A stretch of DNA of 64,000 nt from Polytrichum commune (taxonomy: Eukaryota; Streptophyta; Polytrichopsida; Polytrichales; Polytrichaceae). The notes below the pieces were generated by a model. The model did not search any database and was not told where the DNA came from. It was given only the letters and a program-made list of their open reading frames with translations. The stretch's first letter is position 1, and each line of letters starts with the position of its first letter. The position numbers and the translations under genes are program-made. Location of the stretch: contig OX485806.1 in assembly GCA_950295325.1 (NCBI GenBank), forward strand, positions 17,794,001 through 17,858,000. Reading direction: 5' to 3'. Below, piece by piece: positions 1 through 64,000 of the stretch.

Positions 1-33
1 CACCTATGGAAGCGAAGCAAAGCAAATGACTTA

Positions 34-965
34 CGGCCGGTTTACACCATGGACCATGAAGTCGGACCAAGGCAGATGGCCTTTTCCATGGTCTGATGTC
101 ATGGTTCAACTTCCATGCATTTGGGCTTCTTACTAGGTGTAAACGGAATGTGGATCAAGAGGAATGACCATGGACCAAAAGTGAATGTGCTAGTTTTTTA
201 CGTACATGTCTTACAAGGGCAGTTTTGAAAAAAGATTCAAGTTTGACTAGTCTTTTGATTTCTCTTGTATTTCTCTTCTCGTTCTCAAAAAACAATTCAT
301 TCAATTTATTATAACAATACCTCTCTACCATGGGCCCTTGCCTTTTTCAACCAGAGCACCTCTTTTGCCTCTCCCAGATAGATAGAAGAGAGACAGATAG
401 AAACTCCCGGTCCCTTTTAAGGGGCCGGCGTGAATAAAGTGTCCGTTCGTAATGCCAATGACCCGATGCCCACCGAACAAGGGGACATTGGGACAATACT
501 ACTCTCCCCTTTCGAGGATGGATACTATAGTGACACACTATACTAGTTCCTAGCTAGCCACTAGTGCCTTGAAGATACCGGACATGATATCCCTCCAAAG
601 GGCTTTGAGGTACCCATACAACAAGGTCCAAGGATCCCCCACCATAGTTGGGTGGACTAAGGTGGTGAGCACCACGCCGGCATGGGGAATAGAACCCACA
701 ACCTCCTCATTGGGGGCCATGAGCCCTAACCACCAAGCTAAGGCCCGTGGTGCCTCTTTGCCTCTCCCACAACAAAACTCGTTGGACCACGTCAGTGGAT
801 AACGTAGGCCTTAAGATATGTCTTTTAGGAATTTTGAACTTCGTGGTCACTCTTACATTTTTTGCTTGCTGTAAACTGGAGCGATCCCAATACAAGTTCA
901 ACAACCAATCACATAGTTTATAGGACATTGGGACAACTTCATGGTCCGTGGTCTAAACAACCCCC
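34..965. mobile_element. PIF/Harbinger-like MITE, family B, copy 1, interrupted by a SINE
   Basis: The left end (GGCCGGTTTACACCATGGAC) is the inverted counterpart of the right end near 940-965 (GTCCGTGGTCTAAACAACCC). The same ends bound the copies at 31032-31535 and 49570-50052. The left target triplet is TTA; the right side is decayed (TTT). This copy is about 930 bp instead of about 500 because a SINE (377-752) sits inside it. It has no coding capacity. PIF/Harbinger affiliation is inferred from the 3-bp TWA targets and GGGCC-type ends of the better copies. Confidence 0.75.
377..752 (-). mobile_element. tRNA-derived SINE, full-length, nested in MITE B
   Basis: On the minus strand the element starts with a tRNA-like head. 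An A-box-like motif TAGCTTGGTGG lies at 740-730 and a B-box-like motif GGTTCTATTCC at 696-686, about 33 bp apart, as in internal Pol III promoters. It ends in a simple TCTATCTATC-type tail at 377. It is flanked by a target duplication (359-376 and 753-769, CCTCTTT(T)GCCTCTCCCA, one T length difference). Uninterrupted MITE B copies contain only one copy of this target. A second, 5'-truncated copy lies at 6585-6867. Confidence 0.75.
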
Positions 966-1902
966 TTTTTTTCCTTCTTCCCCTCCCCCCCCCCCGGTGC
1001 GTGCATTTAGGAAGTGTGCATTTCATTGTGGGTCGGTGTTTGAACATTGGAACGTGAGTTGTCTACACTGAAATATTGCATTTACTTTCACCGATTCTAT
1101 TTGTAGTGCTCAATACCAGTTGTAAATCGCATACGTAGTGTCACCAACATTGAATTTAAACCTAAAATTATGTGTCGTTCCTTGTAACAAGGTTTGGGCA
1201 TTATAGATTTATAATGTTGCATTTATTACCACTCACTAAGTGGGTGTTCATTCAAATCTCAATCATCCATGACGATATTTCATTGCAAACATGTTAGGAT
1301 GCAAAATATACCAAACTCTATTTCAATAATTGACATTTGAACGAACTAATCGTAGTCGACCTAGTCCATTCAATTGTTCACTAGGGTCATGTAATGTTGG
1401 CACAGATGATATCCATATTTTATTTTATTTTTCAGGCGAACGGAGTTGAGGTTTATAGTAGAAGCACTTGCTCTTGATCAAGATCACATTGGCAATCTAT
1501 AGGGTACCGGGATTTCAATCAAACTGGGAGTGAATTTTGATTGGGCTGAAACCAATAGTGTCATGACATATGTCTTGGTCTTGAGTGCTAAAGTGAGGAG
1601 GAATGAGCGGTTATGGTAGCCTTTAGACATTGGTAATATGTTTGGCCCAACTTTTGGTTTTAAAAATACACAATGATTTCAATTTAAGGAATATAATTAC
1701 CAAAAAAATTGCAATCTTCCTAGTTTTTATCTTTCTATGCGAAAAAACTTGACATTGCCTCATACTTCTCTAGATTTGGTGCAAAATCTCTTGAGTGATT
1801 GGTTATGGGCACCTCTACTCTACTCTATGTGAAGTGAAAGGAGTGGAGTTGATTAGGTTGCTATGCTTGTTGTCCATTAAATTTGTTGTTGCTTAGCTCT
1901 TA
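966..1902. repeat. Intergenic dispersed repeats, no gene
   Basis: 1095-1420 is a diverged copy of a sequence also found at 32550-32760 (shared stretch GTTTGGGCATTATAGATTTA). 1440-1620 is similar in inverted orientation to 23620-23780. 1770-1900 is repeated in inverted orientation at 25666-25800, where it again abuts a family A MITE. No coding signal was seen. Confidence 0.55.
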
Positions 1903-2401
1903 GGGCCACTTCACACACGAGCCAAGAGCCATGACCATGGCATTTTGAGAGCCCAAACTAAAGTGTCTAGAGGCCGTCCCAATACACCTTCAAAATCATG
2001 TAGTGTGGTCACAAATCCTCAAATGTAGTGTGAAGTCATATGTGACCAGGTTCTCAACCAAATGCCATTGCAATGAATTTCTATTCATGCAAGTCCTCAC
2101 ACATGATAAAATAGAATAAACCAACGGTTGTGAGCATTCAGAGTGCCATGGTCTCCTGGTTTTGTGTTAGGCATACATCCAAGAGGTGGTTTTTGAAAAT
2201 AGTCCAAGTGACCACGAAACATGATCCATTTGATGCCATGTAGGAATCCATGTAGACTTTACATCCATCTTGCATTCACATGCTCCATCGGTCCCTCAAG
2301 CATAGTGTGAAGCGAACTTGGACCGGCTCCGCCTTTTCCACCAATGAGAGTGCTTGAAGTGTACTGGTAATGGGCTCTCAGTCTCGTGTGTGAAATGGCC
2401 C
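1903..2401 (-). mobile_element. PIF/Harbinger-like (Tourist-type) MITE, family A, copy 1
   Basis: This is a 499-bp element with terminal inverted repeats GGGCCACTTCACACACGAG / CTCGTGTGTGAAATGGCCC. It is preceded by TTA and followed by TAA. Four more copies lie at 4792, 25163, 27936 and 50056, all near 500 bp. It is non-coding. Orientation is opposite to copies 2, 3 and 5. Confidence 0.85.
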
Positions 2402-2524
2402 TAAGGTATGAGGATATGAGCCACATCATTGTATGGATTCGGTTCTCCTTCTATCTATGTATCATGGTGTTGTTTACAACAAGGACATTGGTGAGGACGT
2501 GGTTTATTGTGGACCGCACTATTA

Positions 2525-3010
2525 AGGAGAGGGAATTATCATATACGAGCGTACCCTCTTATTCATCCAATATGAACACTTTTAAATAGTATGTAGTATG
2601 GAGGTTGATTTTAAAGTTGATTTTGACACCGGACCTAGTTTTAAAGACCCTGAATCAGTTCACTCATGGTAATTTGAGATGAATGTGGCAACAAATTCAT
2701 AATGGTCGAGTCTTTATGTTGGATGGATCAAGCGAGGATGTGGTTTTTTTGTGGACATCATTGCTAAGTTGACAGGGGAATCATCTTATACAAGCGTACC
2801 TCACATTCATCAAATGTAAAGGCCTTGAAACAATATGTAGCCCGGAGGTTGCCTTTTTTAAGTTGATTTGACATTAGACTTAGTTTTAATGACCCCGAAT
2901 TAGTCCACTTGGTCCGATTTGAGATGAATCTAGCAATAAACCTATAGGAGGTCAAGTCTTTATGTTGGTTGGATGAGAGGTACGCTAGTATGCCAATAAT
3001 TCCCTCTCTC
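2525..3010. repeat. Two tandem copies of foldback element family D
   Basis: Two ~235-bp units lie head to tail (about 2527-2760 and 2773-3010). Each begins with a GGGAATTATCATATACGAGC-like stretch followed by CATTCATCCAA, and ends with the inverted counterpart TTGGATGGATGAGAGGTACG...AATAATTCCC. Related copies occur at about 41008-41213, 55316-55516, 56560-56780, 57857-58090 and 63070-63310. Non-coding; the transposon class could not be settled because the target duplication is unclear. Confidence 0.65.
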
Positions 3011-3175
3011 CCGCTACTAAGGTGATTAATTGGTAGAGTTTTTAATGTTCGGATTCTTTATAGCAAAACGTAGGTTTCTATGTGCAGTACCGTAATGGCT
3101 CATAGATTAGGGTTTTATTTCCAATTATGACACGGGTATTAGTAATCTATTTTACTTAAGTAAAGTTGGAGGTAC

Positions 3176-3515
3176 ACTAAATAGTCCTATTAATGTGCAT
3201 GGAAAACTAGTGTGGGCTACACTAATTTTCTGATCAAGGTGGAATCAACGCGGGTCCAAGACCCCAGGTCCTCCCCCGAGTCTTCATGAAGACTTCCAAC
3301 GAAGACATTGAATATTAGTTATAGGAAAAAAAATGGCATACAATCAAAATAATCACCCACATCAATTTTCTTGGAAACATTAGTGTGGCTTGCGCTAATT
3401 TTATGTTGGAATCTATCGTGGTTGATGATTATTGTGGCATGTATTAATTCTCATTGTGAGAATTAGTGTGGCTCTAAAAAAATATCATGGCCCACAATAA
3501 TAAGACTATTTAGTG
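3176..3515. mobile_element. MITE family F, copy 1
   Basis: Terminal inverted repeats CACTAAATAGTCCTATTA (left) and TAATAAGACTATTTAGTG (right) bound a ~340-bp non-coding element. A second copy at 45072-45455 has the same interior, including GACCCCAGGTCYTCCCC. The ends begin CACTA, but a 3-bp duplication was not clear; a TA target fits the second copy better. Confidence 0.6.
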
Positions 3516-4791
3516 CATATGTAACGTAAAAGCTTGTGTGACTGAAGGATTCTTGATGTCTATTAAGGTGAAAACACAGCAAACTATGTTAAAACTTGGA
3601 AAATACTATTACAAGGTTATTTGTCATGAGAAATAACATATCGAATTTAAGAAAAACAATCTAGTTAGATGTGGTTGGAATGAATAAACCTTCAGTCTAC
3701 ATGGGATTTGTATTTACAATATACATTTCATTCATGATGGATGAATTTAACAAAGATGCCACAAACCCCAAGCCAACCTCGATGGCTAGGGTATTATAGT
3801 GGTCATGTAAACGCGTCCATTGGGAATGTCAAAACACAGTGAACCGTTATACATAACATTATTAAGCAATGTGTATTCATTCATGTGGGCCCTGACAATA
3901 CAACCATGTGATGTTGCACTCGTTGCGACATCCCATGATTATATTCTCAAGCCCATATGAAAGAACACACACTTCTTAATAATGTTATGTGTAACGTGTA
4001 AATGATTATATTGATAGATGAGTTTCAGTAAGAAAATAGCATCAAAATCCCATAATTACTTCACTAGGATTTGTTTAGAATGAAGTGGCCCTCAACATAT
4101 AGAGGTCCACATCCATCTTATCATTCAAATCTTAAGACACAACAATATGCTAATAGTTATCTCAACTCGAAGACGTCAACTTTATGACCGTTGAATCTGA
4201 TCAGATTTCATTAGAATGAAAATGGTTTTGTTCTCGGACCTTCAATATGCACGGGCTTCTACAAGGAAGTGGTAGATCAAAACAAATGTTGGTGATAGTG
4301 GATTCAAGAGGCTTGAACATCAAGGTTGGTACGAATGTTCCAAGTTCATTGGAATGCACCCTTGGAACAATCAACACCTAGGCATCCAAGAAGCCTAGAC
4401 TGGGCCTCTCCGAGCCAAACAATAAAAAATAAAAAATAAAAGCATAAGCTAAATATATCCATTTTAAGCTAACCATGGCAACAATGACCCTGTCTAAATT
4501 AAGCTTGTTTTCAAGTGCATTGTTTGGATAAGTTGAACGCTTTTATGTTATTGAAAATTCAAGTTCAAATACATAGCATGGGTGTGCTTAGATGCAAATA
4601 CATGCATTTTAATTTGATCATGAATGTCTAGTATGAGCTCACTCATTTTCCCCTTGACATAAGACGAATGTATATAATACGATTTCAAACACATAGATAT
4701 AAAACATGATTTATGTAATTGGCGAAGGTTGTATAAATTGTGTATATGGCTGTACATTAAGAACCCATGTCCTTTAAGGGTCGAGTGCTAA
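3516..4791. other. Intergenic, one small MITE, otherwise nothing recognised
   Basis: An inverted repeat of about 30 bp (3845-3874 with 3966-3995, core CATAACATTATTAAG) bounds a 151-bp MITE-like unit. The rest is AT-rich sequence without coding signal. Confidence 0.5.
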
Positions 4792-5289
4792 GGGTCACTT
4801 CACACACGAGACTGAGAGCCCATTACCAATACACTTCAAGCACACTCATTGGTGGAAAAGGCGGAGCCGGTCCAAGTTCGCTTCACACTATGCTTGAGGG
4901 ACCAACGGAGTACATGAATGCAAGGTGGATGTAAAGTCTACATGGATTCCTACGGGACATCAAATGGATCATGTTTCATGGTCATTTGGATTGTTTTCAA
5001 AAACCACCTCTTGGAGGTAGGCCTAACACAAAACCAGGAGACCATGGCACTCCGAACGCTCATAACCCTTGATTTGTTCTATTTTATCATGTGTGAGAAC
5101 CCACATGAATAGAAATTCATTGAAATAACATTCGATTGAGGGCCCAGTCACATATGACTTCACACTACACTTGAGGATCCGAGACCACACTACATGATCT
5201 TGGAGGTGTATTGGGATGGCCTTCAGACACTTTCATGGGGCTCTCACAAGTTCGTGGTCACGGCTCTTGGCGCTTGTGTGAAGTGGCCC
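4792..5289 (+). mobile_element. PIF/Harbinger-like MITE, family A, copy 2
   Basis: This 498-bp element is flanked by direct TAA triplets (4789-4791 and 5290-5292). Its ends are GGGTCACTTCACACACGAG and GCTTGTGTGAAGTGGCCC. The interior matches the other family A copies, for example ATGGATGTAAAGTCTACATG-type segments. Confidence 0.85.
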
Positions 5290-5583
5290 TAAGAACGTAA
5301 GCCCACACATCTTGGTGATCATGCCAAATTTGCACCCAAGGCCATGACATTGTTTATAAAGCTTAAGCAACGTGGGCTTGCTTCTACAAAAAAAGAAAAA
5401 GGTTGGGAACTGGATACCTAATCCCCTGCATATGTGCAATCCTTTTTCAATCGGGTTATACTTAACGAGAAATAGATGGGACCTTGGATTCTTATAGTAA
5501 GATCCCTTATTGGCCAACCAAAATATACAAAAGGTTGACCTCTTGTAAACATGGCAGTCATTTTTGGTATTGGCTTCTCTTTT

Positions 5584-5950
5584 AAGGTCATTATTTGTAT
5601 CTCATGCATTTTTTGGTAAATTCTGAGTAAACATCTAATTTTTGGCCCTGGGCTAGGTCACATCTTCATTTGGCTGGGCCCTGCTCTTCCCACGCCTCCT
5701 TCACTGCCCGGTCTACCTACCCGCACTTCAATACCCTTGATGACTTAATGACTTAAGTGACCGGATATTGTCACATTGGTTCCCAATGAGGAGGAGTTCC
5801 CACACAAGTGCGGGTAGGAAGAATGGGCAGCGAAAGAGGCGTGGGAGGGGGCGGGCCCAGCTGAATGAAGATGTGACCTAGCCCGGGGCCAAAAAATTGA
5901 TGTTTATTAGGAATTTACCAAAAAATGCATGAAATACAAATAATGGCCTT
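5584..5950. repeat. 367-bp palindrome with 145-bp arms
   Basis: The arm 5584-5728 is the inverted counterpart of 5806-5950, with a 77-bp spacer. For example CTAGGTCACATCTTCATTTG in the left arm reappears as GAATGAAGATGTGACCTAG in the right. Most of the spacer plus right arm is then repeated directly at about 5951-6100. Transcription through it would give a long hairpin. No coding signal was seen. Confidence 0.8.
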
Positions 5951-6571
5951 AATGACTTAATGACTTGAGTGACCGGATATCATCACATTGGTTCCCAACG
6001 AGGAAGAGCTCCCACACAAGTGTGGGTAGGAGGACCGGGTAGTGAAGGAGGCGTGGGAGGGGCAGGGCCTAGCCGAATGAAGATGTGATCTAGCCCAAGC
6101 CCAATTTTTGCCAACAAAGTGATCACCATCCCAAAGTTGGGCATGTATTTGATTTTGATACGAACCCCAACTTTCGGTTTTCGAAAACAACTTAAAAACA
6201 AAGAACCTTAAGTTCTGGAGTTTCGAATTTGTTCTCAATAAAAGAACTCATGGTCCCGATTATTTAAAAAAACTCAAAGACCTAGTGGTTTTCATGACAA
6301 ACAAAGAATTGGCCATTTTTTTAGAAGATCGTTTGACTAGGTTTGATCTTTTTGAGAACCATGATTATGAATCAAAGTTTGGTTATTTTATTTTTTGAGA
6401 ATCGTGGTTATAGATTTAAAGAACCGCCCTAATCACCACCGGGGCTTTGGTGCCAATCTCAACACCCACCCAACACTGCACCGTACGTGCAAGTAGATGT
6501 GCGCTTGGAGGTTAAATTCCCACCTCATGTTACAAGCATGAGATACATGTAGTTTGTAGTTGTTCACGGGT

Positions 6572-6880
6572 TATGATGGAACCAGATAGATAGACAGAAA
6601 CTCCGGTCCCTTTTTAGCAAGGGGCCGGCGTGAATAAAGTGTCCGTTCGTAATGCCAATGACCCGATGCCCACTGGACAAGGGGACATTGGGACAATACT
6701 ACTCTCCCCTTTCGAGGATGGACACTATAGTGACACACTATACTAGTTCCTAGCTAGCCACTAGTGCCTTGAAGATACCGGACATGGTATCCCCCCAAAG
6801 GGCTTTGAGGTACCCATACAACAAGGTCCAAGGACCCCCCACCATAGTTGGGTGGACTAAGGTGGACTATGATGGAACCA
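6572..6880 (-). mobile_element. 5'-truncated SINE copy with 13-bp target-site duplication
   Basis: A perfect 13-bp direct repeat TATGATGGAACCA (6572-6584 and 6868-6880) flanks a 283-bp body (6585-6867). The body matches the 3' three quarters of the SINE at 377-752. The tRNA-like head is missing, so this copy is truncated at its 5' end, as expected for target-primed reverse transcription by a LINE machinery. The tail (GATAGATAGACAG on the plus strand) is at the left. Confidence 0.85.
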
Positions 6881-8982
6881 TATAAAGTGTGCTTTCAAGT
6901 GTTCCATGCGATCCCTCACATTCCGATCTCTTATTAGGGTAAATTTGTACATCAAACACTAACACGGACGGGTGCTAAATGGGGTACCATTACTTTAGAG
7001 GGTAGGCAATCTTGCTACATATTATCTCATACAATCACTTTGTACAAGTTCTATGAGTCGTGAGTCTTATGATCAAAACTATTGTCTTACATTACATAAA
7101 ATAGTTGAAACTAAGGTTCTATTTGGTTAAAGATCGTGGGAAATTGATTATCGGTACCTTGTAGAGGCATTGAAGAAACTCGCCCCTATCAAAGGAACAT
7201 AAAATTTTAGAGAAGAGAGAACACCTCTACATTGCTGATAAACCTAATTTTAAAACCTATTGCTCCATTCTCCTACAATTCTTAACCGGTGTACTGTTTC
7301 ATTGTAGTCTAAACTAGCCCTCCTTGAGTTAAACTCCACAAATTGGCTAAAAGGTGAGTTGGTGCATAAAGTTATCTGGATTCAATTAAGTACCTAATTA
7401 ACACGCTTAAATAGTGGGGGCCATGTTAATTAAATTTTACCAATATGACTTGTCATACTAGGGTTGGTGGGGCCAACCTCTCTTGCACGTGCTCGTATGG
7501 GATTTAGGAGGGTATGCCCACGTATGCCCAAATCTTGCATAGGTAAGACCCATGTGTCAATACATGAGTTAGAATCCCTTTAGAATAGGGCACAACCCTA
7601 GTCTAAATCCTATAATATTTAGAGTATTCAAAACAAACAATCAAACTAAAAATGGATGTCCGGTGAGTTTCTCCTATGTATCAAAATTAGACTCCAACCC
7701 AAATGAACTCTAATCAACTCCTAATAGAGTTGAGTTTCTCACATACGCACCAAACGACTTTGCATGATGTAAAAGTATGTTGCAACAAGCTTAGTTCACA
7801 CTCTCTAGTTTAGTATGCTCGTTGCATGGCTTCCAACTCCACTTTGGACTGCTCACCCGAAGTGATAGTTGACATATAAAATTTGATGACTCTAAATACC
7901 TTAGCTTACCAAATTGTCAAGGATAATGAAAATATGCTTAATTTGGTCTCTCGTCTTAAAGATGGACAATTGTATTTGAGTGATGAACGGTTGGGTGGGG
8001 ATCTAAGAACATACACTAGAACAATATGTATTGAAAAGAGACTGGGCTACGTGCTCAAATTTTATCAACCATTCTAGAGCAGTAATCAATTTAATGGGGG
8101 GGGGGGGGTGAGAGGGCTACATGGTCATTTAATAACTCGAAGACTATTCACTTTGGCAATGAATAGGATAGGATGAAGAAAATGGCGACGAGGATGATTT
8201 GGATTTTGGAAATCGTTTTGCACTAATCACATGTTTCATGTCATACGAGAAAACTGGGCTCATAGAGGAAAAATGCTTGTTTCATAGCCATTTGCCTTAA
8301 TGTATGCGGTGTTATGTTTCTTAATCGGACCCCAGTAGTTTGATTGGTGTGTGGTCCGATGAGGATCAAATAACAAACGACTTAAAGACATGTGTGCAAA
8401 AGAGGTTGGACTACCTCTAGATTTTGTATTAACTATTCCACACTCCACAACAAACACAATTGGGAAAAGACCTACTCAGTTACAAAAAATATGTATCAAC
8501 AAACAAATACCTCCAATAACCATAACTAAACTAAACTAAGGGGGAGGCCCAATTTTTAATGCGAGATTTGTTGATGCTTCATTCAAGTAGGTCATTTGAC
8601 ATTGCAACATAAGCTTTGGTGTGTAAATCTAATCGGTAGGAGTTGCAGAACATGAAAAACAAACTAAATAAGATATCCGAGGCATGGTTGCCTTATTACA
8701 ATGAGCCCACCGGCCACCATGATAAGATGTAAACTATGCCTATGAGACAAGCGAACTCTTGTTCAAAATAGGGCCAATGAGCTCACATTCATGTCAGTCG
8801 AAACACAAACGTTGAAATTTATTTCATTTCTTACCTAAAGGTAGATGGGATGTAAAATACTTGGTTTCTTCATTGGACCCTTATATTTGATTGGCATGTG
8901 GTTTGGTAAGGGTCAAAGAGCAAACATCTTAAAGTCACATGTTTAAAAGAGATTGGACGTTGTCTTCAAATGACAACAACTA
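6881..8982. other. Intergenic, diverged dispersed repeats
   Basis: No gene was recognised. There is a 13-nt G run at 8096-8108. 8290-8460 and 8870-8985 belong to a diverged dispersed family (motif GGTGTGTGGTCCGATGAGGA followed by AGAGATTGGAC) that recurs near 30090-30310, 33060-33250, 56040-56310, 57150-57425 and 62690-62960. Confidence 0.4.
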
Positions 8983-9590
8983 CTCTACACTCATTAGTGA
9001 AACCAATCGGGAGGACCTATGTATCCTATCAAGAAAATCAAAGAAACACGCACTTTTGATATCCATAATTAAATCAAGGGAGGTCTGATTTTCAACCCGG
9101 TTTTTGCAGATGTTTCAATCTTAGATTTGCTAACGGGCCACACGAGTTTCATTGTGTAAGTCTAATCGGTAGCAGTCGGAACTCAATAGTACCCACATAC
9201 AATACCTTACTCTACACTCATTAGTGAACCCAATGGGGAGGACCTATGTATCCTATCAAGAAAATCCAACAAACGTGCACTACCGATATCCACAATTAAA
9301 TCAATGGAGGTCCGATTTTCAATCCGGCTTGTGCAAACATGTCAATCGTAGATTTGCTAACGGGCCACACGAGTTTCGTTGTGTAAATCTAATTGGTAGC
9401 AGTCAGAACTCAACAACACCCACATACAATACCTTGCTCTACACTCATTAGTGAGACTTATGTATGCTATCAAACGCGCACTTCCGATATCCACAATTAA
9501 ATCAAGGGAGGTCCGATTTCCAATCCGGTTTTTGCAAACGTTTCAATCGTAGATTTGCTAACGGGCCACACGAGTTTCGTTGTGTAAATC

Positions 9591-11016
9591 TGTGAGGCCA
9601 AACCACCCACCCTTAAGCGTCCTAGTCCGGGTGAGGGAATGGGGATCACATTCATGTTTACATAACTCCCTCTTCCCAACTTCGTAAAAATCCATCACAT
9701 TTCCCATCAATCATTGCACACCAATCCATTCCACGATAATATTACAAGCGTTGACAAACGCTCTTCTCTATTATCACAATCATAACACACCCTATTGCGA
9801 CCCCCACATTACTCACATCCAAATTCAACCGCTAATCCTACCATCCAATACCTCGTGTTCTCCTAGCTTGCTAATGAACTAATTATCTAAATTAAAATTA
9901 GGTCATAACCTACTTAACTAACTAGCACCTAGTCTAGTGTAACACTACGGCTTCCCCCCCTTATATCACCTCGGTCCTTCAAACAATTGCCCTTCAAACC
10001 AACATTAAGCTCACATTACTGCCCGAATTCAACCCTGTAGCACCCGACAACTGCCCTTCAAACTAGCATTAAGCTCACATTGTTGTCCGAATTCGGCTCT
10101 GTAGCCTTGGCAGCTGCCCTTCAACCATCATTAAGCTCACACCCTTCAAACCAGCATTCAGCTCGCACTGCCACCAAAATTCAGCTCTGTAGCACTCGGT
10201 AGTTGCCCTTCAGACCAACATTAAGCTTGCACCCTTCAAACCAACATTAAGCTCACATCCTTCAAACCAACATTAAGCTCACATTGCTGTCCGAATTTGG
10301 TTCTGTAGCCTTGGCAGCTGCCCTTCAACCAGCATTCAGCTCGCACTGCCACCAGAATTCAACTCTGTAGCACTCGGCAACTGCCCTTCAAACCAACATT
10401 AAGCTCACATCCTTCAACGAACATTCAGCTCGCACTGCCACCATAATTCAGCTCTGTAGCACTCGGCAGCTGCCCTTCAAACCAACATTGTGCTTGCACC
10501 CTTCAAACCAACATTAAGCTCACATCCTTCAAACCAACATTAAGCTCACATTGCTGTCCGAATTCAGCTTGTGGCCTCGGCAGCTGCCCTTCAACCAACA
10601 TTCTCCTTCGGAAGTAAGGGAAGGGGGAGAAGAGAGGGAGAGAGAAGAGTGAGAGGAGAGGAGTGAAGGAAGGTGCACCCAAAGCCACACACCCCCTAAC
10701 CTTACCCAACTAAAATTAGATCAAGCCTATCCACTAAACCCTCCACCCCTAAAGCAACAAGGGAAGGCCTCAAATCAAACAATTAAACCCAAGGCCCTTC
10801 CCCTTTCTTAACACACACACTTAACTTAATTCAACCAACCCACTAATGCCGCTAAGCTTCTAATTAACCACACAAAATAGGCTTAAGGCCTAAAACATAA
10901 CTCCACACCAAGCCTCACTCTTTTTATACTTTTGATTGTTTCAATAACAACTTCAAATGCAATTCTAAGTAAATTCTAAACACAAAATAAATATGAGCAA
11001 CCATTTTGGGCTCATA
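9591..11016. mobile_element. Probable solo LTR (1426 bp) with internal minisatellite
   Basis: The insert begins TGTGAGGCC and ends GGGCTCATA, near-perfect short inverted termini (TG..CA type, last dinucleotide decayed to TA). It is flanked by the 5-bp direct repeat AAATC (9586-9590 and 11017-11021). Removing it restores an intact unit of the surrounding tandem array. No gag/pol frame was seen, so a solo LTR is the simplest reading. A degenerate minisatellite occupies about 9970-10610. Confidence 0.7.
9970..10610. repeat. Minisatellite inside the LTR
   Basis: Irregular head-to-tail units carry the modules CTGCCCTTCAAACCAACATT, AAGCTCACAT(T), GCTGTCCGAATTC, AGCTCTGTAGC and ACTCGGCAG. Modules combine in several orders with unit lengths between about 30 and 130 bp. 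Non-coding. Confidence 0.8.
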
Positions 11017-11268
11017 AAATCTAATCGGTAGCAGTCGGAACTCAATAGCACCCACATACAACACCTTACTCTACACTCATTAGTGAGACTTATGTATGCT
11101 ATCAAACGCGCACTTCCGATATCCACAATTAAATCAAGGGAGGTCCGATTTCTAATCCGGTTTTTGCAAACGTTTCAATCGTAGATTTGCTAACGGGCCA
11201 CACGAATTTCGTTGTGTAAATCTAATCGGTAGCAGTCAGAACTCAATAGCACCCACATACAATACCTT

Positions 11269-12130
11269 ATTACGATGAATGAACCAAGAAGTTTGGGTTA
11301 GTAGTAAGTCTGGGTTACTGACCCCCCTCCCTCCCTCCCCGCGGGCCCCACAAAGCGGACCCCACCCGTTACAGACCGGGGAATCTAGGCGTGGGAACGG
11401 AGAATAGGTCTGGGGGTCTGTAAGCATGGAATGGCCCACTCCGCTCCGCCGGCACAGACACGGGCACCGGAGGCCGGGTAATAAATGAACGCGGCTGCTG
11501 CTACTAAGCTACCTAGGCCTCTCTACCACTGTACTTAAGTTATATCACGGGGCCATCACAAGCAAGCTACACACACACACATATATTTATATATATATGT
11601 GTATATATTTTGTAGGTGGCTAGTTAACCGCACATATTGAGCTATTTCATTTTCTCCTGGTTAATAATTTTCGCCTGTTCGGTTAGCGATGGCAATTTAG
11701 TTTCCCTTGGCTTAGGTTGACCCGGAGCCTGTTGGTCCGTTACATAGCGGGGCCCATACCCGGCGATGCAAATGGGCCCCACCACCCTCCTTCCTTTTGT
11801 TTGGACTCACTCATAGGTTCCGCCCCCCTACGAGTGGGTTCCTTACACAGGGTAAATTTCCGCCGTCGGATCCAGAGGGGTCGTGTCTGTAAGTGGATCT
11901 GAGCCGTCTATCGTACTCTGCATCGAACGCTGGAGAGTTTCTGGAAGGACTTTCACGCTCGATTATGGTTGGGGTTGGTCCGTTACACAGCGGGAACGGA
12001 TGGGCCCACCGGTGATGTTTAGTGGGTCCCACCACCCGCCTCCTGCCCCTTTTCCTTTGGACTCACTCTTGGGGTTTGGGCTTCCCCCTATAGGCCCCTA
12101 CCCTAGCTAGCTAGCCCGTCTTGGTTACCT
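11269..12130 (+). promoter_or_regulatory. GC-rich upstream region of AGO1 with duplicated block
   Basis: The base composition switches from AT-rich repeats to GC-rich sequence. Two related blocks, about 11730-11845 and 11970-12095, share GTTGGTCCGTTACAYAGCGG, then ATGGGCCC, CCACC, CCTTTTGTTTGGACTCACTC-like and CCCCCTA modules. A shorter relative is near 11340-11400 (CCCGTTACAGACCGGGGAA). The position directly upstream of the CT-rich leader suggests promoter sequence; no TATA box could be assigned with confidence. TATA-rich microsatellite DNA lies at 11572-11610. Confidence 0.45.
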
Positions 12131-14305
12131 AGCGCTCTCTCTCTCTCTCCTTCCCCCTGCTTCCATCTCCTTCTCTATTTAGCGGCCTGTCTCCCGCCCC
12201 TCTGTTCTCCTCCAGGAACTCGGGCTTTCTGGTTTGTGGTTTCGATCGTTCTTCAAGCGAGTGCCGACGGTGGCTCTTCTTTACTTGTTTCCTTTTCTTC
12301 TTGCTTGCTCAGTTGTTTCTTGTGTGTGTAGAGAGAGAGAGAGAGATAGAGAGAGAGAACGGCGGGCTTCGATTCCCTTCCAGGGGGGCGGGTGTGCACA
12401 CGAGGTGATCGGGTTATATAATATTAGGGGAGCAGAGGGAGGCGATTTGGCGTTTAGTAGACATGCTGGAACTGTGCACCAGCCTCGGAACTGTGCGTCT
12501 TCTTCGTCTACTTCGTTTTGGCGTGGTGGTGGTGTGCACCCGTCATCAGCCGTGGTGTTTGCTTGTGTCGGACGCTGCAACGTAGCCTGCTGCGTTCGTC
12601 GCCGCATTGTTGGACCGAGGTGTGGTTTGCTTCAGTTTGGCCAGTGCGGTGTGTGTCGGAGGGGACGTGAAAGAAATACACGAGTGTAGAGAAGGTGTTT
12701 CTTGGCGAGCGGTTCGGCTTCCGGGCAAGGTTAGACGAGTTTCATAGGTAGGTTGGAGAAAAAGGAGGAGAAGAGGAAGTGAAGGAGGGAGTTTAGGTCG
12801 GGTGGTGTCGATTGGGGGAAGCTGGAGGGGGTGGGAGGAACCATGTCTTTGTGGTGACGCGTGCTGCTTAGGGTTTCGCCTCTTTGTGGTTTTGATTACT
12901 GAGTGTTGAAGTAGGCGGCAATGAGAGAGCAGTGTTGTTGCTGATTGTGGACCCGTTCAATATAAGTCGTCGTCGCACCTACCGTGGTGTCTTTGTTCTT
13001 AAGAGTGTGGTGGTTCCTGGGGTTTTTCGGGTATGCTATTGTCAGCTACCGAGGACGTAGTTGCTAGACAGTCGCTGTTCCTTTCGTGGTGTCTCTCTGT
13101 CCGTTAATTTCCTTCGTTCACCGGTTTGATTATAGATCCTTCTGCCGTGGTGGTGGAGGAAATTGATTGCCATAAATTCCAATTGTGATGATGAATTGAG
13201 TGTGAAGTCCGTAGAGGTCGTCTGTTGCATCCAGCAAGCTTGTGCGAACTATGTTCCGTTTACTTGTAGTGCACGCTATCTTTGTAGTGTTTTGAGGCAG
13301 GTTCTCTCTCTCTCTCTCTCTCTGTCCCTCTCTCTCTCTCTCTCTCCGTCTCTCTTATTTGGTCGTGTGAAACTCGGATAACAGCGTTTTTTCTCAATGC
13401 GAAAGCATTGTGACGTAGGGTTCTGGAGGTCGATGGTTAGTTGGTAACTCGCGCTGGCATACTAGGATGCATTGTGTTGCTCCGGTAAACTGACCATACT
13501 CTTCTCTCATAATGCGCATGAACACGAGCAAATGGTGTTAGTATCGGGAGTGGCTGTTATTTGTTAATGTGGACGGTTATTGGAGAGTACTGGATTGACT
13601 GTCGCTGAAATGAGACTGCGTCTTTTGTAGGGAAGAATTGACTGAGGCTGAGTCTCTCTATATAGCGATAGAAGAAAATCCATGCGTAGTAGTTGGTGGG
13701 GAATGACTCTAGGTCGGGTTATAGTATCTTAGTACAGGATAGACGTGGAGCATTGTTCAATTGATTTGAACCGAATTAGTGGAGGTCTAATTCATAATGA
13801 GGTTCTAATTAAGGTGGTCTTCGATTGATGGGGTAGATCAATCCTTTGGTCAAGTCAACTATACTAATGATGACGTCTAACATTGTCGGTCCCTTGTAGC
13901 CTTTTCGTAAGTAGAAGTGAGTTTTAGATTTGATATTCTGCAGCGTTACGTATTCTGCGTTAGAGGGTGAAACCATCGTTGTAGTTTCTCCGGCTCTTCC
14001 GTCTTACGGAATCCTCTGGTTTGTTCAGATTCTCTTGAATATTGCAGGCCCTTGCGTCGTTGGCTATTTTTGTCCACTTCACGTTCACTTAGAGAAAGGA
14101 GGTCCGGAGGGTTCATCACTTTTTATCGCACGATTCTCTCAAAGACTGTCCATATACTTGCATTCTAACCGCATTCCTTGATTTATTATTATTTTGTAAT
14201 TTTAACACATGTTCTACTATCTTTTCCAGGTGAAGTGGCGATCACATTTCTATTAGCGTGAACATTGTGGACATACGAAATTTGCTTTCAACAGTTTGAT
14301 TAGTC
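12131..14305 (+). promoter_or_regulatory. AGO1 leader: CT-rich 5' UTR with at least one intron
   Basis: Pyrimidine-rich tracts ((CT)n at 12133-12149 and 13301-13347; (GA)n at 12331-12358) mark a typical plant 5' leader. A pyrimidine-tract acceptor TTTTCCAG ends at 14229, 76 nt before the ATG at 14306, so the last untranslated exon is probably 14230-14305. The matching donor and the transcription start were not fixed; several GT sites between 12730 and 13400 are possible. Open frames here are not conserved protein and are not called. Confidence 0.5.
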
Positions 14306-17300
14306 ATGCCGAGGAGACGGAAGACCCCGCGGGAGACTGAGGAAGCCAACAGGGCAGAAGCTTCTGCTTCTGGAGAGGCCCCAGTAGCTGTGCCAGGGCC
14401 GGCTCCGAGAGGTACACCACCTGCACCGGTTCCAGGACCACGCCCAGCAGCTCCTCCAGCGGCTCTACCGCAACAACCTCAAGTTCAACAACAACAGCAA
14501 CAAAACCCACAACCACAACTTCCAGCAGGGCCAGCTGCAACAGCACCTATGGCACGGCCACCTGTTCAGCATGTGGGACCTCCTCAACACTATGGTGGTC
14601 AAGGACATGACGAAGCTGGCAGCAGCGGCCCTGCTGGGCGGGGAAGGGGAATGGCAGTTCAAGGAAGAGGGAGGGGCAGGGGTCGTCAATATAATGCACC
14701 TAATTATCCTCAAGCCGGCTCTTTCACTGGAGAACCCTATCGCGCTCAAGGCCCTGATTTCCCTGAAATCCACCAGCAGCAGCAGCAGGGTTATGGAGCA
14801 CCCATGTACGGAAGGCCCTCAAGACCTACCCAGCCTACTATGATGACTCCCAATCGGCCTCCTCAAGCTGGTGGTCGGGGTCCTCCAGCAGTTCAATCAT
14901 ATAGCTCTGGTTCGGGTCCACCTGTACAGATTCCTGCTTCAGTGGCAGGGTATGCGCAGACCACAGTAGTCGAGCAGTTCGGAACCTTAAGTGTAGGACC
15001 TTCCGCGAGCATTGTTCCAGCAGCAGCTCCTATTCATGGTCATAGTCCTCCTCCTCAACCTCTCATACCAGTTTCCAGTAAGGCTCTACGATTTCCCTTG
15101 AGGCCTGGTATGGGACGGACAGGCACGAAATGTATGGTGAAGGCAAATCATTTCTTTGCGGAACTTCCCGACAAAGATTTACACCAATATGATGTATGTG
15201 CTCACTTTCTCTCTGTATTTGTTTGCCGTAGTGTGAGCATGGACTTGTCAGCAGCCTTTGCAACCAATTCTGTTCCATTCTTGCATTGAATTGCTAACTA
15301 CCTGGTCAGTATCCTCAGATATTGGCTTTGATGCACTAGAATATCGGCGAAAATACTTCAATAATTTATAATTGATTGCAACGATAGGACGGACCTGTCT
15401 AGTGCTATTTTTGTGGCTAAGTTTACAATGATATTGAAGGGTGATTGCTGCATTGATACTTTTCTCCTCGCCTTGGTCTTCCTAAGTTCTTGAAGAACAT
15501 GATTATTTGCAGGTTGCGATTGTTCCAGAAGTCACGTCTAGAGGTATCAACAGGGCGGTCATGGAACAGCTCGTGAAGGAGCACAGGGAATCTTCACTGG
15601 GTTCCAGGCTTCCTGCTTATGATGGTCGAAAGAGTCTGTATACAGCTGGGCCATTGCCATTTCAGAGCAGGGAGTTTCAAATTAGTCTCATGGACGAAGA
15701 TGATGGCAGCAATGCTCCAAGGTTTGGGGGTCTGATCCTTTGTTGTCGATTAGCTGAAGTGCCAAAATTAAACAGATCTCTTCTTTTATAAATCTACGAT
15801 CACTGGTTATGTGGTGCACATCAGTGGAATTTGCATCACCTGTTTATTTATGATTCATTGTGCACCTACATTTCATCAGTTGTTTCGACATCCAACAATT
15901 GTATACTGTAATCCTGCTTTCTTGTCTTACTGATTTTGACGTAGCTACGAATTTGTTCTGCTTTGGGTGTAGGAGAGAAAGACCCTTTAAGGTGGTTATC
16001 AAATTTGCTGCTCGAGCAGATCTGCATCATCTTGGGGAATTTCTGCGAGGCCGCCAAGCTGATGCCCCTCAAGAAGCTTTACAAGTCCTTGACATTGTGT
16101 TGAGAGAGCTACCTACACATCGGTAAGAACTACTACTCTGATGTATCAATAATTACTGTCTGTTTACATGCCTCCTTATTTCTGGATGCAAAGAAGCGTG
16201 AATTCAGGGTTTCCTTTTGATGTTCACATTTGCTGTTTCATTAATTTTGTGTTATACAGGTATTCACCTGTGGGCCGCTCTTTCTATTCTCCAAATCTCG
16301 GTACAAGACAGCCTCTAGGCGATGGACTGGAAAGCTGGCGAGGGTTCTATCAGAGTATTCGCCCAACTCAGATGGGCCTGTCCCTTAACATTGGTAACGG
16401 ATCCCTCTTTATCTACACTCTTGGGGCATAGAAGTTATGAGTTCAGTCGAACATCTGAACTTCGTGTGTGTCAAATGACGTTGCTTTCAATTCAGACAAA
16501 TCTACTGGAAGTTGGTTGTATATTTGATATGCATGTGTGAATCTTTTACATTCTTATAAAGGTTAACGGGAGTTCTTTGTTGGTCCTTGTCAGACATGTC
16601 TTCCACAGCATTTATCGAACCGAAAACTGTGATGGAGTTTATAAGGGACCTCCTGAATAAAGAGTTATCTCGTAGCTTGACCGATGCTGATCGAATCAAG
16701 GTGGGTTGCCTAAATATTACTCTACTGCGGTCAGCATGGCACATAATTTTTGAGATTTTTAACGATTACCTTGAGATGTTACATTCAATTAGATCTAAAA
16801 TGTATCTCTCAAGATGTCTGAAATAGATCTGACAAATCAGTTTGTATCACTGATTGTCACAGGGTTTGGAATGAGATTGTGAGATGTGTGAAATTGCTGT
16901 TGACAGATCAAGAAGGCATTGCGTGGAGTGAAGGTGGAGGTTACTCACCGGGGAAGTATGCGGCGCAAGTACCGCATATCTGGACTCACCAATCAGGCTA
17001 CTAATGAGCTTGAGTACGTTTTCTTAGTAATTCCTGTCCTAATTTTCTTGTGACGTTGCGTTTTGGAGTGGCCCAACTGGTACACCACGGGGTTTGGCAC
17101 TTGCTTTTACAAAGAAATGAGTCTTATGGAGCTAACTGTGCATTGTATTGCGCAGATTTCCTGTTGACGAGAATGGAACTTTGAAGTCTGTTACTGACTA
17201 TTTTCGGGAGACCTATGGTTACACTATTCGACATCCATCATTACCATGCCTTCAAGTAGGGAACTCACAGAGGCCCAATTATCTTCCAATGGAGGTCTGC

Positions 17301-20300
17301 AAAATAGTCGAGGGTCAACGCTATTCCAAGCGTTTGAATGAACGCCAAATTACGGCCTTACTCAAAGTGACATGTCAAAGACCTCGGGACCGTGAGAGGG
17401 ATATCCTGCAGGTAATTTTGTCTTTCTTGACATGGTCTAGATGATCATTGGAGGGTCCTATGATTAACCTATTATCTGTTCCTCATTTTATATCTTTATC
17501 CTTTTTTTTCAGCAATTTTTTGATCGTGAGAATCCACTTTTGTGTCTGAAGCCTGTCTTGTTTGGCTATTTGTATTACAGACAGTCAGCCACAATGCATA
17601 CCACCAAGATCCATATGCTCAAGAATTTGGAATTCGCATCAGCAATCAGCTTGCCCAAGTGGAGGCTCGAATCCTGCCAGCACCAAGGGTTTGTTTTCAT
17701 ACTCTGAAGATCTCATGCACAGCTAACCTGTGCAATCCAGATGTCTTATGCATATGATGCAGTTTGTACTTGATTGCTTACTGATAGGTGGCCATGCTTG
17801 TGTGCAGCTCAAGTATCATGATACAGGTAAGGAGAAGGACTGTCTCCCCCAAGTCGGCCAGTGGAATATGATGAATAAGGTAAGTTGTACAGGAAAATTG
17901 GAGTGCCTTATTTGAAATTTGTGACTTGGATCAAGTATCAGTCAGTTAGTAATATTGCTGTTTTGCCTGCTATCATAACAAGATTCTTTATGTTTTGCCG
18001 TGAACCTGCATTCCAGTATTAGTCTAAGGGGGCGTGTACACAACCTGGAAAACATTGAAGAGACATTATGGTTCTTTTTCTGGTGCAGAAAATGGTCAAT
18101 GGTGGAGTTGTCAACAACTGGGCATGCATTAATTTCTCTCGAAATGTACAAGAAAATATTGCTCGGAACTTCTGCTCTGAGCTGGCGCAGATGTGCCAGA
18201 CTTCTGGCATGGTATGCCTCTAAAACATCCTGAATGATTATGGACATATGGATGCGCAACCTGCTTATAAGAGTGTAAGCATTAGGAACAGCCATGTACT
18301 TATTCTGACAGTATTACTTATGCCGGACATCTGTACAGGTGTTCATCAAGGATCCAATTGTGCAAGTGCAAAGTTATCGCCCTGAGCACTCTGACAGAGC
18401 TTTGGTGCATCTTTGTGAGGAAGTCAAGCAGAAGACAAAGGGGAAAGGCTTGGATCTCCTAGTTGCAATTCTTCCTGATAACAATGGCTCCCTTTACGGT
18501 ATGTAATGTCTGACGCTTGGAATAGCGTTGACACTCAACAATGTCTGACGAGTTGATATTCCTTGGTCTGGCTGAACCTTTTATGGATGCATTGTGAGCT
18601 TAATTTTTATCAAATATTCTGTATGGGGTGGTCGTTTATATCTTTGGTATTCGGCCCATGTAGGGGATTTGAAGAAGCAATGTGAAACCGTTCTGGGCGT
18701 GGTGTCACAATGCTGCCTAACCAAGCATGTGTTCAAAATGAGCAAGCAATATCTGGCCAATGTGGCTCTAAAGATCAATGTTAAGGTATGCTCCCCAGGG
18801 ATGGGTCCTTCTTAGTTATGAAGCTTTGTGTGAAATCAGAATTACTGAAACATTTGATTTGCACTACAGAATTTGTTCTCTCATAGCTTGTTGTACTCTC
18901 CTTGTATTCCAGGTTGGGGGTCGCAACACTGTTCTGGTGGATGCATTGACACGGAGAATCCCCCTAGTGAGTGACATCCCCACCATTATTTTTGGTGCTG
19001 ATGTTACTCATCCACATCCAGGAGAAGACTCCAGCCCATCTATCGCTGCAGTAAGTTGATGCCTCAAGTTGAATTGCTTGTGAATTTACACTCATGCTCA
19101 TAGAAGCTTATTGTGAAAACAGGAAGCTAATACGTGTTGTAGTGCGTTGCACTGTTGTCATAGTATGTGGACATCTAAATTATCTGGTAATGTATTGTGT
19201 TAGGTGCTTTATGTTATATACAGACAAACCTGTTTGGCAGATGGATGTATTGTAGTTCTATATACCTTCGTGGCTTTAATTCAGATTGAGGGAATCCATT
19301 TGTCAATCATACTTTCATTCTTTTTGGTGGAACAGAAATCATGGGAGGTCCAGATAGTAGCCTTTTTACACTTGTTCCTATTGGTTTGAAGGTGTGGTAT
19401 TTTAAGGTGATGAATTGTGTTTCTGATTTTAGGTGGTGGCTTCTCAAGATTGGCCTGAGGTTACCAAGTATGCTGGTCTAGTATGTGCGCAAGCCCACCG
19501 CCAAGAGTTGATACAGGATCTTTTTAAAACAACTGTGGATCCTGTGCGTGGAGTACAGACTGGAGGAATGATCAAGTATGCGTTGCAGTAGTTTATATCC
19601 TCGTCCTATGTTTTAAACTGTTGATTTTAATGGCTGGTGCTGTGTGCTTGAGGCTGATCATTGGATATTTATGTGATTCAGAGAGTTGCTGATCTCTTTC
19701 TGGCGAGCTACAGGACAAAAGCCTCTGCGCATCATCTTCTACAGGTTCGACCTTACATTGTTTTTGGTAGCCCCATAAACTTGCGTAGATTCTGTCTAAG
19801 TTGTCATACGTCATACTACAGGCTTTGAAGTTCAAGTTGTGTCAACCTCCAAGCATGGTTCAAACATTTTGTTTGTTTCTGCAGGGATGGAGTTAGTGAA
19901 GGGCAATTTTATCAAGTGCTTCTGTATGAGCTGGATGCCATCCGGAAGGCATGTGCCTCACTAGAGCCAGACTATCAACCGCCTGTAACATTTGTGGTGG
20001 TCCAGAAAAGGCATCACACTCGCCTCTTTGCCAGCAATCACAATGATAACCGTACCACAGACCGCAGTGGCAATATCCTCCCAGGTACAGTGTTCACCAA
20101 TCAACAGGATTTTTACTTCGAATCAATTATGTCTGTAAAGTATCTTGTCTTTATCAAGGAAGAAACACAGGAACTTTCATTGATTATGTGTGGCCCTGTG
20201 AATATGTTGTATCCCTGTGATCTACTGACCTGGGTCTTTCTCTTGTGCCTCTAGGTACGGTTGTGGACTCAAAAATCTGTCATCCGACAGAGTTTGACTT

Positions 20301-21389
20301 TTATCTTTGCAGCCATGCTGGCATACAGGTACATGTTCTACACCCAGCTTGGAATTCTTGACCTATTTCTTCAAAACCACTGTTCATGTATTCAAAGGAG
20401 GTGGAAATAAACGCTTTGTAGACCGCTTCCAGTGTGACACACCAGTACCTAAAGATGATCTTGAATGTTTATGTTTGAGATTTATATCATCCTATCCACC
20501 TCAGAGTAATGTACGAACAATAAAATCATGGAGATACTAGTCCTGGCACTTATGATATTGTTGTTGGCTTTCATGTCAATATTGCAGGGGACTAGTCGAC
20601 CTGCTCACTACCATGTGCTATGGGATGAAAACAATTTCTCTGCAGACAGCCTTCAGTCTTTGACGAACAATCTTTGCTACACGTATGCACCTCCACTATC
20701 GCACTGCTGATACTGGTTCTGGAGTGGCAATATTCATGTCATTGGCAATCAGATTTTCTTTCAAATGATGCGAATTATAATTTATTTCCTGAGGATGGTT
20801 ATGTGTTTGCAGATTTAGAAACAGTGGATGATCTTATCACCTAAAAAATTAACTTTCTGGTCAAGTATGTTCTAATATCAATTACATTCACTAGGTTTGG
20901 TACTAATTTAAGTTCGTAAGCTGATTTTGTTTTCATCTTGATTGATCATCTGCAGATATGCTCGTTGCACGCGATCAGTTTCCATAGGTACGATTTCAGT
21001 GCCCTTGGCTACATATCCTTCTTGACTTCGAACCACGCTGTAATGTCTCAATCAGAAGTCAAACTTGTCAATTTTCCTAAACATGACTTGATGTTCACAT
21101 GTTTTTGGGGTTGCAACGTAGGACCAAAAGTATGACTACTAAAAGTAGCGACTTGTTATGTGCAGTGCCTCCTGCGTATTATGCCCATTTAGCTGCATTT
21201 CGGGCACGATTCTACATGGAGCCGGAGTCATCGGACAGTGGTTCGTTAACCAGCGGCCTAGGTGGGGCAAATCGGAGCATGCTCACTGGTTCTACTGCCG
21301 CTCGCACCAACCGAGTGGCTGGAGGTGCATCTGTGCGGCCCCTTCCACCACTGAAGGACAATGTGAAGAGAGTGATGTTCTACTGTTGA
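14306..21389 (+). CDS. AGO1: ARGONAUTE protein, AGO1/AGO10 group
   Basis: This is the small-RNA-guided slicer of microRNA/siRNA silencing, acting in cytoplasm and nucleus. Splicing by eye gives 20 coding exons and 1134 aa: 14306-15193, 15513-15721, 15973-16122, 16260-16393, 16594-16700, 16907-17013, 17156-17411, 17581-17688, 17808-17879, 18089-18211, 18339-18498, 18664-18785, 18913-19050, 19433-19575, 19682-19744, 19885-20084, 20255-20328, 20588-20682, 20956-20987, 21166-21389. All introns are GT..AG and frame is kept. Order: Q-rich stretch (56-66), RG repeats (111-127), N domain from about 257, linker ([20 protein letters not shown]), PAZ about 465-600, MID ([13 protein letters not shown]), PIWI to the C-terminal MFYC. 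The slicer tetrad is intact: D842 (GADVTHP), E883, D928 ([10 protein letters not shown]), H1068 ([11 protein letters not shown]). Spacing equals Arabidopsis AGO1. The N-terminal tail is somewhat longer than in Arabidopsis (1048 aa). The AGO1 versus AGO10 choice needs a tree. Confidence 0.95.
14759..14782 (+). promoter_or_regulatory. Position of the miR168 site of angiosperm AGO1 (poorly paired here)
   Basis: Codons 152-157 encode FPEIHQ, aligning with FPELHQ, which in Arabidopsis overlies the miR168 target. Here the codons (TTC CCT GAA ATC CAC CAG) leave many mismatches to angiosperm miR168, including several opposite the miRNA 5' end. Regulation by that miRNA form is unlikely. The peptide is kept although the nucleotide pairing is not. 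Confidence 0.5.
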
Positions 21390-22310
21390 AGAAGAATGTT
21401 GTCAGGGGGCTTCGCCAGCAGGGTAATGTATTGGTTACGGACATTGTGAGGAGTGATCTAGAGGGTGATTGACCACCTGATGGATTGAGTGAAGACATTC
21501 CATTGTGTAGATTTTGTGTAATCTTTTTGGCATATCTTTGGATCTTATCAGCACATATTTTGTTAGAGGCAGGCTGAACATTTAGATTCCAAAATTTTGA
21601 ACCTAATGTACTATACCAGTGTCACCGTGAAACACTAATTACCGAAGCACTGATCCAACAATCCATTCTAAGTCGATCATGACATAGTCCATATGTGTTT
21701 GTTCGGAGTCTTGCGTTCTGGTGGTCCACAAGTTCCATAGGCTAAGTTCCTGTGGATATTTGCTCCAAGCTCCTGTTTGTAGGAGGTTGAATATGTTGCA
21801 CAGTATCATATTTTGTATACGTCTGGGTTGAGGTTACGCCGAAGGGATATTCTCCTTGGAACACAGATTGTGTTGAAGCCTCCAATTTATGTTGGTTTTA
21901 GGTCGTAAGGACTCTGGATCAAAGCAGATTCGCATCAAGTCAGCGGACTTGTAACTTATTTTGCAAGAAATGTGTATAATGTGCAGCGGAGATGCACCTG
22001 CAAGAACGCATTTCATGATAGGTGTTACGCAACATAACATGGGCATCTTTGTTTTTGTTCCGGCGATCGGAATCATATTAGGGGTGTGTAGGGCCTACTT
22101 GGCCTCCATGCATCCATACGGAATGTAGAATTTAATTTATGTAACCAACTTCCCGGCATGCGGGGAAGCTTCTGGGGCTCTGGAGTCAGGCTTCCCCCAT
22201 GCTTGGATAATGGTCTCCCAGGATAACAGACAAGATCCCTCGACGTGCAGGGCACGACTTCTGCCCAAATTGTAAACAGAATGGCCACTTTGAACGCATT
22301 GTTGACCTCG
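21390..22310 (+). other. AGO1 3' UTR and downstream flank
   Basis: This follows the TGA at 21387-21389. The first several hundred bases are T-rich, as expected for a 3' UTR; no certain poly(A) signal was identified. A short hairpin (GCATGCGGGGAAGC at 22156-22169 with GCTTCCCCCATGC at 22190-22202) lies further downstream. No other gene was seen. Confidence 0.45.
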
Positions 22311-22317
22311 TCCGGAA

Positions 22318-22520
22318 CGGAAACTTTCGAGTTTCAGACCTTAGTGCTTGAAAACTTTCCGAACCGGCCGAAGTTACAAGACTTCCGGAAAAAATAACCC
22401 ATCATTTTAGTGAAATCTATGGAATATGCCTCGGTTCATATACGAAACTTTGAAAGATTTCGACATGTTGGACTTGGAATCACTGGGATCTTGACCGATC
22501 ATGCCCAAAAGTCACCCCGG
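22318..22520. repeat. Dispersed single copy of the family J repeat
   Basis: This is a diverged relative of the tandem units at 40188-40990: CGAGTTTCAGACC, AAGACTTCCGGAAA, TCATTTTAGTGAAATCTATG, GAATATGCCTCG, GAAAGATTTCGACATG, then TTGGACTTGGAA and TCTTGACCGATCATGCCCAA. Other single copies are at 30845-31020 and 55119-55330. Confidence 0.65.
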
Positions 22521-24039
22521 ACACTGTTTCTTGCAAATTCTCCAAAACTGCCACTTTCTCTATTGTTGACTACTATTGGTTACTTGGAACTGGATGTAAC
22601 CTATTGGTAGTAGGTTGAGAAGATTTAGAGGGTTCTTGTTGGCAATTGAAAGCGAGTTCCAAACCATCGAAGTATATCTTAATTTTAATTCTGTATGCAA
22701 AATGTGTAAGGGCTCGATGTTGGATTGGTATATGACCCAAAATCAACATGGGCGTCAGATGTAAAGGTGGTCAACATTTTCAGAATCACTAGGGAACTTG
22801 TTTTGCAAGATTTTACACTATTAGTTTTGAAACATGGTGTTGATTTTAGCATTATCTATCTTATTCCATACGAAATTTGAGTTTAGAAGTGTTTGATAAA
22901 GTGCCGGAAACTCTCATTGCAAGCTTTCTTCGAATTCTTAGTGATAGGAGATGCCTCAAGAGTGAGTGGCGCCAACCGAAAAGGGGGAGGAGAAGCCTCT
23001 TCGAACTCACCAACACCAAACACCTTAAAACACCCACTATTTTTTTTTTTTGAAATGTACGATAAATGAGCGTGCTATCATGAATTTAGTATCACCTAGT
23101 AAAAGGATCCGATTTTATGATTTGGCAAAGTGGTGTGTGTTTCGAGAATTAGCACCACACGCGCTAAATGGGGCAAACAATAGAGCGGATTCAAAATGTG
23201 TGATGATTCAATGATTCACTCACTAATTTTGAGATTCAACAAAATAGTGCGTTCTTCAGGAAATACGACCACACACACTAAATGGGACAAGCAATGTAGT
23301 ATTTTCAACCAACTTGCCTTCAACAACAAACCCTCATCTTTGCTCCTCTCAAGGGCGCTCTGGCTTGGATTCATAATTTATTGTTTGCCCAAATCCCCGT
23401 AAAGTAGAGGCGTCCATAACCAATCACTTAAGAGGATCTCCGCTAGATATGGAGAAGAAGTATAAGGCGGTGCAAATTTTTCCCGTGTAGGAAAGATAGA
23501 AGTCAAGAGGACTACATTATTTTTTGGTAATTTTATTTCTTGAATTGAAAACACTATGAAGTTTTCAAGCCAAAAGATGGCTTGAACATATTACAAATAT
23601 TTAGAATTTGTCATCACCACTCGTTTAGTCCTCATTCCTCCTCACTTTTGCACTCAAAACTAAGACATGTGTCATGACACTCTTAGTTCTAACCTTCTTA
23701 AAATTCAGTCCCAACTTGATTGAAATTCTGGTACCCTATAGATCACCGATGGGGTCGTGATCGGGAATAGGCACCTCTACTACTATATACAATCATCACT
23801 CTCGTTAGAGACATAGTTGCGCTATCAAAATAGGTACCCTTGATCCCATAACCACCGTTTCTCTCCGAGTTCCTACTAGGGAATGACCATGAAAGTTTCT
23901 TGTATGCGGGGTCTCGTCTGGTGATCTTTTGTAACCCACACTAATTCCCACAACAACTACTCAATAAGCGCCGGCTTCTCTTTGTTGATGCCCCCACCCT
24001 CTTCCAGATCGAATTAACATACACTACACTTTATTTGTG
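22521..24039. other. Intergenic, no gene recognised
   Basis: This is AT-rich non-coding DNA. 23100-23300 carries short repeated phrases (GTGTGTGTTTCGAGAATTAG-like and CACACACTAAATGGGACAAG-like). 23620-23780 is an inverted relative of 1440-1620. Confidence 0.4.
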
Positions 24040-24218
24040 TCTAATTAGTGTGGGTTACCACTTGGAGTTACGTGTTGCTATGACTTTCTACCGACGAAGT
24101 AACATCATATTCTTCGGTGTGCATACTAAATACTTATGTTTATTTGGGTGAGAATTGATGCTCTCAGTAAAATGTTATAGCAATGTGTACCTTCAAACGG
24201 TAACCCACACTAATTAGA
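24040..24218. mobile_element. Small MITE with perfect 20-bp terminal inverted repeats (family G)
   Basis: TCTAATTAGTGTGGGTTACC at 24040-24059 is exactly complementary to GGTAACCCACACTAATTAGA at 24199-24218, giving a 179-bp element. Related, more diverged units are at about 27335-27535, 43751-43983 and 63545-63735. Confidence 0.75.
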
Positions 24219-25162
24219 CAAATTGGTGTACTTGAAGCTCCCGTGCCTACTGTAGGCTGATAGCAAGTTGGGTGGAAAACGATTGAAAAATAATCAAGCC
24301 TAATTTATTTGGTCAAATGGCCTAAATAAAAGGAAAATCAATCTCCAAAATGTCTAAATATTAGGAAATCTGGTGCACTAGAACAATTAAATGTATAGTC
24401 AACGTCTCACATGCACTGGTAACACACTCTATCATGTGCATTCATAATGGCATTCACGCGTTAGGGAGTGAACCTCTCAAATTCAAGAATGTAAAAAAAG
24501 CTTTGAAAGCACGCAGAGTCACATTGTTCACAACCCTAATTAACACATTAACACGGCTTAACCTGATCCCTCAAGGTTAACATTGCATACGTAGCCAACA
24601 TTCTTAATATATTCTTGGTATGATGGTGGTTGGTGGATCCTAGGCGGTTCTCGACAATTGCATTTGGATGGACCAAGATCTCCATGTTGTCCATGGACTT
24701 GCCTGGATCCATGGGTATCATAGAAAAATACTAAAAATTTAACAAATTATGATCAAAGTTTAGTAATGGTTGAGGACTAACTTTCTTCGGACATCCCCAA
24801 GGCCTTTTGAAAGCCCCGATATTCCCCAATGCCCCCCCCCCCCAATTGGCCTCAAATCTTGTGTTGTGTACCTCTAGGAATCAACATATACCATCTCATA
24901 TCCTCTATAACAATAGCTTCTTGGTTAAGTAAGATCGCATTTAATATCCAGCCATTCTTTACTACTATTTACCTTTGGGTCAATGGAGGCTACTATTCTA
25001 ACAACAAGGTTTCTAGATTATAGTAACCAAATAACTAGATTCTAACACCGCTGAATGAAGGTTTGAGTGGAAAGTAGTACGCTCTATTTAACGCTTACAC
25101 AAGCTCCATGAAAACACAAGGTATCCATGAGTAATTGACTCAAATTTCTGAAGATAGACTAA
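24219..25162. other. Intergenic, no gene recognised
   Basis: AT-rich sequence without coding signal. There is a 12-nt C run at 24832-24843. Confidence 0.4.
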
Positions 25163-25662
25163 GGGCCACTTCACACACGAGACTGAGAGCCCGTGACCAT
25201 TACACTTCAAGCACTCTTATTGGTGGAAAAGGCGGAGCTGGTCCGACTTCGCTTCACACTACGTTTGAGGGACCAACGGAGTATGTGAATGCAAGATGGA
25301 TGTAAAGTCTATATGGATTCCTACATGGCATCAAATGAATCATGTTTCATGGTCACTTGGACTATTTTCAAAAACCACCTCCGGGAGGTAGGTCAAGCAC
25401 AAAATCGGGAGACCATGGCACTCTAGAATGCTCAAACCTGTTGATTTATTATATTTTATCATGTGCGAGGACCCCGCATGAATAGAAAATCATTGAAATA
25501 ACATTTGGTTGAGGGCCTGATAAATATGGGTTCACACTACACTTGAGGATCCGTAACCATACTACATGATTTTGGAGGTGGCTTGGGACGGCCTTTGAAC
25601 ACTTTCAATTGGGCTCTCACAATTTCATGGTCATGGCTCTTGGCTCGTGTGTGAAGTGGCCC
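25163..25662 (+). mobile_element. PIF/Harbinger-like MITE, family A, copy 3
   Basis: This 500-bp element is flanked by direct TAA triplets (25160-25162 and 25663-25665). Ends are GGGCCACTTCACACACGAG / CTCGTGTGTGAAGTGGCCC. The flank to its right (25666-25800) is an inverted copy of the flank to the left of copy 1. Confidence 0.9.
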
Positions 25663-25665
25663 TAA

Positions 25666-27334
25666 GAGCTAAGCAAGAACAAATTTAATGGACACCGAGC
25701 ATAGCAACCTAATCAACTCCCACTCCTTTCACTTCACGAGTCCTAAGGAAAAATCATCATTGGACCTCTTGAGTAATCAACCGCAAGCACTAAATTTTGG
25801 AGATCATAATCACTAATTCCATCAATCAAGGCTTTCCTCCAGCCGTAGAATCATTAACATGTTCTTTTTCTTTTTTCTTTTTTCTTTTTTCTTTTTTCTT
25901 TTGTTTTGTTTTGTATGGAGTGTTTACAAAACTTGGATTTGCATACTTAGAGGGTTTGATACGTCTACGTGGGGTTTCTTGTTCTATTTTGTTTTACTAT
26001 GACTTCACCAAACAATTAAGCATATGACACTACCACAAACATCAGGATTTTATTGACCCCAAAAACCATGGAATAGTAAGTAGGTCATTGTATGAATTGT
26101 GCTCATCACCATTTCTATCTATCATGATGTTCGTATGCAGAGGGTTCTAAGGACATTGTATAATGTTGGCATTGACATGAATTAAGGACACGGTACACAA
26201 ACATAACATGTACTCTAAGTGCCTAGGTTTCATTTCACTTGGTAGCAAGGAAACCGAAGGAGAAGGAATGCCACCTAATGGTAAGGTGACCAACTAGGGC
26301 AATCATTGTACATAGCAAATCCCTTATGGAAGTGACCACCATAAATCTGTAATCTACTGGAGTGTTTGAGCTGTAATTCAACCATCATACATACAATACA
26401 CTTTCCAAAAGGCCTCACGCAGTGTGTATTTTTGACATAATTTTTTTGCAAGTGTTTGACATTTGACATGCATAAACTTGCACCAAAAAAAAAAAAAAAA
26501 AAAAAAAGCGCATCAATTGACATGCAAAATCTAGAATTTGACATGGAGTGTGAGTTGTGAAGGGAAAAAACCACACGTCAATTGACACATTAGAAATTGA
26601 AATGACAGGTACTACTAGGCATGTGACATTGAGGTGACATTTTAGAAGAATGTATAGATGTCGATTAATGTTCATTTTGGTTTTTGGATTTGTAGTTGAT
26701 CGTCAAATGAAACTAGTTGAGAGACTACATGATTAAGCCTGCTTTTGCTTGAATTACCTTTACCTCACTAAGGGTGGTTAAACCCAAGGCCTTAACCCGT
26801 ATCCTGTGGGAACTCTCAATTTAAGCTACCTAGAGTTCTACTTAGATGGGTGACCTTCGTTGATTTCTAGTGCACCCTACCATTTATGATCCATCCAATC
26901 ACATTGGGGATATTTGGATAAATGGGATATTTTCAACCAACCATGTGGGAACCTAGGGACTTGCCCTTGGGGGAAGGAGACAGGTGTCAGCTACCTTGTC
27001 CGCGCTCTTTTCAAGGTGTTCACCTTGGAAAGGAGGCAGTAGTCGTCTGCCCCCCCCCCCCTCCTCTATTTCTTGTAATACCCAATTCAAGATCACGAAT
27101 TGTCTTAGACCAACTTGAAAATGCAGCAACACCAAAATTCATGCCAGTGACATCATCGAAGTTGCCTTCCTTTCTTTCTTTCTTTCTCACCTCACTAACT
27201 AGCGTGAATGGAACTTCCTAAAGACGGGAAGAAAAATACGGGTCTCCAACCACTGCACCTCTCAAGTTTTGACGAAACCGTTTTCTCAACCTTGAGTCAT
27301 ATTATGTGTGGATCACAAAGATAAGCTACACCGA
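25666..27334. other. Intergenic, simple repeats, no gene
   Basis: 25666-25800 is the flank shared with 1770-1900. A (CTTTTTT)n-like tract lies at about 25866-25902, a 22-nt A run around 26486-26507, and a 12-nt C run at 27050-27061. No coding signal was seen. Confidence 0.45.
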
Positions 27335-27535
27335 TTATCCCAAGTAGTGCATATTACTCTTTGGAGTTACGCAATCCTATAACTATTTAACGAGAATGTA
27401 GTATTGTACCAAGCAAAGTCATTTATATTCTATATTGTCCAAGCAACCTATTATACCTTCATTACTAAAAATTGAACTCCTGTGTACAACGCCATTGCAC
27501 TGCGTAGCTCCAAATAGTAACACACACTAATTGGG
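27335..27535. mobile_element. Diverged MITE, family G
   Basis: It shares the interior TATAACTATTTAACGAGAAT and ACCAAGCAAAGTCAT with 43790-43960 and 63560-63730, and ends in AGTAACACACACTAATTGGG. The terminal inverted repeats are decayed. Confidence 0.55.
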
Positions 27536-27935
27536 ATTATGGGTGTACTAAACATTCTTCAATCTCACTTCCACCAAATTTCAGTATACTTTTCTTTTCT
27601 TTAATGTGACCTTCCAGAGAATAGACTTCCCACACAGATGGAACTTAAAAAACCATAACAATTTTAATTCTTGAGTGACTTGTGTACGACAACTTCATCC
27701 ATCCGTATAAACACACTCATGCAAGGTCAAAATTTAAGGGCCCAAATTACCAATGCCATCGTGATGAATTCTGTTTCAAAGTGGTTTTGAGAGATCTTCT
27801 ACTGGCTTTGTTGCACATGTCTCAACATAAAATAGGACTTGCGCAATGTTCTTGAAGGTAAGGAAAGCGGTCCTACTTCATTAATCCGGTTACTTATCTT
27901 AATCATACATCTATATTTGAGTGGTATATGGTTAA

Positions 27936-28437
27936 TGGCCACTTCACACACAAGCCAAGAGCAGTGACCATGAAATTGTGAGAGCCCAAAAGAAAGTGTA
28001 TGTCCAAAGGTCGTCTCAAGACACCTCCAAAATCATGTAGTGTGGTCACGGGTCCTCAAGTGTAGTGTAAAGTCATATGTGTTTGGGCCCTCAACCAAAC
28101 GCTCTTCCAATGAATTTCTATTCATGTGGGTCCTCATGCGTGATAAAATAGGATAAATCAACAGTTGTGAGCGTTTAGAGTGCCATGGTCTCCCGGTTTT
28201 GTGTTAGGCCAACCTCCAAGAGATGGTTTTTGAAAATAGTCCAAGTGACCATGAAACATGATCTACTCGATGCCATGTAGGAATCCATGTAGACTTTACA
28301 TCCATCTTGCATTCGCATACTCCATCGGTCCCTCAAGCGGAGTGTGAAGTGAACTTGGACCGGCTCCGCCTTGTCCACCAATGAAAGTGCTTGAAATGGT
28401 ATGGTCACGGCTCTTAGTCCCGTTTGTGAAGTGGCCC
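27936..28437 (-). mobile_element. PIF/Harbinger-like MITE, family A, copy 4
   Basis: This 502-bp element is flanked by TAA (27933-27935 and 28438-28440). It begins TGGCCACTTCACACAC and ends GTGAAGTGGCCC. Orientation is as in copy 1. Confidence 0.85.
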
Positions 28438-30844
28438 TAAGTGTGGATCTAAGAACAAACACACAAAAAGATATGAGTTTAAACGATATTGGACTATGTG
28501 CCCAAATTTACATTAATATTTTAGGTTCAAATAAGCATTAAATCAACTAAGAGCTATATGATCACTTAAGGAAGAAAGATATTACTCACTTTGATAATGA
28601 TTACAATAGTCATCTGAGCTTCAAAAATCATGAGAAAATTGGTTATGTCGTCAATTGAGTTTGTGAATCATCATGTACTAATCGTGTGTTCAATATCTAG
28701 GAGACGAAAGTGCAAAGCTCAAGGTGCCCATTTTAGACTCACTTACTTCTTTGAGAACGGAAGTCGTTGTCATTTTATAACCATACGGCATGCCATGTAC
28801 ACATTTCTATTAAGAATCTTAGAGAAACACAACAAGAAATTTGCAAAAGCTTGCGTTCAAGGACTTTCTCTTTCTTTAGAAATTTTATTTTATTATTCTT
28901 GGAGACAATAGGCCAAACAACCAACCCCAAATGAATCAAGAACCCAAAAAAATAAAACCTCACCCACTTCAATGGGAGGTAAGTAGAACATGTCTGAGTA
29001 TTTGTGCCCACTGTTCAATATTGAAGTCTTCAACACTTGTCAAATGCCATTTTGGCCATCAAAGACGGTTTTTTTTTTAATTTTTTTTTTTTGGGGGGGG
29101 GGGGGGGGGGAGGGCGGGGAGGGGGGCACTTAAGAAAAATGTGCTATGCAAAGTTTTCACCAGTCAAAGTAAGGCCTCTCCAAAAATTGCATGTCACAAA
29201 ATATAGTGGCTGCAATTTGCAAATAGAAACATAGCTGGACTCCAATCTTGGCACTCTAGCAAACACTTCCAAATTCCAAAAACTCCTACAATTTCTACTT
29301 TGCAACTTCAACTCGGCATTGACTGCAACTTTGGCTTGGCAAGCACAACTATATGTGCACGTGGATTTTTCAGATAAAATTGGGTGAAGAGTGATTGTAG
29401 AAGTCGACTGGAACTTGAAACATTGGATGCATTGATGCGAGTGTCATTATGCGGTCTTCTGATGGAAAATATGGATTGGACTAGAATTTTTGACACCTGG
29501 AAATTGACCAAAAACCGGAGGACTTTGCCTTTTGAGTTGGATGATGATTAAGTACATTACATAGGGAATCTTAATGATTTTAGTACATCATTTTATTGCA
29601 TGTACTTCTTCAATATAGTGAGACATCATATTATTTTCATATTCAAATATCATTCATTTATTTATTTTGTAAAGTTTTGCAAAAAAGTTTGAAAGTTTGA
29701 GTGACGTGTGATTATTTTGAAGCCCTTCACATTGAAATGCATGTGCACACTTCAAACTTGAACACTATTTGTGCCCCTTCTTGCAGTTCAAGAAGCAATT
29801 GCAAAGACCGAAACTCTTTCTAAATTTGGAGAGAAAGGGGATAGTAGAGAGAGAGAGAGCAAGTGGCAGTGGCAAGTGGTCACAATAATCATTAAACAAC
29901 ATTATGTAAACAAGCGCCTTTAGCTTTATGGTTTGACCACATCCAAAACCGAACTCACATGTCCTCAATTGACACTCTCACATGTAACTCATGTAATCTT
30001 GGCTTTGTAAGCATGCATTTCCGTATCCCAATTGTGTCCAAGGCTTACGATTTGTGTTTTGGCATCCATGTGAAGGCATGCGGCCGGGTGTTATTTGGTT
30101 GCTTTTCTTAATCGGACACCTAATGGCTTTATTGGTGTGTGGTTTTGTGAGGATCAGAGAACAAACATTATAAATACACATGTTTAAAAGAGATTATCAT
30201 AATTAAATTAGGGGAGGTTCAAATTCTTTTGTAAATGCTTCATCATAGATTTGCTAACACAACACAAGTTTCGGTGTGTAAATCTAGTTAGTAGAAGGTG
30301 AAGAACATGAAACAACAAACTGAATAACACCCATGTACCTTAGGTGTCCAATAAAAACCTACCCCTACTACAACCATGTTATGGTTGATTCATCCCAACT
30401 TTATCTCACTAGACTTAATAAATCGGGGTTTTCGGTGCTAAGCCCGGGCTTGAATCAGTTTTAGAAATAAAAAAGAAAATTGCATGCTAAAGGATTCTCA
30501 ACATTGTTATCAAAAACTTGCCATGGGGATCATGAATCCGTGACCTAGATCTAACAATGCTTACATTAGATGCAATGAAAAGACTCCTTCTCAATCTCAA
30601 AAGCGTTTCACTCTTATGCGGATGTCACAAAATACTATTATAGTAGTTTTCTTATTAGTGAAGATAAGTAAATTGAATGAATAGAAACCATAATAGAAAA
30701 GAATGATGAAAGAATATAAGTTGATGTATATACTACCCACGCTATTTCTGGTTTAAAGAGGTCACTACCATTAATTCTCAAACCATGCTACATTACCAAT
30801 TTAGTGTAACCTTGAAGTTGGAACAACGAACAAAGAGACCCGAC
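28438..30844. other. Intergenic, no gene recognised
   Basis: A T tract runs directly into an 18-nt G run (29069-29110). A short (GA)n tract is near 29850. 30085-30310 is a copy of the diverged repeat described at 8290-8460. No coding signal was seen. Confidence 0.4.
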
Positions 30845-31020
30845 TACTAGTTACAGATGAGCTGGTTGAGTTTCAGAAATAAGCGGTTGAAGTTCAAGAC
30901 TTCAGGAAATTAAGCAATCATTTTAAGAGAAATTTAGAGAATAAAGTCAAAACAATAAAGGAAAAACCGAAAGATGTCAACATGTAACCAGTTGAACTTG
31001 GAAACACTCACATCTCTACC
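30845..31020. repeat. Dispersed single copy of the family J repeat
   Basis: Shared modules are TAGTTACAGATGAGCTGGTT, AAGTTCAAGACTTCAGGAAA, TCATTTTAAGAGAAATTTAG, ACCGAAAGATGTCAACATG and CAGTTGAACTTGGAAACA. It ends about 10 bp before the family B MITE at 31032. Confidence 0.65.
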
Positions 31021-31031
31021 AATAGAACTTA

Positions 31032-31535
31032 GGGCCGGTTCACACCATGGACCATGTAAGACGGCCTTTTCCCATGCTTTGATTTCTTAGAAAATCAATT
31101 TTACAAAGCCTCTGGGCCCCTCACTGGGTGTAAACCGAATGTGGACCAAGAGGAATGACCATGCACCGAAAAGTGAATGTGTTGATTTGTTTATATATAT
31201 GTCCAAAACGGGCAGTTTTGGAAAAAAATTCAAGTTTGACCATTCTCTTCTCTTGTATTGTCTTCATCATCTTTTCTAGTTCCTTTTTTTCTTATTTTTC
31301 AAAAAATCCATTAAAGTTTTATTATAACAACGTTTCTCTGCCATGGGCCCTTGCCTTTTTTTTTTTTTTTACTAGAGCACCTCTTTTGCCTCTCCAACCG
31401 CAAAATCCGTTGGACCATGTCAATGTATAATGTTCCTTGGTGTAAACTGAGGTGATCACGGGACGAGTTCATCAGCCAATCACATATTTTACAAGGTCTT
31501 GGGACGACTTCATGGTCCATGGTGTGAACAGCCCC
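31032..31535 (+). mobile_element. PIF/Harbinger-like MITE, family B, copy 2
   Basis: This 504-bp element is flanked by direct TTA triplets (31029-31031 and 31536-31538). Ends are GGGCCGGTTCACACCATGG / CCATGGTGTGAACAGCCCC. It contains GAGCACCTCTTTTGCCTCTC uninterrupted, which is the site where the SINE entered copy 1. Confidence 0.9.
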
Positions 31536-33251
31536 TTAGGACAAGTAGCATTTTTCGTACACACAGAATCTGCATGGTGCTTGTGGTATTATATAATTAT
31601 ATCCGTTTTTCATTGTTTCGAGTCGGGAGCCACTTATTGACGTATTGGTGAGAAGACTTCAATGCAATTGGAATCAGAATTTTTTTTTGATGCCAAACCG
31701 TGCTTTCCATGTGGGATTTGGATGGGTCTTAAAAAAAATGTAAGACTACCATACGACAAAAATTCAAGAACAAAATTTATGGAGAGATGAAGCAAAAAGC
31801 ATCCTAGAATGGGTTAAACACAAATAATTTTCTCTTTTTCCTCCCCTCTACACTAGACATTTGATTTAGTGTGGCATTAAAATTGGTGTATTTGTGTTAG
31901 TTAGAATGGTCTTTGTGACTTGTCATGAAGCACCAAGTGTCATATGACGCCCTCTCTAATTGCCACCCAATGATTACAAGATAATTAAGTTGGGTTGAGG
32001 TTTAGCTTAATTTACACGTGCCGTGTCTCTGGGGTGCTTGAAATAGGTGTTTTTCAAGAAATGTCTAGAAAGTGCTCGGAATTGGACAACTAGAGTGTGC
32101 TGACATGCTTGCAAAACATGCACTGGATGCACATCACGACGGTTTTGCCACTCTTCTGCTCGGTCGGTGTGATCTCCAGACCGAACAACATCACGTGGGT
32201 GGGTTGGAACAGCGTATGGTGCAACAGCGTACCGAAGCGCTTGCTGCTTGATCCGCTTGACATTCGGAGAAGGACAGGAGGCTCTAATCAGCACGGACGA
32301 CCATTAGAAGAGCGAATATTTTTTAGGGTTTTTTTAAATCTTAATTTATGCGCGCCACTCTAATTGTTATATGCATTCAATATGCCTATTTATAGAAAGA
32401 CTAATTTGATGAGGCATGGTTTAGGGTAGACCCACTTGATATGTGCATAAACCTGTGCAATTCCATTTACCCTTAGACTTTACACATTTATACCGCTAGC
32501 TAACAAATGCTACACTAAATATTGTATTGAGAACCACCAATTCCTATTTGTCTTGCTCGATACTAATTGTAAACCACCCGTGTAGTGTCACCGACACTAA
32601 AGTGAACTTGACGTTATTTGTCACTCCTTGTAATAAAGTTTGGGCATTATAGATTTAAAATGTTGCAATTACGATCACTTGGTGAGCTTTCATCCAAATT
32701 GCAATCATCCATGACAGTATTTCATGACGTGGATGCAAAACATACTAATAGTGGATGAATCAAAAGTGAGTGGGATGACAGTACTTGTACACGCATTCAT
32801 AAATGGGGTCGTTAAAAAACAGATCATAGTGATATTAAATACTATATGGCAATAAATACAACATTTCGTGCAGTTTTGTTTCCCATATCCTTCCACACAA
32901 GTATTGATATGTGCATAGCATTGGATTCTACATCATTCTAAATCGGTATTTACAAATGAGATGGTTTTTGGCAACCGAGACAAATTTGTCAATGGCTCTT
33001 GTCCACAGCTCATTCTTTAAGTATGTTTGATTCCCATGGCAGTGCAAAAGGAAAACTCGGTTGCGCAGTAGGTACATTTTGATTCCCACATAATATGCTT
33101 GTTTCAACCAACCAATGTTTGAGTGCTGTGTGGTTAAGCTCGGATCCAAGAATGAACCAAAGATTGTTTAAGTGTCTGGATTCAATGGTCAACACGTTTA
33201 ACAAGACATATACAATCGTTTGATGATGAATAAGATATTCATATGAGCTCA
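31536..33251. other. Intergenic, dispersed repeat, no certain gene
   Basis: 32550-32760 matches 1095-1420. A more GC-rich patch at 32010-32300 is described separately. 33060-33250 resembles the repeat at 8290-8460. Confidence 0.4.
32010..32300 (-). pseudogene. Possible decayed protein-coding fragment, unidentified
   Basis: The patch is more GC-rich than its surroundings. One minus frame reads FGLEITPTEQKSGKTVV followed by a Cys-rich stretch MCIQCMFCKH, then a stop; the next frame continues with LKNTYFKHP. This vaguely resembles zinc-finger (BED-like) repeat proteins, but no family can be assigned and the frame is broken. It may equally be chance. Confidence 0.2.
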
Positions 33252-33379
33252 CAAAAATCATGACAAAAATAGTTATGAACTTGCCTGCATTTGCTAATCA
33301 TCTCATACTAATCATGTATCTCATACCCTGCAGCAGGAGTTGGATCAAACCAATATAACTATTTTTGTCATGATTTTTG
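33252..33379. repeat. Perfect 25-bp inverted repeat
   Basis: 33252-33276 (CAAAAATCATGACAAAAATA plus GTTAT) is exactly complementary to 33355-33379, with a 78-bp spacer. It lies just upstream of the hairpin at 33419-33540. Confidence 0.75.
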
Positions 33380-33418
33380 AATATTTTTGTCAATATTTTG
33401 ACCAATATGATGCACATC

Positions 33419-33540
33419 GAAATCAGTGCTTCGTGTCGATGTGCATCATATCGGTAATATGTTTGTCAATATTTATGCCAATATTTTTGCTATCTTGGAT
33501 CGAACCAATATGATGCACATCGACATGAAGCACTGATTTC
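33419..33540 (+). ncRNA. Candidate small-RNA hairpin, 37-bp stem
   Basis: The left arm 33419-33455 pairs with the right arm 33504-33540 across a 48-nt loop. As plus-strand RNA, 36 of 37 positions pair, including one G:U. Part of the right arm (ACCAATATGATGCACATCGA) is also present just before the left arm at 33401-33420, giving a competing short hairpin. Size and pairing would suit a plant MIR or young foldback precursor. Expression cannot be judged, and a MITE-type inverted repeat is the alternative. Confidence 0.4.
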
Positions 33541-35140
33541 CACATCGGAATTGCAGGCTCATGTGCATTCTTTCCCTTCTCATCACATTCAGCTAAAATT
33601 AAATAAGACAATTGCAAGTGCCCAAACTTAGCACAATTTACATAGGAGCTGTTGTTTAGGGCAACAAGGACATGCGAGTGTTGTCCCGTCTCTTCCCATG
33701 GTTATACATGTAAAGATGGGCAAACCCTCGTTTGGAGAAGGACATGTAGTCCAAATTTGAAAACTTAATTGCCAAATATGAATTGGACTCAGTTCCCCAT
33801 GCCCAAACTAAAAACTGCAGGTGGTCTCCCACAACTCCTACGAGGTTATCAAGATCTTCCACACCTGTAAAGATTGTGTATTTCATTGAGCAGCAGCAAT
33901 CAAGTTGCTATCCTGCTATGAAGTGCCATCATTCACAGACATCATGTTGGTGCACATAAGTTGCGCCTCCCAGTTGCTTGTTGAATCTTCTCTCTGATCT
34001 TCCTGTTTCCAAGGACTTACTATGTTCTCAAAAAGCTTCTTGGTTGCTACATCATGAGATAAGATAATTTAATTCTTGAAACAATAACCATGCGTCTTCA
34101 AAAGATTGACATCCCACCATATGGAGCATTCAGGGTAATAATAGCTCTGGATAAACATGACTCACTCGGATGCTGGTAAGACACAAAGAGTTTTGAGCAT
34201 GTCGAAAAGCTTCCAGAAGAATTGTGGAGTAGTAGCATTCCAAGAAGGGAAAGAGTACAAGATTCCAGCCTCTTTGCAATCTTCTACCCTGAAATCAAAC
34301 CAACACAGTACAAAGCCCTTCTTTCTTCAGGTTAACTCCCTGTTAACAGACGGTTGTAGTAACACAAAGGGTAATGCACGTTCCTTCACAGAAGTATTGC
34401 ACTGCATCACCCCAAGTAGTGTGTGTTGTCAATGTTAATCCAACAAACCCACTCCTGCATCACTGTCGCACCGGCGTGACTCGACAGGTCTTCGTAGATA
34501 AGTGCTCAGGTCACCATGTACTCCAGAAACTATCTTTGCCTCCCTCATTTTGTTTCATGTCACCTAAGTCAGTCCCGACAGGGACAGTTCATATCCCATC
34601 TCCTTCATGAGCGAGGTCAATTTTGCACAAATCCCCTTGCGGTAATCATTTCCTACAATCTTCATGGTCCTTTAACAGGGCCATTGAAGTATTTGTTTCC
34701 ATCTAAATAATGTCCCTACGAAGTACTGAGTGATTCTTGCACTTATTTGAAGAAATGGGTAAATAGTGTCTCAAACGTGTCAAACAGGGACCCAATTCTT
34801 TCTGTATACATGGGAGCCCTACTGAACTTTTGAAGAACATAATGTCTGAGGATGTAGTGTCCCAAGTCCTGCTTCCTTTTGTCGCGATGTCTGAGAATTC
34901 GAACGCTGTAATGCAAGGTGTGTCATTACCTTGCTGAGTACAATGCCTTGACCTTCAGAGGCTAGGTATGACAACTCAGCTCTTCAATGGTCCGCCTGTT
35001 CAATCTATCAAGGGCATTTTGAAGCTTAAGCTTCAGAAAGAAATCCATCAAACTGACTGCTCTTGCCAGTCACCAACACTGTTAACCCCACTTTAAGCCC
35101 TGAGCATTGGGGTGCCACGATGGCTACCTGCTTCGGGCGT
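33541..35140 (-). other. Downstream flank / possible long 3' UTR of the SPX gene
   Basis: This stretch is less AT-rich than typical intergenic DNA here and lacks recognisable transposons. The minus strand has coding-like patches (for example GDHLQFLVWAWGTESNSYL near 33790-33740, and EAGILYSFPSWNATTPQFF near 34290-34200) separated by stops. No family was recognised and no consistent splicing found. It could be a long 3' UTR, a decayed gene, or lncRNA sequence. Confidence 0.3.
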
Positions 35141-38100
35141 TCAGTGACAGGCTCCCATTTGGCCCTCATTGACCACTACACCAAACTTCTCATCGTTTTC
35201 ATTCAAGTTGCACGGAGGTAAGGACTGGGCACTGACAGTTGAACTTCCCTTCCTCATCTCCTGAAGGGTCCGCAGGGCAGCAACTGTGCTCTTGAATATA
35301 CCTCCCGCAGCTTCACCTACTCTAAACAAAAGCTCAACATGAGGAAAGGGCCTTCCAGAAGAAGAAACAAAAGCTGATGAAAACAGATAAAGGAGTGTAC
35401 ATCCAGAAGGACAACAACTAGGCCCCAAGAAGGATAGAATTAACTGAATTTGAAAAATAAGAGAAAACTAAGAACTGGTTGGCAGGTGTAGTAATAACCT
35501 GTTGGATACAGTAGCCCTTGGGCTTCTCTTGAGGCATCTTCTTCTCCTTCAACCGGTTGTACATCAATGCTTTCTACTAGAGGAGGTGGTGGGAACATGG
35601 ACAAAAGGTTCTCACAGTCCTGCACAAGCTTTGAAAGAAGCTCCGTGGCAAAAAATGGCTGCAAAAGGACTCGTCTAATAAATGGGAGACGCAGCACAGC
35701 TCCTGTGCGCTTATCATGCTTCTTCAAAATTTTCACAAGCCCTGGAGGAAAAAAAATAATTTTGAGTCGCTGCTCGTTGCAAAAGCCCTACTAGATTCAT
35801 GATTTCTTGTAGATTTGAAGTGCGTACTTGTTAAACTGCTGAACCAGAAACCACTACCTCCATCATCCAAAGCCATACAAAATTTATGGCATCAATTCCA
35901 ACGTTCTAACACCCAAATAAGCTAGACTCTGGCCTTCAGAATCCTCACCCTCTGATTGCTCATAAACAATAAGTGACTACAATAGGTACAATTGAAAGCT
36001 GGAAGTAATAACATGAAACAAACCTGTGTAATTTAGGGCACTGTAGCTCTCCATGAGTATAACCTCCCCATGAAATGTGACAAGACCAGTTCGGATGGTG
36101 AGGAGTTCATCATTCCAATCCCTCTGATAGATGTGGGCACCATTTTGTTGAGTCACCCTCTCCAGTCTCTGCTTCAGCTCCTGCAAGCCATCATGGAAAA
36201 TCTTAGCAACTTCCCTAAAGTTCTTCAATACAGTATTTGTATCAAGATAGTAAGCCTCCTCTGCTCTGACCCATCATAAACTGTGGGGTCGACACTCTTC
36301 CATTCTGATTTTAGCAACTTTCGCAAGTACATATTTACATAGTTTCAATAGGAAGGATCCCTTGACACTATTGAAGCTTGTCCATCTAACGCTTGTTAAC
36401 TTGCACATTCCAGAGAATTTCTACAAGACTTGAAGGAAAGCACATAATGTGCAGCTATTCATCGTCCATTTACCATTGACTATATTGGACTTTGTCCATC
36501 TAACGCTTGTTAACTTACACATTCGTGAGAATTTCTATTAAGAATTAAAGGAATGCACGTAATATGGGGAGCTCTTCCTCATACATTTACCAAGTCACGA
36601 CCTACAGGTGAAAAATTACAACCCAGTTTGGTTCTCCCACCAAGGCCGTAAATTCAACACTGGTAATAAGACCACTCCAAGACTACATGATTGAGAGGAT
36701 CGCATGGAACCTCACACTAGTCCACACCAAAGCTAAAAAAACTTCAAGAATTTGTTTGGTGAAGTAAACATGGAAACATGAGTTGAACCTGCTTACAAGT
36801 GTCCTTCTGCTTCAAGAGCAGTGAGTATAAAGTCAACAAATGAGATCTCCTGTCTACACACTGTAGAATCTAGAGAGCTGAGGTCGTAAGAACAGAATTT
36901 GATCAGAAATGAAACACGGTCTGCTATTGCAAGAATGCTCAGAAAACTGAAGAATATCTACTGAACTTCCTTGAAGAGTTTCATGTGCATATAGGTACCA
37001 CCCATGATCAAGGGGGTTGCAGGGGACACGACCAGGACAACCAATGATATGCAGGATGGACCTAATGGCGTCCATCCTGCAATACTTTACACATACAAGG
37101 GGTGGTAGCTGCTAAAGATTGGTCACAATGCAGGGCAAGTGTCGCAGGACTGGGCTTCTGGGCAAGTGTCGCTGCTGGGATAGTGCTAGGCTAAGCTTAG
37201 CATGCAAGCCTCGTACTTTTCTTCTAAATATCTACACCAAATGCTGTCCAAGGCACAGGGCCTCAAGAACACAATAAATTTCATTATGTCGATAATACAC
37301 TAGTGAATTATGACTACATTGTGGAGCACGTATATGGACAAAGACCTCCTCATGCGAGTATGTGGCGGATATTCTGAAGGTACTGTATAGGTAAGACTTG
37401 ATGTCAAGGCGATTTTCTAATAGTCTCTAAAGTCGAGCATTCACAAGCTAACCGTTTCGATATGTACATGTCCAGAGCCATGAATACTAAAAGAACGAGA
37501 GCTTTCCGAGTCCCCGACAGACCTACATTCTTCGACAATAAACATGAAAATTATACCCTCTCCCCTTACATGGATAATTCTGCTACCTGAGGTTTAGAAA
37601 CCGGCAGAATTTCACACCACGCAGCAAACCTGTAATTGGAACCATGCATGCACACCTGTAGGCGTATAACATCGTCCTCTTCTTTACGACATAGACGAAT
37701 GACATAGACCGACATTCTTCGATGGCAAACATAAACTCCTTACCCTGCCCCCTACATGAAAAAAATCTTCTACCTGAGGTTTTGGAGACCGGTATGGGAC
37801 CTTCACACCGCGCAGCTAAGCTGAAATTGGAGCCATGCATGCGTACCTGTAGGTGTATAACATAGTCCTCATCTTTTTATGACACAGGCGTATGACATAG
37901 ACCTACATTATTCGACGCCAAACATGAACTCTTTATCATCCCCCTACATGGACAAGAAAATCCGCTACCTAAGGTTTCAAGACCAGCCAAATTTTCACAT
38001 CACGCAAGGGGCGTGCCTGCAATAGAAACCATGCATGCGTATGGCATAGTCCACTTCGTTTCCAAGATAGGCCTATGACATAGACCTACATTCTTCGACA

Positions 38101-39108
38101 GCAAACATGAGCTATTTATCGTCCCCCCTACATAGAATTAGCTGCTACCTGAGACCGGTAGAATTCCACACCGTGCGACGAACAAACCTGTAGTCGGAAC
38201 CATGCATGATTACCTGTAGGCGTATGACATAGACCTACATTCTTCGACGACAAACATGAACTCTGTCTCCTCCCTCAACACGGACAAAAACGTGCTACCT
38301 GAGGTTTTGAGACCGGTAAAATCTCCACACCGTGCAACGACGAACAAAACCTGTAATGGTAACCATCCATCCCCAAAGCATGCGAGATGGATTGACTTAC
38401 CTGTAGGCGTATGACATAGTCCTCTTCTTTCTCCGTGAAGAAGCTGTTGAATTTCTCCAGCTCCACATTCAACAGGCGCAGAAACTCCTCCTCCTCGCTG
38501 GTCAGCTCCTTCTCCTCCCCGACACGCTGCGGGGCACGTCCCCGGGCGGCCAGAATCTCTCTCTCGATAGGGGCCGCCGCGGCCGCCACAATCCCCTCAT
38601 CCACCACACTCGCAACACCTTTTCTCTTCGTCCCTGCCACCACAGCCGCAACCAACGCACCCTCGTCATCCTCCTCTTCCGCCACTTCCTTTTCCTCCTC
38701 TCCTTTCCCTCTTTCCGCCACCGCAGCAGCATCCGCACACCTCACCACAACAAACGCCTCGCCATCGCTCCCTTTGGCTTTCTTCACCGCAGGAGGCGCC
38801 TCGTCTTCCTCCGCTTTAACATCCGGCCACCGCACCTTCACATCTCGCGTTGTCGTCACCTCCACCGAAGGCCTCTCTTCTTCCTCCTCCTGCTCCTCCT
38901 CAACCTCAGCCCCCTCCCTCGCAATTCTTGCTTCCGCTGCTCCATTGACGGCCACAACGACGTCAGGCTCAAAAGCTGCGTCAGGCAAGGAGTTGCTCGC
39001 TAAGAACGACTTGATTCTCTTCTTGAGCTGCTTGTAGCTTAGGAACTTGTCCCTGTACTCGGGGGGCAGCTCCTCCAGCAACAGCTGCAGGAGCTTTCCA
39101 TACTTCAT
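35141..39108 (-). CDS. SPX-domain protein (SPX1-4-like)
   Basis: SPX-only proteins bind inositol pyrophosphates and, in plants, sequester PHR-type MYB factors when phosphate is ample. Four coding exons: 38401-39108, 36024-36180, 35499-35741, 35141-35319; 428 aa, all GT..AG (exon 4 acceptor read as TTTAGAG). The start [10 protein letters not shown] matches the family's MKFGK start. SPX signatures are [15 protein letters not shown] (21-35), [19 protein letters not shown] (206-224), [20 protein letters not shown] (about 282-301, basic ligand-binding helix) and [14 protein letters not shown]. The C-terminal part [20 protein letters not shown] is typical of SPX1-3. No MFS, EXS or RING domain follows, so this is the stand-alone class. 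It is longer than usual (about 250-320 aa) because residues about 45-200 are an acidic, Ala/Val-rich insertion splitting the first SPX subdomain. Intron 1 (2220 bp) carries an unusual array. Confidence 0.9.
36377..36604 (-). repeat. ~114-bp direct duplication in SPX intron 1
   Basis: Two units starting at 36377 and 36491 share TTGTCCATCTAACGCTTGTT and GAGAATTTCTA, with CATTTACCA near their ends. Intronic and non-coding. Confidence 0.7.
37515..38445 (-). repeat. ~186-bp tandem array built from the SPX exon1/intron1 boundary
   Basis: The element ATACGCCTACAG|GT (minus strand), which is the end of exon 1 plus its donor, recurs with variants. Starts of GGCGTAT-type motifs on the plus strand are 37661, 37852, 38038, 38219 and 38406 (the real exon end); spacings are 191, 186, 181 and 187. 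Units also share ATGCATGGTTCC, CAAAACCTCAGGTAG and GTTTGTCGTCGAAGAATGTA. The copy ending at 37656 still reads [10 protein letters not shown], against [10 protein letters not shown] in the exon. Confidence 0.85.
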
Positions 39109-39112
39109 CGCT

Positions 39113-39136
39113 CCCCACCCCCCCCCCCCCAACCCC
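39113..39136 (-). promoter_or_regulatory. G-quadruplex-capable G tract just before the SPX start codon
   Basis: On the sense strand the runs are G4-TT-G13-T-G4, ending only 4 nt upstream of the ATG at 39108. Four or more G runs are available, so an RNA or DNA quadruplex could form in the 5' UTR. Run length may vary or be misassembled. Confidence 0.5.
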
Positions 39137-40187
39137 ACACGGCTACGCAGGAATCAGAATTCCCCGCCCCGCCGCGACCTCGCTACCCCCTCCCGGACGT
39201 TCAAGACATGTGGAAATTGAAACCCTCGCTCTCTAGGGTTTCCTCCCTCCTCCTCTTCGCGAGCTTCAATGCCGCCGAATTGCGAACCAAGCCTTCCGCA
39301 CAAACAACCAACCAACCAACCTCGCCTCGCCTCGCCTCGCCTCGCCTCGCCCTGCTCCCCTCCCTCTCCCCCGAAACCAACCTTGCCTTTCCCTCTACAC
39401 TGGGGAGGAGACGACAGACAGACATCATCCATCGCTGCCACTATTCATATCCGCCTAACACGTTCGTTCCTGCCCCCGCGCCCCAACAGATATCATCCAT
39501 CTCTCGCGCTATTCCCTTCCCTTTTCACGCCCTCCACCTTCCACCCACTACACTTCACACCAACACAACTCACACCGCATCACAAAACCCATCCACCATG
39601 AACCATCCTTTTCCCCAAGCAGCCACACCCACACCGGAGGCGAGGATAGAAATCATCCAAGTGTGAGGACGACTGCGCATTCATCTATTTTTAGGGACTA
39701 CATTCGTCGGTGCCCCTTGGGCCTTGGGGCGGGGAGTGGGCCCGAGCGAGCAACCCTTGAAGGGCTCCAGTAGCAACGCAAGCGTAGCGTAGCGAGCGAG
39801 TGGGCCGTGGTTTATATATAGAAGGGGAGATTGTACGCGTGGCATATTCTTCGGTACCTGTTGTGGGTTTGTCCCCCTTCCCCGCAGTAGTAGTACTACT
39901 AAGTTACACCCCCACCCACTGTAGTAGGCCTACATTAGGCGGGGTGGGCTGGTGGCTTCCGGTTTCTAACCCCCCCCCTACCTACTCCTCCGATACTACT
40001 CCTCCTCCGGCCTCCCCTTTCCGGGGCTTAACCTAGTTGTGGATTTGGTTGACACAGTCACCCCCTCTTGGCTTTATTTGGTAATAAACGCCCTCGTGGT
40101 TTCACCTTTCCCAGTGACTCGTGTCGCAGCAGCAGCAGCATCGTAGTAGTAGCAAGAGAATGAGGAGGTGGGAGAACCACCGGCCGC
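39137..40187 (-). promoter_or_regulatory. SPX 5' UTR and promoter region
   Basis: The region is pyrimidine-rich on the plus strand. It has a (CCTCG)n pentanucleotide tract at about 39331-39357 and a (GCA)n/(GTA)n tract near 40128-40158. GCATATTC at 39842-39849 matches P1BS (GNATATNC), the palindromic site of PHR transcription factors, 734 bp upstream of the ATG. P1BS is common in SPX promoters, but a single match could be chance. The transcription start was not assigned. Confidence 0.45.
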
Positions 40188-40990
40188 TAGTTACAAATGA
40201 ACCGGTCGAGTTCGAGATGTAACCGGTGGAGTTCAAGACATAACTGGTCGAAGGTCGAGACACAACCGGTGGAGTTCGAGACGTAACCAGTCGAAGGTCA
40301 AGACTTCACGAAACACTTGCCCATCGTTTTAGAGGAATCTAGAGAATATGCCTCGAATCAATGAAGGAGAACCCGAAAGATGTCGATATGTGATGAACCA
40401 GTTGAGTTCAAGACATAATCGGTCAAAGGTCAAGGCTTCACGAAAAAACTTTGCCCGTCAATTTAAAGGAACCTAGAGGATATGCCTCGAATTAATGAAG
40501 AAAACCCCGAAAGATGTCGATATGTGATGAACCGGTTGAGTTCGAGACATAATCGGTCAAAGGTCAAGGCTTCACGAAAAAACTTTGCCCGTCAATTTAA
40601 AGGAATCTAGAGGATATGCCTCGAATTAATGAAGAAAACCCCGAAAGATGTCGATATGTGATGAACCGGTTGAGTTACAAGTGAACCGCTTGAGTTTGAG
40701 ACATAATCAGTCAAAGGTCAAGACTTCTCGAAACCTTGCCCATCGTTTTAGAGGAATCTAGAGAATATGCCTCGAATTAATGAAGAACACCCCGAAAGAT
40801 GTCGACGTGTATTGAACCGATTGAGTTTAATGCATAGCCGGTCAAAGTTCAAGACTTCACGAAAAACCTTGCATGTCATTTTGGAGGAATCTAGAGAACA
40901 TGCCTTTAATTAATAAAGAAAAACCGAAAGACGTTGACATGTAGCCAGTTGGACTTGGAAACACCAAGGATTTTGACCGACTATGTCCCA
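40188..40990. repeat. Tandem array, 137-bp unit (family J)
   Basis: GAAAGATGTCGATATGTGAT recurs near 40376, 40513 and 40650, giving a 137-bp period. Two more diverged units follow (near 40795 and 40924) and a shorter run of the GGTCGAGTTCGAGA/TAACCGGT module precedes. Each unit also has AAGGTCAAGGCTTCACGAAA and ATATGCCTCGAATTAATGAA. Single copies are dispersed at 22318, 30845 and 55119. Non-coding. Confidence 0.85.
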
Positions 40991-41002
40991 AAATCTCCCC
41001 AA

Positions 41003-41213
41003 GGGGGGGGGGATAATCGTACATGAACGTACCCTCTCATTCATCCAACATAAAAGTCCTAGAATAGTATGCAGTCTAGAGGTTACTTTTTAATAATAAA
41101 ATTTTGACTTTGGAAATTGGTTTTAAAGGCCTTGAATTAGTGCACTCGAGGTCATTTGAGAAAGCAAACCTATAGGGAGATCGAGTTTTTATGTTGCATG
41201 GATGAGGGTTTTT
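41003..41213. repeat. Family D foldback element, partly decayed
   Basis: GTACATGAACGTACCCTCTC then ATTCATCCAACAT at the left, and CCTATAGGGAGATCGAG then TTATGTTGCATGGATGAGG at the right. It directly follows the family J array, as another D copy follows a J copy at 55.3 kb. A 10-nt G run is at 41003-41012. Confidence 0.55.
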
Positions 41214-42694
41214 GTCGTTTCCTTTATGTTGGGGAGGCATTTGAACATATTAAGGCGTGGTATGAATCGTATGATTACGGGATTAAAGAGTGTGCATTAG
41301 AAATGCATTTAGAAGGGGGTTGGAATCAACACGCCTCTACCTCATACTTAATTCATCTCAAAACTTAAAGCTTTGGGTCAACATAATTACTTAGGATCAC
41401 AAACTCTCTAATCATCACAAATTCCTAAAGTACATGTGTTTATCATGAAGTGCACCACTCACCTTCAAATAGAAGAATCTCTCAAAGCATATTCTCCAAT
41501 GCATTCAAAAAAACTATATATAGGGGGCATGCGGCGGCATTTCAAGCACACGATTTGTTGTGTGTATAACTTAGTTTATGTGTTACAATCCGTCGGCCCT
41601 CTTTGTAAAAAGAAACACTTGTTACTCGGGAAGTTCATGTAAGGTTTACTTGTGGATCTCAACTACAACTTTGGTCTAACCTACGGATTAGAATAGGTGG
41701 AGTCTAGTAGAATCATCACCGAATTCTATAGTACACTATCGAAGTGTGGCACTCGTCTCCAAATGGAATCTCTCAAAGCATATCCACAAATCCGTTTCCT
41801 ATGTCGTGGATTGTACATGCATTTATAGGTCACATGAAGCTAACCTACTTTGCAAAACTACTCGGCCTTAGTCAACACCATAGTTCACTTTTAACTCTTA
41901 ACTTTGTGGAGCATATCGGGGTTTCATGTGGAGCATGTCTAAAAGTAAGCTTTCTAGAGCTCGATTTTTTATTGTACTTTTCAAAAAAAAAAAATTGCTA
42001 ATGATTTTTAAATCACATCAATACAGTATCAATGTTTAACCATTTTAGTGAGTGGTTAATTATCGCTTTAAAATCATTAAACTTCAATCAGTTGTGCTAA
42101 TTATATGCAAGAAATTTATAGATCAAACCCTCGAGATTCTAGTGATAACAAATATACATTTTGCGGTAGGAAAAAGAGTCGTTAGAAAATTGACATTTTT
42201 TAATGAAAATAGTATGGAGTTAATATGTACCCTGAGGGTGGACTCTGCATTGGAAACCTAAATGGCATCCATGGGTCACTATGGAATTAAACCTCCTATG
42301 TATGAGAAGTTTCTAGAGAGAGAGAGAGAGAGAAAAAAAAAGTTATACATACCAACGGCATGCTAGAAAACATATTCATGTATCCATACTAAGATTTCAA
42401 TTTAATTTGATAATTGTCTCCACTACATATACAAAGTATAAATCATAAACTAAATATGCCCTTATTACATGTAAAATCCATGTTGGCTTTCTAATGAGAA
42501 AAGACATTGAACTTTTTGTTATCCATAGCATGTAACTTAGTCATTGCATCAAACAAACAACGACAAGAGCATAATAACTTAGGCACAATCTAGAGAGAAA
42601 AATTTTAGGGAGCCCATGAGCGCTCCAAGAGCCTCTAGGCTGTCCTAAAACCCATATGCAAACCCTAACAAGAATGAACGAGGGAGCCATTGAG
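41214..42694. other. Intergenic, no gene recognised
   Basis: A short repeated phrase (GAATCTCTCAAAGCATATTC or ...AAAGCATATCCACAAAT) occurs near 41475 and 41765, and again near 44165 and 44930, marking a diverged dispersed repeat. A (GA)n-A tract is at 42317-42341. No coding signal was seen. Confidence 0.4.
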
Positions 42695-43240
42695 GACTAC
42701 ACCGTTTATAGCATTTAGTGTCACATGCATAATGTTGTCACTTACCCTACTTTGAGGCGTATGCTACGTTACACTAATGATCAATAAACTTCACCACTAG
42801 TGTCACCTCATGACACTTGGTGTTCAAGTGTGCTTACTAATATTGGCATGAGCATGTTCTACAATGTTATGAGGTGTATGCCTATGTTACACAATGGGCT
42901 GCAAGTTGACTAAAGTGTACACGAATGACACTTGGCATTAGTATGCTAAAGAATATCTTCCTCTTGCCTACTAAATTATAAACACATGACACATGCCATT
43001 AGTATGCTCAATAATATATCCCCTTGCATACTAAAATGTGAAACTATTATCTCATGTATTCCAATGTGCTACGCTAAATTTCATAATGTAAGTAATTGGT
43101 CACTTTAAAAAATTACTTTATGTTGAGTGGTAGTATCATATTGGCAATTAGCGGATATGACACTTTGAGACCTCTAGGCATCTAGTTTAGGCCCTTCACA
43201 AATAAGGTATGTGACACTAAATACCATAAACAATGTGTCC
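42695..43240 (-). mobile_element. MITE family E, copy 1
   Basis: The left end CTACACCGTTTATAGCATTT (continuing AGTGTCAC) is inverted at the right (GTGACACTAAATACCATAAA). The interior near the right end (GACCTCTAGGCATCTAGTTT) is an inverted match to the left part of the copy at 62208-62657. Confidence 0.7.
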
Positions 43241-43750
43241 CATATGACAATAATGAATGAAAATATGAATTGGATGAAACTGACACATCTATTGTCAATT
43301 GTTTTTTAAATATTTGGACCCCATATTGTACATCTGCCTTTACTTCAAGATTATTAATAGCCATTTCAAATGTACACACTAGAGAAAATTAATACCTCTC
43401 CTTATGTATACTATGTACGCTAAACCTTCAAATCATACCCCTTCTCACACTCACATTGGTTTTTTGTACATGGTATGAAGAGTCCCCTCCCTCCGGGCTA
43501 TAATACAGTAATGTATTACCAAAGGTAAAATTAGTTCATTTTTTACTTTATAAAATCTCTTGCGAACAACTGGCATCTTTTCATATTGAAATGCGATCAT
43601 CATTTTGCCATCGACAAGAAAATTTCACGAGGAACATAACAATGCCTATTATGACATTCACAACACCTAATTTTTGGGATGAATTTGCTTTCATGTTCAT
43701 ATGCCCAAAACAAGCCTCTCGGGAAGTTAAGGGTTAAGTCGGTATCACTT

Positions 43751-43983
43751 GTGTGCTACACAATTCATGGTATTTAGTGTCACTTACTATTCAAAGTCGC
43801 ATAATGCTATAATTATTTATTGAGAATGTAAGATTTTACCAAGCAAAGTCAATTATGTTCTATAATGTCCAAACAACCTATTCAAACTTTCATGAGTAAA
43901 ATTTGAAATGAAGGGTAAGAAGTTATTGCAATGCGTAATTCCACATAGTAAGTGACACTAACACCATAAATAGTGCATTATGT
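43751..43983. mobile_element. Hybrid MITE: family E ends, family G interior
   Basis: The ends (GGTATTTAGTGTCACTTACT / AGTAAGTGACACTAACACC) resemble family E. The interior (TATAATTATTTATTGAGAAT, ACCAAGCAAAGTCAATTATG) matches family G at 27.4 and 63.6 kb. About 233 bp, non-coding. Confidence 0.6.
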
Positions 43984-45071
43984 GTGGTTTTGGCCCACTT
44001 GTAAAATCAACACTCGTTACTTGGGATGGTCATCAAAGGTTTGTTTAGTGATTGATCTCGATCAAAAAGTTCATGTCAATCTATTATTAAAAACTTGTCC
44101 ATAAAGTGTCTATACATAATTGTCGCAAAGTTTTGTAGTACATCTTGAACATCTCACCTCCGAATGGAATATCTCATAGCATATCCACAAATTCCTTTCA
44201 ATACGAGTTCCATATGGGACATCAAGTGCACATGGTTTGATGAACCGTTGTTTCCACTTGCGTTCGTGAATGGGTCACTTGAGGCCCACTTTGAGGTTAA
44301 CCTACGTTTGATATCTACAATATTTGTGGCATGTGAAACCAACTCAAAAATAAATGAAAGATCACAATTACGACTTTAATTCAACCTCTTATGATGATAT
44401 ATAAAGTCTAGACATGGAAGCAAGACCTACTATCAAGGAGCATTGACTGTGAGATGGTGTGTTATAATCGATGTTGGATTGGCATCATTTTATTTTATTT
44501 TTGTGACACCACTTACATACATGATATTTGAGGGTTTTCACCGCTTCTTCTCCTTTTAAATGCTAGTAGAGTATGGGTATTTGAGGATACTTTTGTTTGT
44601 TTCATACCAGTCAAGTTTGTATGTCATAGAGTAACCTCCATGCTTATGTTAGATTACCTTACTTACAATAGCATGTCCAAATGATATTGACTCAACTAAC
44701 CTTGACTGGAGTATACAAAGATTTTCTCATCTTATGATACCAACAATTGTTGACATCTCGTTGGTAGTGAGGTTATTGACCTAGAAGGTTCGTTGATCCC
44801 ATTATTGATACCATGCAAATCACACATACATGAGTCCAACGTTGGTATCCACCCCTAGATGCTTAAGAAGCCTAAAAATTAGAATGTTCTATAGTATACA
44901 TTGTGAAGTGCTTTCCACGAAACCAAATCTCTCAAAGCATATCCATGGAATCAACAAAAGAGGTTCCATTAGGGGCATGCACTTCAAATGCCCATGGTTT
45001 ACTTCAAATTTTCTTGTCATCAACTCCACTTGCACTTTGTAGGTCACATGAGGCCAACCTACATTCAAGAA
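43984..45071. other. Intergenic, no gene recognised
   Basis: AT-rich; contains two copies of the diverged AAAGCATATCCA phrase (about 44165-44330 and 44920-45060). No coding signal was seen. Confidence 0.4.
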
Positions 45072-45455
45072 CTACACTAAAGAGTTCTATTAATGTGGGC
45101 CACATTTTTCTTAAAGCTCACATTACACTAACAATCTTAATATTGTGAAAATAATGAACGTGGGTCACACTAATTCTTTAGTCAAGGTAGAGGTTCAAGA
45201 CCCCAGGTCTTCCCCTAAGTTTTCATAAGGACTTCCGACCAACTCATATTAGTTATAGGAAAAAATAGAACAACAACCCACATTTATTTTATGAAGAAAA
45301 AAACGCTTAATGTGGCCCATGTTAATTTCCTACTATAAATTTAGGATGGGTTGAATATTAATGTGGTCCATATTAATTCTCATTATGATAATGAGCATGG
45401 ATTCTAGAAATTTACTATGGCTTACAACATTAGGACTATTCAGTGTAGTTTTCTA
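45072..45455. mobile_element. MITE family F, copy 2
   Basis: CACTAAAGAGTTCTATTAAT at the left and TTAGGACTATTCAGTG at the right, flanked by TA on both sides. The interior matches 3176-3515 (AAGACCCCAGGTCTTCCCC). Confidence 0.65.
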
Positions 45456-48400
45456 CCACACCAAATCTCTAGTTCCAAATTAGTATGGATCACATCAATA
45501 AAATATTTTTGTTGGAAATGGATTGTGGGTGACTATTTTATTGTATGATGCTTTAGCAATATTTAATATGCTACAATTTTATACCATGCTACTTAAGTCT
45601 TCAAGGATGACCATGGTTTTGAGCTCACATAATTTTACACCATGACTAGACAATTAGAGTGACCACGATAAATCTGTTCACACAAATTTTCCACCCACGC
45701 TAATAGGACTTTGACCAAAAGTTTAAGGATAATTATATAGTTTATAGTTTATATGTTTAAAGGATAACTATAAACTCCTTTTGCCCAAGACTAGATTTTC
45801 AAAATGACAACCCACCTACTTAAGTCAGAACAACATCATACACAATACACAAAGGAACAAAATACATACATATAGCTAGAATGACCAAATTTGTCAACAT
45901 CAATGACGTGAGCATGATTTCAAACAAGGGAAAATGTTGATACATTTTGCTTGCACCAACCTCACTCGTTTCAAGTTCCATCAAGCTTAGGAATCATAAA
46001 GTTAGCAATGGCAATATGTTTTGTTAAATCATGCAAATTCCATGATTAAATCAATAGACTGGAGATGTGTGATGGAAGGCTAACCATAATAACATGTTAA
46101 TAAACTGAACACTATTTCGATATGTTTAGCAGAGCTTCATACTTGAAAATTTGGACAAACAACGATCCTACTTATACATGCTACATGGATTTGAAACCCC
46201 GGCCCTCCTATTCAAAGATAACATTCACTTGCATACGGGGTTTATGTGAATGATTAAAAACTCCTTGAACAAATTCAGTTGTCGAAAGACAAACAAGGGA
46301 GGATGCCATTGTAGGTTGTGGACTCAAAAACTTGACGTACTTTTATCGAAAACATTGATTTGCATCAAAATGTTGCAAGTGTAGCCAATTTCAAATTATG
46401 TGACATGAACAAAGTTGGAGAGAAGGATGTGAAGGAGGCAACACTTAGGTTAGTTCATGGGCCGTGCATATTACAAAAACCATATGAGATCATACTACAA
46501 AACTCTGATGATGACCAAAACGTTGATTAGTGATGCCTTTTGCCTTCACTTTCTAAGCAGTGTATGTTATGTTGTTTAAGCCATGATGTTCTTAAACAAG
46601 TTACGTACTATTCCCACAAGTGTCATGTACTTAGAGAAACCATAATTCACAACAAGGGTACTTTTCGATTCCTAACGCCACAAATTCTTGAGTGATTCTT
46701 TGTAGCTTCAAGCTAGTAAGTGCCTCCACAATGAGTGATCTTCTATAAGATACATCCTAAAAATGCCTCCATCAATATCCGCATTGAGAGATTTGATTTG
46801 AATGCTCGATTATGCAATTTAAGGCACATGGACACACAAGAATTTTGAAATTAAGGGTTGCATGTGATCCTCTTCCGGGACACATAACCTTGCAGTAATC
46901 TCGATCTCCAACATTAATTTAGTGGATTGATAACATGGTAATGGAAACATGTCTTTGAAAAAAGCCAAAATCAAGAATGGATCGGACAGAATATGAAGTG
47001 CTAGAGAAGGAACAAACAAATAATAGACAATGGCAACTCAAACTCTCACCGCAAATCATAGACAACAAGGCCCAACCTAACTTATCTTCACTCAAAAGAA
47101 AAAGTTAGAAGGTTAAAGTGACTAAACCTCTTCACAATGAAGAGCTAAAGGAACTCTTTGCTCTCGCACAAACTTTAAAGTAGGGAAAAAGTCTTCTTGA
47201 AAATGCACATCAAAAGCAGTGCCCAATAAAGAGTAAGAAACACATCATAAGCTCTTAGAAGGGCAATTGATTGTACAAACCGACCTCAATGACAAACAAT
47301 TTTAACATCCATTTTCACACCATTCTCCGACAAGAGGGTCCCCTGTTAAATCAATGGCTAGAATCTCCCATCATGTTTGCTGCAATTCACATGCTAAACG
47401 CACTTGCAAGGAGAAAACATGCTCACAACTATCACCAAGTGAGACTATATGTATAATCAAGCAAACATATTCATCTAAAAGCACATATTTCACACAACTA
47501 CATTGAAGTTATATTTGTGTAAAGCATCTAAAAGGTGTTAACCTAACACTAGTATTGTTGTAGAGTCTATATATTGTATCAGGGGGGACAAAAGTGTCCC
47601 TTGATAAATCAATTGCCTCATTTCACTTGCTTGAGCTTTGAGTTGTTCACAATCAACCAACAAATATAGAATGTGTTGAGAGTCCTCTGTCTTCGTCTAG
47701 GATCAAGAACGACCAAAATCAGAGTTCATGAGGTATGATGACCGTTTGTTAGGACACTAATCGCTTTGAAAATGACCCATTTTCATATGTCAACCTCTCA
47801 CCTGGCCTTCCCAGACAATGTGGCATATCCATGCACCAACAATTCAACAAGGGGCATAAGAAGAAGAAGACACTCCACAATGCAAGGGTGTGGGTTGACT
47901 TCTTTGGTGGTTTTCATTAATGGAAGATTTCGTGATATAAGGGAGGTAAATGTGACAATAAGGTGTGAGATTCGAACTAAGAACATCCATTCCTAGGGTT
48001 GGAGAGTGAGTGACATTACAAGGGTTGATATTACAGAGTCCAGGGTGTACCCTAGGCGTCAGAATACTCTACCCACATTTTGGAGTAGTCAACAATCCCG
48101 AGGTTGGGTACTAGAGACGATTCACAGAATTATACCAACGTACAACTTTGTATATGCCATTGTCGGCATCATCATTTGTCTTGGGTTTAGGATATGCATG
48201 AATGGCAACAAGAGAGGCCATGGCTAGACTCCCACTTCTTTCAACTAGGCCCCCACCACTGCTACCAAGGTAAAAAGGGGTCTAGTACAAACATGATCCC
48301 CATAGGTTTATGGTTTATCTATCTCAAGTGGGTCCCTCTAGACACATTCGAGGTTATGATGTTAATGTCGAGGTCAACTTTCCAAAACAGAGGAAATTTT

Positions 48401-49569
48401 ATGTACCATAATAAAATTGCGTGCGCTTTTAATTTAGAAAAAAATCTTCGTTAGTAGTGGTAGTGGACCACCTCCCAAAGTAATAATAAACAAAGTAATA
48501 ATAGTGATGGGTAGTTGTAATATGCTAGGGGCATATGCTTCACATTAAAGCACATGGAGGATATATATATATAACGATCAGTGAACATGGATATGAGGCA
48601 GTTAATGGGGAGAAATTTCAGCGAAGCTGGGTTGCTATCCTCCCTTCGTTATAATCAACCAGTCATTCATTGAATGGCTCGGTTATTCCTTTCTTCTTTT
48701 TCCCTTTTTCGCTTACTACACCTTCACCTCTGTAATATCACCCTTTGTAATGTCACTGCTTCTCTTCTATTTTGAAATCCTCGTGAACGGGTGTGCTCAA
48801 TTTGGATCTCCTTCCTTGTTGTCACATCCCCCTCCCCCCCCCCCCAACATACAATGAGTTTTGACATCAAAACAATCCATCAATGAGTTCAAACCACACG
48901 CTCACATGCACCACATTGTCATTATTGTTCATTATTGTAATGTTGACTTTTTGTTCTTCCATAATGTCACACACTACACTAATTCTCTATTATCATGCAT
49001 CCATGTTGACACTGCAAACCCCCTTAATATCACATGCACTATAATTGCCACGGGGCGTGATTTTAGGGAGGTTAAACTGTATACGAAAATTTTCCCCAAT
49101 TAAGCATATGGACGGTAAACATAGAATGATCGACGAAGAACATGAATATAGATAGATAGATAGATATGGTGGGGTTGAATAGTGCCATGTCAGTATCTCC
49201 AAGGTTGCCACGTCACCATCAGCCAATAGCCTGGAGTCTAGGGCCTATGAGTGGAGGCATATTCTTCCCTAATAAGCTGGCTGGGTATAAATGAGGGTAC
49301 ATTCCCTTCCCTCCCTACTTGCCAAATTCATTCACCCTGCCACTTTCCACTCCCTTTTCTCTATTATTAGGGTTTTTGTCTTATGGGTTCCACTTGCAGA
49401 TTTGGGAACTTTATGATACTGTGCCAGATCATCACTTTGAATTTAGTAGGAGGTGGCATTATGTGTTCTTTGGTGGGGGTAGGGGGGTAAAGCCCAAAAA
49501 TGGAAGTGAAGAGCCTATCTCCGTGTGTGTACGAATGGCATTATTATTAGACATGACACGACCTACTAA
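45456..49569. other. Intergenic, 4 kb, no gene recognised
   Basis: All open frames are short and unlike known proteins. A local inverted repeat around TATAGTTTATAGTTTATA is at 45735-45770. A 12-nt C run is at 48834-48845 and a (GATA)n tract at 49150-49167. 48560-49570 looks less repetitive but has no supported exon. Confidence 0.4.
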
Positions 49570-50052
49570 GGGGCCGTTTACACTATGGACCATGAAGTCG
49601 TCCCACGTAAGAGGCCTATTTTGCGTGGGACGACTTCCATGGTCCGAGTTACTAAAATATTAGTTTTCATGGTTCGTGGGCCCTTCACTAGGTGTAAACC
49701 GAATGTGGACCATGAAGAATGACCATGCACCAAAAAGTGGAGTCATTAACTAAGTTGGAAAAAAAATCATTAAAAAAATCCAAAAAAATCATTAAAACGG
49801 CATTTTTCTGACATGGGCCCTTGCTATTTTTCCTAGACCACCTCTTTTGCTTGTCCCAATGGAAAACCCGTTGAACCATGGCAGTGGATAGAGTAGGCTT
49901 AAAAAAACAAATTTGTGGACCTCAACCTCCGTGGTCACTCTGCCATTTTTTCCTTGGTGTAAACCCAAGTCGTCCCGGGACGACTTCAACGTCCAATCAC
50001 ATCGCTTAAACGGCCGTGGGACGACTTCATGGTCCATAGTGTAAACCGCCCC
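49570..50052 (+). mobile_element. PIF/Harbinger-like MITE, family B, copy 3
   Basis: This 483-bp element is flanked by TAA (49567-49569 and 50053-50055). Ends are GGGGCCGTTTACACTATGG / CCATAGTGTAAACCGCCCC. The right-hand TAA is shared with the family A MITE that begins at 50056. Confidence 0.9.
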
Positions 50053-50055
50053 TAA

Positions 50056-50567
50056 GGGCCACTTCACACACGAGACTGACAGCCCGTGACCATTATTACA
50101 CTTCAAGCATTCTCATTGGTGGAAAACGCGGAGCCGTTGGTCCAACTTCGCGTCACACTACACTTGAGGGACCAACGGAGGGAGTACGTGAATGCAAGAT
50201 GGATGTAAAGTCTACATGGATTCCGACATGGCATCGAATTGATAATGATGTTTCATAGTCTCTTGGACTATTTTCAAAAACCACGTCGTGGAGGTAGGCC
50301 TAACACAAGACCGGGAGACCATAGCACTCTGAATGTTCATAACCGTTGGTTTATTCTATTTTATCATGTGTGAAGACCTGCATGAATGGAAATTCGTTGA
50401 AGTAACATTTGGTTGGGGGCCCGGTCACATGTGATTGCACACTACACTTGAGGGTCCGTGACCACAATACATGGTTTTGGAGGTGTCTTGGGACGGCCTT
50501 CAGACACTTTCTTTTGGGCTCTCACAATTTCATGGTCACGGCTCTTGGCTCGTGTGTGAAGTGGCCC
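50056..50567 (+). mobile_element. PIF/Harbinger-like MITE, family A, copy 5
   Basis: This 512-bp element is flanked by TAA (50053-50055 and 50568-50570). Ends are GGGCCACTTCACACACGAG / CTCGTGTGTGAAGTGGCCC. It sits immediately next to the family B MITE. Confidence 0.9.
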
Positions 50568-50942
50568 TAAGTTGTTTGTTGTATTGATGTACTAGAGGAC
50601 TGAAACAACAACTAATTATCCCATGGGTTATCACCAGTGTTAAATTGACCCCTTGATGTCCTATGCGACCATAGTCTGCTTGTGAACAATTCGCTCTAAC
50701 CCCTTTGACACTAGTTCATATGGTTTCTAGACTGCTTCAACTGCTCCTCTTGTTCGTGTACATGTATGCTATGTTCTACCATGTTTATAATTCTGATTCA
50801 ACATAGCTAGTAAAGTCTAGATTGATGCAAATATGGGAGTGTGCACTCAACTGGTTTATATTGGAACCGCTCCACGAATGCAAGATTGACATTTGTCACC
50901 TATGCGGTTCAGGGCAACATATCCTAAACATGTGTGTGTGTG

Positions 50943-50973
<31 letters not shown>

Positions 50974-53900
50974 TTGGTTGGTTGATCCTTATGTGCAAAT
51001 GGATCCCACTTGATCTAAAAATTTGCGTGACACTCAAACGCAACATATCCAAAACATCTATCATTGGAATGATTAGTTGGACATGTGTTGGTGGGTGTAA
51101 ATCCATGTGGAAGGTGCGTAATTGTGGCACCACCGCCTCAAATTGCAAAGCTTCCAAAAAAATCACAAAATAATGGTTTAAAGATTTGTAAGTTGATTTG
51201 AGTAGGTATATGGCCCCTCTTTTGAACGAGGTAACATTTTCTCATTTGGAGATGATTTGAGTGAAGGTTCAATCAAAAAACCAAACCCAATTTAATTTCT
51301 AAACTACTAACCCCCAAGACCACTAGTGATGTTCCTATTTATAATCTCCTACATAACAAAACTTCAATGTTTAAAATTTGGATTGTAAGTAGTCACCTCT
51401 AACCTACAAACATCTAAACGGTTGGATTTGTTGAGAAAACTCTAGATCTTTAGCTACAATCGTTGAAATCGAGGTCACATATTCTGGGCATATTTGAGGG
51501 AAATTGGGCATGGGAAGCTAGGGGTTAAGTGCCAAATTATTGCGATTGGAAGTTCACGAGAGTAATTTGTAAGTAAAGGAAATGAAATATTGGGTTTAAT
51601 CCCAAACCTTAAGGTTAACAAAATCAACACAAAGTCACCTAAGTTTTCTTAATGCTTAGATTATCATACACATAGAGTGGTGCCGGGCTATTCAAAATAA
51701 GCTTTCTAGCTTGCCCTACTAGGATGGGCAAACCAAGCTAGCCTTGCATAGGCCAATATGGGATCTAGGATAGCAAGTCCCATGTGCATACCTTATTTAA
51801 GATCCTCAAATTCTCTCAAAGTTTCAGAGGTACAAAGAGGAGGTCCCAAAAATTTCACCCAACTTTCAAAATAGACTCCAATGTATGATGAGCTAATGAG
51901 CTCTTAATAGAAAGTGTTCTCAAAGAATGAGCGAACCGACGGTTCCGTCCCTCTTTGAGTTGTGTAACTAGAGGGTCTTCGTGGATAACTCTAGTGTGTA
52001 CACCAATATACGGTGCAATTAGGTTGCCCCACACTAATTTATGGATATTCCACTCATTATCTCAATCAATTCGAATATATATTTTTATTGTTATTGTTGT
52101 TATACAAATATATATAAAAAATTATGAATTTTTGTGATTTGATTTTGACCCAAGATAATTTGCATGAATAATGAGGCATAAATGCTAAATTAAATCATGA
52201 AGGTGGCTTAATAATATCATTTGGTCGAACTCTCATTTTGTTAGTAAAGTGGTCATTAAGAGTAAGTGGACCTAAATGAACAATTGTGTCTATGAATCTC
52301 CTTTCTATGAGCTCCCAACCTCTATATTGTAAAGGAGCCTTAGGTTCCTTTTACACTAGGTCAAGAACTCAAACCTGCAAACTTGGGGAGTTTTAAATTG
52401 GATGTGACAAGTTTTCATCCAAATCTCAAACAATTGAGGGAGCTCCCTCTCTCAATATATATTGAGAAAGTGTAAAGTGGCCAATGTCATTTGTCATGGC
52501 ATGCTATGCCATAGCAACGATAAAGACACATAGTCATACCTCCTATTCATGTGTGAGAATCAAGTCCTAAAAGGGCTTCAAATAATGTGACACAATGTTG
52601 TTGTCCATCAAATAAGACCTCCTTAATTTATGTACACACACAAGACACTGCACATTCATCAGTGCAGGCACAAAACATAACACACCTCATGAAAACACCA
52701 TCCCACCATGTATACTACACTACACGTGCAACACCTCCAAATGCACATTCTTAGCCAAATGATGCCCAATTATCATCTACATTCAAGAGGCCACCATCGA
52801 CCAAACCGGATCATTAATCCCCACTCCAAATGTCTCCATGCAAATAATTGAATTCACTTACACACATGATAGATACATCAACCAAGCCATCCAAACATGT
52901 ATATATAACCCTCTAATAGAAAAAAATTGGGCTCAAGGTTGGAAAGTCAATCCTCTAATAATCATAACTTCAGGCGTAAGAGGCACCATACACACAAACA
53001 TCATTGAAGAACTTAAAAACTTAAACATACCCATTTGGGGTGTGGAGACAAAAAGCCATTGCCAAATGAAATAAGAACCAAGAAGACATGCCCACTTGGA
53101 AAGGGATGGAACCCACCTCAAGTGAGGTCAAAGCTCTTGAAAAGTGCTTCTTCCGAAGCCAAATTACTCTTGCATAACTTAAGAGGCTCTTTTCCATGCA
53201 ATCCTACCCTAAAGGAAGCATTTATCCCATATAAATTTCTCGATTTTTTAAAGGACGCGTAGCCTCAAAATACGGTCATATACACAATTTATATGAGCCT
53301 CACCAAGTTTAGGAATCTTCCTTGAAACTAAATATATACTCATATATGACATTGATGATCATAATACAACGTATGTGTTTGCATCCAAAGGCACTCATGT
53401 TGTAAGTGTGAACTAAAATCTTTGATTTTCCGATTCAAAGTTCACACTTGATGATTAAGTTAATTTTAGGTAGTGTAACATTTGACATTATCACCAAAAT
53501 GTAAGTATGTAACTTAAATACATGTTTCTATGCATGAAGGGGCCAATCTAGGCCTCTTAGACATTTTAGGGTTAGCTTTCATATCTTACCAAGATCATTG
53601 GTTGAAGATCATGTCATTGCATTCGGTCGAAATAACTGAAAGGGTGATGCATCTTAAGAGATGCAACTATGTTGATCTTCCCTTTTGTCTCTTCATGTTT
53701 GTGCTTGAAGACTGGCTCATGTTTACTATTGTCTTGGCAAAGTATCGAGGCCTTAAAGCAACACTTTAAGAAACTTTTCTATTTTAGGAAAGTTAAGTAT
53801 ATTGGAATTTTTTCAAACAAAAAATTGCATAGATTAGAAAATCTATATAGAGACAACAAAAAGTAGTTTCAAAAAATAATAAATTCATACACAACCTACA

Positions 53901-54169
53901 TAAATTCTCAGAGTAAAAAAGAAGAACAAAAAAAACCTTTTACTCTCAACTTTGGGGGGGGGGGGGGTTCCGAACGATGTTGGACTGCTAATTGAGAATC
54001 ACTCTAGAATCAATCTTATTGCAAGTGAGAATCTTCTATCAAATGAAGGTGTTGTCCCCCTTTCGTGGATCACTTCTTACACTGCCTCGTTAAGAGGAAA
54101 GATACATGATTAACCATTGTGATTAATCAAAGTTGGTGCTCTTTTAAAAGCTTTCTTCTTGGACCCTTC
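50568..54169. other. Intergenic, simple repeats, no gene
   Basis: There is a (GT)n-T(n) tract at about 50933-50976 and a 14-nt G run at 53954-53967. Open frames are short and unlike known proteins. Confidence 0.4.
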
Positions 54170-54728
54170 TAGCACCGCTATTATGAATCGTTGAAGTGGT
54201 GCTATTTTATACTTAGGGCCGCTTTACACCTAGAGGCTGGGCCAATTCGTTGTGTAAGAGGCTTGAAATCCTCACTTGTGATTGGCCAAAAGGCTGAAAT
54301 CGGCCCCAACCCCTTTACACCTAGAGGCTGGGCCGATTTGGTGATATGAATTTTTTAATCAAAAAATGCATGGTATGACATGGCCCGAGCTCATTGAATT
54401 GGGTGCACCCAAAATGGAGGGCCAATTCTTGGCCTTGGGACCAATGTCACATTTCAATAAAAAAAAACCTTCTATATATATATATATATATGATTTTTTC
54501 ATCGAACTACTTCCATTGGATTATGTGGAAATATGAACGGCTCTATGCTAGATTATGCTAGATCCGTTGGATTATGCTAGATTTATTGAATCGGCCTAGC
54601 TTCCTCCAACCCAAAAGGAGCTGAAATTTCATGCAATCGGCCTCAAGGGGAATTGGCCCGGCCTTTAGGTGTAAAGCGGCCCTAACACCGCTATTATGAA
54701 TCGCTGAAGTGGTGTTATTTTATACTTA
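54170..54728. repeat. 46-bp direct repeats flanking MITE C
   Basis: 54170-54215 and 54683-54728 are near-identical 46-bp copies (ACCGCTATTATGAATCG[T/C]TGAAGTGGTG...TATTTTATACTTA). The MITE at 54216-54682 sits exactly between them. The unit is itself partly palindromic (AGCACC...GGTGCT). Confidence 0.8.
54216..54682. mobile_element. PIF/Harbinger-like MITE, family C
   Basis: This 467-bp element has ends GGGCCGCTTTACACCTA / TAGGTGTAAAGCGGCCC, preceded by TTA and followed by TAA. A second copy of the left terminus (CCTTTACACCTAGAGGCTGG) lies inside at about 54311-54333. Non-coding. A (TA)n tract is at 54474-54492. Confidence 0.8.
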
Positions 54729-55118
54729 ATGACGCATATGATCAATCGCTTTCAACAATGACTTACTTGATGGCAGTGTACTCAACACTTGTTGGCGGCT
54801 TAAGGATTAAAAATAGATGTTTACTTTTAAAGGCCCCGGGTACCTTGAGCGCAGTGTGCCTCGGAGCAACATCCTCTAACTTAAGTGGCCATGTAAGTTA
54901 ACTTATGATAAGCGTGGCCCATCTTACCTTCCTTCCTTCCTTCCTTCCTTCCTTGGTTAGGTGTGGCAGATCGAAAGCCCAAGTGGGTGGTTGCTTGGGT
55001 GTTATGTGTGTCGGGCATATACCATATCCTTCATGAGATATACCACCTTCATGAAAGACCGTGCCCCCTTATTAGTACAACGACAATCGGGATACTATGC
55101 TATATATCTCCGAGACCG
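54729..55118. other. Intergenic, (TTCC)n microsatellite
   Basis: A (CTTC)n tetranucleotide tract is at about 54930-54954. Nothing else was recognised. Confidence 0.5.
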
Positions 55119-55516
55119 CTACTCACGGATGAGCTTGTTGAGTTTGAGAAATAGTAACCGGTTTTGAAGTTCAAGACCTCGGGAAAATTACCGATCGTTT
55201 GAGAGGAATCTATGGAATATACCTCCACGTAATAAAAGACAAAACCAAAAGATCACAACATGTGACCTGTTGGACTTGGAAACATATGAGAATTTGGACA
55301 TGTTATGCCCCAAAATCGAGAGGGAGCATAAAACCCTAAAATAGTATGCAGCCCGGAGGTTATTGTTTTTGGTTTCTATGACATTGGACTTAGATTTACG
55401 ATCTCAAATCAGCCTAGTCCAAGTCATTTGAGGGAAACCAACCACAAATCTATAGGGGTCAAGTTTTTTGTGTTGGAGGGATGAAGGTATGCTTGTATGC
55501 AACACTTCTCTCGCTC
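55119..55516. repeat. Family J single copy followed by family D element
   Basis: 55119-55315 repeats the J modules (CTCACGGATGAGCTTGTTGA, AAGTTCAAGACCTCGGGAAA, GAGAGGAATCTATGGAATAT, GTTGGACTTGGAAACA). 55316-55516 is a decayed D unit (AGTATGCAGCCCGGAGGTTA, AATCTATAGGGGTCAAG). The same J-then-D order occurs at 40.2-41.2 kb. Confidence 0.6.
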
Positions 55517-58500
55517 CATTCACAATAATGAATATTGAGTAGTCTAAGTCACGTGGCCTTATTCTGAGCACTTCCAACTCCAAAGACAAATTTTGGCGGT
55601 TGGATCGTACCGTGGACGGTCTCCTCCAATCAACATCCGTGATACACGGAGACCAAATAAATTCAAGAACATTTCAAGTTTTAGAATTAGGTGCAAGATG
55701 TTTAACAATTAAACCTAGAATGATATCCATAAACTGAGCGCATAGTCCAATATCATTGTAACACATGTCATTTTGGTGTCCATTCTTAATTACAATCCTT
55801 GCTATGCACCACTCAAATGCATGTGTCCAATGGGGAAGAGCGACCACATAAGGCCACATACCTTAAGTTATGAGAAGGTTGTCCCTATGGATGTCATGAA
55901 CTAGCTTGATTTTGTCCAAGAGTTCATCCCCAAATTTGTAAGGCAATATCTCACTAAGTACTTATTGTATAAATGAAGCCTCCAAGGGCTACAATGTAAG
56001 GTAGATGTGCCTAATTCAGGTTCTCATCCGAAACAAAAAAAACCATATTTGAGTGGTGTATGGTTGCGTTTGAATTAAGAAATAGTCACTAAAAAGACAT
56101 ATGTTGATAAGAGATTGGACTACCCGTTTATTCCAGATTTAATAGTCAACAAAATTGAGAGAATATATATGATCATTTATCAACCCAAAGAATCTAACTT
56201 CAACAATGAATAAGATATTCATACGAGCTCCGAATATTATGAGGAAAGGGACTACGGGCACAGTCTGGTTTTGCTAATCATTTCGCACTAATTATGTGTT
56301 TCATATCCTACGAGAAGTGGGCGCAAAGAGAAAATTGTTTCTTACGACCCCATTTACCTTACCTTATACATTATACCTTGTGACCATAAATCATCCTTCT
56401 TTAATATCCCACATTATTTTAGCAAATTGGAGTGAAATGGTTGGAATCCTATAACGCCGGCCTCGGAAAGAGTTATGTTGTTGTGGCAACTTGAAAGGGA
56501 TTGGGCCAAGTCGGTGATGTGCAATTATGTGAACACCTCACACACACACATGGAGAGAGGGTATTGTTGTGTACAAGCGTACTTCTCATCCATCCAACAT
56601 CAAAACTTGACCCCCTACAGTTGTGTTACCTCACATGACCTTAAGTAGACTAATTTGAGGTCTTTGAAGTTGATTGTGGTGTTAAATCAGCTAACAAAGT
56701 AACTTTTGGATTGCATACTATTTCAGGGTTTTTATGTTGGATGAATGAGAGGTACGCTCATAAACAATAATTTGCCAATGATATCATGTCTCCCTCATAT
56801 ACCGATCCTTGAGATCTACCACCTCACCTAATGGCACAATGGGTCTCAAAGAAAATGACAACGTCGAGCTTCGTAAGGTACACTGGCTCCTTTCCTTGTT
56901 CTCCATCTTCTCTTGATCAAATTTAAGTCTTCACATCTGTGTTGCATTGGGAAACCCATGATGAAATATCAACAAAAACTTGGCATGAAAATTGTACCTC
57001 CCTTCATTTAGTTATGGTTATCAAAAGTGCATGTTTGTTAATTTCTTAGTTGAATACACAGGTCCTCCCCGATCGATTGTGGTCATTATTGAGTATGGAG
57101 TAGTTAATACAATTTGAAGACATGATCCAATCCCTTATAAACATGTGTCATTATGGTGTTTGTTCTTTGATTATGACCTAACCACACACCAATCAAATGT
57201 AGGTGTTATGTTGAGAAAAATAACCAAATAACACATGCATACGTTATTTTGACACATGTATTTGAGTAGTATATTGCAAGGCTTGTGTCTAAGAACAGAG
57301 ACAAGAAGTCATGTGTTATGATGAGATTGGACTATGTGATCTAGATATATTGACCTTTATAAATTTGATTGACAACACAATTGGGAGTACCTATGTGACC
57401 ATTTGAGGAGAAATATATTAGAGTCTTCATTTGCATATGTATATATATAACTTTTGGCATGTCAACTTCAATTATGAAACTTGAAATAACAATACATGTG
57501 AATTGCAATTACAAACCGAATGAGACAATTTCGGATTCAATCCGTCGGTTTACAATTCATGTAGACTTGGAAGTGTCTAGAATAACAAGGTCACATACCT
57601 TGGGCATTGGTGAGGTTGATGAACCTTGTGTGGCTCTCTACGGGATAGATTGCTAAATTAAAAATTTGGTGTTTAGAATTACAAAGGACCATCAAAGCAT
57701 TACAAAGAATCAAGATTTATCGACAGGTAAAGTTTTGGTTTACATCCAAGATGTGTTGCATTAATCAAGCTTATTGCGTTGATTAAATTACGTCTATATG
57801 AAGCATATGTTCCTTTGTATCTCATGAACTTCTATCCATATGCCCAAGGATTTTGGAGAGAGGGATTTATCATGTACAAGTGTATGTCTCATTCATCCAA
57901 CATCAAATTCATGTAATAGCATGCAATTCGGAGGTTACTTTTTTTAGTCGATTTGACATCGGAATTAGTCTTGGAGACCCTCAATTAGTCTAGCTCGGGT
58001 CATTTGAGATGAATCAACAACAAACCTATAGGGGGTCAAGTTTTCATGTTGGATGGATGGGAGGTACGTTCATATACAATAATTCCCCCCTATCCAAGGA
58101 ATTTGTTCAAGACTTGTAGTTAGGGCCAATTTAGATTATGATGAAGAAGCACACGGGTTGGTCAAGAATTTTCAACCCAAGACAAGGTTATTTGAGGCAA
58201 TGGTTGGTATAGAGGACAAGATGGAAAAACAATTAAAATAAATAAATAAGAGCCTCCAGTTCAAGAGTTATCCGGAGGTCAAGTTTCTTGTCCGAGAGTT
58301 TAGGGTTGCCCAAGAAACTTGACCCCCAAAAAACTCCGCTTGCATAAAGTGTTTTGCCATGTTGGCAACTGTGTCATTTGTTCATCCATCCTTGAAGTTC
58401 TTCACTGGGCAGTCTTGACCATAGTGTAAACCCCAACAAGCGAAGAACCCATTTCGTAGCTAATCATATTGCTCTCATGCTTAGTTTTGAATCCCCTTCA

Positions 58501-59458
58501 CAATGGAGGATTTAGTTGATTGATTTTGAAATATCATGATTTCATTTTAATTGGTCATTTGGTAGAGTTTAAATAGTAAAAGAAATCGTCCAAAGCTCTT
58601 CGAAAACTTAACATCTTATTAGAATGATTTATTTTAGCCAAATTCAATATGCAACTACAAGACGATTAAATTCAATCTGTAGATGATGTAGAGAGAGTTG
58701 TTATGAAGTTTAATCTAAAACCCAGTTTATGTCAAATTGAAATCCAACTAGATATTGAATTCAAAACTTTGATTTTTATGTAAGATGCATACCCGAAACT
58801 ACGATTGAACCTAAAACTATGTACCACAGTCATCCGGTGGTGCATAGCATTAGTATTAAGTAATGTGTTGATCATTTGCTGTCAGCTCCCCAGTAGCTGC
58901 TCCTGGTGTGTAGGTTACTAAAGACATAATGAAGAACACATAAACTTCCAGAAATAATCATAAAGAGAAAAACACATGGACATCAAACTTGTGCAAGGCG
59001 CATGTCAGTCGAAATCCACCCCCACACTGAGAAAGACCTCTAAGTGTCACTTGCAAAGGAGTCAATTTGAATCATTGATTGTATTGAACTTTGAGCTCAA
59101 GGGTCTGGTTACCCAATGCAGAAGACGATTAACTCTACATATGTTACAACAAAAGCTCGATGCAGGATGCAAGGCTTTTCATAAGCCAGCTCTGTACTTA
59201 TGCAATATACTTAGCAACAATGTCACTACTACTCTCCAAGAATGTCTCACCAATTGTTACACTGGCACCCTGCGCTCTCGAAACCGATCAAAAAACTGCC
59301 AGTTCAACACACACCCACAGATGTAAGGTGCCAAAATGCAGCCTGTAACTTCCCTCATAGAATATGTGCCCTACATTACCTTCCCATTCACAATAGACAG
59401 GCAAAGCACCAGACAACATCATAGCAACTTTGTACAAGCAACTTTGCAGTTTAGCATC
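55517..59458. other. Intergenic repeats and GOT1 downstream flank
   Basis: Family D units are at about 56560-56780 (inverted) and 57857-58090. Diverged repeats like 8290-8460 are at 56040-56310 and 57150-57425. A 14-bp perfect hairpin (GGTCAAGTTTCTTG, 58277-58290 with 58311-58324) is also present. From about 58850 to 59458 the DNA may include the GOT1 3' UTR. Confidence 0.45.
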
Positions 59459-61822
59459 TTAACCACGGAAACCCAGGTGTAACCTGCTAAACTGCAAACA
59501 TACCGTTCAAGGATACATGATAGATATGACTGAAAGGCAACTCATGCGTCTAGCACCACTTACTGCAACTAAGAAAGGTTGTTGAAGAAAATATCCCAGA
59601 ACAGGGACTCTGTACAAAAAGACAAGTGCTGTTGGCCAGAAACCGCTGCAATTAAGAGTCAAAACAATGTACCATTAGCTCACTTTAAAATCATGGAAGT
59701 GACGCATAACAAGTTCATATCAAAAATGAAGTAGTAGTCCTCACAGTCCTTCCTGACACTCAAAAGACCAAATTTGGTGTTTTTAAACGCAAGCTGAAGA
59801 AGCACCCAAACAAGTGATAAATACGATAAACAAAGTCAGTATGCCTATTAATGTAACACTTAAATGGCCTGAGGGGTAAAGCATTTCCTAAAATGTGTTA
59901 TGCAGAAGCATTTACAAGATTTTCTTGATGAAAATTACACAAGAGAAGTTGTGAGGCATCATCAAAGGATGACATCCATACAATTAGAATAACAAGAACT
60001 GCCTTTCATCCTATCTAACTGAATTTAGAAGTAAAAACTTTGATAACTTCATCACAATCACAAATCTCATTGTCTTAATGAAAAACTTAATATGATTACA
60101 TAAACTAAGATTGGAAGAAAGTTGCAAGCATTAATATGATCCCAAAGTGATCAAACTATCAAAATGTCCCTTGAGATGTAAGTACTTCATGAGGTATAAA
60201 GGAAAACCGATAATAAAATTCATAATTCAGATTTTGGAGTTGAAAGACAAATTCAATAGCTAAATCTGATCATGTAAGCAATTGATTAAAAAAAATGATT
60301 TGAGCAAAATCCGACCATTTGAAATTCAGAGTCCCATTTTGAGATGTATAGGCCATTGAGGTAATGATCTGACAGCAACCAGCATGGTAAATAATTATAC
60401 CTAAAGGATGGAAAATTACATGTGTTATAAGCTAACATATACCTGAAGAGAAGAACAAAGCCGTATGTCTCAACAATCATGCCCACTATTGCCCATCCAA
60501 AGACGACCAGACAGAAGCCTGCACCGAATAGTATGGACCCCTGTGTACACACTCAAACCACAAGTAACAGTTACTCATAAGCATCAGGCAGATTATTTTC
60601 TTTCCTTCAAGAAACAGAAGAAATAAGACCAGTGACCTAATTCATTCAGATGCCAACACAAAAGTCTGCAAGAATTTCTCTCCCTCGAGATGAAGAAATG
60701 ACACCAGTGATCTGATTCATTCCAATACCAACATTTACTCTTCCAAGGTCTCCTCAAGGAAATGAAAAAACCAGTGACCTAAAGTAGATGGTGCTAAAAC
60801 CAACAACCCCCCCAAAATCAGCACATTGAAATCTTGCACAATATGCACATATTAATCCTGAGAATGTCCACCACCTTAACATTAGGCTCCCGTGTTGGTT
60901 TGGGATCATTTACCAATGAAACTTTGAACCTTTATAACTTTTGCATACATGATTCAAACAAGACATACTTTGGTGCGTTGCAATCCCCTGTCAATTGCTA
61001 ACAAGCATAATTCATAGCCTTGTTTTTCTTTTTCTTTTTCTTTTTAAATCTAATAGTAATATATATGCTCAGCGCTTGAAGTGGCCGGTGTAGCACCATC
61101 TATCTACATTGATTCATTCAGCCACCCGACTAGAAGTCTGCAATAATTTCTCTCCCTCAAGAGACAGAGGAAACGAAACAACCACTGCCATAATCCAGAA
61201 TAGGATTAGACAGGAAAGTTTAGACATCCATTCAGCTGAAGACGGGATGGTTTTTGCAAGCCATCTTTCACCTTATAGTTGCGGGGCTTAACGAAGAAGG
61301 ACACCGTTGCTTTCAGGCCGATCGTCAGCATCACTCCTGCTACAAATAGTATCTACAACAGAGAAAAGACCGATGAGAAAGCATTTCACCTACAAAACAG
61401 AGTACATTGCTCCAAACCCTAAGTGGATGCTCAGCTCAGCTCACATTCAGCCATTAAACCAGGGGCACGGTTACAACAATCTTCAGGAGAGATGCAGCCA
61501 AAACAGAGATGATGCATGAAGATGGCTGGATGGACGGATAGGTAAATACATAAATAAATGGCACCGTCTGTGTGTACTTACATTGCCCATGGCCAAGAGG
61601 CCCTTGTCAAAGAAGAAGATGACCCCCAGGAATGTGAACAGGACTCCAAATCCCGTCAACCCGATCCCGATCTCTGTTCCATCCCATCGCCATGTCCATT
61701 TTGCATTTGCGTGAGGCACAAGCCGAGAATTTCTTAGTGAAAGAGTGAGAGAGAAAGGTTATTGAGTCTGTTGTGTGATGGTTGCACTTACTTCTCCGGT
61801 CGTTCATCTCGAATCCCACCAT
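59459..61822 (-). CDS. GOT1: GOT1-type Golgi vesicle-transport protein
   Basis: Got1-family proteins are small tetraspanning membrane proteins of the Golgi/ER that support vesicle fusion in ER-Golgi traffic. Six exons: 61792-61822, 61582-61673, 61272-61352, 60443-60540, 59564-59645, 59459-59491; about 138 aa, matching the family's ~140. Family motifs: [18 protein letters not shown] at the N terminus, first membrane helix then [12 protein letters not shown] (30-41), second helix [35 protein letters not shown], the highly typical [19 protein letters not shown], and [12 protein letters not shown]. The start ATG has a good context (ACCATGG). Exons 1-5 are firm. Exon 6 is inferred: GTAAGT after QQPFLVA, a 72-bp intron and TTTGCAG give a short tail ([10 protein letters not shown]). 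If that intron is kept, translation instead ends at a TGA at 59507-59509. Confidence 0.92.
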
Positions 61823-62207
61823 GGTTGCCACCTGATGCTCCGCAATGTGAGCTCCGATTGCTCCAAAATGCTCCCAAATGCTCCCAATACTCCCAAAATC
61901 CAAACAAAACGTGCGCTAGGGTTTTCGTCGCGGGAGTTCGACTCATTCACCGCGTGTATGTAGCGACCTTCCACCTTCGTGAGTTGCTGCCCTCCCACAT
62001 TACCTACCGGCCAACTCTCTTCATGGATGAATGGATGAATGAAACATCCGTCTCTGTTCCTCTTGGATGAAATCCTTACATTTGTATTTCATGCTCATGA
62101 TGGGCTAAGTAGTGGGCGTCTATGTAAACTCACTCATCCTAGATGAAGGGGTTGCAATAAAAACAAACCTTTTAAGGTAGATGGGTCTTTAATGGTTATT
62201 TTCTCCG
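61823..62207 (-). promoter_or_regulatory. GOT1 upstream region with 10-bp iterated leader
   Basis: A short iterated motif (AATGCTCCCA and variants, about four units) lies at 61858-61900, inside the likely 5' leader. Sequence further upstream shows no assignable promoter element. Confidence 0.4.
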
Positions 62208-62657
62208 CTACACCGTTTATGGTAATTAGTGTCACAGCCTAAACTAGATGCCTAGAGGTCTCAAAGTGTCACGTTCATTAATTGTCAATATGATAGTATT
62301 CATCCACACAAGTTACTTCATAAAGTGACAATTTATTTACATAATGACATTTAGCATAGCAGATTGGGATGTTTTGAGATGATAGTTTTGCGTTTTTGTA
62401 TGCAAGGGGAGGATATTCTTGATCATACTAATGCCAAGTGTCATTTGCGTGCACGTTAGTTAACTTGTAGACCATTGTGTAACATAGGCATGCACCTCAT
62501 AACAATACTGAACAAATTGTTGCCAAGATATTAACAAGTACATTTGAATGCCATGTGTCAAGAGGTGATATTGATGATGAAGTTGTTGATCAATAGTGTA
62601 ACCTAGCATATGCCTCAAAACATGGTGTGTGACACTAAATACCACAAACGGTGTAGC
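62208..62657 (+). mobile_element. MITE family E, copy 2
   Basis: A 29-bp terminal inverted repeat with two mismatches (GCTACACCGTTTATGGTAAT... against ...ATACCACAAACGGTGTAGC) bounds a 450-bp element related to 42695-43240. Non-coding. Confidence 0.75.
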
Positions 62658-64000
62658 CCACTTCTCCTTGGATGTGAAACATGTGATTAGTACGAGATGG
62701 TTACTAAATCTAGAACAAGGTTGTAGGCACTTTCCTCAAACAAAAAATTGGACATTCGTATGACATTCTTATTTGTTATCAAAGTGAAGACTCTCGTGTT
62801 TATTAGATGGTCATGTAGGTCGCCCAATTATGTTGATTGTTGAACCTAGAATGGTAATCATATTTAAAGCACATAGTTCAATCTCTTTTAACCACATGTC
62901 TTTTTGATCCCCATTCTTGGAACCACACCTATCTACATAACACTCAAATATAAATGCATGATTAAGATAAGGACCTGAATTAGGCATGCCATAATTACCT
63001 AAAACTCATACATCATGGATGAAAGGGGTTATAATTTTTAATTTTTTAAAACCTTATAGGGTTCAAGGGCAAAGGGACTTCCACGCACAACTGTACCTCT
63101 CATTAAAATTCAAGAGTTAAAGCCCCAAAATAATGTGTGATCTTGGGGGTAGTTTTTTAAAGTCGATTTGACACCAAAATTAGTTCAAAGACCCCAAATT
63201 GGTTTATTGATAGTTAGTGAAGATGAATCAACCACAAACTTATAGGGGTAAGGGACATGAGTGTCAAAAAACTTTGGATGGATGAGAGATACGGTTATAT
63301 GTGATGACTCCATCTTGCCACCTTATTAGACTACTTCGGGGGGCTTTGAAACTAATTCCCAAATCAACTTGAAAATCGAAATCCAACCTGCATACTATTT
63401 TCAAAATGTTTTAGTTAGAGTTGGCACTGATTTTGTCTTTGCATAGAATGTGACCATATGAGTGGATGTGAATCTAATGGGTGGATGAACTTGTCTCACA
63501 CAAGTGACTTAGAATGCAAACACCGACATTGATTACCCCAATTCGTGTGTGTTAGGGTTTAGGGTTGCATTGTGCTATAACTATTTAATGAGAATGTGCA
63601 ATTTTACCAAGCAAAGTCATGTATGTTCTAAAATTTCCAAAGAACTTATGGAACTTTCGGTAGTAAAAATTGAGCTCATGAGTAAGATGTTGTTATTGCA
63701 CTGCATAGCTCCAAATAATAACACAGACTAATTGGGAGAATCAATGGAGTTGTCATCTTCAAGTTCCATATTCTATGTCTTTAACTCTTACAGTCACAAG
63801 GTGTACTTATATGGTGTATTATGACAATGTGTACAAGCCTCCAACAAGTGGATTGGGATTTCATGGCATCTCTGTAAACTCATCTGTCATGGATGAAGGG
63901 GCTCCAGTCCAAAAAGACTCGCCAACAATTTCTAACCTCAATTGCGTTCTTTCAATTGGACAACATATACATGCTAAAGAAATATTGGGGGGTTTTGGAT
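62658..64000. repeat. Terminal intergenic stretch: H-, D- and G-type repeats
   Basis: 62690-62960 resembles the repeat at 8290-8460. 63070-63310 is a decayed family D unit (GTACCTCTCATTAAAATTCA at the left; CTTATAGGGGTAAGG and GGATGGATGAGAGATACG at the right). 63545-63735 is family G (TATAACTATTTAATGAGAAT, ACCAAGCAAAGTCATG). No gene was recognised to the window end. Confidence 0.5.

Follow-up and report, generated by a model that had tools for sequence, protein, structure and literature searches.

Intronic minisatellites generally consist, like the array described here with its ~186-bp units, of diverged head-to-tail copies within an intron, but the present unit departs from them in that it includes coding sequence and a 5' splice site. 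Tandem duplications that cross a splice boundary are already known. According to the available part of one report, a duplication of this kind made a new intron in the RdRp gene of potato (PMC4974935), and the same text describes the duplication of AGGT proto-splice sites as a means of intron gain, to which some novel introns of Drosophila have been ascribed (PMC2891723, likewise in its available part). The locus reported here shares with potato RdRp a splice-boundary tandem duplication that copied splice signals in a plant gene, and with AGGT duplication, as outlined in these texts, the duplicated CAG|GT junctions, which are potential new splice sites. However, as far as the accessible text goes, the intron 1/exon 2 boundary was crossed in potato and the new intron was detected, whereas the array described here repeats the exon 1/intron 1 boundary four times within the intron. 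In contrast with intron gain by AGGT duplication, as described in the same sources, these copies are located within an intron that already existed, and they are weak as acceptors.

Among the matches listed in our literature search, which was judged by titles and the starts of abstracts and had subscription papers outside its scope, none was recognisable as a case of a 5' splice site covered by a multi-copy array, and none reported decoy donors for an SPX gene. The accessible text of a paper on the SPX family makes no mention of 'intron' (PMC8717665), and splicing is discussed, in the available part of another source, as a layer of low-phosphate responses (PMC12943880). What is new here is the comparison with a paralogue that is free of the array and whose donor resembles the decoys rather than the authentic donor.

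The SPX gene model and the array in its first intron

The array lies on the minus strand of the window, namely, the 64-kb stretch of DNA analysed in this study (C4:17794001-17858000), in what appears, from its modelled exons, to be the gene of a stand-alone SPX protein. These exons were modelled without transcripts. Exon 1 (38401..39108, 236 codons, ending in phase 0) was identified by its translation and by a match of the segment 38403-39108 to Pfam PF03105 (SPX; E 9e-14), the Pfam scan having covered this exon. The modelled intron 1 (36181..38400, 2220 nt) starts at the donor CAG|GTAAGT and ends at the acceptor CTTGCAG, followed by GAGCTGAAG; it precedes the modelled exons 2 (36024..36180, 157 nt), 3 (35499..35741) and 4, the last of which runs to the stop codon (about 35141..35319) and has an acceptor that is one among several possible. 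In a stand-alone SPX protein, no second domain (EXS, MFS or RING) follows SPX; the modelled protein stops at 35141, after 428 aa. It was matched by phmmer to SPX domain-containing protein 1 (PDB 7e40; E 2e-51), so that both Pfam and phmmer recognise the SPX domain expected of a stand-alone SPX gene. The gene seems ordinary among stand-alone SPX sensors, except for a long acidic, alanine-rich insert in exon 1.

The chain in 7e40, which we take to be a rice protein, shares with the protein modelled here an SPX domain with a KILKK-DK lysine cluster, since KILKKHDK, encoded by exon 3, aligns to KILKKYDK. This stretch presumably corresponds to K143/K146/K147/K150 of rice SPX2, an assignment read from the 7e40 alignment and general knowledge rather than from a direct alignment to SPX2. 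According to the available text, K143, K146, K147 and K150 of rice SPX2 belong to its InsP6-binding surface (PMC8948245).

Self-BLAST, repeat families and unit alignment delimited five units with a period of ~186 bp (37517..38433, minus strand), each consisting of the end of exon 1 plus ~155 nt of intron. Unit U0 holds the real exon 1/intron 1 junction, and four further units, U1 to U4, lie inside intron 1. Read down the minus strand, in plus-strand coordinates, the units start at 38433 (U0), 38232 (U1), 38065 (U2), 37880 (U3) and 37687 (U4), and the array ends at 37517. The initial annotation had noticed that the end of exon 1 recurs with its donor at this period, and the recurrence is borne out by self-BLAST alignments of up to 718 columns (70% identity, E 6e-78) and by a unit spacing of 183-191 in the five-copy repeat families D2, D6 and D7 (191, 184, 183 and 187 for D7). 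A minisatellite is defined by head-to-tail copies, at a single locus, of a unit of tens to ~200 bp, and the five units here conform to this. Tandem Repeats Finder covers the array incompletely, reporting 37611-37977 with a period of 191. The final unit closes with ..GTAGGTCTG, at which point the other units continue into a second exon-end-like stretch.

The copied junctions named in that annotation are all present. First, copy U1 (38213..38232) keeps an exon-end remnant of ~21 nt and the decoy donor CAG|GTAATC, whose first intronic base is 38213. Second, copies U3 (37846..37880) and U4 (37655..37687) keep ~30 nt of the exon end each, followed by the decoys CAG|GTACGC (37846) and CAG|GTGTGC (37655), respectively; both preserve the reading of the exon end, so the coding end was itself copied, as had been proposed. 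Copy U2 (38033..38065) retains an exon-end remnant without a donor: compared with U3, it misses CTACAGGTACGC between ACGC repeats, and its donor was apparently lost by this 12-nt deletion. CAG|GT is thus kept in three of the four intronic copies. Counting the three decoys, CAGGT occurs 10 times in the 884 nt of intronic array, versus once in the remaining 1336 nt of intron 1.

Two further features of this intron were recorded. Just inside the authentic donor (38365-38400, minus strand) there is additional sequence that the other units lack and that contains the inverted repeat ATCCATC...GATGGAT; and towards the 3' end of intron 1 there is a second, two-copy tandem duplication (36359-36592, spacing 114-117 nt).

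Tandem arrays are prone to assembly errors, and this general weakness is what speaks for an artefact. However, pairwise identity among the five aligned units is 71-80% over ungapped columns, a difference of 20-29% that makes the array old and hardly an artefact, and the intronic array matched a single place in a genome of 407.8 Mb assembled in 64 contigs (a count that may be a lower bound, as the search skips very common words). We therefore give an assembly error next to no credence. The 20 control loci, 10 kb each and spread evenly over C2 and C4, gave no match to the array. The array is thus real and old, an intronic minisatellite in which a splice junction has been copied. The copies had previously been described as having begun to diverge, which is right in direction and understated in degree; copies this diverged do not suggest current copy-number variation.

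An array over a splice junction is not surprising in this genome, where tandem arrays are common. With a period of at least 50 and a score of at least 200, four arrays were counted in the window and 10 in the 200 kb of controls (6 of 20 loci, with 4 of the 10 in one locus). Given 44 modelled splice junctions and 2756 array bases, ~1.9 junctions would be expected within arrays under uniform placement, selection being ignored. Two other arrays of the window lie at 8981-9454 and 9983-10603 (periods 227 and 64-267, respectively), and the unit of the former has a 73% copy in one control locus (L027).

Copied donors and predicted pseudo-exons

Donors were scored with a general plant donor matrix and by the predicted energy of their duplex with the 5' end of U1 RNA. 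As a local yardstick we used the 19 modelled donors of a neighbouring Argonaute gene (plus strand, ~14.3 kb to ~21.4 kb, with a PAZ match), in which ambiguous junctions were resolved in favour of the expected peptide. The authentic donor at 38400 (CAG|GTAAGT, GTAAGTCA) is the best in intron 1, with 11.8 bits and -12.1 kcal/mol, and exceeds all 19 Argonaute donors by either measure. The decoys at 38213, 37846 and 37655 score 8.5, 8.7 and 8.0 bits, respectively, compared with 8.6 for the modelled donor of exon 2, and so fall within the 2.4-11.2 bits of the modelled Argonaute donors, of which they exceed 16, 17 and 14 in bits and 14, 12 and 12 in duplex energy (-8.1 kcal/mol for the decoy of copy U1). 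Thus, the decoys look competent as donors, with the authentic one the best.

Translation continued past exon 1 meets its first in-frame stop at 38277, 41 codons further on, which lies upstream of every decoy; a product extended towards a decoy would lack exons 2-4 and, with them, KILKKHDK. Given this premature stop and the stronger authentic donor, the decoys alone are unlikely to yield a functional isoform. The idea, put forward in the initial annotation, that competing donors could change isoform output is accordingly compatible with the scores of the decoys but runs against both the strength of the authentic donor and the position of the stop.

Since every copied junction juxtaposes AG and GT, the CAG|GT junctions might alternatively serve as recursive, or ratchet, splice sites for the stepwise removal of intron 1. 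This would call for a good acceptor beside each good donor, and the junctions score -0.6, 0.5 and 1.7 bits as acceptors, against 1.1-13.0 bits for the modelled acceptors scored leave-one-out, 18 of 20 of which exceed 1.7. Recursive splicing was rejected on these scores and is very improbable.

The acceptor matrix was built from 20 modelled acceptors, namely, 18 of the 19 from the Argonaute gene (one ambiguous site was omitted) and two from the SPX gene itself. It picked out good acceptors within the array at 37751 (11.4 bits) and 38016 (9.1 bits), which together with the decoy donors delimit two predicted pseudo-exons on the minus strand: one of 170 nt with stops inside (37847..38016; donor 8.7 bits) and one of 96 nt with an in-frame stop (37656..37751; donor 8.0 bits). 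We counted pairs of an acceptor and a donor 30-400 nt apart in intron 1, leaving out the authentic donor, and in 160 control segments from both strands of 200 kb. At 7 bits for the acceptor and 8 for the donor there are 4 pairs versus 0.57 expected (a count of 4 was attained in 3 of the 160 control segments); at 9 and 8 bits, 4 versus 0.2 (none of 160); and at 4 and 6 bits, 27 versus 11.3 (4 of 160). All four strong predicted pseudo-exons contain stops, and one of them uses a donor, 37743, that is not a copied junction. Because the thresholds were set after the array had been seen, the pairs share sites and the matrix includes two SPX sites, this excess over controls that are genome segments rather than introns is only a lead. 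Of the cassettes, 20-350 nt long, that have a decoy as their donor, only a 21-nt micro-exon (VYVIRLQ), whose acceptor scores 3.2 bits, keeps the phase without a stop.

It is tempting to speculate that the array is a working splicing switch, in which decoys and stop-containing pseudo-exons would lower the amount of SPX protein, perhaps according to phosphate status. The ranks of the decoys among the Argonaute donors and the excess of stop-containing pairs agree with such a role, as does the clustering of conserved columns examined below. The stronger authentic donor, the loss of one decoy by deletion, and the post hoc thresholds, non-intron controls and shared sites behind the four pairs argue against it, and we regard a switch as unlikely.

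Within the unit, conserved and variable blocks alternate. None of 3000 column shuffles was as clustered, in a test that is too liberal; in neutral simulations passed through the same alignment procedure, the observed clustering ratio was reached in 0 of 40 and 4 of 200 runs, that is, it exceeded 196 of the 200. Elsewhere, the tandem array upstream of the gene gave no clustering (1877 of 3000 shuffles), and for the arrays of two copies at 9991 and 8981 the numbers were 3 and 90 of 3000, respectively, so that clustering is not special to the intronic array. The exon-end/donor block has a mean column identity of 0.86 versus 0.73 elsewhere (p 0.007 for random columns); its preferential conservation was found unconvincing, as 15 of 192 contiguous windows equal it. 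We take these results as weak evidence of sequence constraint on the units. Conserved blocks, for example near GTCGAAGAATGTAGGTCTATGTCAT and CATGCATGG, could also belong to an intronic regulatory element, a transcriptional or splicing enhancer with the copied donors incidental to it. This alternative is quite improbable, given the modest clustering, the array-free paralogue, the absence from the intronic array of P1BS (GNATATNC), the PHR1-binding motif, and the lack of Rfam hits between 34500 and 41500 at E values of up to 0.5.

The paralogue and the origin of the array

The only other SPX gene found by protein search (C2:44642949-44644661) has its intron 1 at the same position, after ..KEEEYVIRLQ. 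This intron spans 373 nt and has no array, which suggests that the array is derived. It was earlier proposed that unequal crossing-over had amplified a unit spanning the junction; the amplification itself is supported, and crossing-over and replication slippage would look alike in the sequence.

The donor of the paralogue, CAG|GTATGCAT (9.1 bits), differs at positions +3 to +8 by 2, 1 and 1 nucleotides from the decoys at 38213, 37846 and 37655, respectively, and by 4 from the authentic donor; only 0.3% of random donors drawn from the plant donor matrix were equally close to the decoys. This resemblance suggests that the ancestral donor signal survives in the decoys, and that it is the authentic donor which has changed and become optimal, apparently through the extra sequence just inside the intron. 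Such a change fits compensatory strengthening, and a chance insertion explains this single case equally well.

Taken to its end, the first of these options would make the duplicated junctions a bank of decoys and stop-containing pseudo-exons; competition with them would have pushed the authentic donor from its ancestral form, GTATGCAT, to the optimum, GTAAGT, and what decoy use remained would tune the phosphate sensor. We consider this scenario speculative and unlikely; if true, SPX intron 1 would be a natural record of a splice site strengthened against its own copies.

We instead favour, with fair assurance, an old intronic minisatellite whose unit took in the end of exon 1 by happenstance, and which is most likely neutral and spliced around. 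A first tandem duplication would have joined the intron at ..GTAGGTCT.. to the exon end at ..GGACTATGTC.. through short similarity. Further rounds would then have produced the four intronic copies, followed by divergence without homogenisation. The copied donors would most likely be passed over by the spliceosome, since the authentic donor directly follows exon 1 and no other donor in the intron is as good; a copied donor that was used would give a transcript with a premature stop, which would probably be degraded.

This neutral origin is favoured by the array with its diverged units, the rank of the authentic donor, the stop at 38277, the ordinariness of tandem arrays, the array-free paralogue and the single genomic place. 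Against it count the block clustering, the exon-end identity, the pseudo-exon excess and the decoy ranks, as well as the shift of the authentic donor to the optimum, which is compatible with selection having acted against decoys. Should the decoys be silent, the locus would offer a natural test of how well the spliceosome discriminates an authentic 5' splice site from similar sequences that follow it at 187-745 nt; should they be used, a repeat array would regulate a phosphate sensor.

P1BS motifs upstream of the SPX gene

Another tandem array (40200-40943, period 134-151 bp) precedes the SPX gene, and four of its five units contain P1BS (40344, 40478, 40612 and 40763). In the accessible parts of the respective reports, four tandem P1BS on a minimal promoter gave a phosphate-starvation response (PMC2936532), and a PHR1 construct bound tandem P1BS ~50-fold better than a single site (PMC5651819). 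The cluster accordingly looked like a tandem enhancer, a candidate that was rejected because the unit is a dispersed repeat with copies in 2 of the 20 control loci. None of those control-locus copies, two nearly full and one partial, contains an exact P1BS. A related repeat copy with P1BS is found ~2.8 kb upstream of the ATG of the paralogue. Closer to the SPX gene, on the minus strand, P1BS GAATATGC (39849-39842) lies ~20 nt upstream of the TATA-like TATATATAAA (39820-39811), and this pair is a plausible PHR-regulated core promoter for SPX.
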